Part shown: positions 1 through 41,578 of the stretch, in pieces
Position numbering within the stretch: position 1 is the stretch's first letter
How the letters are laid out: every line of letters starts with the position of its first letter
Source: Verrucomicrobiota bacterium
GTDB lineage: Bacteria; Verrucomicrobiota; Verrucomicrobiia; Opitutales; UBA2995
Assembly (NCBI GenBank): GCA_027622555.1
Contig: JAQBYJ010000046.1
Location: 1-41,578, forward strand
DNA length: 41,578 bases
Reading direction: 5' to 3'
Translations under genes and position numbers: made by a program
Notes under the pieces: model-generated
The model's input: only the letters and a program-made list of their open reading frames with translations
Database searches by the model: none
Told to the model about the DNA's origin: nothing

Positions 1-69
1 TCCTCAATTCGTTGTGCAGAGGATGGAGGCTCTGCAGGCCTATACGATCATGTCAATAAGCGGACATGG
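1..69. other. Flank left of the solitary IS end
   Basis: Plus-strand frame 1 is open from the window edge and closes at the TGA at 70-72, which is itself the first three bases of the IS-like end. The 23 residues it would encode (ending in NKRTW) are not recognisable. This could be the tail of a gene cut by the insertion, or non-coding DNA; too little is visible to decide. Confidence 0.2.
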
Positions 70-104
70 TGAGATTGCCCCGAAAAATGGAGACCCGTTG
101 TGCT
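70..104 (+). repeat. Solitary IS3-type left end (remnant)
   Basis: The bases from TGAG at 70 through TGCCCCGAAAAATGG and a downstream GTTGTGCT block match the end of the IS3-family element at 41345-41383 in the same orientation, with one single-base gap and a few mismatches. No transposase follows; desaturase coding sequence begins directly after it. It is therefore an isolated inner-facing end, most likely left after deletion of the rest of the element. No reverse-complement partner end was found before the next gene. Confidence 0.7.
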
Positions 105-483
105 TAGGTTATTTTATTATACCGTTATTGTCGGGGTATCAATCTGGTTTGGTTTCTGGAAAGAACTGTTAGTACTCTGGATAATTCCCTTGTTGATAGT
201 GTTACCGGCTATTGTTCGGTTCAGCGCGATTTGTGAACACAAGTACGATATTGCAAGCGGTAAAATCGAAGAATCAACCGCAACGATAATCCCTTTCTGG
301 TGGGAGCGATTATTGTTCCCACGGCTTCATTTCAATTACCACATCTACCATCACTATTATCCCGGGGTTGCATTCACGCATTTACCGGAAGTGCATCGCA
401 TTTTTCAAAAGGAAGGCCTGGTTGATGAAAGCAATATTTTTCGAGGTTACCATGCCTATTTCAAGCACCTGCTTGAACGCTAG
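100..483 (+). pseudogene. Fatty acid desaturase, C-terminal fragment
   Basis: The 127-residue frame carries two hydrophobic segments (about 5-20 and 24-40), an ICEHKYD element (44-50) and the third histidine box NYHIYHHYYPGV (His81, His84, His85) of membrane di-iron fatty acid desaturases (PF00487), then the usual LPEVHRIF tail. Intact members have roughly 300 residues or more with two further histidine boxes, which are absent. The GTG at 100 lies inside the IS-like end, and the frame can be read back only to the TGA at 70. The fragment cannot be an active desaturase and is best treated as a gene remnant fused to the IS scar. Confidence 0.75.
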
Positions 484-577
484 TTTCTCCGGCCCCTTCT
501 ATTTGTGAAGGAAATGGACCGTTTCCATTATTTACACGGAACACAAAAGGAACCTATAGTTTCTAAAAATTTACCCT

Positions 578-1531
578 ATGGATCGAAGAAATTTTGCAAA
601 ACTGGCTGCTTTATCCTTGAGCTTTGGCTCTAAAAAGGTGTCTGCAGCGGACAGAAAACGTCCCACCTGGACCAGGCCCTTGTCTGTGCATATCTTTTCA
701 AAGCACCTTCAGTTTCTGGATTATCCTGAAATGGCAAGCGTGGTAAACAAGCTCGGCTTTGATGGTATTGAACTATCAGTTCGCCCTGGAGGCCACGTGG
801 AACCCGAACACGTTGAGCGCGACTTGCCCAAGGCGGTAGAGGCGATCAGCGATAAAGGCTTACTTTCAGTGATGATGGCCTCGGGGATCAACAATGCCTC
901 CGACCCTTTGAATGTTCAGGTCCTGAAGACGGCTGCCGATCAAGGAATCAAATACTATCGGATGGCTTATTATGATTTTGCAGCTGGGAAGTCCTGGAAG
1001 GAAAACCTGGATGGTCATCGCAAGGACATGGAAGCCTTGGCGGAGTTCAATGAGAATTTGGGCTTACATGGTGCCTACCAAAATCATTCAGGTGCACATG
1101 TGGGATCCTATATTCCCGACATTGTCTATCTTCTGGATGGTCTGGATCCTCGATGGTCGGGATGTCAGTTCGACATTCGTCATGCCACTGTCGAAGGGGG
1201 TAGGGCTTGGCCTATGGGTGTTGAATGGCTCAAAGATTACCTATCGACCATTGTAATCAAGGACTTCATCTGGGCAGTCAGTCCGAAGACCGGGAAGTAT
1301 TCTGTTCTGAATACACCGTTGGGAGAAGGTATGGTGGACTTTGTCAGCTATTTCAAATTGCTTCGCAAACTGGGCGTTCATCCAACTGTTTCCATGCACG
1401 CCGAATACGACCTGGGCGGTGCGAACCACGGCGATCGTGAGATCACTATCTCTAAAAAGCAGGTTTATAAGGCATTAGAGAAAGATCTGAAGGTACTTAG
1501 AGATCTTTGGCAAAAGAGTGCCGAAGCGTGA
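578..1531 (+). CDS. Exported sugar isomerase/epimerase-like TIM-barrel protein
   Basis: 317 residues. It begins MDRRNFAKLAALSLSFG, a short twin-arginine-type leader, which suggests export of a folded protein. The body fits the xylose isomerase-like TIM barrel family (PF01261): an early strand ending in GFDGIELSV (Glu65), a central YQNHSG element, a QFDIRHAT element and a late MHAEYDLGG element, consistent with the Glu/Asp/His metal ligands of the family. The specific substrate is unknown; such exported members are abundant in Verrucomicrobiota and Planctomycetota. Its end overlaps the longest frame of the next gene, but the better downstream start leaves a short gap, so the two are probably co-transcribed. 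Confidence 0.8.
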   Translation: MDRRNFAKLAALSLSFGSKKVSAADRKRPTWTRPLSVHIFSKHLQFLDYPEMASVVNKLGFDGIELSVRPGGHVEPEHVERDLPKAVEAISDKGLLSVMMASGINNASDPLNVQVLKTAADQGIKYYRMAYYDFAAGKSWKENLDGHRKDMEALAEFNENLGLHGAYQNHSGAHVGSYIPDIVYLLDGLDPRWSGCQFDIRHATVEGGRAWPMGVEWLKDYLSTIVIKDFIWAVSPKTGKYSVLNTPLGEGMVDFVSYFKLLRKLGVHPTVSMHAEYDLGGANHGDREITISKKQVYKALEKDLKVLRDLWQKSAEA

Positions 1532-1542
1532 CTAAAATCTAC

Positions 1543-4116
1543 ATGAGATTTTTTTTAATCTGCCTTCTGTTACCTGTCTTTCTTGATGGCGAGACCTACC
1601 ATCTACGCGACGACAAACCGCTCTATACCGAGTTTCTCGACAAGGACTTTCCGTTTCTTGAGGCAACGGTGGATTTACGCGGAATTGCTCCGGCAGGAAA
1701 CAAGGATAATCTGGTTCCTCGCGCAGTCATTCTTCCATTGGAAGACGATATTTATGTGTGTTTCGATACCGAACTTCTACGCGTGGCCGCGATATGGCAG
1801 GGCGATTTTGTGACTTTGGATGGCTTGGCTATTTTATCTTACGAGGTTCCGTTGCGCAAGATGGGCGGGGGGCAAAAGAAACTTCCCAAACCGATCGGGA
1901 AGATGATCGCATCCACGGGTTTATACCCCGGTTGGTTTAAGAAAGGAGAAGAGCGATTTGAAGATCCGCGCTCTCGCTGGATAGATGAGAACGAGCTCGG
2001 GAGGGGTCCTCTTCCACCTGAGTATGGGGAGTGGATCGGGGTGGAAGATTTAGGCGATTCAGCGTTGCTTCATTATTCGCTATTTGGAGGGGAGGTAAGT
2101 GAACATTTCCGCGTCGAAAATGTTGGCAATGAATTTGTTGTTGTTCGCACGCTGCTTTTGGAAGGTGTTAAAGAAACGGTCAGTTTGGTGGTTGATGACA
2201 AGGGGACAAAGTCGGATGGGCCCAGCCTCACCGAAAGTTCTGGTGAGGGTGTTTCCAAGGAACTCATGATGGTTAGCTATCCGGTGAAGCAGAAAGATGA
2301 AGGCTATCCTCGCTTCGCTCCTTTTGATTTCAGCACAAGTAAATTCACCAAGCATTGGCCTGACTCCATCACTACGGAGATGGAACCGGGGAAAGCACAA
2401 GGTTCTTATGCGGTGGATCATTTGCGGATTCCTTACCCCAATCCCTGGGAGCGTCGTGTTCGACCCTATAGCATCGATTTTTATCCGAATGGAGATGCGA
2501 TCGTGGTTACTTATGATGGAGATGTGTACCGCTTGGCCGGGCTCGGATCCCATGACGATGCAGTCGGATGGACCAAGATCGCCGCAGGGTTCCACGAGCC
2601 CAATTGCATTAAACTTCGGGGCGACGATATTTTTGTGTTTAGCCGACTAGGTATTACCAAATTGGAAGACCTGAATGGAGACGGCGAAATCGATTTCTAT
2701 CGGATGTTCTGCAATCGCTTTACTCAAAGTGGCGATACTCGTGACTTCCCCATGAGCCTGGTGCTTCGGCAGGACGGGAGTTGGATCATCAATAAAGGCG
2801 GCCAGCAGGAGACGGCCTACTCGCCGCACAGCGGACGGGTGCTAAAAGTTTCTGCCGATGGAAAGCAGATCGATCTTTGGGCCTATGGTTTCCGTAATGG
2901 ATTTTTGAATTCAATTCCTGAACGGGATGACCTGATCGTTGCCAGCGACCAACAAGGTAATTGGGTGCCAACCACTCCTTTCCACATTGTCAGAGAAGGA
3001 AGCTTTTTGGGATTTCAACCGGGGAGCCCTGCAAAGGAAACTCCCATTCAGCCACCCGCATTGTGGCTGCCTCACCGGGTTGCCCAGTCAGGAATTGATC
3101 CGCTATGGGGTAGCGACTCTCGATTGGGTGCCCTCTATAAATCCATTCTTTATATCGAATTTAAACGACCCAGCCTCATAAAAATCTTCATTCCTGAAGA
3201 AGGGGAAATCATTCAAGCCGCCGGAGTTGCAATGGGTCTCGATTTCGAGGTGCCGCTATTAAAAGGAGCGATTAGCCCTACCGATGGAATGGCGTATATG
3301 GTTGGTTTCCAAATCTGGGACTGCTTTGCTCCGCGACTGGAGGGAATCTGCCGCTTGCGCGTTTTGAAATCCACCGATGAACATCCGACCCAGGCCAAGG
3401 TTTTTAAAGAGGGTGTCTTACTTCGTTTCGCCGATGAACTCGATCCCCAGGTTGCTCTTGATCCTGCCAGTTTCAATGTTAGCTCATGGGAATACATTCG
3501 CAAACCTGACTACGGTTCAGCCCATTACAAAGCGGACGGAACCACCGGCGCTGATGTTCGTTACGTGCATTCGGTTCTTTTGACAGCGGATAAAAAGTCA
3601 GTGTTTATCGCCATTGATAACATGACCACAACCATGCAATTGGAGGTTCAACATCTTTTGACCGGAGAATGGAGTTCGGTGTATTTTACCATTCATGAAT
3701 TGTCCGGGGTTTCTCTCGTTGATGAGGGCTTTCCTTCCACTAACTTTCAGCAGCTCTTTGCCTCGGCACCTACTCCTCGGGATGTTAGCACTAAGAAGGC
3801 CGTTGTATCGGAGGCTCGAGGACTCGAAGTTGCGACCCTCTACGGATGCATCGGGTGCCACTCCTTGGATGGATCCACCGAGGGGAAGAGTGGACCGACC
3901 TGGGCAGGACTCTGGAGAAGTAAACGAACTTTGACGGATGGCCGTAAGGTTGAGGCAATGGAAGAATACCTTCGAGAATCCATCCTTGATCCGGTTGCAA
4001 AGATGGTGGCTGGATTCGATGGCGCTGAGGCCGGTATGCCGCCTTACCAAGGAATTCTTTCCGATGAGGACGTCGAGTCCTTGGTGATTTACATTCGGTC
4101 ACTTCATCGGCTATAA
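1543..4116 (+). CDS. DUF6797-type protein with C-terminal cytochrome c domain
   Basis: The frame is open from ATG 1507, but ATG 1543 gives a clean signal peptide (MRFFLICLLLPVFLDGE) and avoids overlap with the previous gene, so 1543 (857 residues) is preferred. The long N-terminal part resembles DUF6797 proteins with a propeller-like heme/dehydrogenase region typical of Verrucomicrobiota and Planctomycetota. The C-terminal 90 residues form a c-type cytochrome: CIGCH (Cys769, Cys772, His773) and a distal Met832 in AGMPPYQG as the likely axial ligand. It is probably a periplasmic electron-transfer or sugar-oxidising protein. The substrate is not visible. It is followed after 9 bases by the PmoA-like gene, consistent with one operon. 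Confidence 0.8.
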   Translation: MRFFLICLLLPVFLDGETYHLRDDKPLYTEFLDKDFPFLEATVDLRGIAPAGNKDNLVPRAVILPLEDDIYVCFDTELLRVAAIWQGDFVTLDGLAILSYEVPLRKMGGGQKKLPKPIGKMIASTGLYPGWFKKGEERFEDPRSRWIDENELGRGPLPPEYGEWIGVEDLGDSALLHYSLFGGEVSEHFRVENVGNEFVVVRTLLLEGVKETVSLVVDDKGTKSDGPSLTESSGEGVSKELMMVSYPVKQKDEGYPRFAPFDFSTSKFTKHWPDSITTEMEPGKAQGSYAVDHLRIPYPNPWERRVRPYSIDFYPNGDAIVVTYDGDVYRLAGLGSHDDAVGWTKIAAGFHEPNCIKLRGDDIFVFSRLGITKLEDLNGDGEIDFYRMFCNRFTQSGDTRDFPMSLVLRQDGSWIINKGGQQETAYSPHSGRVLKVSADGKQIDLWAYGFRNGFLNSIPERDDLIVASDQQGNWVPTTPFHIVREGSFLGFQPGSPAKETPIQPPALWLPHRVAQSGIDPLWGSDSRLGALYKSILYIEFKRPSLIKIFIPEEGEIIQAAGVAMGLDFEVPLLKGAISPTDGMAYMVGFQIWDCFAPRLEGICRLRVLKSTDEHPTQAKVFKEGVLLRFADELDPQVALDPASFNVSSWEYIRKPDYGSAHYKADGTTGADVRYVHSVLLTADKKSVFIAIDNMTTTMQLEVQHLLTGEWSSVYFTIHELSGVSLVDEGFPSTNFQQLFASAPTPRDVSTKKAVVSEARGLEVATLYGCIGCHSLDGSTEGKSGPTWAGLWRSKRTLTDGRKVEAMEEYLRESILDPVAKMVAGFDGAEAGMPPYQGILSDEDVESLVIYIRSLHRL

Positions 4117-4125
4117 ACCAGGCTT

Positions 4126-5076
4126 ATGAAAAAGCCCCTGGCACTATTCTCCTTCTTTCTGATTCTCTACCACCTTGGCTTTGCGGAGCTCCATGTCGTT
4201 GAGACGGATGCACACATTGAAATCACAAGCGATGGTAAAACAGTCCTGACCTACCACAAGGCGATCATGCCTCCGCCTGAGGGTCAGCCGAAGATTTTTG
4301 AGCGCAGTGGATTTATCCACCCAATCAAATCTCCGCTGGGAGGAGTGGTTACCGGGATTCATCCGGACGACCATATTCACCACATGGGTCTTTGGCATGC
4401 CTGGGTGGAGACGTCTCACAACGGACGAAATCTGGACTTCTGGAATTTAAAGGAGGAAACCGCCACCATCCGTTTCGTGAAGACTCTCAAGATGGTTGAG
4501 AATAAAAACCGCGTGGGCTTCATCGTCCGACAGCATCATGTTGCGTTGGCTTATGAGGGCCATCCCGAGCAGGTCATCCTGGAAGAAGATTTCTCGATTC
4601 TCGTCAGTGTTCGGCAAGGCGCGTATGTGATTGATCATAAAACCAGGCAAACCAATGTGAGTGATCACGCCCTTGAGTTGCCAGCCTACCGCTACGGAGG
4701 ACCACTCGCTTATCGTGCACCTGGCGCTTGGGACAAGACTAACAGTAATTACCTTACTTCAGAAGGTATGGATCGTAATAACGGACACGAAACCCGAGCC
4801 CGTTGGTGCGCGATGTATGGACCTACCGACTATGGCGATGCGTCCATTATCATTATGGGTCATCCAGAAAACCACGACGCTCCGCAACGCCAGCGAATCT
4901 GGCCGGAAACGAGTAATAATGGAGCCATCTTTTTCAACTGGGTGCCGATTCAGGAATTTCCCTGGAGTTTAGAACCCGGAGTGAAGAACGAATCGAATTA
5001 CCGGATCCTGGTCACCGATGGTAAACCCGACAAAGAACGAATCGAAAGAGCATGGAACCAATACGCTAAAAATTGA
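4126..5076 (+). CDS. PmoA-like family protein (DUF6807)
   Basis: 316 residues with a signal peptide (MKKPLALFSFFLILYHLGFA). The histidine-rich block GIHPDDHIHHMGLWHAW (about residues 78-93) is the hallmark of the family named 'methane oxygenase PmoA' (PF14100/DUF6807), which despite its name is widespread in non-methanotrophs next to sugar-processing genes. The biochemical role is not established. Its stop codon overlaps the ATG of the next gene in a TGATG arrangement, indicating translational coupling with the serine hydrolase. Confidence 0.8.
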   Translation: MKKPLALFSFFLILYHLGFAELHVVETDAHIEITSDGKTVLTYHKAIMPPPEGQPKIFERSGFIHPIKSPLGGVVTGIHPDDHIHHMGLWHAWVETSHNGRNLDFWNLKEETATIRFVKTLKMVENKNRVGFIVRQHHVALAYEGHPEQVILEEDFSILVSVRQGAYVIDHKTRQTNVSDHALELPAYRYGGPLAYRAPGAWDKTNSNYLTSEGMDRNNGHETRARWCAMYGPTDYGDASIIIMGHPENHDAPQRQRIWPETSNNGAIFFNWVPIQEFPWSLEPGVKNESNYRILVTDGKPDKERIERAWNQYAKN

Positions 5077-6251
5077 TGCGCTATCTACTTATACCCTCAC
5101 TTGTTTTTCTCTCCGCCAGCATGTTGATTGCCGGCGACGTCTCCACCGCAGTGCGTGCGGCAGTTGAGCCTTTCATCGATGCCGGGGAAATTTCCGGTGC
5201 CGTGACCTTGGTCGCGCATAAAGGCGAAATAGTCAGTTTTGAAACGATGGGGGTCTCCGATCTAAATTCCGGACGAGCCATGAGGAAGGATGACCTTTTC
5301 TGGATTGCTTCCATGACGAAGCCGATGGCTGGAGCAGCCTTAATGATGTTGGTCGAAGAAGGAAAGCTAAGTGTGGATGATCTCGTCGAAACACATCTCC
5401 CGGAATTTAAAGACCAATGGATGATCGGTGAAAAGTCCGATGACACGATGACTTTAAAACGACCCGCCAGGAAGATTACGGTGTTGGATATTCTGACTCA
5501 CACCGCGGGTGTGCCCAACACGGACGAACCGCGAGGACATACTTCCCTCGCTCAGTTGACGGCGCTGGTGTCTCAAAGACCTCTGGAGTTCGAACCTGGG
5601 AGTCGCTGGAAGTACAGCACCGCAGGCACCAACACCGTAGGACGCATTGTTGAAGTAGTCTCCGGCCAGCGTTTTGAAGAATTTCTGCAAGAGCGAATTC
5701 TTAATCCCCTGGGAATGACGGACACCACATTCTTTCCTTCAAAGAATCAGGTCAAGCGCCTGGCCAAGTCCTATTTGAAAAATGATGAAGTTAGGGAGCT
5801 GACCGAAGTAAAGGTCCACTTTGTGATGGGTGAGCTGTGGGATACGAAGCGGACGGTTAAACCGGGAGGCGGCCTTTTTTCTACCGCAGACGATCTTCGG
5901 CGCTTTTACCAGATGATGTTGAACGGAGGCATCTACAACGGACAGCGTATATTGTCGAAAGTATCGGTTCGGGAATTAACAAGGACGCAAACAGGCGAAA
6001 TCAAAACAGGGTTTACCGATGGAATGAGCTGGGGACTCGCCTTTCAAGTGGTCAAAGATCCTCAGGGAGTAACTGCGATGCTGTCTCCGGGTACTTTCGG
6101 CCATGGTGGAGCGTATGGGACACAAAGCTGGGCGGATCCTGTAACCCAAACGATATACATCCTTATGATTCAGCGCCGCGGGTTTAACAACGGGGATAAC
6201 TCGCCCGTGCGCAAAGCCTTCCAGGAAGCTGCTTTCAGGGCTCTTCATTAA
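5076..6251 (+). CDS. Serine hydrolase, class C beta-lactamase fold
   Basis: About 391 residues from ATG 5076 (a TTG at 5073 is one codon earlier); the start shares its A with the upstream TGA. A signal peptide (MRYLLIPSLVFLSASMLIAG) indicates export. The catalytic SxxK is SMTK (Ser79-Lys82), the second motif is around Tyr180 in KYSTAGTN, and a late GHGGAYG supplies the third conserved element, so this is a PF00144 serine esterase/beta-lactamase-like enzyme with intact catalytic residues. In this context an esterase acting on acylated sugars is more plausible than antibiotic resistance, but that is inference. Confidence 0.85.
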   Translation: MRYLLIPSLVFLSASMLIAGDVSTAVRAAVEPFIDAGEISGAVTLVAHKGEIVSFETMGVSDLNSGRAMRKDDLFWIASMTKPMAGAALMMLVEEGKLSVDDLVETHLPEFKDQWMIGEKSDDTMTLKRPARKITVLDILTHTAGVPNTDEPRGHTSLAQLTALVSQRPLEFEPGSRWKYSTAGTNTVGRIVEVVSGQRFEEFLQERILNPLGMTDTTFFPSKNQVKRLAKSYLKNDEVRELTEVKVHFVMGELWDTKRTVKPGGGLFSTADDLRRFYQMMLNGGIYNGQRILSKVSVRELTRTQTGEIKTGFTDGMSWGLAFQVVKDPQGVTAMLSPGTFGHGGAYGTQSWADPVTQTIYILMIQRRGFNNGDNSPVRKAFQEAAFRALH

Positions 6252-6279
6252 CTTTCCCGTCTACCAATTTATAAGGGTA

Positions 6280-6301
6280 AGAATGACTTCCAGGTCATTC
6301 T
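6280..6301. terminator. Hairpin between convergent genes
   Basis: AGAATGAC and GTCATTCT form a perfect 8-bp stem with a 6-base loop, placed between the converging serine hydrolase and sulfatase genes. There is no T-run on either side, so it could be a weak bidirectional terminator or an mRNA 3'-end structure. Confidence 0.4.
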
Positions 6302-6343
6302 TCGGGTGCATTGGATTTATTGGAGGAAAAGAATCTCTCTACT

Positions 6344-8182
6344 CTAAAACCGCTCAATCAATTGCGGTCGGTAGTAATCAAATACTGCCGGGATGTCTTC
6401 GTGTTTCTGCGTCAAATTTCGAGCTTCGTCCGGAAGCTTCACTCCCTGATCTTTGAGGTGTTCCAATGCATTGAGGGCGTGAACCGTTAAAAACAATTCG
6501 TTACCGGGAAAGGCGGCGTATTGAAGAAGGGTTGTTAAGGCCCTCTCCTTGTGCGTTTTTCTAGTGGTCATTGAGCCAAGACATTCTGCGGCGGCTACGG
6601 CAACAATTGGTTCCGGATCCCTCAAGGCCTCGACAATCAAATGTTCGTGCTCCGCATAAACCGCCGTGTTTTTCGATCCGAGCATTTGCATGATTGCCCA
6701 GTAGCGAACAGGTGAATACGAGTGCTTGAGCTTGGCTGCAAAGTCTTTACCAAGATCAATTTCTTTCAACACCGACACACCGAAACCTGGTGCATTTTTC
6801 AACATGGCCCGACCGGACGCGACTGGAGAAATGCCTTCTCCGGCTATTGCTTCCTTTTGGATTAAAGCCTCTGGAATAAATCCTAAATCGGCCGTTCGGG
6901 TCAGATGTTGATCAAGCGCCTTGCTGAGTTTTCGTTTGATCGCCTGGTGGTCTTTCGAATTCGCCAGGTTATGGATGCTGTGGTAATCGTTATCCAGGTC
7001 GAAGAGTTCTTCCCGTGGGTGTGGTTGCCAGAATTGGGATTGAACCTCATTGAGTTGTCCGTCCTTGAACATCTGATTCCAGACTGCGGTGGTCGGCGTC
7101 CTTTGCTGATAGAGCACATACTGTCCGTGGGGGATGTGGGTGTAATGATTTCGGATATAAATATAACGACCGTCCGTAATGGTACGAGACGAGTCCGGGC
7201 GTTCGTCCATCCGACCGCGAAACCCGAAAGAATAATCGGGATCCTCAGTTTGCTGTTCTCCACCGAATGCGTGGCCGTGGTAGTAATCTGGAATGGTTAC
7301 TCCTGCGAGTGATAAGAGGGTGGCCGGAAAATCTATGAATCCAACCAGACGGTCAGTGGTTTTCCCCTCCGCGTATCCTTTGGGAGCCAGGTGTTTCCAT
7401 TTGTCGGGGAAATGAACAATCAACGGAACATGTAATCCACTCCAGCCCGCATATCGTTTGCTGCGCGGCATACCCGAACCGTGATCGGCCCAGTACCAGA
7501 CGATGGTGTCGTCCGCTACTCCGGCCTCTTCCAGCTCCTTCATTCTTGCGGCAAAGAAATTGTCCGCCTCGGTCAGTCGATCATAGTACTGTGCCCAGTC
7601 CTTGCGAACTTCGATGGTGTCGGGATGGTAGGGTGGAAGTGGCACCTTGGCTGGGTCGTGATGCGGATTCTCGTTGTCGTTTCGAATTTGGCTTTCATGC
7701 GTCTTAGTATAATTGAAGATCGAGAAAAAGGGCTTTCCGTCGGGCCGGTTTTTCCAGTGGGCTGTGTTTGACGAATCGTCCCAACCTTTGTTGTCCGTGG
7801 TAAGGTTGTAATCCTCCTTCGAATTGTTGCTGGTGTAGTACCCTGCCTCTTGGAGGTAGTTTGGGTAGAACTTTAACCATTCCGGAGCTGGAACTCGCGA
7901 GCGCATATGATGACTGCCGGTTGATGGCGGATACATGCCCGAAATGATCGTTGTCCTGGCCGGTGCACAGACGGGAACATTCGAGCTGGCTTTGGTGTAA
8001 CGAAACGCACGCTTCGCAAAGGCGTCCAAGTTCGGTGTGGTCGCATACTCATCTCCGTAGCTACCCAAATGCGGACCGTGATCCTCGGTGGAAATCCAAA
8101 GGATGTTGGGTTTTTCTGCCCCAAAAGTTGGAATAAATCCTGCCAGAAGCAGAACAAAGAGGAAAGCTATTCGAGTATGCAT
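6344..8182 (-). CDS. Sulfatase with C-terminal HEAT-like repeats
   Basis: 612 residues, signal peptide up to about residue 22. The formylglycine motif is Cys72-A-P-A-R followed by TTIISGMYP, so it is a type I sulfatase whose Cys would need maturation by a formylglycine-generating enzyme, none of which is in this window. The first metal motif is STEDHG (Glu33, Asp34) and a second ADHG element lies mid-protein. The overall pattern resembles heparan N-sulfatase-like S1 sulfatases. After about residue 460 an alpha-helical region with HEAT-like repeats (for example EALRDPEPIVAVAAAECLG) is appended, probably for substrate or partner binding. It is convergent with the upstream operon and 80 bases from the symporter gene, read in the same direction. 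Confidence 0.85.
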   Translation of the reverse strand: MHTRIAFLFVLLLAGFIPTFGAEKPNILWISTEDHGPHLGSYGDEYATTPNLDAFAKRAFRYTKASSNVPVCAPARTTIISGMYPPSTGSHHMRSRVPAPEWLKFYPNYLQEAGYYTSNNSKEDYNLTTDNKGWDDSSNTAHWKNRPDGKPFFSIFNYTKTHESQIRNDNENPHHDPAKVPLPPYHPDTIEVRKDWAQYYDRLTEADNFFAARMKELEEAGVADDTIVWYWADHGSGMPRSKRYAGWSGLHVPLIVHFPDKWKHLAPKGYAEGKTTDRLVGFIDFPATLLSLAGVTIPDYYHGHAFGGEQQTEDPDYSFGFRGRMDERPDSSRTITDGRYIYIRNHYTHIPHGQYVLYQQRTPTTAVWNQMFKDGQLNEVQSQFWQPHPREELFDLDNDYHSIHNLANSKDHQAIKRKLSKALDQHLTRTADLGFIPEALIQKEAIAGEGISPVASGRAMLKNAPGFGVSVLKEIDLGKDFAAKLKHSYSPVRYWAIMQMLGSKNTAVYAEHEHLIVEALRDPEPIVAVAAAECLGSMTTRKTHKERALTTLLQYAAFPGNELFLTVHALNALEHLKDQGVKLPDEARNLTQKHEDIPAVFDYYRPQLIERF

Positions 8183-8262
8183 TTTTGGAAAGGCTTGAAT
8201 TAGATAGCGATCCTCAACGCCTGTAAAACGGGAAAACTAAAAAACCGCTTTTGAATGTTCCG

Positions 8263-9780
8263 TTACTTTTTAGAACTCCAAACAGTGAGACATTCCAGAT
8301 TGGCAGGTCTTACATTGCGGATCCTACTTATTGTGTAGGCCAGAGCGATAAAGGTTCCATTTACAAGTGCCGCTACCCAGTATGTATGAATATTCAAAAT
8401 GAGTGCTTTGGGAAGCAGCCCCAAAAATCCTAGTCCGATATAGATATTCAGTAGGATGGCAAAGGACATGGCAATTGTAGCAGATCTTCCATCCACTCGA
8501 TTCGAAAAGAATCCCAGAATAAACAATCCCATGAGGCAGCCTCCGAAAATGCTCGTTACAATGAGGCTCACGTCATTCATACTTTCCTTCTCAATTTTGC
8601 TGAAGATGATAGCGCCCAAAATCACAAGTGTGGTGACGACCCCAGCGATGAGCCGGGCTGCGACCAGATAATAACGATCGTCTCGTTTTTTTGCTAGATG
8701 AGGCTTCATCAAATCAATAACTGAGACCGTTGAGATGGCATTGATTCCGGAGTCGAGACTACTCATGGCCGCGGCCAATACGGCTGCGATTACAATCCCG
8801 GCTACGCCTGCCGGAACTTTGGTGAGAATGAAATAGGGCAGGACCTGGTCGGCCTCGAGGGCTGCCACCGTTTGATCCGGGAAGGTGGAGTAATAGACAA
8901 AGAGGGAAGTGCCCACAAAGAAGAACATGATCCACATGGGAAGTGCGATGGCGGAATAGATTGCGGTTGCCTTTCGCGCCTCGCGCATGGACCTGGCTGA
9001 AGCATAGCGTTGCACAATGTTTTGATCGCCACTGTAGATCATGAGCCAGTTGATGATACCCAAGATGGCCACGGTCCAGAAGGTCCGTTCGTACAGATTC
9101 CAATCGAAACTGCCGAGACTAAATTTGTTATTGGCCTGACCCACTTCGATGATCTGACCAAATCCTCCTGGTAAGTCGAATGCAATCAGGATAAAGCAGA
9201 CCAATCCTCCGACCATGAGAATGACGGCTTGTATAACATCCGTCCAGATGACTGCTTCAATACCGCCGGCAATCGTATAAAATGCTATAAATAGGCCGGC
9301 GCCAATGATCACCCATTCGATGGGTGCCCCGGTCAGGAATTGAATCGGTAGTGAAACAAGAAAAAGAATCTGGGCCATCCGTATCAGTTGCAGCACAATG
9401 AAGCTGAAGGTTCCGTAAAGACGCGGGGCCGTCCCGTACCTCTCCCCCAGATACTCAAAAGCAGACGTGAGTTTGCCTCGTCTGAAAAACGGAATGAAAA
9501 TCACAATGGCCAGAATAGCCACGAACGGCAGCATGAGGTTAATGGTCAGTTGCCGCCAATCCAATACATAGGCCGCAGCGGGCAGTGCCAGAAATGTGGC
9601 GGAGCTCACGATGGTTCCCAACATGGATAGTCCAATAACCCAGCCCGAGAACGCACGGTTGCCTACGAAGTACTTTTCGGTCGTGTCGTTGCGTCGACTA
9701 AAAAATATCCCCATCACCACCATGCAGATCAAGTAGATCGCTACGGCGGTAATATCCAGGGGTCTGATCGCAATATTCAT
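8263..9780 (-). CDS. Sodium:solute symporter (SSS family)
   Basis: 505 residues with around 13 hydrophobic helices and no signal peptide. The N-terminal block (SRRNDTTEKYFVGNR, FSGWVIGLSMLGT) and the central IAGGIEAVIWTDVIQAVIL segment are characteristic of the SSF family (PF00474), which couples uptake of sugars, sialic acids or carboxylates to sodium. It is divergent from the SDR gene, and the shared intergenic region holds two copies of the locus motif, so it is probably the inner-membrane importer for the monomer processed here. The substrate cannot be read from the sequence. Confidence 0.85.
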   Translation of the reverse strand: MNIAIRPLDITAVAIYLICMVVMGIFFSRRNDTTEKYFVGNRAFSGWVIGLSMLGTIVSSATFLALPAAAYVLDWRQLTINLMLPFVAILAIVIFIPFFRRGKLTSAFEYLGERYGTAPRLYGTFSFIVLQLIRMAQILFLVSLPIQFLTGAPIEWVIIGAGLFIAFYTIAGGIEAVIWTDVIQAVILMVGGLVCFILIAFDLPGGFGQIIEVGQANNKFSLGSFDWNLYERTFWTVAILGIINWLMIYSGDQNIVQRYASARSMREARKATAIYSAIALPMWIMFFFVGTSLFVYYSTFPDQTVAALEADQVLPYFILTKVPAGVAGIVIAAVLAAAMSSLDSGINAISTVSVIDLMKPHLAKKRDDRYYLVAARLIAGVVTTLVILGAIIFSKIEKESMNDVSLIVTSIFGGCLMGLFILGFFSNRVDGRSATIAMSFAILLNIYIGLGFLGLLPKALILNIHTYWVAALVNGTFIALAYTISRIRNVRPANLECLTVWSSKK

Positions 9781-9862
9781 TCAATGAGTGTTCACAAATT
9801 CCAGGTTGAAATTGTGGAGTTGTCTTTAGATTCAATTAGCAGATATTTGTTTTATATGGAAC

Positions 9863-9876
9863 GTGAAATTTGTAAC
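9863..9876 (-). promoter_or_regulatory. Candidate AraC operator, site 1
   Basis: On the minus strand this reads GTTACAAATTTCAC, identical over 14 bases to the site at 12112-12125. It is 82 bases upstream of the symporter start, an ordinary distance for an activator site. The core TTACAAATTT recurs at three other intergenic positions in the same locus. Confidence 0.55.
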
Positions 9877-9967
9877 CGGGCGACAGGCTGCCCTGGATTA
9901 TTGTGAGTTGTTTCAACGGGAGCCTATGGCGATTACTCGATTATCGATTTCACTATTTTGCTTTCTG

Positions 9968-9980
9968 GTTACAAATTTAC
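9968..9980 (+). promoter_or_regulatory. Candidate AraC operator, site 2
   Basis: GTTACAAATTTAC, oriented toward the SDR gene and about 88 bases upstream of its ATG. It faces oppositely to site 1 in the same divergent intergenic region, so one site may serve each direction. Confidence 0.5.
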
Positions 9981-10067
9981 TCTCTTATTATTTTGAGTTA
10001 GTCTAACCAAAGTACAGGATCATGTGTTATAATCGAAGGTATTCCACCATGTTTGCATAGAGGATAA

Positions 10068-11069
10068 ATGAAGGTACTAATAATAGGTGGCACCGGCCTC
10101 GTCAGCACTGAGATAAGCAACCAGCTTCTTGCAGGCGAGGTCGATCTCACCGTTTATAACCGGGGTGAAACGAAGTCGCGATTAGTCAGCGAGCCAAAAA
10201 CTATCCGGGGTGATAGAACGGATCACGCACGTTTTGAAGAGGCAGTTCGGAAATACGGCCCTTGGGATTGCATCATTGACATCCATTGTTCGGATCCTGC
10301 TGACGCGGATAGCATGCACCGGGCCGCTCGAGGCGTTGCCACGCAGTTGATATTTTGCAGCACAACCAATGTTTATCCGAAGCCGGCCGCACGCTATCCG
10401 GTCAATGAAGATGAACCCCTCGGTGCCAAGTTTAAAAACGGCTTGGACAAAGCTCAGTGCGAGGCCATTCATTTCGTCGCACACCAACGCGGTGACTACA
10501 ATGCGACGGTTTTGCGACCAGGCCACACTTATGGAGATATTGGCATGATTCTGCATTCATTGGGGAGCAACAGCAGTTTTTTAGATCGGATGATGAAAGG
10601 GAAACCGATTTGCGTTCATGGCGACGGTTACGGGTTGTGGTCAGCGTGCCACGCGAGCGATGTCGCGCGGGGATTTGTGTCAGCGTGTAATAATGAGAAA
10701 AGTTACGGTGAAGTTTACAACGTAACGAGTGATGAGTGGATCACCTGGAGGCAGTATTACGAGGTTATCGCTGAGTGTCTCAAAATCCCGGAACTGCATA
10801 TTATCTACATTCCTACCCACGTTCTAACCGAGATAAATCCCCAGCGATCAGCCCAATGCGAACGAAGCTTTCAGTATCCCGGAATTTATGACAATTTACG
10901 GGCGCGTGAAGATCTGAAATTCCGTTGCGAAATTTCGTTGCGGGAAGGATTGGAAAGGAATCTGAGATGGTTGATCAGTGGACAGAAAATAGTGCCATAC
11001 GAAGAGGACCCGGAGTATGATGAGATACTAAACACATTTCTGGAAGGCAGGTGGAAGTCAGTGGTTTGA
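10068..11069 (+). CDS. Extended SDR protein lacking the catalytic Tyr
   Basis: 333 residues. The N-terminal GGTGLVS (Gly7-Ser13) is an NAD(P)-binding loop of NAD-dependent epimerase/dehydratases (PF01370). LIFCSTTNVY (95-103) and LRPGHTYG follow at the expected places. However, the usual YxxxK is not present: the conserved Lys is plausible at Lys128 (GLDKAQCE), but the position four residues before it is Asn124. It may therefore bind a cofactor and sugar without ordinary SDR chemistry, as some CSP41-like members do, or use another residue. It is the first gene rightward from the divergent promoter and is followed by a terminator. Confidence 0.75.
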   Translation: MKVLIIGGTGLVSTEISNQLLAGEVDLTVYNRGETKSRLVSEPKTIRGDRTDHARFEEAVRKYGPWDCIIDIHCSDPADADSMHRAARGVATQLIFCSTTNVYPKPAARYPVNEDEPLGAKFKNGLDKAQCEAIHFVAHQRGDYNATVLRPGHTYGDIGMILHSLGSNSSFLDRMMKGKPICVHGDGYGLWSACHASDVARGFVSACNNEKSYGEVYNVTSDEWITWRQYYEVIAECLKIPELHIIYIPTHVLTEINPQRSAQCERSFQYPGIYDNLRAREDLKFRCEISLREGLERNLRWLISGQKIVPYEEDPEYDEILNTFLEGRWKSVV

Positions 11070-11119
11070 AAATTGGTTGAAAGAATCGTCGTCCTTGGCG
11101 GGCGTAAACGCGTTCTTTT

Positions 11120-11162
11120 AGGAGGTCCTTGAAAAAGTCGGCAAGCCTCCTTTAATTATTTT
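11120..11162 (+). terminator. Rho-independent terminator after the SDR gene
   Basis: AGGAGG and CCTCCT pair around an inner CTTG/CAAG pair (two-base bulge) with a 10-base loop, followed by TTAATTATTTT. It lies 51 bases past the SDR stop and ends at the stop codon of the convergent AraC gene, so it separates the two transcripts. Confidence 0.7.
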
Positions 11163-12033
11163 GTAATCTACGATACTCTCCCGGCGTTGCTCCATAGCGT
11201 TCGCGGAAGCACTTGATATAGTATTGAAGATCGGTATAGCCGCAGAGCGCAGCTATATCGGTTATGTTATAACTGGATGAATCCAGGAGTTCCATACTTC
11301 TTGATAGTCTCACTTCATTGAGAAAGGAAATGTATTTAGTCTTTCCGTAAGTTTTGAAGATACGGGATATGTGATTGGGGTGGACGTGGAAGTGGTCGGC
11401 CAACTGTTCACGCGAAAGGGTGGATTCCGACCAGTGCTCCATGATGTACTCGCGAATCGCTTGCCACAGTCCTTGCGCCTGGGCCGGTTGATGCGCTTCG
11501 CTTGCCAGCAAGGCGTCCCAGGTGAGATACAAGATGATTTCCAACAAGTTGCTTACATAGCGTTCACCCAGGCTCGAGGGATTGGGTTGTTGCAGCAACT
11601 GGAGTACGTGATCTTCCCGGATATGAAGGACTCGATTGCTTTGCCACTTGGCGAGGTATTTGAGATTCACTTCTCCGTTTTTTACGGTTCGTTGTGTGAT
11701 GGTTAATCGAAGAAAAGATTGACCAAAAATAATACCCAAAGATTTGTATGTGACTTCCGGGATACAGCTAATCCAGGTACTGGAAGCCAGGAAAATGCTG
11801 TTGCCGCGACTGATTTCGAAAGTAGATTCTCTTCCACCCTCGATAGTGAGGAACTTACCTTTCCCGGAAAGTCCCAGAATAAGTCGACAGGCCCGGCCTT
11901 CCGTATAAGCGGTCGATTCGTTGCTGGGCTTCTTGCCTTCGAAGATTTGATAACAGGATCCCAGTCGATTCGGTTTCAAGAATGGGCTTAAAGCGCTTTT
12001 GATCAACGCCAGGTGATCCGTTTTACTCTGCAT
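11152..12033 (-). CDS. AraC-family transcriptional regulator
   Basis: 293 residues. The C-terminal ~100 residues contain both helix-turn-helix units of the AraC/XylS family (PF12833): LSREQLADHFHVHPNHISRIFKTYGK and ITDIAALCGYTDLQYYIKCFRERYGATPGEYR, the latter including the family signature. The N-terminal ~180 residues look like a cupin-type effector-binding region without strong identifiers. It sits among the transport and enzyme genes and is divergent from the TonB receptor, with a copy of the shared motif between them, so it is the natural candidate for the locus activator and may control itself. Confidence 0.85.
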   Translation of the reverse strand: MQSKTDHLALIKSALSPFLKPNRLGSCYQIFEGKKPSNESTAYTEGRACRLILGLSGKGKFLTIEGGRESTFEISRGNSIFLASSTWISCIPEVTYKSLGIIFGQSFLRLTITQRTVKNGEVNLKYLAKWQSNRVLHIREDHVLQLLQQPNPSSLGERYVSNLLEIILYLTWDALLASEAHQPAQAQGLWQAIREYIMEHWSESTLSREQLADHFHVHPNHISRIFKTYGKTKYISFLNEVRLSRSMELLDSSSYNITDIAALCGYTDLQYYIKCFRERYGATPGEYRRLQNN

Positions 12034-12111
12034 GGGATGGGTTATTGATAGGGCATAAACTCAATTCAAGACTATTTCATTTCCCCTGTTTTAAATAAAA
12101 ATAGCCTGCGT

Positions 12112-12125
12112 GTTACAAATTTCAC
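12112..12125 (+). promoter_or_regulatory. Candidate AraC operator, site 3
   Basis: GTTACAAATTTCAC, the exact 14-base counterpart of site 1. It lies 78 bases upstream of the AraC gene and about 200 bases upstream of the TonB receptor gene. A T-rich stretch follows at 12132-12140. Confidence 0.55.
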
Positions 12126-12322
12126 TGCTGGATACTTTTTTTACTGCCTACCTTTTCAAGGAAAACTGCATGTAACTTTAACTCTGCTTTTTACCCGGCT
12201 CAGAAATCTTTGATAACTTCAATGAGGTTATTTAAATACAAACGAGCAGTGGATTATGAAGCATTCAGGATCATCAGTTTCTAACTCGTTACTCCAAAAG
12301 ACCTATTCTAATTCTTATCAAA

Positions 12323-14710
12323 ATGAAAAACTACAATACCCTGTTTCATCGAATCGTATTGCTTTCGATACTGTTTGTCGCCCTATCCGGGCTTGCTCAC
12401 TCCGCATTTTCTCAGAGTGATGAAAATGAAATTGTGGATCTGGATCCATTCACCGTCTCTGACAAAGATGTGTTGGGATATTCTACAACCTCATCTTCAT
12501 CTGCCTCCCGTATTGCTGTTCCAATCACGGATATTGCGGGATCTGTTGTGACCATCAATGAAAAGCTGATTGAAGACACGGCAGCGGTGACGCTGGGAGA
12601 CACGTTCAATTTCATAAGTGGCGTAACTGCGGGAAATGCCGGGGGAGGACTGCAGGAAACCAAGTCGATTTCGCTTAGAGGTTACACAACCACCGGTGCT
12701 TTGAGGGATGGAATTCCAGATTTCAATTACACGAACAATGGCGGTTTCGATTATTCACTCTTACAACGTGTGGAAATCGTGAAAGGACCTGCCGGTGTTC
12801 AGTTCGGGCAGCACAATCAAGGCGGGGTAGTTAATATCGTTAGTAAGCGTCCTTTGCCTGTTTCCATGACGAAGGCGGATGTGATGTTTGGTTCCTTTAA
12901 TTCATGGCGGGCCAGCGTGGATCATTCAAACGTGATCGAAAAAGATAATGGCCGCCTTGGTTATCGGGTATCCGCCGCCTTTACCAATACCGATGGTGCC
13001 GTCGGCTTGGCTTCCGAAACGAATAAACCTGAATCTTATTTCATTAATCCAAGCTTTTCCTACCAATTTGAAAACGGATTGAACCTGTGGGTTTCGGGGA
13101 TCTTCGTCGATGATACTTCCAGTCGAGTTGCCAATACCGTATTCATGTTTGGCACGCCTGATGGTAAAGGCGCAGCCATTAAGGATTTTGCCGGAAGTGC
13201 CAGCGTAGCGGTGCAAAACCTTCAATTTAACGAGTATCAGACCTATGAGGCTGGCTTAACCAAAAGTTTCGATATGGGCGAGGTCTTAGCCGACTTTCGC
13301 TTTGTTGCCCGGTCTGGACATCGTGAGGATACGGGGAACAGGACGCGAGCCAATGGAAATACCGTGTTTATCGACAAGAATGGAAATCGGATTCCCGATG
13401 GCCGCCCCAGTGTGGGAAGAGATCCTACCATGTTTGGGCAAATTAATAACAATCTTTCCCGCTTTGGTCGTCAGGGATTGCGCTACAATGCCGGTGGGCC
13501 GACTGAAACCGACTGGTCGGTTTTTGCCGCCGACTTGAATCTTTCCTTCGATATTGGCCCCACCAAACACAAGCTCCTTTTTTATTCCCAATTGCAAAGC
13601 GTGGATAGTAAAGGCGAGGGTCAGGATATCCGTATCAACAATGTGGGCACCTTACCTGCCGACATTCGTCAGCAATTCAACTTTGATACCGGAATTCCGG
13701 GGCAAGGTATTGTTGAAATCTGGCCGAATGTTCCAGCCGGCCTGGGGGACTTGAGGGAAATTGCGTTGGAGTACTATGATGTCTTCATCACCAATTCAAA
13801 TGATAGCGAGCGCGATTTGTGGAATGCCGCTGTTATTGATAGGATGTATGTATTCGATGATAGACTCATCCTGTCTGCGGGTGTTCGTTATGATGAAGAC
13901 GAATCGTTCTCCAAAAGCACTGTAAATAACAACGTACGCGCCCCGGTAACAGAAAAGGATAACACAAACACCACAAACTACGGTCTCGTCTACAAGCTCT
14001 TGCAGAACGATGACAGCCAGATCTCTTTTTTCTACAACAATGCGGAAACCTTCGTCCCCGTGTTTGCCATTGATCGGCGTTTGGCTACATTTGGGCAACG
14101 GTTTCCCAATCGCACCGTTGGGACCGATGAACTGGGGTTGAAATTTAATTACTTCAATAGCCGTGTGGTCGCCACATTGGCCTATTTCGATACAGTGGAG
14201 GACAATGTACTTGTGGGTATCCGTGACGAAGATGGCAGCGTTACAGGAGTAAGTGACACATCCTACAACGCGCCAGCCGGAAGTCAGTCTACCAAGGGTT
14301 TTGAAATGGATGTCGCAATCAACCCGGCACCCCAATGGAATATTCTCTTTTCCTATTCCGACGTGGATTCCACGATTTCCTCAGATGGATTACCGCTTTG
14401 GGGGGTGCCGGATTCCACCTTAGCAACGATGGTAAGGTATGAGTTTGCTGATGGTCCTCTGGATGGATTCTCAATAGCAGGTATGTATAATTATTGGGGG
14501 GACAGTGTCCTTAATCGTGCATCGAACTTCTCCATCCCATCGGGCGATAAGCTCGGTGTGGTCTTCGGCTACGCAATGGACAAATGGACGGTTCGTCTGC
14601 GAATAGATAATCTGGAGGATAACGTCGACCTTCTGCCGAGCACTTGGTGGACAGGTGTTGGAGCTAATTGGGAACGAAATTGGCGTCTGAGTTTATCTTA
14701 TCGGTTTTAA
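12323..14710 (+). CDS. TonB-dependent outer-membrane receptor
   Basis: 795 residues, signal peptide to about residue 30. A VDLDPFTVSDKDVLGY segment follows, a form of the N-terminal TonB-interacting region common in Opitutaceae receptors. The plug domain (PF07715) is seen in SISLRGYTTTGALRDGIPD and RVEIVKGPAGVQFGQHNQGGVVNIVSKRP. The rest is an antiparallel beta-barrel pattern ending in the terminal aromatic SLSYRF required for outer-membrane insertion. There is no SusD partner nearby, as expected outside Bacteroidota. Within this locus it is most likely the importer for the oligosaccharide; siderophore uptake cannot be excluded from sequence alone. Confidence 0.9.
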   Translation: MKNYNTLFHRIVLLSILFVALSGLAHSAFSQSDENEIVDLDPFTVSDKDVLGYSTTSSSSASRIAVPITDIAGSVVTINEKLIEDTAAVTLGDTFNFISGVTAGNAGGGLQETKSISLRGYTTTGALRDGIPDFNYTNNGGFDYSLLQRVEIVKGPAGVQFGQHNQGGVVNIVSKRPLPVSMTKADVMFGSFNSWRASVDHSNVIEKDNGRLGYRVSAAFTNTDGAVGLASETNKPESYFINPSFSYQFENGLNLWVSGIFVDDTSSRVANTVFMFGTPDGKGAAIKDFAGSASVAVQNLQFNEYQTYEAGLTKSFDMGEVLADFRFVARSGHREDTGNRTRANGNTVFIDKNGNRIPDGRPSVGRDPTMFGQINNNLSRFGRQGLRYNAGGPTETDWSVFAADLNLSFDIGPTKHKLLFYSQLQSVDSKGEGQDIRINNVGTLPADIRQQFNFDTGIPGQGIVEIWPNVPAGLGDLREIALEYYDVFITNSNDSERDLWNAAVIDRMYVFDDRLILSAGVRYDEDESFSKSTVNNNVRAPVTEKDNTNTTNYGLVYKLLQNDDSQISFFYNNAETFVPVFAIDRRLATFGQRFPNRTVGTDELGLKFNYFNSRVVATLAYFDTVEDNVLVGIRDEDGSVTGVSDTSYNAPAGSQSTKGFEMDVAINPAPQWNILFSYSDVDSTISSDGLPLWGVPDSTLATMVRYEFADGPLDGFSIAGMYNYWGDSVLNRASNFSIPSGDKLGVVFGYAMDKWTVRLRIDNLEDNVDLLPSTWWTGVGANWERNWRLSLSYRF

Positions 14711-14853
14711 GAATGTTGCTGATCCTTCCTTTAAAACCAGAGCCGGTCGCCTAATCCGATGTACTCCCTATAGGCCAATTACTGGCGGATAATTGCGAGT
14801 TTATTTACTACTCCCACTGGTAACGTTGCTTGTGTAACAATTGATTCTATTGC

Positions 14854-14864
14854 AAATTTGTAAG
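14854..14864 (-). promoter_or_regulatory. Candidate AraC operator, site 4
   Basis: The minus strand reads CTTACAAATTT, sharing the 10-base core with the other sites. A related TGTTACACAAG (minus strand) lies 26 bases away at about 14830-14840. It ends 11 bases before the start of the FAD/sialidase gene, closer than sites 1-3 are to their genes. Confidence 0.45.
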
Positions 14865-14874
14865 CAGCCATTCT

Positions 14875-17250
14875 ATGATGCCAAATACACCTCAATCTGA
14901 ACAATCGCTCATGGAAGACAGGTATGATATAGTAGTAGTCGGAGCTGGAATGGCTGGAATCATGGCTGCCCTTGCGGCGAAGACTTCTGATAACCGCGTG
15001 TTAATTATTGAACCAAGCAATGTGCTGGGTGGCCAGGGAACAGTCGGGGGGGTAGCGGGTTTTTGCGGAGATTCGGAACGAGTGAACCATGAATTTGCCG
15101 AATTGATAAACCGCTTGGGAAAACATGGTTTGATAAGTAAGTATAACCCTACTGCGGATAGGCGCGAATATGACTTGGAGTGGTGTGCTTTTTTTCTTCA
15201 AGAGATTGTCTTAGAAAAGGGTATCGACATCCTCCTTCATTCCAGAGTGATCAACGCCTGGGTGGCTGATGGCAAAGTCGATCGTCTTACTCTTTCCACG
15301 GCCGGGGGTATTATGGAATTTACTTGCGGATTTGTAGTAGATGCGTCCGGGCAATGTCGAGTGGCTACGCTTTCTGGATTCCCCGTTGTTCATGAAGGGG
15401 CGAATAAGCAGTTACCCATGAGCCTTTATTTCACAATGTGGGATACTGGGAAAATGGTTGAGCCCTTTCTTTCTGCGGATTCCGTCGTATGGGAGAATGA
15501 AGAGGAAATTCCGATGACTTCTCTGCATGTTTTTCCTACTGGTAAGGTGGAGGTGAAAATGAAGGTGGTTGGATTTGATGCGGCGGATGGATTTAGCCGA
15601 TCCAAGGCTGAAATGCATGCCCGTCGTCACATGATGAGCCTCATTTACTTCTTGCAGACCAAAGGTTATGGAGGTGTTAAGCTGGACCGCCATGTGTTGG
15701 CATCCGTTTCCCGGAGCATCGGCATACGTGAAGAAAAGCGCATTGTGGGAGAGCATGTTCTCACTGAAGACGAAGTGAGCCGTGGAACCGTCTTCCCGGA
15801 TGCAGTTGCGGTAGGGACTTACCATTTCGACTATCATTGGCCGGATAAAATGCAACGCGCCGGTACAGGAATCACCGCCATGGTTGAACCCTATCATATT
15901 CCGTTGTCCTGCATGGTTCCCAAAGGATCGAGGAATTTGCTTGTTACAGGAAGAGCCGCGTCGGGCGATCAACTTGCACTGAGCTCCTTCAGGGTTATGG
16001 CAACCGTGGCCCAGATGGGTTTTGGTTCGGGGCACGCAGCGAAATTGTGTGTCGAACGATCCTGCGATCTGAACCAATTGGATTTTGCGGAATTGCACCA
16101 ACGGATTGAGAGTGGGGGTCAGTCTCTCGACTTATCAAGTTATGGCGACTACCTGCGTCAGAGTCTTTTGACCCATGAATATATTTTCAGAAAACCCCAG
16201 GTGTTTGAAAAGTGCCATGCTCCCACCTTATTGTTGTTGAAGAACAACCGATTCCTCACCGCATGGTTTGCCGGATCTGGAGAAGGTCATTCGGATGTCG
16301 GCATTTGGCTTTCAGAACGTTACCAGTGCGCCTGGTCCGAGCCCCGTCTTGTGGCCAAAGTCAATGATCAGCCTCACTGGAATCCAGTATTATTCCAAGC
16401 ACCCGATAGCTGCGTGCATCTTTACTTCAAGACTGGTGTGAGTCCACGTGATTGGAAAACCTGGCGAATTATTTCTACGGACGAAGGAGCTTCATGGAGC
16501 GCTCCAGAAGCGTTGGACAGTAAGGAAAATCTCAACAGTCCGGGGCCGGTGAAGAACAAGCCGATCATTTTGGCCGACGGAACCTGTCTTGCTCCCAATT
16601 CGATTGAAGATGAGAAGACCTGGTCGGTCTTCGTGGATCGCAGTCACAATGGAGGAATGACATGGGTCCATTCACCGCTTCTCTCTTGCACTGATAAAAA
16701 CGCTCTGCAGTCAGCGATTCCCTCACAACCTCCTGAAGAAATCGACCCGGTCAGTTTACCCGGCGAGGGTTTTATTCAACCCACGCTTTGGGAATCAGCA
16801 CCTGGAACTGTTCACATGTTGGTTCGATCCAGCTATGGAAAGGTATATCGCAGTGATTCCCTGGATAGAGGTAAGACTTGGGCGCCCCTTTATCGGACCG
16901 ATTTACCCAATAATAATAGCGGGCTGGATGTAGTGAAGTTGCAGGACGGTACACTGGTTCTGGCATCGAACCCCATATCAGGCAATTGGGACCAAAGGAC
17001 ACCGCTTAGCCTGGTTGCTTCATTTGATAATGGAGAAACCTGGGCGCATCGTCTGGATCTCGAATCTGCTGAAGGTGAGTTTTCTTACCCAGCTATTATT
17101 TCCACCGGAAGAGGCATCGCCTTAGCCTACTCCTGGAACCGTGAAAAAATCGCATTCTGGCATGGATCCATTGAGCAGATGACGGACCCTGAGCTGGTTG
17201 AAATGCGAAATAAAATTCTTCATACCGGAGTAGTTTCCATGGAGGCATGA
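14875..17250 (+). CDS. FAD oxidoreductase fused to sialidase-like propeller
   Basis: 791 residues in one uninterrupted frame, no signal peptide, so probably cytoplasmic. Residues ~16-430 are an FAD-dependent oxidoreductase (PF12831 type): GAGMAG dinucleotide loop (23-28), acidic strand end Glu46, GGQGT (52-56), and a C-terminal FAD-contact region NLLVTGRAASGDQLA. Residues ~435-785 are a six-bladed BNR propeller (PF13088 type) with four Asp boxes: 534-541, 590-597, 662-669 and 716-723, each of the form Sx(D/N)xGxxW. The two halves are normally separate proteins. The fusion suggests sequential action on one substrate, with oxidation coupled to glycosidic cleavage or lactone handling. It is followed after 72 bases by the lyase gene. 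Confidence 0.8.
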   Translation: MMPNTPQSEQSLMEDRYDIVVVGAGMAGIMAALAAKTSDNRVLIIEPSNVLGGQGTVGGVAGFCGDSERVNHEFAELINRLGKHGLISKYNPTADRREYDLEWCAFFLQEIVLEKGIDILLHSRVINAWVADGKVDRLTLSTAGGIMEFTCGFVVDASGQCRVATLSGFPVVHEGANKQLPMSLYFTMWDTGKMVEPFLSADSVVWENEEEIPMTSLHVFPTGKVEVKMKVVGFDAADGFSRSKAEMHARRHMMSLIYFLQTKGYGGVKLDRHVLASVSRSIGIREEKRIVGEHVLTEDEVSRGTVFPDAVAVGTYHFDYHWPDKMQRAGTGITAMVEPYHIPLSCMVPKGSRNLLVTGRAASGDQLALSSFRVMATVAQMGFGSGHAAKLCVERSCDLNQLDFAELHQRIESGGQSLDLSSYGDYLRQSLLTHEYIFRKPQVFEKCHAPTLLLLKNNRFLTAWFAGSGEGHSDVGIWLSERYQCAWSEPRLVAKVNDQPHWNPVLFQAPDSCVHLYFKTGVSPRDWKTWRIISTDEGASWSAPEALDSKENLNSPGPVKNKPIILADGTCLAPNSIEDEKTWSVFVDRSHNGGMTWVHSPLLSCTDKNALQSAIPSQPPEEIDPVSLPGEGFIQPTLWESAPGTVHMLVRSSYGKVYRSDSLDRGKTWAPLYRTDLPNNNSGLDVVKLQDGTLVLASNPISGNWDQRTPLSLVASFDNGETWAHRLDLESAEGEFSYPAIISTGRGIALAYSWNREKIAFWHGSIEQMTDPELVEMRNKILHTGVVSMEA

Positions 17251-17322
17251 AACAGCCAATCATTTTCGAATTTCGGATAAATTGAATGATACACCAAAAG
17301 AAAAAACAACGCCATCAGCACC

Positions 17323-18291
17323 ATGAGTCACAATCTGTTTAAAGATCCCATTCGTGGAATAATCACGCCTTTACTTACTCCGTTGGATTCAAACGGGATC
17401 GTTGATTTTCCGGCTTTCGAGAAACTGGTGAATCATGTGGTTGATGGTGGAGTTGACGGGGTTTTTGTGTTGGGGACCACTGGGGAAGGGCCATGCCTGA
17501 ATTTGTCCCAGAGATTCGAAATTATAAAAGCGGCCAAGCAATTCGTTTCTGGAAAGGTGCCAGTCCTGGTGGGCGTAACCGATACCGTCTATGACACGAG
17601 TGTTCGATTGAGTCACTTCTCTCAAGAGATGGGCGTGGATGCGTTGGTGATGACGCCGCCACCTTATTTTTCATCCTCTCAGGACGAACTTCTCGGACAC
17701 TTCAAGACTTTATCTTCCGTCTCCGAATTGCCCTGTTATCTCTATAACATTCCGTCTTTAACCAAGACGGTGATTGAGCCCGAAACCATAGTTGAGGCCA
17801 GCAAACTTCCCCGAATTGTAGGCGTCAAAGACAGCTCCGGCGACCTGGCCTATTTCAAAAAAGTCAGGCAGGCGACAAAAGAGCTCGATGGAATCTCTCT
17901 GTATATGGGACCGGAAGAGTATCTGGTCGAAGCCATTGGGGTAGGCGCAGACGGAGGCGTGCATGGCGGTTCCAATCTTTTTCCGCATTTATATACCTCT
18001 CTTTACCAGGCAGCGGTTGAGGGGCAAAAGGAGCGTGTGGAGGAATTGAGTCGCATCGTATTAAATATCGGCTCTCAGCTGTACGCGCTTAGCCAATTTG
18101 AAAACCTCTGTATCCGGGTGGTTAAATTTCTTCTTTCGCGCTTCGGAATCTGTGGCGAAACCATGGCGCCTCCCTATTTGGGGTTAAGTGCCGAAAGTAA
18201 ACGCCTCGCTGAAATCCGATTAGAAGAAATCCTCTCGGAATTGGAAAAAGCCGGTATCCCCGTACCTTCCCTGCCCGCAGCAAAATGTTAA
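17323..18291 (+). CDS. DapA/NanA-family lyase or aldolase
   Basis: 322 residues with the (beta/alpha)8 class I aldolase pattern of PF00701: GTTGEGP (51-57) for pyruvate carboxylate binding, YNIP with Tyr141, and the Schiff-base Lys169 in GVKDSSGD. The PPPYFSSS segment (112-119) lacks the second Tyr of the PYYN element of true dihydrodipicolinate synthases, and the neighbourhood has no lysine genes, so a catabolic role is more likely: cleavage of a 2-keto-3-deoxy sugar acid or N-acylneuraminate to pyruvate plus an aldehyde. Which of these is not decidable here. It is probably in one operon with the FAD/sialidase gene. Confidence 0.85.
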   Translation: MSHNLFKDPIRGIITPLLTPLDSNGIVDFPAFEKLVNHVVDGGVDGVFVLGTTGEGPCLNLSQRFEIIKAAKQFVSGKVPVLVGVTDTVYDTSVRLSHFSQEMGVDALVMTPPPYFSSSQDELLGHFKTLSSVSELPCYLYNIPSLTKTVIEPETIVEASKLPRIVGVKDSSGDLAYFKKVRQATKELDGISLYMGPEEYLVEAIGVGADGGVHGGSNLFPHLYTSLYQAAVEGQKERVEELSRIVLNIGSQLYALSQFENLCIRVVKFLLSRFGICGETMAPPYLGLSAESKRLAEIRLEEILSELEKAGIPVPSLPAAKC

Positions 18292-18319
18292 ATTATCCAA
18301 CGAAGGTTCAACATTCCCC

Positions 18320-19549
18320 ATGACCTGTTTAAAATCTACTTTCTTTTACTCCGCACTATTAGGGCTTTTGTTTCTAAGTATTTCTTGTGGCAAGAAGGAC
18401 CCCAATTATCCGCATCCTGCCAGCAATCCCAACTCTGCCCTTATGTTGAGCCTTCCGGATGTTGGCCTCGAAACTGAAAACATCGATTACTCGCAACTGC
18501 CTCAATTGACCGGAAAGCACGCCGTTGTTTCCCGTGGAGACAAGGTCTGGCACTACCGCCTGCATACTTACCTGGTTTATTTTGCGGATCGCTACTGGTG
18601 CATGTGGAGCCATGGGCCTATTGTGGAAGACAAGCCAACTCAACATATCCGATTTGCCACCAGTAAGGACGGAATTGCATGGACCGAGCCAGACATTTTA
18701 GTGGGATCATCAGACCAGCCGGGATTCCGGCATATCGCGCGAGGCTTTTGGCTTCGGGGAGATGGGAACTTGCGGGCATTGGCCAGTCATGATGAGGCGC
18801 TTAAAGATGGGCACACCCACTTCTTTGGGGAAAGCCTGGATTTGCGATCCTACCTGTGGAATGCGAATGAAGGCCGGTGGGATTTTGAAGGAATCGTTTT
18901 TGATGATACCATTAACAACTTCCCCCCGAAGAAGTTGAAAACAGGAGATTGGATGATGACTCGAAGAACTTCCAGCCGGTCCATCTCTTTCCTGGTAGGC
19001 GGGCAACACTCGATCAGTGATTGGCGGGTCGTTCCCTATTCGATCAAGGATCGGGAGGATGGTCTGCAACCCGAAGAACCTTTCTGGTATGAACTTCCTG
19101 ATGGACACCTGGTTGCTCTTGCCAGGGACAATGCCAGGTCCGGTCGGTTACTTCGATCGTTCTCAGTTGACGATGGCAACAGTTGGACCGCTCCGGTTCG
19201 CACGAACTTTCCCGACGCCACCAGCAAGTTCAATGTCCTCCGGATCAGCACGGGTCAGTACGTCATGGTAAACAACGCCAATCCCGAGCGGCGCAATCCC
19301 TTGTGCTTATCCGTCTCCGAGGATGGCCTTGTATTCACGGCACTGGGCATTTTGCCCATTCCGGATCATATAGAGGGCGTCGAATGGGAAACCGATTCCA
19401 GTTACAGTTCGACCACTTACGAATCGCTTCAGTATCCTCATGTGATTGAACATAAAGGAGAGTTATTGATAGCTTTCTCCCGTAAAAAACAAACCGTTGA
19501 AGTGGTTAGCATTTCCTTGGCCGAAATCGAAAAACTCCTGCGAAACTAA
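18320..19549 (+). CDS. Sialidase-like lipoprotein, paralogue 1
   Basis: 409 residues. A hydrophobic leader ends in FLSISC (Cys23), a probable lipoprotein site, so the protein should be membrane-anchored outside the cytoplasm. Asp-box-like motifs TSKDGIAWTEP and SVDDGNSWTAP place it in the sialidase/BNR propeller superfamily. Elements shared with the paralogues at 21895 and 23171 are MWSHGP, NNFPPKK, WMMTRR and TNFPDATSKF. True GH33 sialidases carry an N-terminal arginine motif and a Tyr/Glu nucleophile; neither can be assigned with confidence. It may be a glycosidase of unknown specificity. Confidence 0.75.
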   Translation: MTCLKSTFFYSALLGLLFLSISCGKKDPNYPHPASNPNSALMLSLPDVGLETENIDYSQLPQLTGKHAVVSRGDKVWHYRLHTYLVYFADRYWCMWSHGPIVEDKPTQHIRFATSKDGIAWTEPDILVGSSDQPGFRHIARGFWLRGDGNLRALASHDEALKDGHTHFFGESLDLRSYLWNANEGRWDFEGIVFDDTINNFPPKKLKTGDWMMTRRTSSRSISFLVGGQHSISDWRVVPYSIKDREDGLQPEEPFWYELPDGHLVALARDNARSGRLLRSFSVDDGNSWTAPVRTNFPDATSKFNVLRISTGQYVMVNNANPERRNPLCLSVSEDGLVFTALGILPIPDHIEGVEWETDSSYSSTTYESLQYPHVIEHKGELLIAFSRKKQTVEVVSISLAEIEKLLRN

Positions 19550-19562
19550 AACCGCATACGCC

Positions 19563-20975
19563 ATGATTATCCTATTTCCTCCCGGCAAGTCATTTCAGTG
19601 GGTCGCCCTTATGCTGGTTGGATTGCTTCTGGGGCTAATGGGTTGCAAGCCACCTGCCGGTGATGTGAAGAGCATGGCTGCCAAGCCAAACTTCGTTTTA
19701 ATCGTGATTGATGATCTCGGGTACGGTGACCTTGGCAGTTATGGAAGTAAGCTCCACAAGACACCCCATATCGATCAACTGGCGGAAGAAGGCATTCGGT
19801 TTACCGACTTTCACACCAATGGGCCGGTTTGCAGTCCCACGAGGGCGGCCTTGATGACGGGTCAATACCAACAGCGAAGCGGTATCGAATCGGCTATCGG
19901 GTTTGTAAAAGATGAGGGAGTTCCACTCAGCAAGGTTACCATTGCTGAAATACTTTCAGAGCATGGATACGCTTGCGGTGTGGTCGGGAAATGGCATTTG
20001 GGTCATGTGGATAACTTCGGCCCCAATGACCAGGGGTTCGGCCTCAGTTATTGTTCAAACAACAGCCCGGACTACCATTCCCACGTTTCAAGAAACGGCG
20101 AGGTGGATTGGTATAAGGATCACGAACTTCATCCGGAACCAGGCTACATAACGGATTTGGTCACGCGTCATTCAAATGAATTCATCGAAGCACATAAAGA
20201 GGAACCATTTTTCCTCTTTGTGTCGCATCCAGCGGTGCATTTCCCTTTTCAAGGACCTACAGATCCTCCCTTCCGCAAAGAGGGAAAACTCTGGCATGGC
20301 AACGAGCGCGTTACAGGACAGGTTCAGCCTGATAGCAAATACGGACCGTTGCCGCCGGAGAATTATAAGCGAGCCTACAAAGATATGTTAGAATCCGTTG
20401 ATAGCAGTGTGGGCGCTATTGTTGAAAAGATAGACGAGCTGGGTTTGCGCGAACGTACTCTGATCGTGGTCACCTCGGACAACGGCGCCTATTCCTGGGT
20501 GGGAAGCAATGGTATCTACCGCGGGCAGAAAGGGGATCTGTTCGAAGGTGGTCACAGGGTGCCCGGCATTTTTAATTGGCCGGGAAAGATTCCAAAAGGA
20601 TCCGTGAGCGAAGAGATCACAACGACCATGGATTTGGCACCCACCTTTGTGTCGCTGGCCGGAACTCCGGATTCAGAGAAACAGGCATTTGACGGAATTG
20701 ATATCAGCCCTGTCCTTTTCGACCAGGTTTCGCTTCCACCGAGAACTATTTTTTGGAGGTTCAACAATTCTTACACCGATAGCCATGCCAGAGCGGTGCG
20801 CGAGGGTAATTGGAAATATGTCGTCGAAGAAGGCGAAACATACCTGTTCAACCTATCCGGAGATCCGGGTGAGCAGGTGAATCTTGCCCTAGCGAATCCA
20901 AACTTGGTTGGGCAAATGGAAAAAGCTTACCTGTCCTGGGAACAAGACGTAACCAATGGAACGCCGGCAAATTAG
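19563..20975 (+). CDS. Sulfatase (lipoprotein)
   Basis: 470 residues from ATG 19563, chosen because the longer frame from 19497 overlaps the previous gene and lacks a leader. The leader ends in LMGC (Cys28), so this is probably an anchored lipoprotein. The metal site DDLGYGDLGSYG (Asp50, Asp51) and formylglycine motif Cys90-S-P-T-R are intact, and GKWHLG, SDNGAY and KGDLFEGGHRVP follow in the usual order of arylsulfatase-type S1 enzymes. Its position between sialidase-like genes implies that the substrate of the locus carries sulfate. Its end overlaps the PhyH gene by 20 bases. Confidence 0.85.
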   Translation: MIILFPPGKSFQWVALMLVGLLLGLMGCKPPAGDVKSMAAKPNFVLIVIDDLGYGDLGSYGSKLHKTPHIDQLAEEGIRFTDFHTNGPVCSPTRAALMTGQYQQRSGIESAIGFVKDEGVPLSKVTIAEILSEHGYACGVVGKWHLGHVDNFGPNDQGFGLSYCSNNSPDYHSHVSRNGEVDWYKDHELHPEPGYITDLVTRHSNEFIEAHKEEPFFLFVSHPAVHFPFQGPTDPPFRKEGKLWHGNERVTGQVQPDSKYGPLPPENYKRAYKDMLESVDSSVGAIVEKIDELGLRERTLIVVTSDNGAYSWVGSNGIYRGQKGDLFEGGHRVPGIFNWPGKIPKGSVSEEITTTMDLAPTFVSLAGTPDSEKQAFDGIDISPVLFDQVSLPPRTIFWRFNNSYTDSHARAVREGNWKYVVEEGETYLFNLSGDPGEQVNLALANPNLVGQMEKAYLSWEQDVTNGTPAN

Positions 20976-21735
20976 CGTGGATATCCCTATTTCACAGTCT
21001 CATCGCGATCAGTATCGGAAGGAGGGCTTTTTTGTCCTGGAATCGGTTCTTTCGGAAGCGCATCTCAATTTACTGCGGACCACTGCGTCCAAAGCGGTTC
21101 AGCAGATGGAAGCGCAGATGGATCGAGAAGGTACAGATACACTCGGCATCAATCACCGTGGAAAACGGTACTTTGTTGGGCAGACCTATGCCGATCATCC
21201 GGAACTAGGTGAGTTTATTTTTAGTGATCTGATGGCTGACATCTGCCGAGCCACTTTCGGAGATACCGCCTACTTTCATAGCGATCAGTTTGTAATCAAA
21301 TGTGGGGAAACTGGCATGAGCTTTTCCTGGCACCAAGATGGGGCTTATGTGAAGGCGCGCATCGGTGATCACACGGAGTGTATCACCTGCTGGTGCACGC
21401 TCGACGATGTCAACGAAACCAATGGGACAGTCTATATCCTGCCGGCGAGTCGGTTTGGAAAGCGTGAGCTCGTTGACCATGTGCGTGATCCCCAGACTAA
21501 TGATCGTATTGGCTATCACGGTGACGATCCAGGTGATCCTATCATCGCGTCGGCTGGAAGCATAGCGGTGTTCTCCAGTTTGGTTTTTCACCGAAGTGGG
21601 GCGAATTTAACCGGTCAACAACGACGTGTTTATTTGGCCCAATACGCTCCCGAAGCGATTCGAAACAAAGCAGGTGAATGGCCTCAGTATTTTGCAGAAC
21701 CGTTTATTAAAGATGGAAAGGCCTTAAAAAGGTAG
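20956..21735 (+). CDS. PhyH-type Fe(II)/2-oxoglutarate dioxygenase
   Basis: 259 residues, no signal peptide. The facial triad is visible as WHQDGAY (His126, Asp128) and the distal His212 in VFHRSGAN; Arg223 or Arg224 is positioned to bind 2-oxoglutarate. This fits the phytanoyl-CoA dioxygenase family (PF05721), whose bacterial members hydroxylate or oxidatively cleave many small molecules. The 20-base overlap with the sulfatase gene indicates translational coupling, so it may act on the desulfated sugar or remove an O- or N-linked group oxidatively. That role is inferred from position only. Confidence 0.8.
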   Translation: MERRQISVDIPISQSHRDQYRKEGFFVLESVLSEAHLNLLRTTASKAVQQMEAQMDREGTDTLGINHRGKRYFVGQTYADHPELGEFIFSDLMADICRATFGDTAYFHSDQFVIKCGETGMSFSWHQDGAYVKARIGDHTECITCWCTLDDVNETNGTVYILPASRFGKRELVDHVRDPQTNDRIGYHGDDPGDPIIASAGSIAVFSSLVFHRSGANLTGQQRRVYLAQYAPEAIRNKAGEWPQYFAEPFIKDGKALKR

Positions 21736-21894
21736 TGCTACTTTAGATTCGTCTCAGGAAGTCTTCCCGATAACCCAGAGGTTTTAACTCCTAACCACAA
21801 CGTGTATGATCTTGATTCCGAAGCCCAAAATTATGCTGTTCATAACTGACCCCGGTTTCCTTTTCCAGTCATTCGTTGTGTCCGGAGGCATGCA

Positions 21895-23121
21895 ATGAGC
21901 CTTAACTGCTACAGAAAGTTCGGCCGATTGCCTGCTCTGATCCTTTTGCTTTCATTGGGCTGTTCAAGCGGAACAGCTTTGTTGCCTCCCATGCTGGATT
22001 TACCAGGTGTTGGCACAGCGACAGAGAAAATAGATTTTAAGACATTACCGGTGTTATCTGGGCAGCATGGATTGGTCAACAAAGGCGAGGCACCCTGGTT
22101 GTTTCGTTTGCATAGCTACCTGGCATTTTATGACGGCAAGTACTGGTGCATGTGGAGCCATGGCCCGGTTGTGGAAGATAAACCTTCCCAGCATGTGCGC
22201 TATGCCACCAGTGCCGATGGCCTGCATTGGAGTCAGGATGATTTCATAGCTCCTCTACCTGCCGGGAAAGGGGAGCGCTACATTTCCCGGGGATTTTGGC
22301 AGCGTGATGGTAAGCTAATCGCCCTTGCCACCCTCGATGGGAAATTGCCCAGGCACAACACGCCCTGGTCGTCCGATTTAAAATTGCTGGGTTTTGAATG
22401 GGATTCGGCAAATGCTGCCTGGAAGGAGCCCATCGTCATCTTTCCCGACACCCTGAGTAATTTCCCTCCCGAAAAAGTGGGCGATGGAAAATGGTTGATG
22501 ATGCGCAGAGATCACAAGCGTTCTGTTTCCGTGTTGTTTGGTGGTCTCGAATCTCCATCCGATTGGGAGGTGGTGCCTGCGGTTAATTACAAGTTGGAAG
22601 GCAGTAATTTCCAGGCGGAAGAACCGGACTGGTGGGAACTTCCAGATGGGCGATTGATGGGCGTTTATCGCGACAACAGCAACTCCATGCGATTACATCG
22701 CGCTATTTCCACCGATATGGGCCGCAGTTGGTCCAAGCCCGAAAAAACAAATTTCCCGGATGCAACTTCCAAATTCTTTGGAATGAGAACTTCCCGTGGA
22801 TTTTATATCCTTGTCTCCAATGCCAACCCGATTACCAACGCGAGTCCTTTGGGGAGAAATCCACTCTGTCTTTCGGTATCCGACGATGGCATCACATTTA
22901 CCCGGATGGCTCGTCTGCCGATACCGGTCACACCCGAAGGAGGGCCTTTCGATACCGACCACACATCCGGCACATTGCAATATCCGCACGTATTGGAAAA
23001 AGACGGACACCTTCTCGTTTCTTATTCACGGCATAAGACGGTTATCGAGACTGTAAGAATCAGCCTAGATGAAATCGAACGGTTGCGCAGTGGAAAACTG
23101 GCTTACTGGCCCTTGAAGTAG
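21895..23121 (+). CDS. Sialidase-like lipoprotein, paralogue 2
   Basis: 408 residues. The leader ends in LLLSLGC (Cys23), suggesting a lipoprotein. It is the closest relative of the 18320 gene: MWSHGPVVEDKP, YATSADGLHWSQ, WLMMRR and TNFPDATSKF recur in order, and an Asp box sits at STDMGRSWSKP. A 159-base gap separates it from the PhyH gene, in which no clear promoter or operator motif was seen. Duplication around the sulfatase and PhyH pair is the simplest origin. Specificity is unknown. Confidence 0.75.
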   Translation: MSLNCYRKFGRLPALILLLSLGCSSGTALLPPMLDLPGVGTATEKIDFKTLPVLSGQHGLVNKGEAPWLFRLHSYLAFYDGKYWCMWSHGPVVEDKPSQHVRYATSADGLHWSQDDFIAPLPAGKGERYISRGFWQRDGKLIALATLDGKLPRHNTPWSSDLKLLGFEWDSANAAWKEPIVIFPDTLSNFPPEKVGDGKWLMMRRDHKRSVSVLFGGLESPSDWEVVPAVNYKLEGSNFQAEEPDWWELPDGRLMGVYRDNSNSMRLHRAISTDMGRSWSKPEKTNFPDATSKFFGMRTSRGFYILVSNANPITNASPLGRNPLCLSVSDDGITFTRMARLPIPVTPEGGPFDTDHTSGTLQYPHVLEKDGHLLVSYSRHKTVIETVRISLDEIERLRSGKLAYWPLK

Positions 23122-23170
23122 TCTTAGCCCAATCATCATTGTTAACTCGTTTAAAATAAATCGACTCCCC

Positions 23171-24376
23171 ATGAACATCTACCCTGTATTCAAAATCTCG
23201 ATGAGCTCCCTGTTCATCTTTTTCTTCGGCAATCTACTCATAGCTGCTGCGTCCGATCTTTCTTATCCGGACGCAAAGACCAACTCCAAAAGTGCCTTGA
23301 TGCTGGACCTGACTACAAGCGGCAAAGACCCCGATGCCATTGTGTATGAGAATCTGATCCACCTCCCGGCCCAACCTTCAGTTGTAAGTGACGTGCGCTT
23401 AGCGGGAGGATTACGCGTCAATCAACACGCTTATCTGGCCTATTTTGGTGGGCGTTTCTGGGCTATGTGGAGCGATGGGCCGGGCGAGCCCAGGGTGTCT
23501 CCGGAAAAGCACTGGAATGTGGTACCCGGACACGACCGTCCCTTCACGAGAGTTTCGTATGCGACCAGCAAGGACGGATTAAACTGGAGTGAGGTTAAGG
23601 ATCTTTCCGGGCCGCCACGAACGAATGGCTTTGGCTGGATTGCCCGTGGGCTGTGGGAGCGCGATGGCCAACTGATTGCCTTGGCCAGCCACTTCAATGC
23701 TCCCGGCTACGATGGGGAAGGACTGAGTCTTGAAGGTTGGCGATGGAATAATGGTTTCATGCGCTGGGAGGAAATCGGGACGGTTCTCGACGATGCCATG
23801 AACAATTTTCCCCCGAAGCGATTGCCCAACGGAAAATGGATGATGACGCGGCGGGATCACCAACGGCAGGTATCCGTGATGTTGGGTGGAGTTAGCTCAC
23901 ATAGCGATTGGACCATCAAGCCATTGGCAACTTACGATGGAGCAACCCAGCAACCTGAGGAGCCTTACTGGTATGTGCTTCCGGACGGGAAAAACCTCGT
24001 GGGGCTCTTTCGCGACAATGCGCAATCGAAACGTATTATGCGGGCCTTTTCCACCGACAACGGAGAAAGCTGGACGCCTTTGGTTACCACGAATTTTCCT
24101 GATGCCCGGAGCAAGTTTTTTGCTCTAAGAACGTCCCACGGGTACTATGCATTGGTATCCAATTCCCGGCCCGAGCGTCGCGATCCCCTGACCCTGGCCA
24201 TCAGTCGGGACGGATTGGTTTACACTCACTTGTTTTATTTAGTTGGAGGCAGGCATATCGACTATCCTCATATGATCGAGCACGACGGCAACTTGTTTAT
24301 CTCCTTCTCAGGTGCCAAGCAGACAGTGGAAGTTCTCAAGGTGTCGCTCGATGCCATTGACCGATTAATCGAATAG
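23171..24376 (+). CDS. Sialidase-like exported protein, paralogue 3
   Basis: 401 residues with a cleavable-type leader (hydrophobic to about residue 28, ending AAAS) rather than a clear lipobox. It shares the same framework (AMWSDGP, YATSKDGLNWSE, MNNFPPKRL, WMMTRR, STDNGESWTP, TNFPDARSKF) but is more divergent than the other two, with a longer insertion near residues 105-115. It is last in the plus-strand series and convergent with the J-domain gene. Probably a paralogue with shifted substrate preference. Confidence 0.75.
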   Translation: MNIYPVFKISMSSLFIFFFGNLLIAAASDLSYPDAKTNSKSALMLDLTTSGKDPDAIVYENLIHLPAQPSVVSDVRLAGGLRVNQHAYLAYFGGRFWAMWSDGPGEPRVSPEKHWNVVPGHDRPFTRVSYATSKDGLNWSEVKDLSGPPRTNGFGWIARGLWERDGQLIALASHFNAPGYDGEGLSLEGWRWNNGFMRWEEIGTVLDDAMNNFPPKRLPNGKWMMTRRDHQRQVSVMLGGVSSHSDWTIKPLATYDGATQQPEEPYWYVLPDGKNLVGLFRDNAQSKRIMRAFSTDNGESWTPLVTTNFPDARSKFFALRTSHGYYALVSNSRPERRDPLTLAISRDGLVYTHLFYLVGGRHIDYPHMIEHDGNLFISFSGAKQTVEVLKVSLDAIDRLIE

Positions 24377-24430
24377 GTATTCAGTAGTCTGTGGGGCGAA
24401 TGGTTTCCCGCGGCGTCTCAACTTTGTGTC

Positions 24431-25567
24431 TCAAAAAAACTGCATTTGCCGGGCGTCGGTTTGTTTGGGTGTGCCTGGAGTTGGGGTCGGCTTAAGGGAA
24501 ACACCGTCGAACAGTTTTTGGCTTTTGGCTTGGGTCGATTTGTTGAATCGGGCCGCCTCTGCGCGAAATTCTTCTGCCGTGCGTTGAAGCCAATCCAAGC
24601 GGCCTTTCAGGTCCCTTTGAATGTATTTGAAATCGTTGCGGATTTCGCGGGCAAGTTTGGTGGTATCGGCTTTGGAGAAAGCGAAGGCTATGTGGCGTTT
24701 GGCTGCTCGCAACGCCTGGCGAATGGGACGGAGGTGGGATTGATGGTAAGCGGCCAAGTCATTCAAGCGGGCCAGGCCAAGCGAAGCATTCAGGCCCGTT
24801 TCATCCATGTCGCACACCGCTTCTATCCGTTGAAGACCCTCCAGGTCGCCTTGGTGGTAGGCAGTTTGCAATTCGTTCCAGCGACGATCGCGTATACCTT
24901 CTTCCATATCCGAACGATCGGGATGCAGACGCTTGGCGAGCGTTCGAAACAGGGTCTTCAAGGAACCCTGAGTGTCGCGATGCGTTCGCGGCTTGGGCGC
25001 GCGGATGTGTCTTGTGCGGCGGGATTCAAATTCTTCAAAGTCATCGTCCTCCCAGTCATCGTCATCACCGAAAATGTCCTCGAACACCGAGTCAAAAGCA
25101 TCGCGCAGCTCTTTGTCCATTGGATCCTCCAATTCCTCGTCTTCTTCCCCGTCGTCCGGTTCAGGCGGCACAAACAGATGTAAGGTGCCTTCCTTCTTCC
25201 GGCGGAAAAGTTCCTCGTGAACCTCCATTAGTTTTTCGGGAATGTAAAACTCGCACATCCGCAACTGCTCGACGATGAAGTCGAGGTTACCCATCTCCTC
25301 CTGCAACTCGCGGATGCGGGTGAGGTCCACCCCGAAATGGGAATTCAGCCAGCGAGTGTAAGCGTTGGTTTCGACTTCCTCAAAGTGGGTCAACCGCTCC
25401 TGTTTCTTGCGGAGTTCCGTGCGCAGACGGCGACAGGTGGCCAGCGCTTTTTTTATAAAAGGTTCCTGATCCAGGGTAAGCAGGGCTGTTCCGTTCGGAT
25501 GGGATTTTTTCCGCTTGTGGGAACGTTGTTTCGCCTTCTTCCGGGCAGGACGTTTTCGTCGGGACAT
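24431..25567 (-). CDS. J-domain protein with acidic core
   Basis: 378 residues from ATG 25567; a further 22 codons upstream are open but the lysine/arginine-rich start MSRRKRPARKKAKQ is a more natural N-terminus. The first ~20 residues are strongly basic, residues ~45-120 are likely coiled coil, residues 135-181 are extremely acidic (runs such as GDDDDWEDDDFEEFE), and a J-domain-like helix pair with HPD at 215-217 (LAKRLHPDRS) follows, then a helical C-terminus. HPD is the DnaK-stimulating motif, so it may be a specialised co-chaperone. Its partner is unknown. It lies at the border of the accessory block. Confidence 0.65.
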   Translation of the reverse strand: MSRRKRPARKKAKQRSHKRKKSHPNGTALLTLDQEPFIKKALATCRRLRTELRKKQERLTHFEEVETNAYTRWLNSHFGVDLTRIRELQEEMGNLDFIVEQLRMCEFYIPEKLMEVHEELFRRKKEGTLHLFVPPEPDDGEEDEELEDPMDKELRDAFDSVFEDIFGDDDDWEDDDFEEFESRRTRHIRAPKPRTHRDTQGSLKTLFRTLAKRLHPDRSDMEEGIRDRRWNELQTAYHQGDLEGLQRIEAVCDMDETGLNASLGLARLNDLAAYHQSHLRPIRQALRAAKRHIAFAFSKADTTKLAREIRNDFKYIQRDLKGRLDWLQRTAEEFRAEAARFNKSTQAKSQKLFDGVSLKPTPTPGTPKQTDARQMQFF

Positions 25568-25664
25568 GGTCGTAGGTTTGAAAAAGAAGGAATTGAGTTC
25601 AACCGGAAAATGGGAACGGCCTGAAAAAACCATGTTCTCCTTGTTCGGTGGGATTTGAGTCTCC

Positions 25665-25735
25665 TCGATACAATAAGAAATCCGGTAATTGCATTAAACT
25701 TGAGTTCGATGCAATAAGCGGTGGTCTTTTAGAAT
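25665..25735 (+). repeat. Imperfect tandem repeat left of the defence remnant
   Basis: Two degenerate copies about 41 bases apart begin TCGATACAATAAG (25665) and TCGATGCAATAAG (25706); the stretches ending in TTAAACTTGA and GCAAACTTGA also correspond. The second copy closely resembles a sequence at 30163-30197, on the far side of the chimeric gene and trio. Confidence 0.5.
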
Positions 25736-25833
25736 GCAAACTTGATTCCACCGACCGGAATTTCTGGACTTGCTGCTAATTCTATGACCCCCGATCTTGC
25801 AGTTCACCTTCGAACCCTCTGAACTAGTCACCT

Positions 25834-28068
25834 ATGGCTCAACTGGAACATATTGAAGCGATTGAGAAACGGCTTTGGTCGGCGGCGGATACGTTGCGGT
25901 CGAATTCCAATTACGCGAGTAACGAGTATTTTATGCCGGTCATGGGGTTGATCTTTTTGCGGCATGCCTATAGCCGGTATCTGGCGGTGAAGGATGGGAT
26001 TGAGGCCGGGCTGCCAACGGAGGCCTACGAAGCGGCGATCCGGCAGGTGGTGGGTTCTTTGTCCACCCAGTCGCTGGTGGCGACGAACAAGGACAAGTAT
26101 GCGCTGATCCGCGACGGGGTGCAGGTGAGCTTTCGCAATGAGATGGGCGAGCGGGTGAAGGAGCGGCTGCGGTTGATCGACTTCGAAGATCACCGGAACA
26201 ATCATTTTCTCTGCGTGCGGGAGTTGTGGGTGCGCGGCAGTCTTTACCGCAGGCGGGCGGACATCGTGGGGTTCATCAACGGATTGCCGCTGTTGTTCAT
26301 CGAGTGTAAAAACATCCACCACAACCTGAAGGCGGCGTTTGAAAAGAATTTTTCGGACTATCTGGACACGGTGCCACACCTGTTTCACCACAACGCGGTT
26401 GTGCTCTTCGGTAATGGCGAGAAAGCCAAGGTGGGCTCCATCACCAGCAAGTGGGGGCATTTCCACGAGTGGAAGCGTCTGGCCGAGGAGGAGCCGGGGG
26501 TGGTCGATATGGAGACCCTGTTGAAGGGCGTGTGCAAGCGGGAGAACCTACTGGACCTGGTGGAGAATTTTATCCTCTTCGACGAGTCGTCGGGCGAAAC
26601 GAAAAAGATCCTGGCGCGCAATCACCAGTTTCTTGGAGTGAACCGGGCGCTGGACGCGGTGCGCGGGCGCAGGGAACGCATGGGAAAGTTGGGGGTATTC
26701 TGGCACACGCAGGGCGCAGGCAAGAGCTACTCGATGGTCATGTTTACCCGCAAAGTGCACCGGAAGCTGGGCGGCAATTTCAGCTTTGTCGTTCTGACCG
26801 ACCGGGACGACCTGGACACCCAGATCTACAAGACCTTTGCCGGTTGCGGGGTGGTGGACCACGACCGCGATCCCTGCCGGGCGGCGAGCGGGAGGCACCT
26901 GGGCAGCCTGATGCAGGAGCACAAGGCCTATGTGTTTTCGCTGATTCAGAAGTTTAACCAGGAAGTGGACCGGAAGGTGGGCTACACGCCGCGGGACGAC
27001 ATCATCGTGATCACCGACGAGGCGCACCGCACCCAGTATATATTAAGAGATGATGCGGAAGCGCTGGTTAACACGGTTAATTGTGTGGGCGTAATGGGTC
27101 GTGGTATTGCATTACAGTTTAAAAATCAGTTTCCAGATAACTTCAAAGCCTATGCAACCGCTCATAAGGATGGTCTGCTAATGCCAGGCCGAATGTTTAT
27201 TCACGAGACTGGGGAACTGACGAATCCCAAGTATATCATCAATTTTCCCACCAAAAGGCATTGGCGTGGTAAAAGCCGGATGGAGGATATTGACTCAGGG
27301 CTAGAGGCACTAGTTGCGGACATTCGGCGTTTCAATATTAGATCCATTGCCATTCCTCCTCTGGGGAGCGGACTTGGCGGATTGGACTGGAGTGATGTCA
27401 GACAACGGATTGAAGTAGCCATGCAGTTCATTCCTGAGGTGGAAGTGCGACTCTATGAGCCGAGTGGCGCCCCGGAAGCTGACAAGATGGTCCGTAATCG
27501 GGAGGTGTCGAAAATGACTGCTGGGCGTGCTGCGCTCGTGGAACTCATTGATCGCTACCTGAGTGGTTTGTTGGACCCGATGATATCTCTTTTGGAAGTG
27601 CACAAGCTCATGTATTTCATGCAAGAAGCTGGGCAGCCGCTTCGTCTGAAGTACGAAAAAGGTACCTACGGCCCATATGCTGCCAATCTGCGACATGTTC
27701 TCAATCATGTGGAAGGTCACTTGGTTTCGGGCTATGCGGACGGAGGTGACAATCCTGAGAAGCAACTAAAATTGGTTCCTGGAGCAGTTGAGGACGCACG
27801 GAATTTCTTGGAAGATGACAGCGCCACCCGTGAAAGATTCACAAAAGTATCTGAGCTTGTAGAAGGTTTTGAATCGCCCTTCGGGCTCGAGTTGTTGGCT
27901 ACTGTACATTGGATAGCTAAAAACGAGAAGGCCAATTCGTTCATAGACCTGCAGAAAAAGACCTATGACTGGAATGATCGCAAAAAGCAATTCAGTCCTC
28001 GGCAGTTGGAGTTAGCCGCAAATGCTCTATCGCGGCATGGATGGATTTCGGATTTTGGGAGGAATTAA
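25834..28068 (+). CDS. Chimeric ORF: HsdM N-term, HsdR N-term, DarG
   Basis: 744 residues in one frame. Residues 1-~62 match the N-terminal helical part of type I methyltransferase subunits (EKRLWSAADTLRSNSNYASNEY, GLIFLRHAYSRYLAVKD). Residues ~62-402 are the N-terminal half of a type I restriction subunit: nuclease D143/E157-C-K159, Walker A GAGKS (294-298) and DEAH (395-398). At residue 402/403 (nt 27039/27040) it switches to a DarG-type macrodomain (VNTVNC, GVMGRGIALQFK, INFPTKRHWRGKSR, PPLGSGLGGLDW) and DarG C-terminal region to residue 744. The methyltransferase catalytic domain, helicase motifs after DEAH, HsdS and DarT are missing. The restriction part is surely non-functional; the DarG part lacks only about ten N-terminal residues and could still be active if expressed. 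Confidence 0.8.
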   Translation: MAQLEHIEAIEKRLWSAADTLRSNSNYASNEYFMPVMGLIFLRHAYSRYLAVKDGIEAGLPTEAYEAAIRQVVGSLSTQSLVATNKDKYALIRDGVQVSFRNEMGERVKERLRLIDFEDHRNNHFLCVRELWVRGSLYRRRADIVGFINGLPLLFIECKNIHHNLKAAFEKNFSDYLDTVPHLFHHNAVVLFGNGEKAKVGSITSKWGHFHEWKRLAEEEPGVVDMETLLKGVCKRENLLDLVENFILFDESSGETKKILARNHQFLGVNRALDAVRGRRERMGKLGVFWHTQGAGKSYSMVMFTRKVHRKLGGNFSFVVLTDRDDLDTQIYKTFAGCGVVDHDRDPCRAASGRHLGSLMQEHKAYVFSLIQKFNQEVDRKVGYTPRDDIIVITDEAHRTQYILRDDAEALVNTVNCVGVMGRGIALQFKNQFPDNFKAYATAHKDGLLMPGRMFIHETGELTNPKYIINFPTKRHWRGKSRMEDIDSGLEALVADIRRFNIRSIAIPPLGSGLGGLDWSDVRQRIEVAMQFIPEVEVRLYEPSGAPEADKMVRNREVSKMTAGRAALVELIDRYLSGLLDPMISLLEVHKLMYFMQEAGQPLRLKYEKGTYGPYAANLRHVLNHVEGHLVSGYADGGDNPEKQLKLVPGAVEDARNFLEDDSATRERFTKVSELVEGFESPFGLELLATVHWIAKNEKANSFIDLQKKTYDWNDRKKQFSPRQLELAANALSRHGWISDFGRN

Positions 28069-28096
28069 AACGGGTCAGAGGAATTAAAACGGGTCA
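28059..28096 (+). repeat. 19-bp tandem repeat, two perfect copies
   Basis: GAGGAATTAAAACGGGTCA occurs at 28059-28077 and again at 28078-28096 with no spacer. The first copy contains the TAA stop of the chimeric ORF, so the repeat defines its C-terminus. Its function is unknown; it may mark a rearrangement junction. Confidence 0.7.
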
Positions 28097-28428
28097 AACT
28101 CACAATCCTAACACGGGTTCCATCCTCCGGCCAGCTTTTGAAGTGGTTGGTTTTTCAATTTTCGATTGAACCACCTGGTTTTCCCTACAGCAACGAAGTG
28201 GGATTGCCTGTTGAGTCGTATGATGAAACCGAATTTCAACAGCGAGCTGAGGAAATTTTCCGGCATGTCTTTAGAGCTTATCCGGAGATACCTTCGCCGG
28301 TATACCACTCGGATTCGGCGGCATGACTGGCAGCGTAAATAAAAAAGCCCTATTCGGAAAATTTTAGGGCTCGAATTGAAGGATAATTATTTCTCGCTGT
28401 TGGTGGATATTACCGCAGTATTTATTGA
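28069..28428. other. Gene-poor scar between chimera and trio
   Basis: Apart from the tandem repeat and the hairpin, the stretch has one open frame, in register with the chimera after its stop, running to TGA at 28324-28326. Its last ~60 residues (ending YPEIPSPVYHSDSAA) look protein-like, perhaps the tail of a deleted gene, but no family was recognised and there is no good start. A weak TTCAAT/ATTGAA palindrome lies near 28157-28173. Nothing else is evident. Confidence 0.4.
28338..28371 (-). terminator. Orphan terminator facing left
   Basis: On the minus strand AGCCCTA and TAGGGCT form a perfect 7-bp stem with a 12-base loop followed by TTTTTATTT, a textbook intrinsic terminator. All genes immediately to the right are on the plus strand, so there is no leftward transcript for it to end. 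It is probably left from a deleted minus-strand gene, although some antiterminator or small RNA role cannot be ruled out. Confidence 0.65.
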
Positions 28429-29181
28429 ATGAATGATGAGTCATTTCATTTGGAGAATGCTCCAATCATTGAGGCAATAGTCGACATCGATTGTGATTTA
28501 CGGCCCGATTTTGACCTGGCTGTAAACGGGCCAGCCATTAGAGAAGTTCTAAAAGACTCCTATCCTAAGATGCGGCATCAAATTTTCCAGGAGCATAAGG
28601 TTTCGCACTCTCAGAATTCTCCTCCAAAAGTTGACGTTCGCAAAGGTGTAAAGGCTTTACAGTTCCAAAGTGAAGACGGGAAACAACTCGTTCAGTTTCG
28701 CACGAATGGATTCTCTTTTAACAGGCTGGCTCCCTATGACGGATTGGACAAATATTTACCTGAGGTTAAAGCAAAGTGGGAACTTTTCTCAGAGTTGGTG
28801 AAGCCAGTCCAAATTCGGAAAATTGGTCTGCGTACCATAAACCGTATCCTCCTTCCACTTGAGGGTGGAAAAGTTAAGCTAGATGACTTTCTTAAGGTTG
28901 GACCTCGATTGCCGGATGAAGATACTTTAACCTTTGTTGGGTTTCTGAATCAGCACATGGCGCTGGAAGCTGGAACAGGGAACCATGTTAATATTGTCCT
29001 AACAACCCAGCAATCCACAAAAGAAGGATTACCTTTAATTCTTGATATTGATGCGTTCCGCCCATGTCAGTCAGATCCACCACCTTGGGAGAAAATTTTG
29101 GAAATAATCACTTCACTTCGGAGCTTGAAAAATCGCGGTTTCCGAAACACCTTAACAAAGAAATGCCTGAACCTTTTCTAG
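28429..29181 (+). CDS. TIGR04255-family protein
   Basis: 250 residues, cytosolic, no catalytic motif seen. The pattern ENAPIIEAIVDI at the start, GFSFNRLAPYDG in the middle, RKIGLRTINRI and the terminal LRSLKNRGFRNTLT matches the sporadically distributed TIGR04255 family, often found as cargo with mobile and defence genes and of unknown function. Length is typical of the family, so it appears intact. Its 3' end overlaps the next start by 19 bases, indicating a coupled cassette. Confidence 0.65.
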   Translation: MNDESFHLENAPIIEAIVDIDCDLRPDFDLAVNGPAIREVLKDSYPKMRHQIFQEHKVSHSQNSPPKVDVRKGVKALQFQSEDGKQLVQFRTNGFSFNRLAPYDGLDKYLPEVKAKWELFSELVKPVQIRKIGLRTINRILLPLEGGKVKLDDFLKVGPRLPDEDTLTFVGFLNQHMALEAGTGNHVNIVLTTQQSTKEGLPLILDIDAFRPCQSDPPPWEKILEIITSLRSLKNRGFRNTLTKKCLNLF

Positions 29182-29672
29182 CTATGGCTTTGGCCGGATA
29201 CGCCGCACTTCAACCACTTAGGCGGTCTGGCTCCGCTGTGTCACTTGAAGCGAAGGCCGCAAAAGAGTATGCCTCGGTTGTGTATGACCATGTCGAAAGC
29301 TCTTGGGCGCTTTTTGGGAAAAAGGAAGCGATCATTACCAAAATTCGAGAATTTGGGATCGAATGTGCTGAAGCCGATTGGGATGGTTACGATGCTGAAC
29401 CTGTAAGTCAAAATGCGCTTGAACGGGCAGAAGTTTTTATCCGCTCTCTGCCTGAGAGTATTTCAATGCCTGAAGTCTCTGTGGAGCCAGATGGAGATCT
29501 TTCATTTGATTGGAATCCGACTTCCACCAAGACTTTCTCTGTTAGTGTAGGTTCGTCAGATCGTTTTGCGTACGCATGGTTCGATGGCACCGATCGTGGA
29601 CACGCAGTGGCTCGTTCCAGTAACGGAGAAGTGCCTGCCCGCATTCTAGAGGAAATCCAGCGTATTACCTGA
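29163..29672 (+). CDS. Hypothetical protein paired with TIGR04255
   Basis: 169 residues from ATG 29163; the frame is open further upstream but that part lies inside the previous gene. The central region (EFGIECAEADWDGYDAEPVSQNALERAEVFIRSLP, then VEPDGDLSFDW) is compact with a mixed helix/strand pattern; no catalytic motif or membrane segment is visible. It sits between the TIGR04255 gene and the 138-residue gene with almost no spacing, which argues that the three act together. Confidence 0.65.
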   Translation: MPEPFLAMALAGYAALQPLRRSGSAVSLEAKAAKEYASVVYDHVESSWALFGKKEAIITKIREFGIECAEADWDGYDAEPVSQNALERAEVFIRSLPESISMPEVSVEPDGDLSFDWNPTSTKTFSVSVGSSDRFAYAWFDGTDRGHAVARSSNGEVPARILEEIQRIT

Positions 29673-29673
29673 A

Positions 29674-30090
29674 ATGAGCCTTCCTTCCGGGTTGCCTGAA
29701 GAAGTTGCGGATGAGGAGCCATTGGCCCGTTTCCTTACTTCCTCAGGGCATTTTAGTAATTTGAAAGTAAAGCAGGCAGCTTTTCTTCCAAGCCCCAAGG
29801 ATGGCCGCACGTCTGTTTTCCGCCATGGGGTGGAACCTAAAACCGGATTAGAGTCCATTGGGCATCTTGAGATTGGAAGTGAACGGAATTTGTATGGTGC
29901 CGGTATCGTTAAAGCGAGTGATGTCCGAGCAGTGAAGCTGGATGTCGAAGCGATAGAACCACCGCCCCGTCATGCGGATATTTTCGATTGGCCTTGGATG
30001 AAGGATGATCGTGAGTTCGGGAAGGCGCAACGAAAGGAAATGGCAATATTGCTGGCACAGAAGTCTGACTTGGTGCGATTTTCCGAATAA
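29674..30090 (+). CDS. Hypothetical protein, third gene of the trio
   Basis: 138 residues starting one base after the stop of the previous gene. Features are an N-terminal EEPLARFLTSSGHF, AAFLPSPKDGRTSVFR, and a C-terminal PPRHADIFDWPW. This layout resembles a family I have seen next to the preceding type of protein, but I cannot name it. Soluble, no signal peptide. Probably expressed as the last gene of the cassette. Confidence 0.6.
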   Translation: MSLPSGLPEEVADEEPLARFLTSSGHFSNLKVKQAAFLPSPKDGRTSVFRHGVEPKTGLESIGHLEIGSERNLYGAGIVKASDVRAVKLDVEAIEPPPRHADIFDWPWMKDDREFGKAQRKEMAILLAQKSDLVRFSE

Positions 30091-30162
30091 CCATTTAGAT
30101 TGGCGCTGGTCTGGTGGTGTCGTTCGTGTGGCTGGTTATGAGGTAAATTTTGACGCCTTGTT

Positions 30163-30197
30163 GAATTAAACTCCCGCTCGATGCAATAAAACCGGGC
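30163..30197 (+). repeat. Partner repeat right of the defence remnant
   Basis: GAATTAAACTCCCGCTCGAT followed by GCAATAA resembles 25691-25717 in the same orientation: 8- and 12-base identical blocks (ATTAAACT and TCGATGCAATAA) separated by five variable bases. The pair brackets the chimeric gene and trio, and may mark the limits of an inserted block or be members of a dispersed repeat. Confidence 0.45.
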
Positions 30198-30252
30198 CTT
30201 ATTTTATCGAAAGACCGTTGGATGCATTAAGAATTCTAAAAGTAGATTTCGA

Positions 30253-31272
30253 TTACCCCATCGGGTAGGGGTACTTCTCCGAAATCTTATCGATTTCAGC
30301 AAGTGCATCTTCGCTTAAGGTCATGCCTTCAACTTTCAGGTTCTCCTCCAATTGCTCAAGGTTGTTAACTCCGAAAATGGTGGATGGCACGAAGTCGTGT
30401 TGCTTCGACCAGGCTAGGGCGAGTTGGGGGAGGGTGATACCTTCTTTTTCGGCGACACCTTTGAGTTCCAAAGTGGTGGCCAGGCTTTTGTCGTTTACGA
30501 ACCGTCGGGCCATTCCCTTTTGGCGTTCGTCTCCGCGTTTGATGTAGTGAGTGAAACGGATGCCGTCTGGTAGTTCTTCCACATTGTATTTACCTGTCAG
30601 TACACCTCCCGCGAGTGGAGAATAGGGGAGAAGTCCGATTTTTTCCCGTCGGCAGATATCGGCGAGGGCGTCCTCAAAGCGACGGTTGTTGATGGAATAA
30701 TTGTTTTGAATGGTTTGATAGCGCGCAAAGCCATTGGCTTCGGAGACGGCACGAGCCTTCATGGTGCCCCATTCGTTTTCGTTGCTGCTGCCGATTATGC
30801 GGACCTTACCCTCGTGAATGAGTTCGGTCATGACTTCGAGGATTTCTTCGTACCCTGCATCGTGATCGGGCCAGTGAATTTGATAGAGGTCAATGAAGTC
30901 GGTTTGCAAGCGCCGGAGGCTTCCTTCGATGGCGGTACGAATGTTATGGCGATCAAGTGCGGTTTTGCCGTTCCGGACAGGAGGAACAAACCAGGCATGC
31001 CCGGCTCCGGTGACTTTCGTAGCAAGTATGAGTGAATGGCGCGGCTTGTCTTTTAACCAGCGGCCCACGATTTCCTCGGTTCGATGCACCCATTTTTCTT
31101 CTGGAGGTACGGGGTATATTTCGGCTGTATCAAAAAAGTCGACACCGGCTTCGTAAGCACGGTCCATGATTTTGTGTGCCGTGGTTTCGTCGCAGGACGA
31201 ACCGAAGGTCATGGTTCCGAGGCACAATTCAGAAACAACAATGCCGCTGGTTCCTAATCGGTTTCTTTTCAT
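30253..31272 (-). CDS. Aldo-keto reductase, Tas-like
   Basis: 339 residues. The catalytic tetrad of the AKR superfamily (PF00248) is complete: Asp48 and Tyr53 in FFDTAEIY, Lys86 in LILATK, His133 in QIHWPD. The sequence EIYPVPPE, the [13 protein letters not shown] segment and the YPYP end resemble E. coli Tas, an NADP(H)-dependent member of unclear physiological substrate. Length is as expected. It is 54 bases downstream of valS in the same direction, so probably a distal member of that transcript. Confidence 0.85.
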
Positions 31273-31326
31273 TATAAAGATGGTAGTAAAGTTTGGAAAA
31301 TCTTGTGTTTCACCCTACTTCCTTTT

Positions 31327-34098
31327 CTAACCCAACCGAACCAAGAGGTTGGTGAGTTCTTCCTTTTTCGCAACCGACTCAGCAAGCTGGGCTCTCGCTC
31401 CCTCGACAATATTGGCGGGAGCATTGCTCATGAATTTCTCATTCTTCAACTTGGACTCTCCTGCCATAATGGCTTTGTCGATTTTCTGAATTTCTTTTTG
31501 CAGGCGCTCTTTCTCGGCTTCGGGATCGACCGAACTGGTCAGATCGAGATAAACGGTTCCCAACTCTGATACACTGGCAGGAAGATCTTTGTCTTCGGAG
31601 CTTGCTTCAAAAGATTCCGCTCCGATTTGCTTCAGAAGCGAGCCCTTGTTTCGCTCGATCAAGGCAGATGCGGTTTCTGAAGATTTGTAGAATAAGGAAA
31701 CATCACGTTTATTGCCTAGATTGAACTCGGCTTTGAGTGCCCGCGTTTTGGAAATGAGTTCCTCCAATTTGTCCACCTGGCCGGCCGCTTCTTTGTCCAG
31801 GTGAAGTGCACCTGCGGCAAACAGTTTACCCAGCTCCTCGGATGTTTCGATTTGGTTTTCCTGGAGCAGCTTGTCGTTTTGTGCGTAACCCAACTGACTC
31901 CATAATTCTTCGGTGATAAAGGGAGTCAGGGGTTCGAGCATCAACAACAGTTGGCGTATAATCAGATCCTGAATCCCTAGGACGTTTTGCTTCAGGTCCT
32001 CCTGAGAAAGCTTGGACTTGGAGACCTCGACATAGGTATCGCAAAAATCACTCCAGAAAAATTCATAGAGAATATGAGTGACCTGATTGCATTCGAAGAG
32101 GCGATAGCTATCCGCCAACTTTTGGTTGGTTTCGAGCAATCGACTCAAGATCCAATGATCATAATCATCAAATAAATCTCCGTTGATTCGATTCAAAATA
32201 ACTTCAATGGACGAGTTGTCGAAACTCGCTCCGCTCATCTGACGGAAGCGGCAAGCGTTCCAAAGTTTGTTGCAAAAGTTTCGGCCGATTTCGATGCGTT
32301 CTTCGCTAAAAAGGATATCCTGACCACTCGGTGCTATATTGATTATCCCGAAACGGACTCCATCTGCTCCGTATTTTGCGATAAGATCGAGCGGGTCTGG
32401 GGAATTCCCCAAGGACTTGGACATCTTACGTCCTTTTTCGTCGCGGATGAGGCCTGTTATGTAGACATCCTTGAACGGAATGCGGGCGCGGAGCTCCTCT
32501 TCGGTGAGGGATTTTTTTTCATCACCCATGAATTCGAGGCCAGCCATGATCATACGGGCCACCCAGAGAAAGATGATGTCAAATCCCGTTGCGAGCACGC
32601 TGGTTGGGTAGAAAAACTCCAGGTCCTTCTTTGTGTCCTCGGAATCGCCGGGCCAGCCAAGTGTAGCGAACGGCCATAGCCAGGACGATGCCCAAGTATC
32701 CAGGACGTCTTCCTCCTGCTCCCAGTTTTCGGGATCGGAAGGTCCATCCACAGAGACGTGGATGTGATCCGGGTTATCGAGGTCGACCTCAGATCGGTCG
32801 ATACCTTTCTTGTACCAAACGGGGATACGGTGTCCCCACCAGAGTTGTCGGCTGAGGCACCAGTCGATGTTGTTTTCCTGGCCATGGTTTAGCCAATGAA
32901 GGTAAACATTCTCCCAGCGTTTGGGATGGAAATTTATGATACCCGATTCAACGACCCGTTTTGCTTCATCCACCTTCGGGTAGCGCAGCCACCATTGTTC
33001 GGTGAGGCGAGGTTCAACCGGGACATCGGCGCGTTCCGAGAATCCGACATTGTTGTCGTATTCTTCCTCACTAACAAGGAGACCCTGTTCATCCAACATT
33101 TTGACGGCCAGTTTCCGTGCGGCAAACCGGTCAAGACCCACGAAAGGTTCGCCTGCCAATTCGTTGAGGGTTGCATCCGGATTGAGTACGTCGATGACTT
33201 CTAGGTTATGACGTTTACCGATATCGAAATCGACCTGGTCGTGAGCCGGTGTGACCTTCAAACAACCGGTTCCGAATGTTTTGTCTACGGCCGCGTCGGC
33301 GACTATGGGAATGGGTGTCTTGGGAAATGGACGGTAAACGAAGGTACCAATGAGATGTTGATAGCGCTCGTCCTCCGGATTCACCGCAACCGCTGTATCG
33401 CCCATAATGGTCTCTGGACGGGTGGTGGAAATCTCCAGGTGAGTCAGGGGAGAACCATCTGCCTTGGTTGAAGGGTTGACCAACTCATAGCGCATCTTCC
33501 ACAGCTTACTTTTTTGTGGTTTCATGATGACTTCCTCATTACTGAGGGCGGTCAAACTAACCGGGCACCAGTTGCTCATACGCAGGCCGCGGTAGATATA
33601 ACCGCGTTGGTAGAGCTTAACGAAGGCGGTAAGTACTGCGCGCTGATAGCCCTCGTCCAGAGTAAAGGCAGTTCGGTCCCAGTCGCAGGATGCGCCGAGC
33701 TTGCGCAATTGGTTCAAAATGATACTGCCGTGCGTTTCCTTCCATTCCCAAACTTTATCTACGAATTTTTCTCGTCCGAGATCTCTGCGATGAAGTCCAG
33801 CCTTACGGATTTCCTTTTCAACTTTCGTTTGAGTCGCAATTCCAGCGTGATCGGTCCCGGGTTGCCAGAGTGCGGCTTTACCTTCGAGTCGGGCACGCCG
33901 GATGAGCATATCCTGCAGAGTATTATTGAGGATGTGGCCCATGTGTAGCATCCCCGTTACATTCGGAGGTGGAATCATGATTGCAAATGGTTCACGGGAA
34001 TCATCGCGTTTGCCTTTAAATGCACCTGTTCTTTCCCAGGTCTCGTACCATTTGGATTCGACGGAGGAAGGATCGTAAGCTTTGGAAATCTCAGCCAT
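31327..34098 (-). CDS. valS: Valyl-tRNA synthetase
   Basis: 923 residues, within the usual 880-950 range. Class Ia motifs are intact: the HIGH element is HMGH (52-55, preceded by PPPNVTG) and KMSKS is at 558-562. The CP1 editing domain pattern (TTRPETIMGDTAVAVNP) is present, as is the anticodon-binding region and a C-terminal coiled coil. It charges tRNA-Val and edits mischarged Thr. It is the only essential housekeeping gene seen here, and is preceded by sensor-kinase genes on the same strand with an 80-base gap. Confidence 0.97.
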   Translation of the reverse strand: MAEISKAYDPSSVESKWYETWERTGAFKGKRDDSREPFAIMIPPPNVTGMLHMGHILNNTLQDMLIRRARLEGKAALWQPGTDHAGIATQTKVEKEIRKAGLHRRDLGREKFVDKVWEWKETHGSIILNQLRKLGASCDWDRTAFTLDEGYQRAVLTAFVKLYQRGYIYRGLRMSNWCPVSLTALSNEEVIMKPQKSKLWKMRYELVNPSTKADGSPLTHLEISTTRPETIMGDTAVAVNPEDERYQHLIGTFVYRPFPKTPIPIVADAAVDKTFGTGCLKVTPAHDQVDFDIGKRHNLEVIDVLNPDATLNELAGEPFVGLDRFAARKLAVKMLDEQGLLVSEEEYDNNVGFSERADVPVEPRLTEQWWLRYPKVDEAKRVVESGIINFHPKRWENVYLHWLNHGQENNIDWCLSRQLWWGHRIPVWYKKGIDRSEVDLDNPDHIHVSVDGPSDPENWEQEEDVLDTWASSWLWPFATLGWPGDSEDTKKDLEFFYPTSVLATGFDIIFLWVARMIMAGLEFMGDEKKSLTEEELRARIPFKDVYITGLIRDEKGRKMSKSLGNSPDPLDLIAKYGADGVRFGIINIAPSGQDILFSEERIEIGRNFCNKLWNACRFRQMSGASFDNSSIEVILNRINGDLFDDYDHWILSRLLETNQKLADSYRLFECNQVTHILYEFFWSDFCDTYVEVSKSKLSQEDLKQNVLGIQDLIIRQLLLMLEPLTPFITEELWSQLGYAQNDKLLQENQIETSEELGKLFAAGALHLDKEAAGQVDKLEELISKTRALKAEFNLGNKRDVSLFYKSSETASALIERNKGSLLKQIGAESFEASSEDKDLPASVSELGTVYLDLTSSVDPEAEKERLQKEIQKIDKAIMAGESKLKNEKFMSNAPANIVEGARAQLAESVAKKEELTNLLVRLG

Positions 34099-34138
34099 AA
34101 GTTGTATAAAAAATCGAGGACCTTAGCGAAAGGCGTTC

Positions 34139-34157
34139 TTCCTTTTAGTCAAAGGAA
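34139..34157. terminator. Small hairpin between kinase gene and valS
   Basis: TTCCTTT and AAAGGAA form a 7-bp stem with a 5-base loop, 22-40 bases past the kinase stop. There is no T-run, so it could be an mRNA end, an attenuator-like element upstream of valS, or chance. No T-box features were seen. Confidence 0.25.
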
Positions 34158-34178
34158 ATTAAGGGGCGATGGGCCTGC

Positions 34179-36029
34179 TCAAGACGGTTCGCGGATTAGT
34201 ATCTGCAAATCGTAACCGTCCTTGGCCCTGCGAATTTTTACCAGACCTCTGTGTTTCTTAATCGTCTGGCAGGCCTTAAAAAATTTGAGACTGATGGCTT
34301 CCGGCAGCGTCCTGGAATTGGATGAAGGAAACGTTTTTTCTTCTTCGATGCCAGTGCCTCTTACAGTTATTTGGGCCCCTTTACTTAATTTCCCTTCAAC
34401 CAGAATGTTCAGCTCGCCGTTCTCTTGCTTCAGGGCTTTATACATATGATGGATCATGTCTCTGAGCCCCTCTTCAAGTTTCATGGCATCCCCGTTGAAA
34501 GGGTTAAGGTTCGCCCCATATTTTACGGTGACCTGGTTGAGATTGAGGTCCTGGACAATGCGATTGATGATCATTCGAACGTCCGTGGACTCCAGGTTCT
34601 GTTTACCCATATCATTGAGTCCGAATAAATCGTCTGCCACGTTTTCAAGGCGACCAACCTCTGCCTGAATGGTTTTGATAAAATCTGCCGGGATCGGTGC
34701 GTCTTTGTCTTTTACGCCGAGAAGTTGTGCGAAGGTTTTTAAAGAAACCAGCGGATTCCTGAGTTCGTGAGAAAGGATGAGTCCCAAGGTATTGAAAACG
34801 GTATCCAGTTCACCGACTTGCTCTTTTTTGTTGATATTGAGCCTTTCGGTTATGTTTTCGTATCCACCAATTATCCGATATTCGGAGTTGGAGTAGGGGA
34901 GCACTCGAGTGAAGATACGGAAGCTGGATTGTTGCGCCTCAGCGATTGAATCGCTCGCCCTGCCTGTTTGGGCGGCCTGGTAAAGAGCTTCTTTCAGGCC
35001 TAGAGGAATGGGATCTCCTACCTGCGTTTGCCAGACCACTTCGCCTTGTGCATTTGCGATGACCCATTTCCCTGGAACAGACTGAAGAAGAAGCTGCGCT
35101 CGCTGTATATCGTGTTGAATGGAATTCTGACGGCGACTCAGGTTTAGGCACGCTCCAAACTGCTCAGCAATGTTTTCCAGATCTTCGAGTATTTCCCGGG
35201 AATACTTTTCCCCATCGTTTCGTTTGCCGGTGAAAATCCAACCATTTAGTCCACCATCAAAGAACAGTGGAAAAACCGCTTCGGCCTGCATTCGCTTGAG
35301 GTTATCGCGTAAAAATAATTTGTCGGGCTCGTCCAGAATGTTCTCAACTGTGTGAAGCCGAAGAGTGATCAAATTCTCCCTTAGCCATACTACAAAAGGA
35401 TGGGTGTCTGAATAGCTTAAGCCATTTACATCTCCGAAGACCAAATTGCCGGCGAGGAGTTCAAATTTTTCGCCGCTCTTAATGAAGGCTCCGGACCTTG
35501 GTATGCGGAGATGGTTTTGAATCAGCTTTAGAAAGTGAGTGCCAAGTTCTTTCTCGCTGCCAATCCTGGCCAAGATTTCACTCGCATAATCGAAAGGACG
35601 ATAGGGGGGAGCTGAATGGGCAGGTTTTTCAACCTCATTCAAGGTTTCCAGACGAATTATTTTGTCATGAAGGAATCTGTTTTGTTCTTCCAGGTTAAGA
35701 ATCTTCTGGCTGTGTTGAGTGATCTCTCGGAGTTGTACCTCCTTGGCTTCCTTGTCGACTATTGCAAAGTAGTTGTTCTCAACCGCTTGTTGGTAGGGCA
35801 CCGTTCCAGGGGTTCCGACTGCGATGATGTGAATTCCACTGCCGGGTTCCTGATAGGGCGGTGATTTGTCCTGAAACAGATCATACACAATGGTGCATGG
35901 TCTTAGTCTTTCAGCCATTCCACGAATGTCCTGTGAACGAGATACCTCAACGTCGCCAAGGTCGTCCAACAACCTTGACCAAGTATCTCTTAGTTCGCTG
36001 TCAGCTGTTACTAGGAATATTCGTGGCAT
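34179..36029 (-). CDS. Receiver/GAF/PAS histidine-kinase-like protein, degenerate
   Basis: 616 residues, soluble. Residues 1-~100 resemble a receiver domain with Asp50 at the phosphoacceptor position (TIVYD), followed by a coiled-coil stretch, a GAF-like region (~150-295), a PAS-like region (~310-395) and a HisKA dimerisation helix with His421 in LGLILSHELRNPLVSLKTF. The C-terminal ATPase region is degraded: the N-box is replaced by DMIHHMYKALKQ with no Asn pair, and the G1 region is only RGTGIEE. It probably cannot bind ATP normally, and may accept phosphate from the neighbouring kinase or act as a scaffold. Its start overlaps the upstream kinase by 19 bases, so the two are coupled. Confidence 0.75.
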   Translation of the reverse strand: MPRIFLVTADSELRDTWSRLLDDLGDVEVSRSQDIRGMAERLRPCTIVYDLFQDKSPPYQEPGSGIHIIAVGTPGTVPYQQAVENNYFAIVDKEAKEVQLREITQHSQKILNLEEQNRFLHDKIIRLETLNEVEKPAHSAPPYRPFDYASEILARIGSEKELGTHFLKLIQNHLRIPRSGAFIKSGEKFELLAGNLVFGDVNGLSYSDTHPFVVWLRENLITLRLHTVENILDEPDKLFLRDNLKRMQAEAVFPLFFDGGLNGWIFTGKRNDGEKYSREILEDLENIAEQFGACLNLSRRQNSIQHDIQRAQLLLQSVPGKWVIANAQGEVVWQTQVGDPIPLGLKEALYQAAQTGRASDSIAEAQQSSFRIFTRVLPYSNSEYRIIGGYENITERLNINKKEQVGELDTVFNTLGLILSHELRNPLVSLKTFAQLLGVKDKDAPIPADFIKTIQAEVGRLENVADDLFGLNDMGKQNLESTDVRMIINRIVQDLNLNQVTVKYGANLNPFNGDAMKLEEGLRDMIHHMYKALKQENGELNILVEGKLSKGAQITVRGTGIEEEKTFPSSNSRTLPEAISLKFFKACQTIKKHRGLVKIRRAKDGYDLQILIREPS

Positions 36030-38041
36030 GGGTTAAAACCAATCGCAAATTTGGTGCCTACTCCGGGTTCGGACTCGATACGTGTAATCGCGTCGTGCTC
36101 ATTGAGGATTTCCCCACTTACAGTGAGGCCTAAACCGAATCCGTGTGTTTTTGTAGTATAAAAGGGTTTGAAGACATTTCTTCTGATTTCTTCCGACATT
36201 CCTTTGCCATTATCCTCTACTTCAATCCATACTTTTTCCTGACTACTGTAGACACGAACGATTATTCGTTTCTTGTTTTGGTCCTGATCAATGGCGTCGA
36301 TCGCATTCAGTAAAATGTTTAGCAGCACTTGTCTGAGTGAACTTGGATCCGCCATAACCGAGTCTACATCGACAACAAAATCCTTGGTCATTTCGATCCC
36401 TTTTTGGCGACCCTTGGAGGTTACCAGGTCTAGCGCGGCAGATCCTATTTCGCCCAGGGATACAGCGGTCATCGTGCCTACCGAAGGTTTGGAACTGTCG
36501 AGCAGGCTCTGACACAGGTCTTCAATTCTCTGAACTTCTTCCTGAATAATTCCTGAGAACTCCTCACGGAACGAAGGCTCGTTATAGCGGACAGGAAGTA
36601 GCTGAAAAAATGTTTTAATGGCAACCAATGGGTTGCGGATCTCGTGAGCCAGACTGGCTGCAAGTAGGCCAACAGATGCGAGCTGTTCGGAGTTTCTAAC
36701 CTGACGAACGATTTGGCTATGCTCCAATAATGGCCGGAAAGTTTCGCACAACAATTTCAGAGTCTGACCATCGGAATAAGTGTATGGATTTTTGGATGCC
36801 GGTCGGCCCAAGCCTACCATAAAGGCCACGTTTTGTTCAGCATCTTCCAATACCACCAGCATGATTCGAAGATTATTTTCTTCAAAGAAAGTCTTCAGGC
36901 CCTTGACGGCCCCAATTTCCCGAACGCGCTCCATGCTTTCATAGGATTCCCAACCATGCTGAACGAGGTGATTAACTTCGTTGCTGCTCATAGCCATTTT
37001 GACGTTCTCATACTCGAGATATTCTTCATTCGGCATAAATACAGCCGCATGGTCGGTGCCAGCCCATTCCATCAGAATTTCCTGGAACCGTGCCTTAATC
37101 AATTCTTCATCCGCGTGTTCTTTTCCTAAATCGTATATGCGTTGAAGCGCGAGTTCGTTGGAGGATTTCTTCTTCTCTATAAAACGTTCCAGGAATTGCT
37201 CCAATAAATTGTTTCCCGGATAGATGCTCAATAGAACCACAACCAAGGCGAGTACCTGGGCGTAATCGTCGGAAAAAACTTCACCCGTTATTCGTTTGAT
37301 CACAAGAAACTCCAAAATTCCTGCAGCCAGGATGACCAAATATTTGATCGAGGTTGCGGTTAGGTACCGCGGCTCGTAGATCCTCCGATTGGTCATGGTG
37401 AATCCCGAGATGCTGTAGTATCCAACTACCAGGATTGGGGCCAGTTTCATCAGTTCGGTAGCGCCCATGGCTCCACTTCCAGTGGTGAATATGAATGCCC
37501 CCAGGGCGAACAAACATCCGGTCGCGAATACTTTTAGGTCTAGTTTCACAATACCGTCAGCGACCTTAAGGGCGCGGTAGGATTGAACGCCTAGAAATAT
37601 GAGTGAAACCAGAGAATATATCCCATGAATGTACCACCCCCAGCCGAAAAGAAGGCCACCTCGCACAGACCCAGGCTTTAAAAACCAATCGGTTTCAGTC
37701 AACCAGAGGCCCGCCAGTCCAATAATAAAGTAGGGGGCGGTTTTCTTGAAGAGCCCACCCAGGTTAATATTGGGCATTACAATGGATTCTTTCAGACAGA
37801 AAAATGCCCATGGCACCATTCCGCCGAATCCCACCATCTTCCGAATCCAAAACACAGCCTCTGTTGCCGACGAGTAGTTGTGAGCGGTAAATGAGCCCAC
37901 CCAGAGGGTTGTGATAATACTTAAAAAGCCAAAACTTCGATTTATTGCCCGGTCCGGATTGGCCAAGAATATTAATAGCCCCACCAGGACGTTGGTGCCG
38001 GCCGCCAATACTAAAATGATTATAGATTCAAACGAAGTCAC
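36011..38041 (-). CDS. Membrane sensor histidine kinase
   Basis: 676 residues. About seven or eight hydrophobic helices occupy residues 5-275, then a coiled coil, a GAF-like segment (~300-440), and a complete kinase core: His466 in ASLAHEIRNP, N-box NILLNAIDAI (575-584), G1 DNGKGM (610-615) and the G2 loop TTKTHGFGLGLT. Architecture resembles PrsK-type sensors of exopolysaccharide/PEP-CTERM systems, but no such genes are nearby. The full catalytic set suggests that this is the active partner of the degenerate protein at 34179. It starts 14 bases after the ketosynthase stop. Confidence 0.85.
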   Translation of the reverse strand: MTSFESIIILVLAAGTNVLVGLLIFLANPDRAINRSFGFLSIITTLWVGSFTAHNYSSATEAVFWIRKMVGFGGMVPWAFFCLKESIVMPNINLGGLFKKTAPYFIIGLAGLWLTETDWFLKPGSVRGGLLFGWGWYIHGIYSLVSLIFLGVQSYRALKVADGIVKLDLKVFATGCLFALGAFIFTTGSGAMGATELMKLAPILVVGYYSISGFTMTNRRIYEPRYLTATSIKYLVILAAGILEFLVIKRITGEVFSDDYAQVLALVVVLLSIYPGNNLLEQFLERFIEKKKSSNELALQRIYDLGKEHADEELIKARFQEILMEWAGTDHAAVFMPNEEYLEYENVKMAMSSNEVNHLVQHGWESYESMERVREIGAVKGLKTFFEENNLRIMLVVLEDAEQNVAFMVGLGRPASKNPYTYSDGQTLKLLCETFRPLLEHSQIVRQVRNSEQLASVGLLAASLAHEIRNPLVAIKTFFQLLPVRYNEPSFREEFSGIIQEEVQRIEDLCQSLLDSSKPSVGTMTAVSLGEIGSAALDLVTSKGRQKGIEMTKDFVVDVDSVMADPSSLRQVLLNILLNAIDAIDQDQNKKRIIVRVYSSQEKVWIEVEDNGKGMSEEIRRNVFKPFYTTKTHGFGLGLTVSGEILNEHDAITRIESEPGVGTKFAIGFNPCHEYS

Positions 38042-38055
38042 AGTATGTAAAGTAT

Positions 38056-39267
38056 CTAGTCAGCAGTTAGAACGACGGTCGAGTTATTGTTTCCAATTCC
38101 ATGGCAATTCATGATGGCCGTTTTGGGTTTGAGCAGGCGAGGAGTTTTTGACAGGACGAGGGAACAATCAGGATCTTGAAATTCCAGATTGGTGGTGGGC
38201 GGTATGAGGCCTGTTTTAAGTGTTATCGCGGTACTAATTAATTGAATGGCACTGGCTGCTCCAAGAGGGTGCCCGATCGTGCCCTTGATCGATCCAGCGG
38301 GTATTGAATGGATCCAGTTTCCAAATACCGATTCAAGCGCCTGGGATTCACTGATATCCAGTATAAAATGTCCAGGCCCCCAGGTGGAAATATAATCGAC
38401 AGATTCCGGTCTCATGCAGGCGTTGTTTAATGCATTTTCGATGACCCAGGCGTAACCGTCTCCTGGCGCATTCCCGAGATCTTTCCCCGAGGAGTATCCG
38501 CGTATAGTCGCATAGGAAGGGCGTGGACTGTCCATCGATTCTAAAATCACATAACCTGCACCTTCACCTATAACGCCTAATTCACGAAACACGTCGAATG
38601 GTTTTCCAGAAGTTGCGGGATCCTCATACTCAGGAGAAGTCAGTCTCGCAGTCGTTAATTCGGCCATTGGGTGCAAGATCAGTGGTGCTTCTGCACCACC
38701 ACAAATCGCTATTTTTGCCTGGCCGGATGCGATCAGCTCTGCCCCGGCACAAATCGCATCGCCTCCTGAACAGCAAGCATTCTGAACGGCGGAAATCCTT
38801 GTTCGGGATGGAATGAATCGCGCAATGGATTCGGAAATGGCAATGGGGGAATAAGAAAAAGTAGTAAACGGCATAGCCGCCTTTACTCCCTTTTCAGGAA
38901 CCCGTCGTATGGTCTTAGCGACATGGTCTAAATCCATAAGGGCGGTCCCCGTTATGATCGGAACTTGTCCGACGTTTTCCCATTCGGCCGGACTTATAGC
39001 AACGTCTTTCAATGCCATTTCCGCTGCTGCAAGGCCGAGTTGAGTATGACGCGGGAATCGGTTGATCTTTGCTTCCGCTCTTACATATTTGTCCGGGTCA
39101 AATCCTTCCACCGGGCATCCGATCGCTTTTTCCAGGCCAAGTTCTTCCAGGTGCGGCAAGTATTTGGCGGTTGATTTTCCTGAGATCAACCCGTTCCAGA
39201 ATGCCTCGAGGCCAATTCCGCAAGCAGCGATGACTCCAATGCCGGTAATTTTAACCTGCTGCCTCAT
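38056..39267 (-). CDS. Divergent beta-ketoacyl synthase
   Basis: 403 residues with the thiolase fold of type II ketosynthases (PF00109/PF02801). The nucleophile is Cys165 in NACCSGG; Lys328 and the second catalytic His333 are in KGTIGHPLGAA. The first His, normally in an HGTxT element, is replaced: the segment reads STWGPGHF with Trp296 at that place. The terminal FGFGG element is also altered to HGIGN. It therefore differs from normal chain-elongating FabF enzymes and may be a non-elongating acyltransferase or a partner subunit. Its ATG overlaps the oxidase stop by four bases (ATGA), so the two are translationally coupled. Confidence 0.75.
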   Translation of the reverse strand: MRQQVKITGIGVIAACGIGLEAFWNGLISGKSTAKYLPHLEELGLEKAIGCPVEGFDPDKYVRAEAKINRFPRHTQLGLAAAEMALKDVAISPAEWENVGQVPIITGTALMDLDHVAKTIRRVPEKGVKAAMPFTTFSYSPIAISESIARFIPSRTRISAVQNACCSGGDAICAGAELIASGQAKIAICGGAEAPLILHPMAELTTARLTSPEYEDPATSGKPFDVFRELGVIGEGAGYVILESMDSPRPSYATIRGYSSGKDLGNAPGDGYAWVIENALNNACMRPESVDYISTWGPGHFILDISESQALESVFGNWIHSIPAGSIKGTIGHPLGAASAIQLISTAITLKTGLIPPTTNLEFQDPDCSLVLSKTPRLLKPKTAIMNCHGIGNNNSTVVLTAD

Positions 39268-40730
39268 GAATATCGACCGGGTGCTATCAAATTCAAGGGG
39301 TCAAAGAAGTCTTTGAATTTTCGAATTAGCGGCGGCATTTCTAAATGTTCCATCTGGTCTATTCCAGCGCGGTAGGGAGGGAATCCCTTTTCAATGAGGG
39401 CTTTTGTCAGTCTTTCCAGTGCATTCCTTACTTTATTTGCTTCTGTGGTTTCAAAATGTAATGTGATGATGGCACTAACCGATCGTTCCACATTCACTAT
39501 ATAGGTGATAGAATATTTATATCCTTCACTGTCGAAAAGTGCTCTTAATTCCTTGGTTGCATTCTTCGATGGAGGGAGCGTTGCATTTAAATATACCGCT
39601 AGTTCTTTGGAAAAGTTTGGGTTATCACCCGGCATTTTTAGGCTTAGAAGTCCGATGTTTGTCGGATTGCCTTCGCTCAATGCGTGTAATTCGCCCAGAG
39701 AGTCGAAGAAGATTCCTAGATTCCGAATGAAGGGAATTGGTATCCGTTTACCCCATGTGACAATTTGGGCGATTTTTTCCGGGGAAAATGAGTCGAGTCT
39801 CGTGGATGAGGAGATGAGCTTTTTCATTTCTCGAATCATCGCCTTAGTAACAGCTTTGCGCCCATGGATAGCAGCAACCGCCTGAAACCCGGCGGAGCCA
39901 ACTTGATTGATGACTTCGTTAATTTTACTGTCTGGGAGTTCAGGAAATTTAGTGGCAATCAATCCCTTCATAACATATTCTTTTCTTCCAGGATCGCCTA
40001 TGTGGGTAATTTCGTTAAGAAGCTTATTTCGATAAAGTGTCTTCAGGTCGTCTATCAGGACATCGAGGTCAGAATTCTGTATAGACAAAAATGTGCCTGA
40101 CTCCTGTTTGGGAAATATCGAAAACCATCCTCCGAGGACTATCCCGAAATTTGATTGAAAGAAGAGTCCTTCCCAATTGGGCCCAATTCCGTCCGGATGA
40201 GACTTGGACCACAATCGGCTGTCTTGCCGAATAATAGTACCATCAATGGTAAGTATCTCTAAACCGTGAAGGTCGTTCGAACGTGTTCGATAGTATCCGA
40301 TTCCTCGTTCCAGACAATTTCCAATAATACTGGTGTCACTACCGCCGGCCGTAACGTTGAAAGTAAACTCAGGATAGTTGTTTTTTAAATACGTATAAAG
40401 ATCCTTCTGAGAAACTCCTGGCTCAACATAGACTTTATTAGAATCTGGCTCGCAGGGGCCCATGGTTCGAAGTCGTTCAAGGCTTACAATCACACAGCCA
40501 TCCCTTACGGGAAGGTGTGCTCCATAACCCCAGTTTTTTCCGCGACTGACAGGGTAGAGAGGAATCCCGTTTGTCTTTGCGATAGAAACTACCTGAACGA
40601 GGCAATCGCGTGTACCGGGTTTGAGGAGACAAGGAACTGCCCTGGTCGTCCCGCTTAGTGTCGGCTCAATCTGGTCGGGTGGTACGATTTCCAAATCATC
40701 AACCTCTGCCCAGATGTGAAGCTGACTCAT
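39264..40730 (-). CDS. FAD-binding oxidase/dehydrogenase, VAO-type
   Basis: 488 residues from ATG 40730, chosen because it forms a TGATG overlap with the preceding kinase stop; the frame is open to ATG 40763. An FAD-binding PCMH-type domain (PF01565) is indicated by SRGKNWGYGAHLPV (residues ~62-75) and VYVEPGVSQKDLYTYL. The C-terminal FDPLNLIAPGRYS is typical of vanillyl-alcohol oxidase and 4-cresol dehydrogenase relatives, which oxidise phenolic or alcohol substrates, some with covalent FAD. No second electron-acceptor subunit is seen. Tight coupling to the kinase fragment and ketosynthase suggests a common product or signal. Confidence 0.75.
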   Translation of the reverse strand: MSQLHIWAEVDDLEIVPPDQIEPTLSGTTRAVPCLLKPGTRDCLVQVVSIAKTNGIPLYPVSRGKNWGYGAHLPVRDGCVIVSLERLRTMGPCEPDSNKVYVEPGVSQKDLYTYLKNNYPEFTFNVTAGGSDTSIIGNCLERGIGYYRTRSNDLHGLEILTIDGTIIRQDSRLWSKSHPDGIGPNWEGLFFQSNFGIVLGGWFSIFPKQESGTFLSIQNSDLDVLIDDLKTLYRNKLLNEITHIGDPGRKEYVMKGLIATKFPELPDSKINEVINQVGSAGFQAVAAIHGRKAVTKAMIREMKKLISSSTRLDSFSPEKIAQIVTWGKRIPIPFIRNLGIFFDSLGELHALSEGNPTNIGLLSLKMPGDNPNFSKELAVYLNATLPPSKNATKELRALFDSEGYKYSITYIVNVERSVSAIITLHFETTEANKVRNALERLTKALIEKGFPPYRAGIDQMEHLEMPPLIRKFKDFFDPLNLIAPGRYS

Positions 40731-41344
40731 CAATTGGGGTTCCATGTTTTCAAAGACAGGCAAATGCTTGTACCCAGGCCTTCCTCAGATTTTACGGAAA
40801 TGGTTCCGCTATGAGCCTCTACGATGCGTTTACAGATGATAAAGCCTAGCCCGGTTCCTTTTTCGCCCTTAGTTGTGAAATTGCCCTGCTGCATTTTGTT
40901 TATGGTTTCCTGGCTCATTCCACTACCGTTGTCTGTGACAGAAATGACCGCTTTGTCTCCCCCTGATTCCACACTAATTTGTACGGTGGTTGGCTCATCG
41001 TCCCCCGGTTTATTTGCGTCTAAGGCATTACCGATAAGGTTTTGAAAGAGTCTGGATATTTCCGAGATACTGCCTGAGAGCGAGAGGCTGCTATCTCCCT
41101 CTATTATTATGTTTTTGCTGTCGAAGAAGATGTCGGATTTTACTTTCTTAACGGCGTCTATAATTGAGAAAATTTCAGCACCTTGGTTCCCCTTGCAAAC
41201 TTCTTTCCAAGATTGTGCCAGCTCTCTGCAGTAATTGGCATTTCTTTCCAGTGTCTCCGCATAAGCCAATGCATTTTCCAAAGGAATTCCTTTAGCTTCA
41301 TTTGCGTTTTTTACTTCGTGTAACAGGAGAGAGCTATACCCGAG
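40730..41344 (-). pseudogene. Histidine kinase, 5'-truncated by the IS
   Basis: The native part, read leftward from the IS boundary at 41344, encodes a helical stretch with LLLHEVKN, possibly a residual phosphoacceptor helix, an N-box NLIGNALDANK, G1 DNGSGM and G2 KGEKGTGLGFIICK of HATPase_c. The ATG-initiated frame of 224 residues starts inside the IS end, so its first ~20 residues are not native. Sensor domain and most of the dimerisation domain are missing to the right. The ATPase core is intact, but signalling is presumably lost. The original gene opened the operon containing the oxidase and ketosynthase. Confidence 0.75.
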
Positions 41345-41578
41345 TGAGCCTGCCCCGAAAAATGGGAGACATGTTGTGCTAAACAATGCATAAAATGAGA
41401 ACAATGAGTCAAAGACGAAAGTATACGAAAGAATTCAAGGACAACGCCGTATCGCTGGTGTTATCGGGACGAGCAGCGATAGAAGTGTCGCATGATCTTG
41501 GAATCGACATTTCCACGTTAAACCGCTGGAAAAAGCTATATCTGGATGAGCAGGATATCAAACACGATGGCCTTGGCG
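41345..41578 (+). mobile_element. IS3-family insertion sequence, left part
   Basis: The element begins TGAGCCTGCCCCGAAAAATG at the point where the kinase gene is cut and continues into an OrfA start. The end sequence resembles the TGA...GCCCC...GAGAC ends of IS3-family elements of the IS51/IS407 type. The right end and OrfB lie outside the window, so target duplications and completeness cannot be judged. Confidence 0.8.
41404..41578 (+). CDS. IS3-family transposase OrfA, partial
   Basis: 58 residues to the window edge, beginning MSQRRKYTKEFKDNAVSLVL, with a helix-turn-helix EVSHDLGIDISTLNRWKK typical of IS3/IS911 OrfA (PF01527). An in-frame ATG nine bases earlier (41395) is possible, but GAGA before 41404 makes the later start slightly better. 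OrfA would be joined to OrfB by a programmed frameshift further right. Confidence 0.85.
   Translation, partial: MSQRRKYTKEFKDNAVSLVLSGRAAIEVSHDLGIDISTLNRWKKLYLDEQDIKHDGLG

Follow-up and report, generated by a model that had tools for sequence, protein, structure and literature searches.

Two-component systems of the NtrC type, AtoS/AtoC and ZraS/ZraR among them, consist of a HisKA/HATPase kinase and a receiver-bearing sigma-54 regulator with a -24/-12 target promoter, and elements of the same kinds recur in the locus described here. The condensing enzyme FabF (i.e. KAS II) of E. coli holds the acyl carbonyl with H303 and H340, and its GFGG loop forms both a gate and an oxyanion element (PMC7138838). 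Ketosynthase (KS) domains in which the HGTGT histidine has been lost are classed as non-elongating (PMC4661987); these KS0 domains pass acyl groups on without condensing them (PMC4661987, PMC6855096). A KAS II homologue, accompanied by an FAD oxidase and sensor kinases, is encoded near the end of the window (i.e. the whole stretch of 41,578 nucleotides that was analysed). From sequence comparison, this set is judged to be a rearranged, partly decayed and derived copy of a Verrucomicrobiota-wide signalling locus, which points to an undescribed circuit, probably for the sensing of a fatty acid-like or aromatic compound.

Gene layout in the window and its congeners

The set lies on the minus strand in the order REC-HK (C-terminal half), OX, KS, HK7TM and a receiver-like/GAF/HisKA protein, followed by the gene for valyl-tRNA synthetase. 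The features are as follows:

41345..41578, plus strand: terminal part of an IS3-like insertion sequence, including the start of transposase OrfA (from ~41404), running off the contig; inverted terminal sequence TGAGCCTGCCCCGAAAAATGG
41342..41344, no strand assigned: 3-bp target-site duplication, CTC in gene sense; an identical CTC adjoins the insertion sequence end in the window and in contig C96
40730..41344, minus strand: C-terminal part of REC-HK (~residue 180 to 384) with HATPase_c; 70-77% identity to intact 384-aa orthologues
39264..40745, minus strand: OX, a VAO/PCMH-type FAD oxidase with FAD_binding_4; probable start ATG 40745, alternative ATG 40730
38056..39267, minus strand: KS, a ketosynthase-fold protein of 403 aa and KAS II homologue, with Pfam ketoacyl-synt N and C
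36011..38041, minus strand: HK7TM, a membrane sensor histidine kinase with an N-terminal 7TM-type region; HisKA and HATPase_c by Pfam
34179..36029, minus strand: receiver-like/GAF/HisKA protein with a degenerate ATPase; HisKA alone by Pfam; 19 nt overlap with the HK7TM gene

The first-pass annotation of this DNA had described a kinase, an FAD oxidase and a ketosynthase coupled by overlapping codons and followed by another kinase. Pfam assignments agreed with these identities (FAD_binding_4, ketoacyl-synt N and C, HATPase_c and HisKA), the overlap of the OX stop with the KS ATG as ATGA at 39264-39267 was exact, and the following kinase was confirmed to begin 14 bases past KS (KS stop 38056, GTG start 38041). 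The bases TGATG at 40728-40732 were also found exactly as reported, with the kinase TGA at 40730-40732 and an in-frame ATG at 40728-40730. As the actual start of OX this site was rejected: the start motif MDxxLxSQLHxW, conserved in congeners, matches ATG 40745 of the window (MEPQLMSQLHIW), so that the REC-HK/OX overlap is probably 16 nt and not TGATG. The fixed stoichiometry among kinase, oxidase and ketosynthase that had been read from these junctions was not upheld, as coupled starts and overlapping codons do not establish it. The fifth gene (34179-36029), which that annotation had missed, belongs to the set. Genes for an acyl carrier, a thioesterase or any other biosynthetic function were not found in the operon.

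The designation of the first gene as a kinase holds for the REC-HK family; the window carries the C-terminal part alone, cut by the insertion sequence. Intact REC-HK proteins of three congeners have 384 aa in a receiver-HisKA-HATPase arrangement, and residues 1-181 of the window's own copy lie elsewhere in this genome, on a separate contig (C96:144-686), with the CTC triplet common to both junctions. The possibility that the window encodes a complete short kinase was rejected on the length of the orthologues and the location of this N-terminal half. Because the gene is interrupted within the HisKA helices, a working REC-HK is probably not made in this strain. Matches to the insertion sequence occur at 14 places in the window genome, several of them at contig ends.

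Examination of relatives for intact copies identified all five genes in the same order in three congeners (G002, G004 and G005). In a fourth congener with a one-contig assembly (G001), REC-HK is interrupted by a premature stop, and KS and HK7TM have been lost through a deletion that joins the first ~140-150 OX residues, in frame, to the end of the fifth gene; a genome search of G003 found no OX match and no module-type KS. The operon is dispensable within the window genus. The series OX-KS-HK7TM-third kinase also occurs, with ATGA overlaps, in G330, a genome from a different family of the window's taxonomic order. The grouping of kinase, OX, KS and kinase is more than chance, given the identical order in three congeners and the adjacency of KS and kinase in all 54 KS loci collected.

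Ketosynthase-fold protein, oxidase and kinases

The KS protein matched ketoacyl-synt N and C over its full length, with a KAS II match in the PDB at 1.5e-50, indicating a KAS II fold, and scored 237 bits against NCBIfam fabF, below the 494-bit cut-off. In the window, the residues at the active site are Cys165, His300, Lys328 and His333, with Trp296 at the position of the first catalytic His (i.e. the triad positions read Cys-Trp-His). The nucleophile Cys was kept in 54/54 members and the Cys-His-His triad was present in 0/54, whilst nine canonical KS of the same phylum all carried the triad (C/HGTST/K-H). The first His position was occupied by His in 31 members, Trp in 16, Asn in 4 and Tyr in 3, and the second by Asn in 36, His in 8, Thr in 5, Cys in 3 and Ser in 2. 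Members that retain the first His mostly have Asn at the second position; the window KS instead keeps the second His. KAS III works with a Cys-His-Asn triad, so that many KS members may still condense. Trp replaces the first His in the window family and f13, the HGTGT His also being lost in f36, and the substitution by Trp is judged the hardest to reconcile with ordinary condensation. The FGFGG loop reads HGIGNNN in the window and HG-[ILMVFT] in most members. The 54 proteins formed a separate clade in the tree (branch support 100/100), and ordinary full-triad KS are present elsewhere in the same genomes. Retention of the Cys, the constant absence of the triad and the separate clade suggest that KS is probably not an ordinary elongating synthase. 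Structure models of KS and OX, built from two-row alignments (window and L007), had pLDDT values of 28 and 37.

A PCMH-type FAD-binding domain was detected in OX (PF01565, 6.5e-17), and the best PDB match of the family profile was p-cresol methylhydroxylase (1.2e-81), followed by vanillyl-alcohol and eugenol oxidases. A Tyr-Arg pair near the C-terminus (Y453-R454) was invariant in 11 aligned OX sequences and aligned with the phenolate-binding Tyr-Arg of PCMH. The match to PCMH and this invariant pair make a 4-alkylphenol-like substrate plausible. The Tyr of the GYG motif is present in the window OX, most members in the phylum having GLG or GMG, and the position of the flavin-linking residue falls in an unaligned stretch of the comparison. 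In some relatives, a gene for a glycerol-3-phosphate acyltransferase or an MlaE permease follows OX.

The H, G1 and G2 boxes of HK7TM are intact, and the histidine kinase core is also complete in intact REC-HK. HisKA_7TM, GAF and PAS domains were detected in an HK7TM orthologue (L108). AtoS was the best NCBIfam match of the kinases, with scores far below the equivalog cut-off. For the last kinase, the N, G1 and G2 boxes were lost in all 12 of the window-family and f13 members examined and intact in f36 and f29; the loss of these ATPase motifs indicates a pseudokinase in the window's taxonomic order. Decay of the last kinase parallels loss of FadL, of the regulator and, in most cases, of OX.

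Distribution and probable sigma-54 control of the fuller locus

KS loci were collected by a KS profile search in the class and the phylum, and 37 further loci were then read. The sample comprised 54 KS loci from at least 23 families of Verrucomicrobiota, many of the genomes being drafts. KS was followed by HK7TM in 54/54 loci, a figure inflated by the use of KS as bait (a converse HK7TM search softens this bias and does not remove it), and the HK7TM start lay ≤30 nt from the KS stop in 48/54. A third kinase was present in 52/54 loci, REC-HK near KS in 47/54, FadL in 28/54 and OX in 19/54. In family f13, KS and kinase stay linked although OX and FadL have gone, and this kinase set does not flank the control KS loci. 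The first-pass annotation had named scattering of these genes in relatives as evidence against its idea; the opposite was found, with KS and kinases together throughout the loci. Its functional grouping stands on this linkage and on the near confinement of OX to locus-bearing genomes, and its remark that no described system has such a set is not contradicted by searches of open-access papers.

Genomes with and without the locus were compared in a phylum sample of 288. Module KS was present in 48 of these, each with HK7TM (48/48), and was separated by E-values up to 3.3e-108 from the remaining KS at 1.6e-104 and weaker. OX was found in 20 of the 48 genomes with KS as compared to 2 of the 240 without (Fisher p about 1e-15). 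These two cases were a contig split (G452) and a kinase locus without KS (G621), and independence of OX from the locus was therefore rejected. In G621, the kinases, FadL and regulator are kept and KS is missing from the locus; this relay without KS indicates that KS is not indispensable to the relay. Further instances of HK7TM without KS were G525 and G611, where the sequence stops at a contig edge, G521, where a C-terminal KS fragment alone remains beside the kinase near the contig start, and G517, which has a solitary HK7TM-type kinase and no KS. The anatomy and conservation of the locus, as read from these sequences, are close to certain.

Reading of the KS loci indicated that, beyond the window's taxonomic order, the usual form consists of two divergent operons. 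The first comprises the genes for a FadL/TodX-type outer-membrane channel (PF03349 at 4e-69), REC-HK and, in part of the loci, OX. The other encodes KS, a 7TM-GAF-PAS kinase, a receiver-like/GAF/PAS kinase and an AtoC/NtrC-type sigma-54 response regulator, which has a receiver and a sigma-54 activation domain, is best matched in NCBIfam by AtoC at a score below the cut-off, and was present at full score in 16/54 loci. Sigma-54 sites (TGGCAY-N6-TGCW) with exact -24/-12 spacing were located upstream of FadL in 14/28 loci as compared to 0.04 expected. A control scan with wrong spacers (4, 5, 7 or 8) found no site upstream of FadL, the remaining locus genes together had one, before a REC-HK gene, and a scan upstream of KS placed 16/17 matches on the FadL-ward strand. 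These sites make it very likely that sigma-54 acts on the FadL-REC-HK-OX operon, for which the locus's own regulator would be the natural activator. The regulator is absent from the operon in the window genus and f13; in the window genus the operon also lacks FadL and has no sigma-54 site upstream. Sigma-54 itself is encoded in the window genome. By this comparison, the genes of the window genus are taken to have merged into one operon from which channel and regulator have gone, with the last kinase now a pseudokinase and, in the window, the first kinase cut by the insertion sequence.

Candidate mechanisms and relation to known systems

A mechanism is proposed in which a non-elongating, acyl-loaded KS is read by HK7TM, with relay to the sigma-54 regulator and induction of FadL-REC-HK-OX; as a whole, its chance of being correct is put at a little short of even. 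The state of KS would be set by a hydrophobic compound or by the cell's own acyl thioester pool. The KS cysteine would take an acyl group from an acyl carrier or similar thioester, KS would be unable to run the normal decarboxylative step, and the adjacent HK7TM would read it as acyl-loaded or free. The kinases would hand phosphate to the sigma-54 regulator, which would turn on the FadL-REC-HK-OX operon, and a hydrophobic compound (i.e. fatty acid-like or 4-alkylphenol-like) would be taken up and oxidised in a feedback loop. A general form of this proposal is offered tentatively, with the balance tilted against it: throughout Verrucomicrobiota, a KS-fold protein may have been recruited as a sensory or adaptor subunit of a membrane kinase, reporting the acyl-thioester pool, and a multi-kinase relay via sigma-54 may control a fatty acid/aromatic channel and an oxidase.

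The main rivals are a signal-synthase model and a nutrient-uptake model. Under the former, which had been put forward in the first-pass annotation, KS and OX would make a diffusible hydrophobic signal: the KS variant would load an acyl or aryl group, OX would finish the product, FadL would provide re-entry, HK7TM would sense it and sigma-54 would give autoinduction as in quorum sensing. OX does track the locus, many KS members keep Cys-His-Asn, and the presence of FadL, oxidase and kinase in one sigma-54-controlled operon would build in positive feedback. This model is nevertheless considered somewhat unlikely, since most class-level loci are without OX and FadL whilst KS and kinases remain, Trp takes the place of the first His in the window family and f13, and carrier, thioesterase and export genes were not seen in the locus. 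That OX and FadL are dispensable whereas KS and kinase are not agrees better with a sensory role for KS than with signal synthesis. Alternatively, an external alkylphenol or fatty acid would enter through FadL and be oxidised by OX, with KS and the kinases sensing the resulting acyl thioester and inducing transporter and oxidase, as AtoSC does with acetoacetate. The FadL/TodX and VAO/PCMH families act on such compounds, the phenolate-binding Tyr-Arg is invariant among the aligned OX, and AtoS/AtoC are the best NCBIfam matches of kinases and regulator; the loci, however, hold no further catabolic genes, many have lost FadL and OX, and a dedicated KS would not be needed, making uptake of a nutrient an unlikely explanation.

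The intact fold and cysteine of KS, and the lipid-related genes (glycerol-3-phosphate acyltransferase or MlaE permease) that follow OX in some relatives, would suit a working, specialised condensing enzyme for membrane lipid, with the kinases merely regulating membrane composition. Such a role appears quite improbable, as Cys-His-His is absent from every KS member, full-triad KS are encoded elsewhere in these genomes and the lipid-gene neighbours occur in few loci. Stop/start overlaps are common in bacterial operons and several congeners have lost the operon or carry it in broken form, as might be expected of a chance or housekeeping neighbourhood without functional link. This explanation is given next to no credence, being contradicted by conservation: the 54/54 adjacency extends over at least 23 families, the divergent partner operon and sigma-54 sites are conserved, and control KS loci are without this kinase set.

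For the preferred reading of KS as a sensory component, the strongest argument in favour is that KS and HK7TM stay together once OX and FadL have gone, and the strongest against is G621, with its relay persisting without KS. If true, a fatty-acid condensing enzyme would have been turned into a sensor part that reads the state of lipid synthesis, and we know of no other such case. Even with KS as an enzyme, the locus, with a predicted regulator, promoter and target operon, has been kept in 23 or more families of a phylum that has received little study. Candidate functions are also provided for many proteins likely to be annotated just as 'beta-ketoacyl synthase', 'FAD-binding oxidoreductase' or 'histidine kinase'.

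A possible likeness to the DSF and LuxI/LuxR systems lies in the loop of hydrophobic compound, sensor and regulator; the locus differs in having no DSF synthase or LuxI homologue, an altered KS chemistry and a signal that is only putative. As compared to AtoS/AtoC and ZraS/ZraR, it has three kinases (one a pseudokinase in the window's taxonomic order) together with KS, FadL and the oxidase, and in relation to NtrC-type systems at large the window operon is without a cognate regulator and scores fall far below every equivalog cut-off. With KAS II (FabF), the locus KS shares the full-length fold, the Cys and the Lys, but it lacks Cys-His-His, has an altered FGFGG loop and a score of 237 as against 494 bits, forms a separate clade and is coupled to kinases. 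The KS0 domains of trans-AT polyketide synthases keep the Cys and have lost the HGTGT His, as have the KS of the window family, f13 and f36; unlike KS0, the locus KS stands alone with no polyketide synthase, and in most phylum members it is the second His, not the first, that is missing. OX shares its fold family, the Tyr-Arg pair and, in the window, the GYG Tyr with VAO/PCMH enzymes (i.e. p-cresol methylhydroxylase, eugenol oxidase and vanillyl-alcohol oxidase), and differs from them in being part of a signalling locus, with no cytochrome partner gene seen beside it there. The channel, by its PF03349 match, resembles FadL/TodX channels and is set apart from them by the pairing of its gene with REC-HK and by its sigma-54 promoter.

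Locus variants lacking the ketosynthase

Two copies of the locus in relatives were without the ketosynthase-fold protein (KS):
L168, other genome of the phylum sample (G621): KS-less locus
L008:9008-11256, congener assembled as one contig (G001): copy with a stop and a deletion

L168 carries FadL (the outer-membrane channel), the receiver-HisKA-HATPase kinase (REC-HK), the 7TM membrane sensor kinase (HK7TM), the third kinase and the sigma-54 regulator. KS was absent between FadL and HK7TM, and the FAD oxidase (OX) of this genome sits on a different contig. L168 is a naturally occurring KS-less variant. In the congener, REC-HK is interrupted by an internal stop, and a deletion has taken out both KS and HK7TM. 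Across the deletion the reading frame is kept, so that OX, of which ~140-150 N-terminal residues are left, runs on into the C-terminal portion of the last kinase.

Neighbouring genes and other regions of the window

L024:1021-7622, L009:1-6612, L010 and L008: genes upstream of REC-HK in the genus
L103:14036-14623 and L095:14726-15511: glycerol-3-phosphate acyltransferase (PF02660) or MlaE-type permease (PF02405), both lipid-related, 3' of OX in some relatives
Window 578-24376: sulfatase-like, sialidase-like and TonB-receptor-like genes
Window 25834-28068: 744-aa ORF

Upstream of REC-HK, a SixA-like histidine phosphatase, a TolC-family protein, a large hybrid kinase and a hexosaminidase-like gene occur in identical order across relatives and on C96, another contig of the window's own genome; these are additional phosphorelay parts adjoining the locus. 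By eye, window 578-24376 was judged a glycan-use region, and the 744-aa ORF, which reads as type I restriction system pieces (HsdM/HsdR-like) joined to a DarG-like macro domain, likewise by eye resembles a defence-island scar.

A second active-site pattern in KS

L113, L116, L119 and L120: altered KS of families f96 and f109

Canonical KS relatives outside the locus read Cys-His-His plus Lys. In both families the first His is gone (N[AC]xxD), the second is retained and Arg replaces the conserved Lys, which is a second pattern of active-site change.
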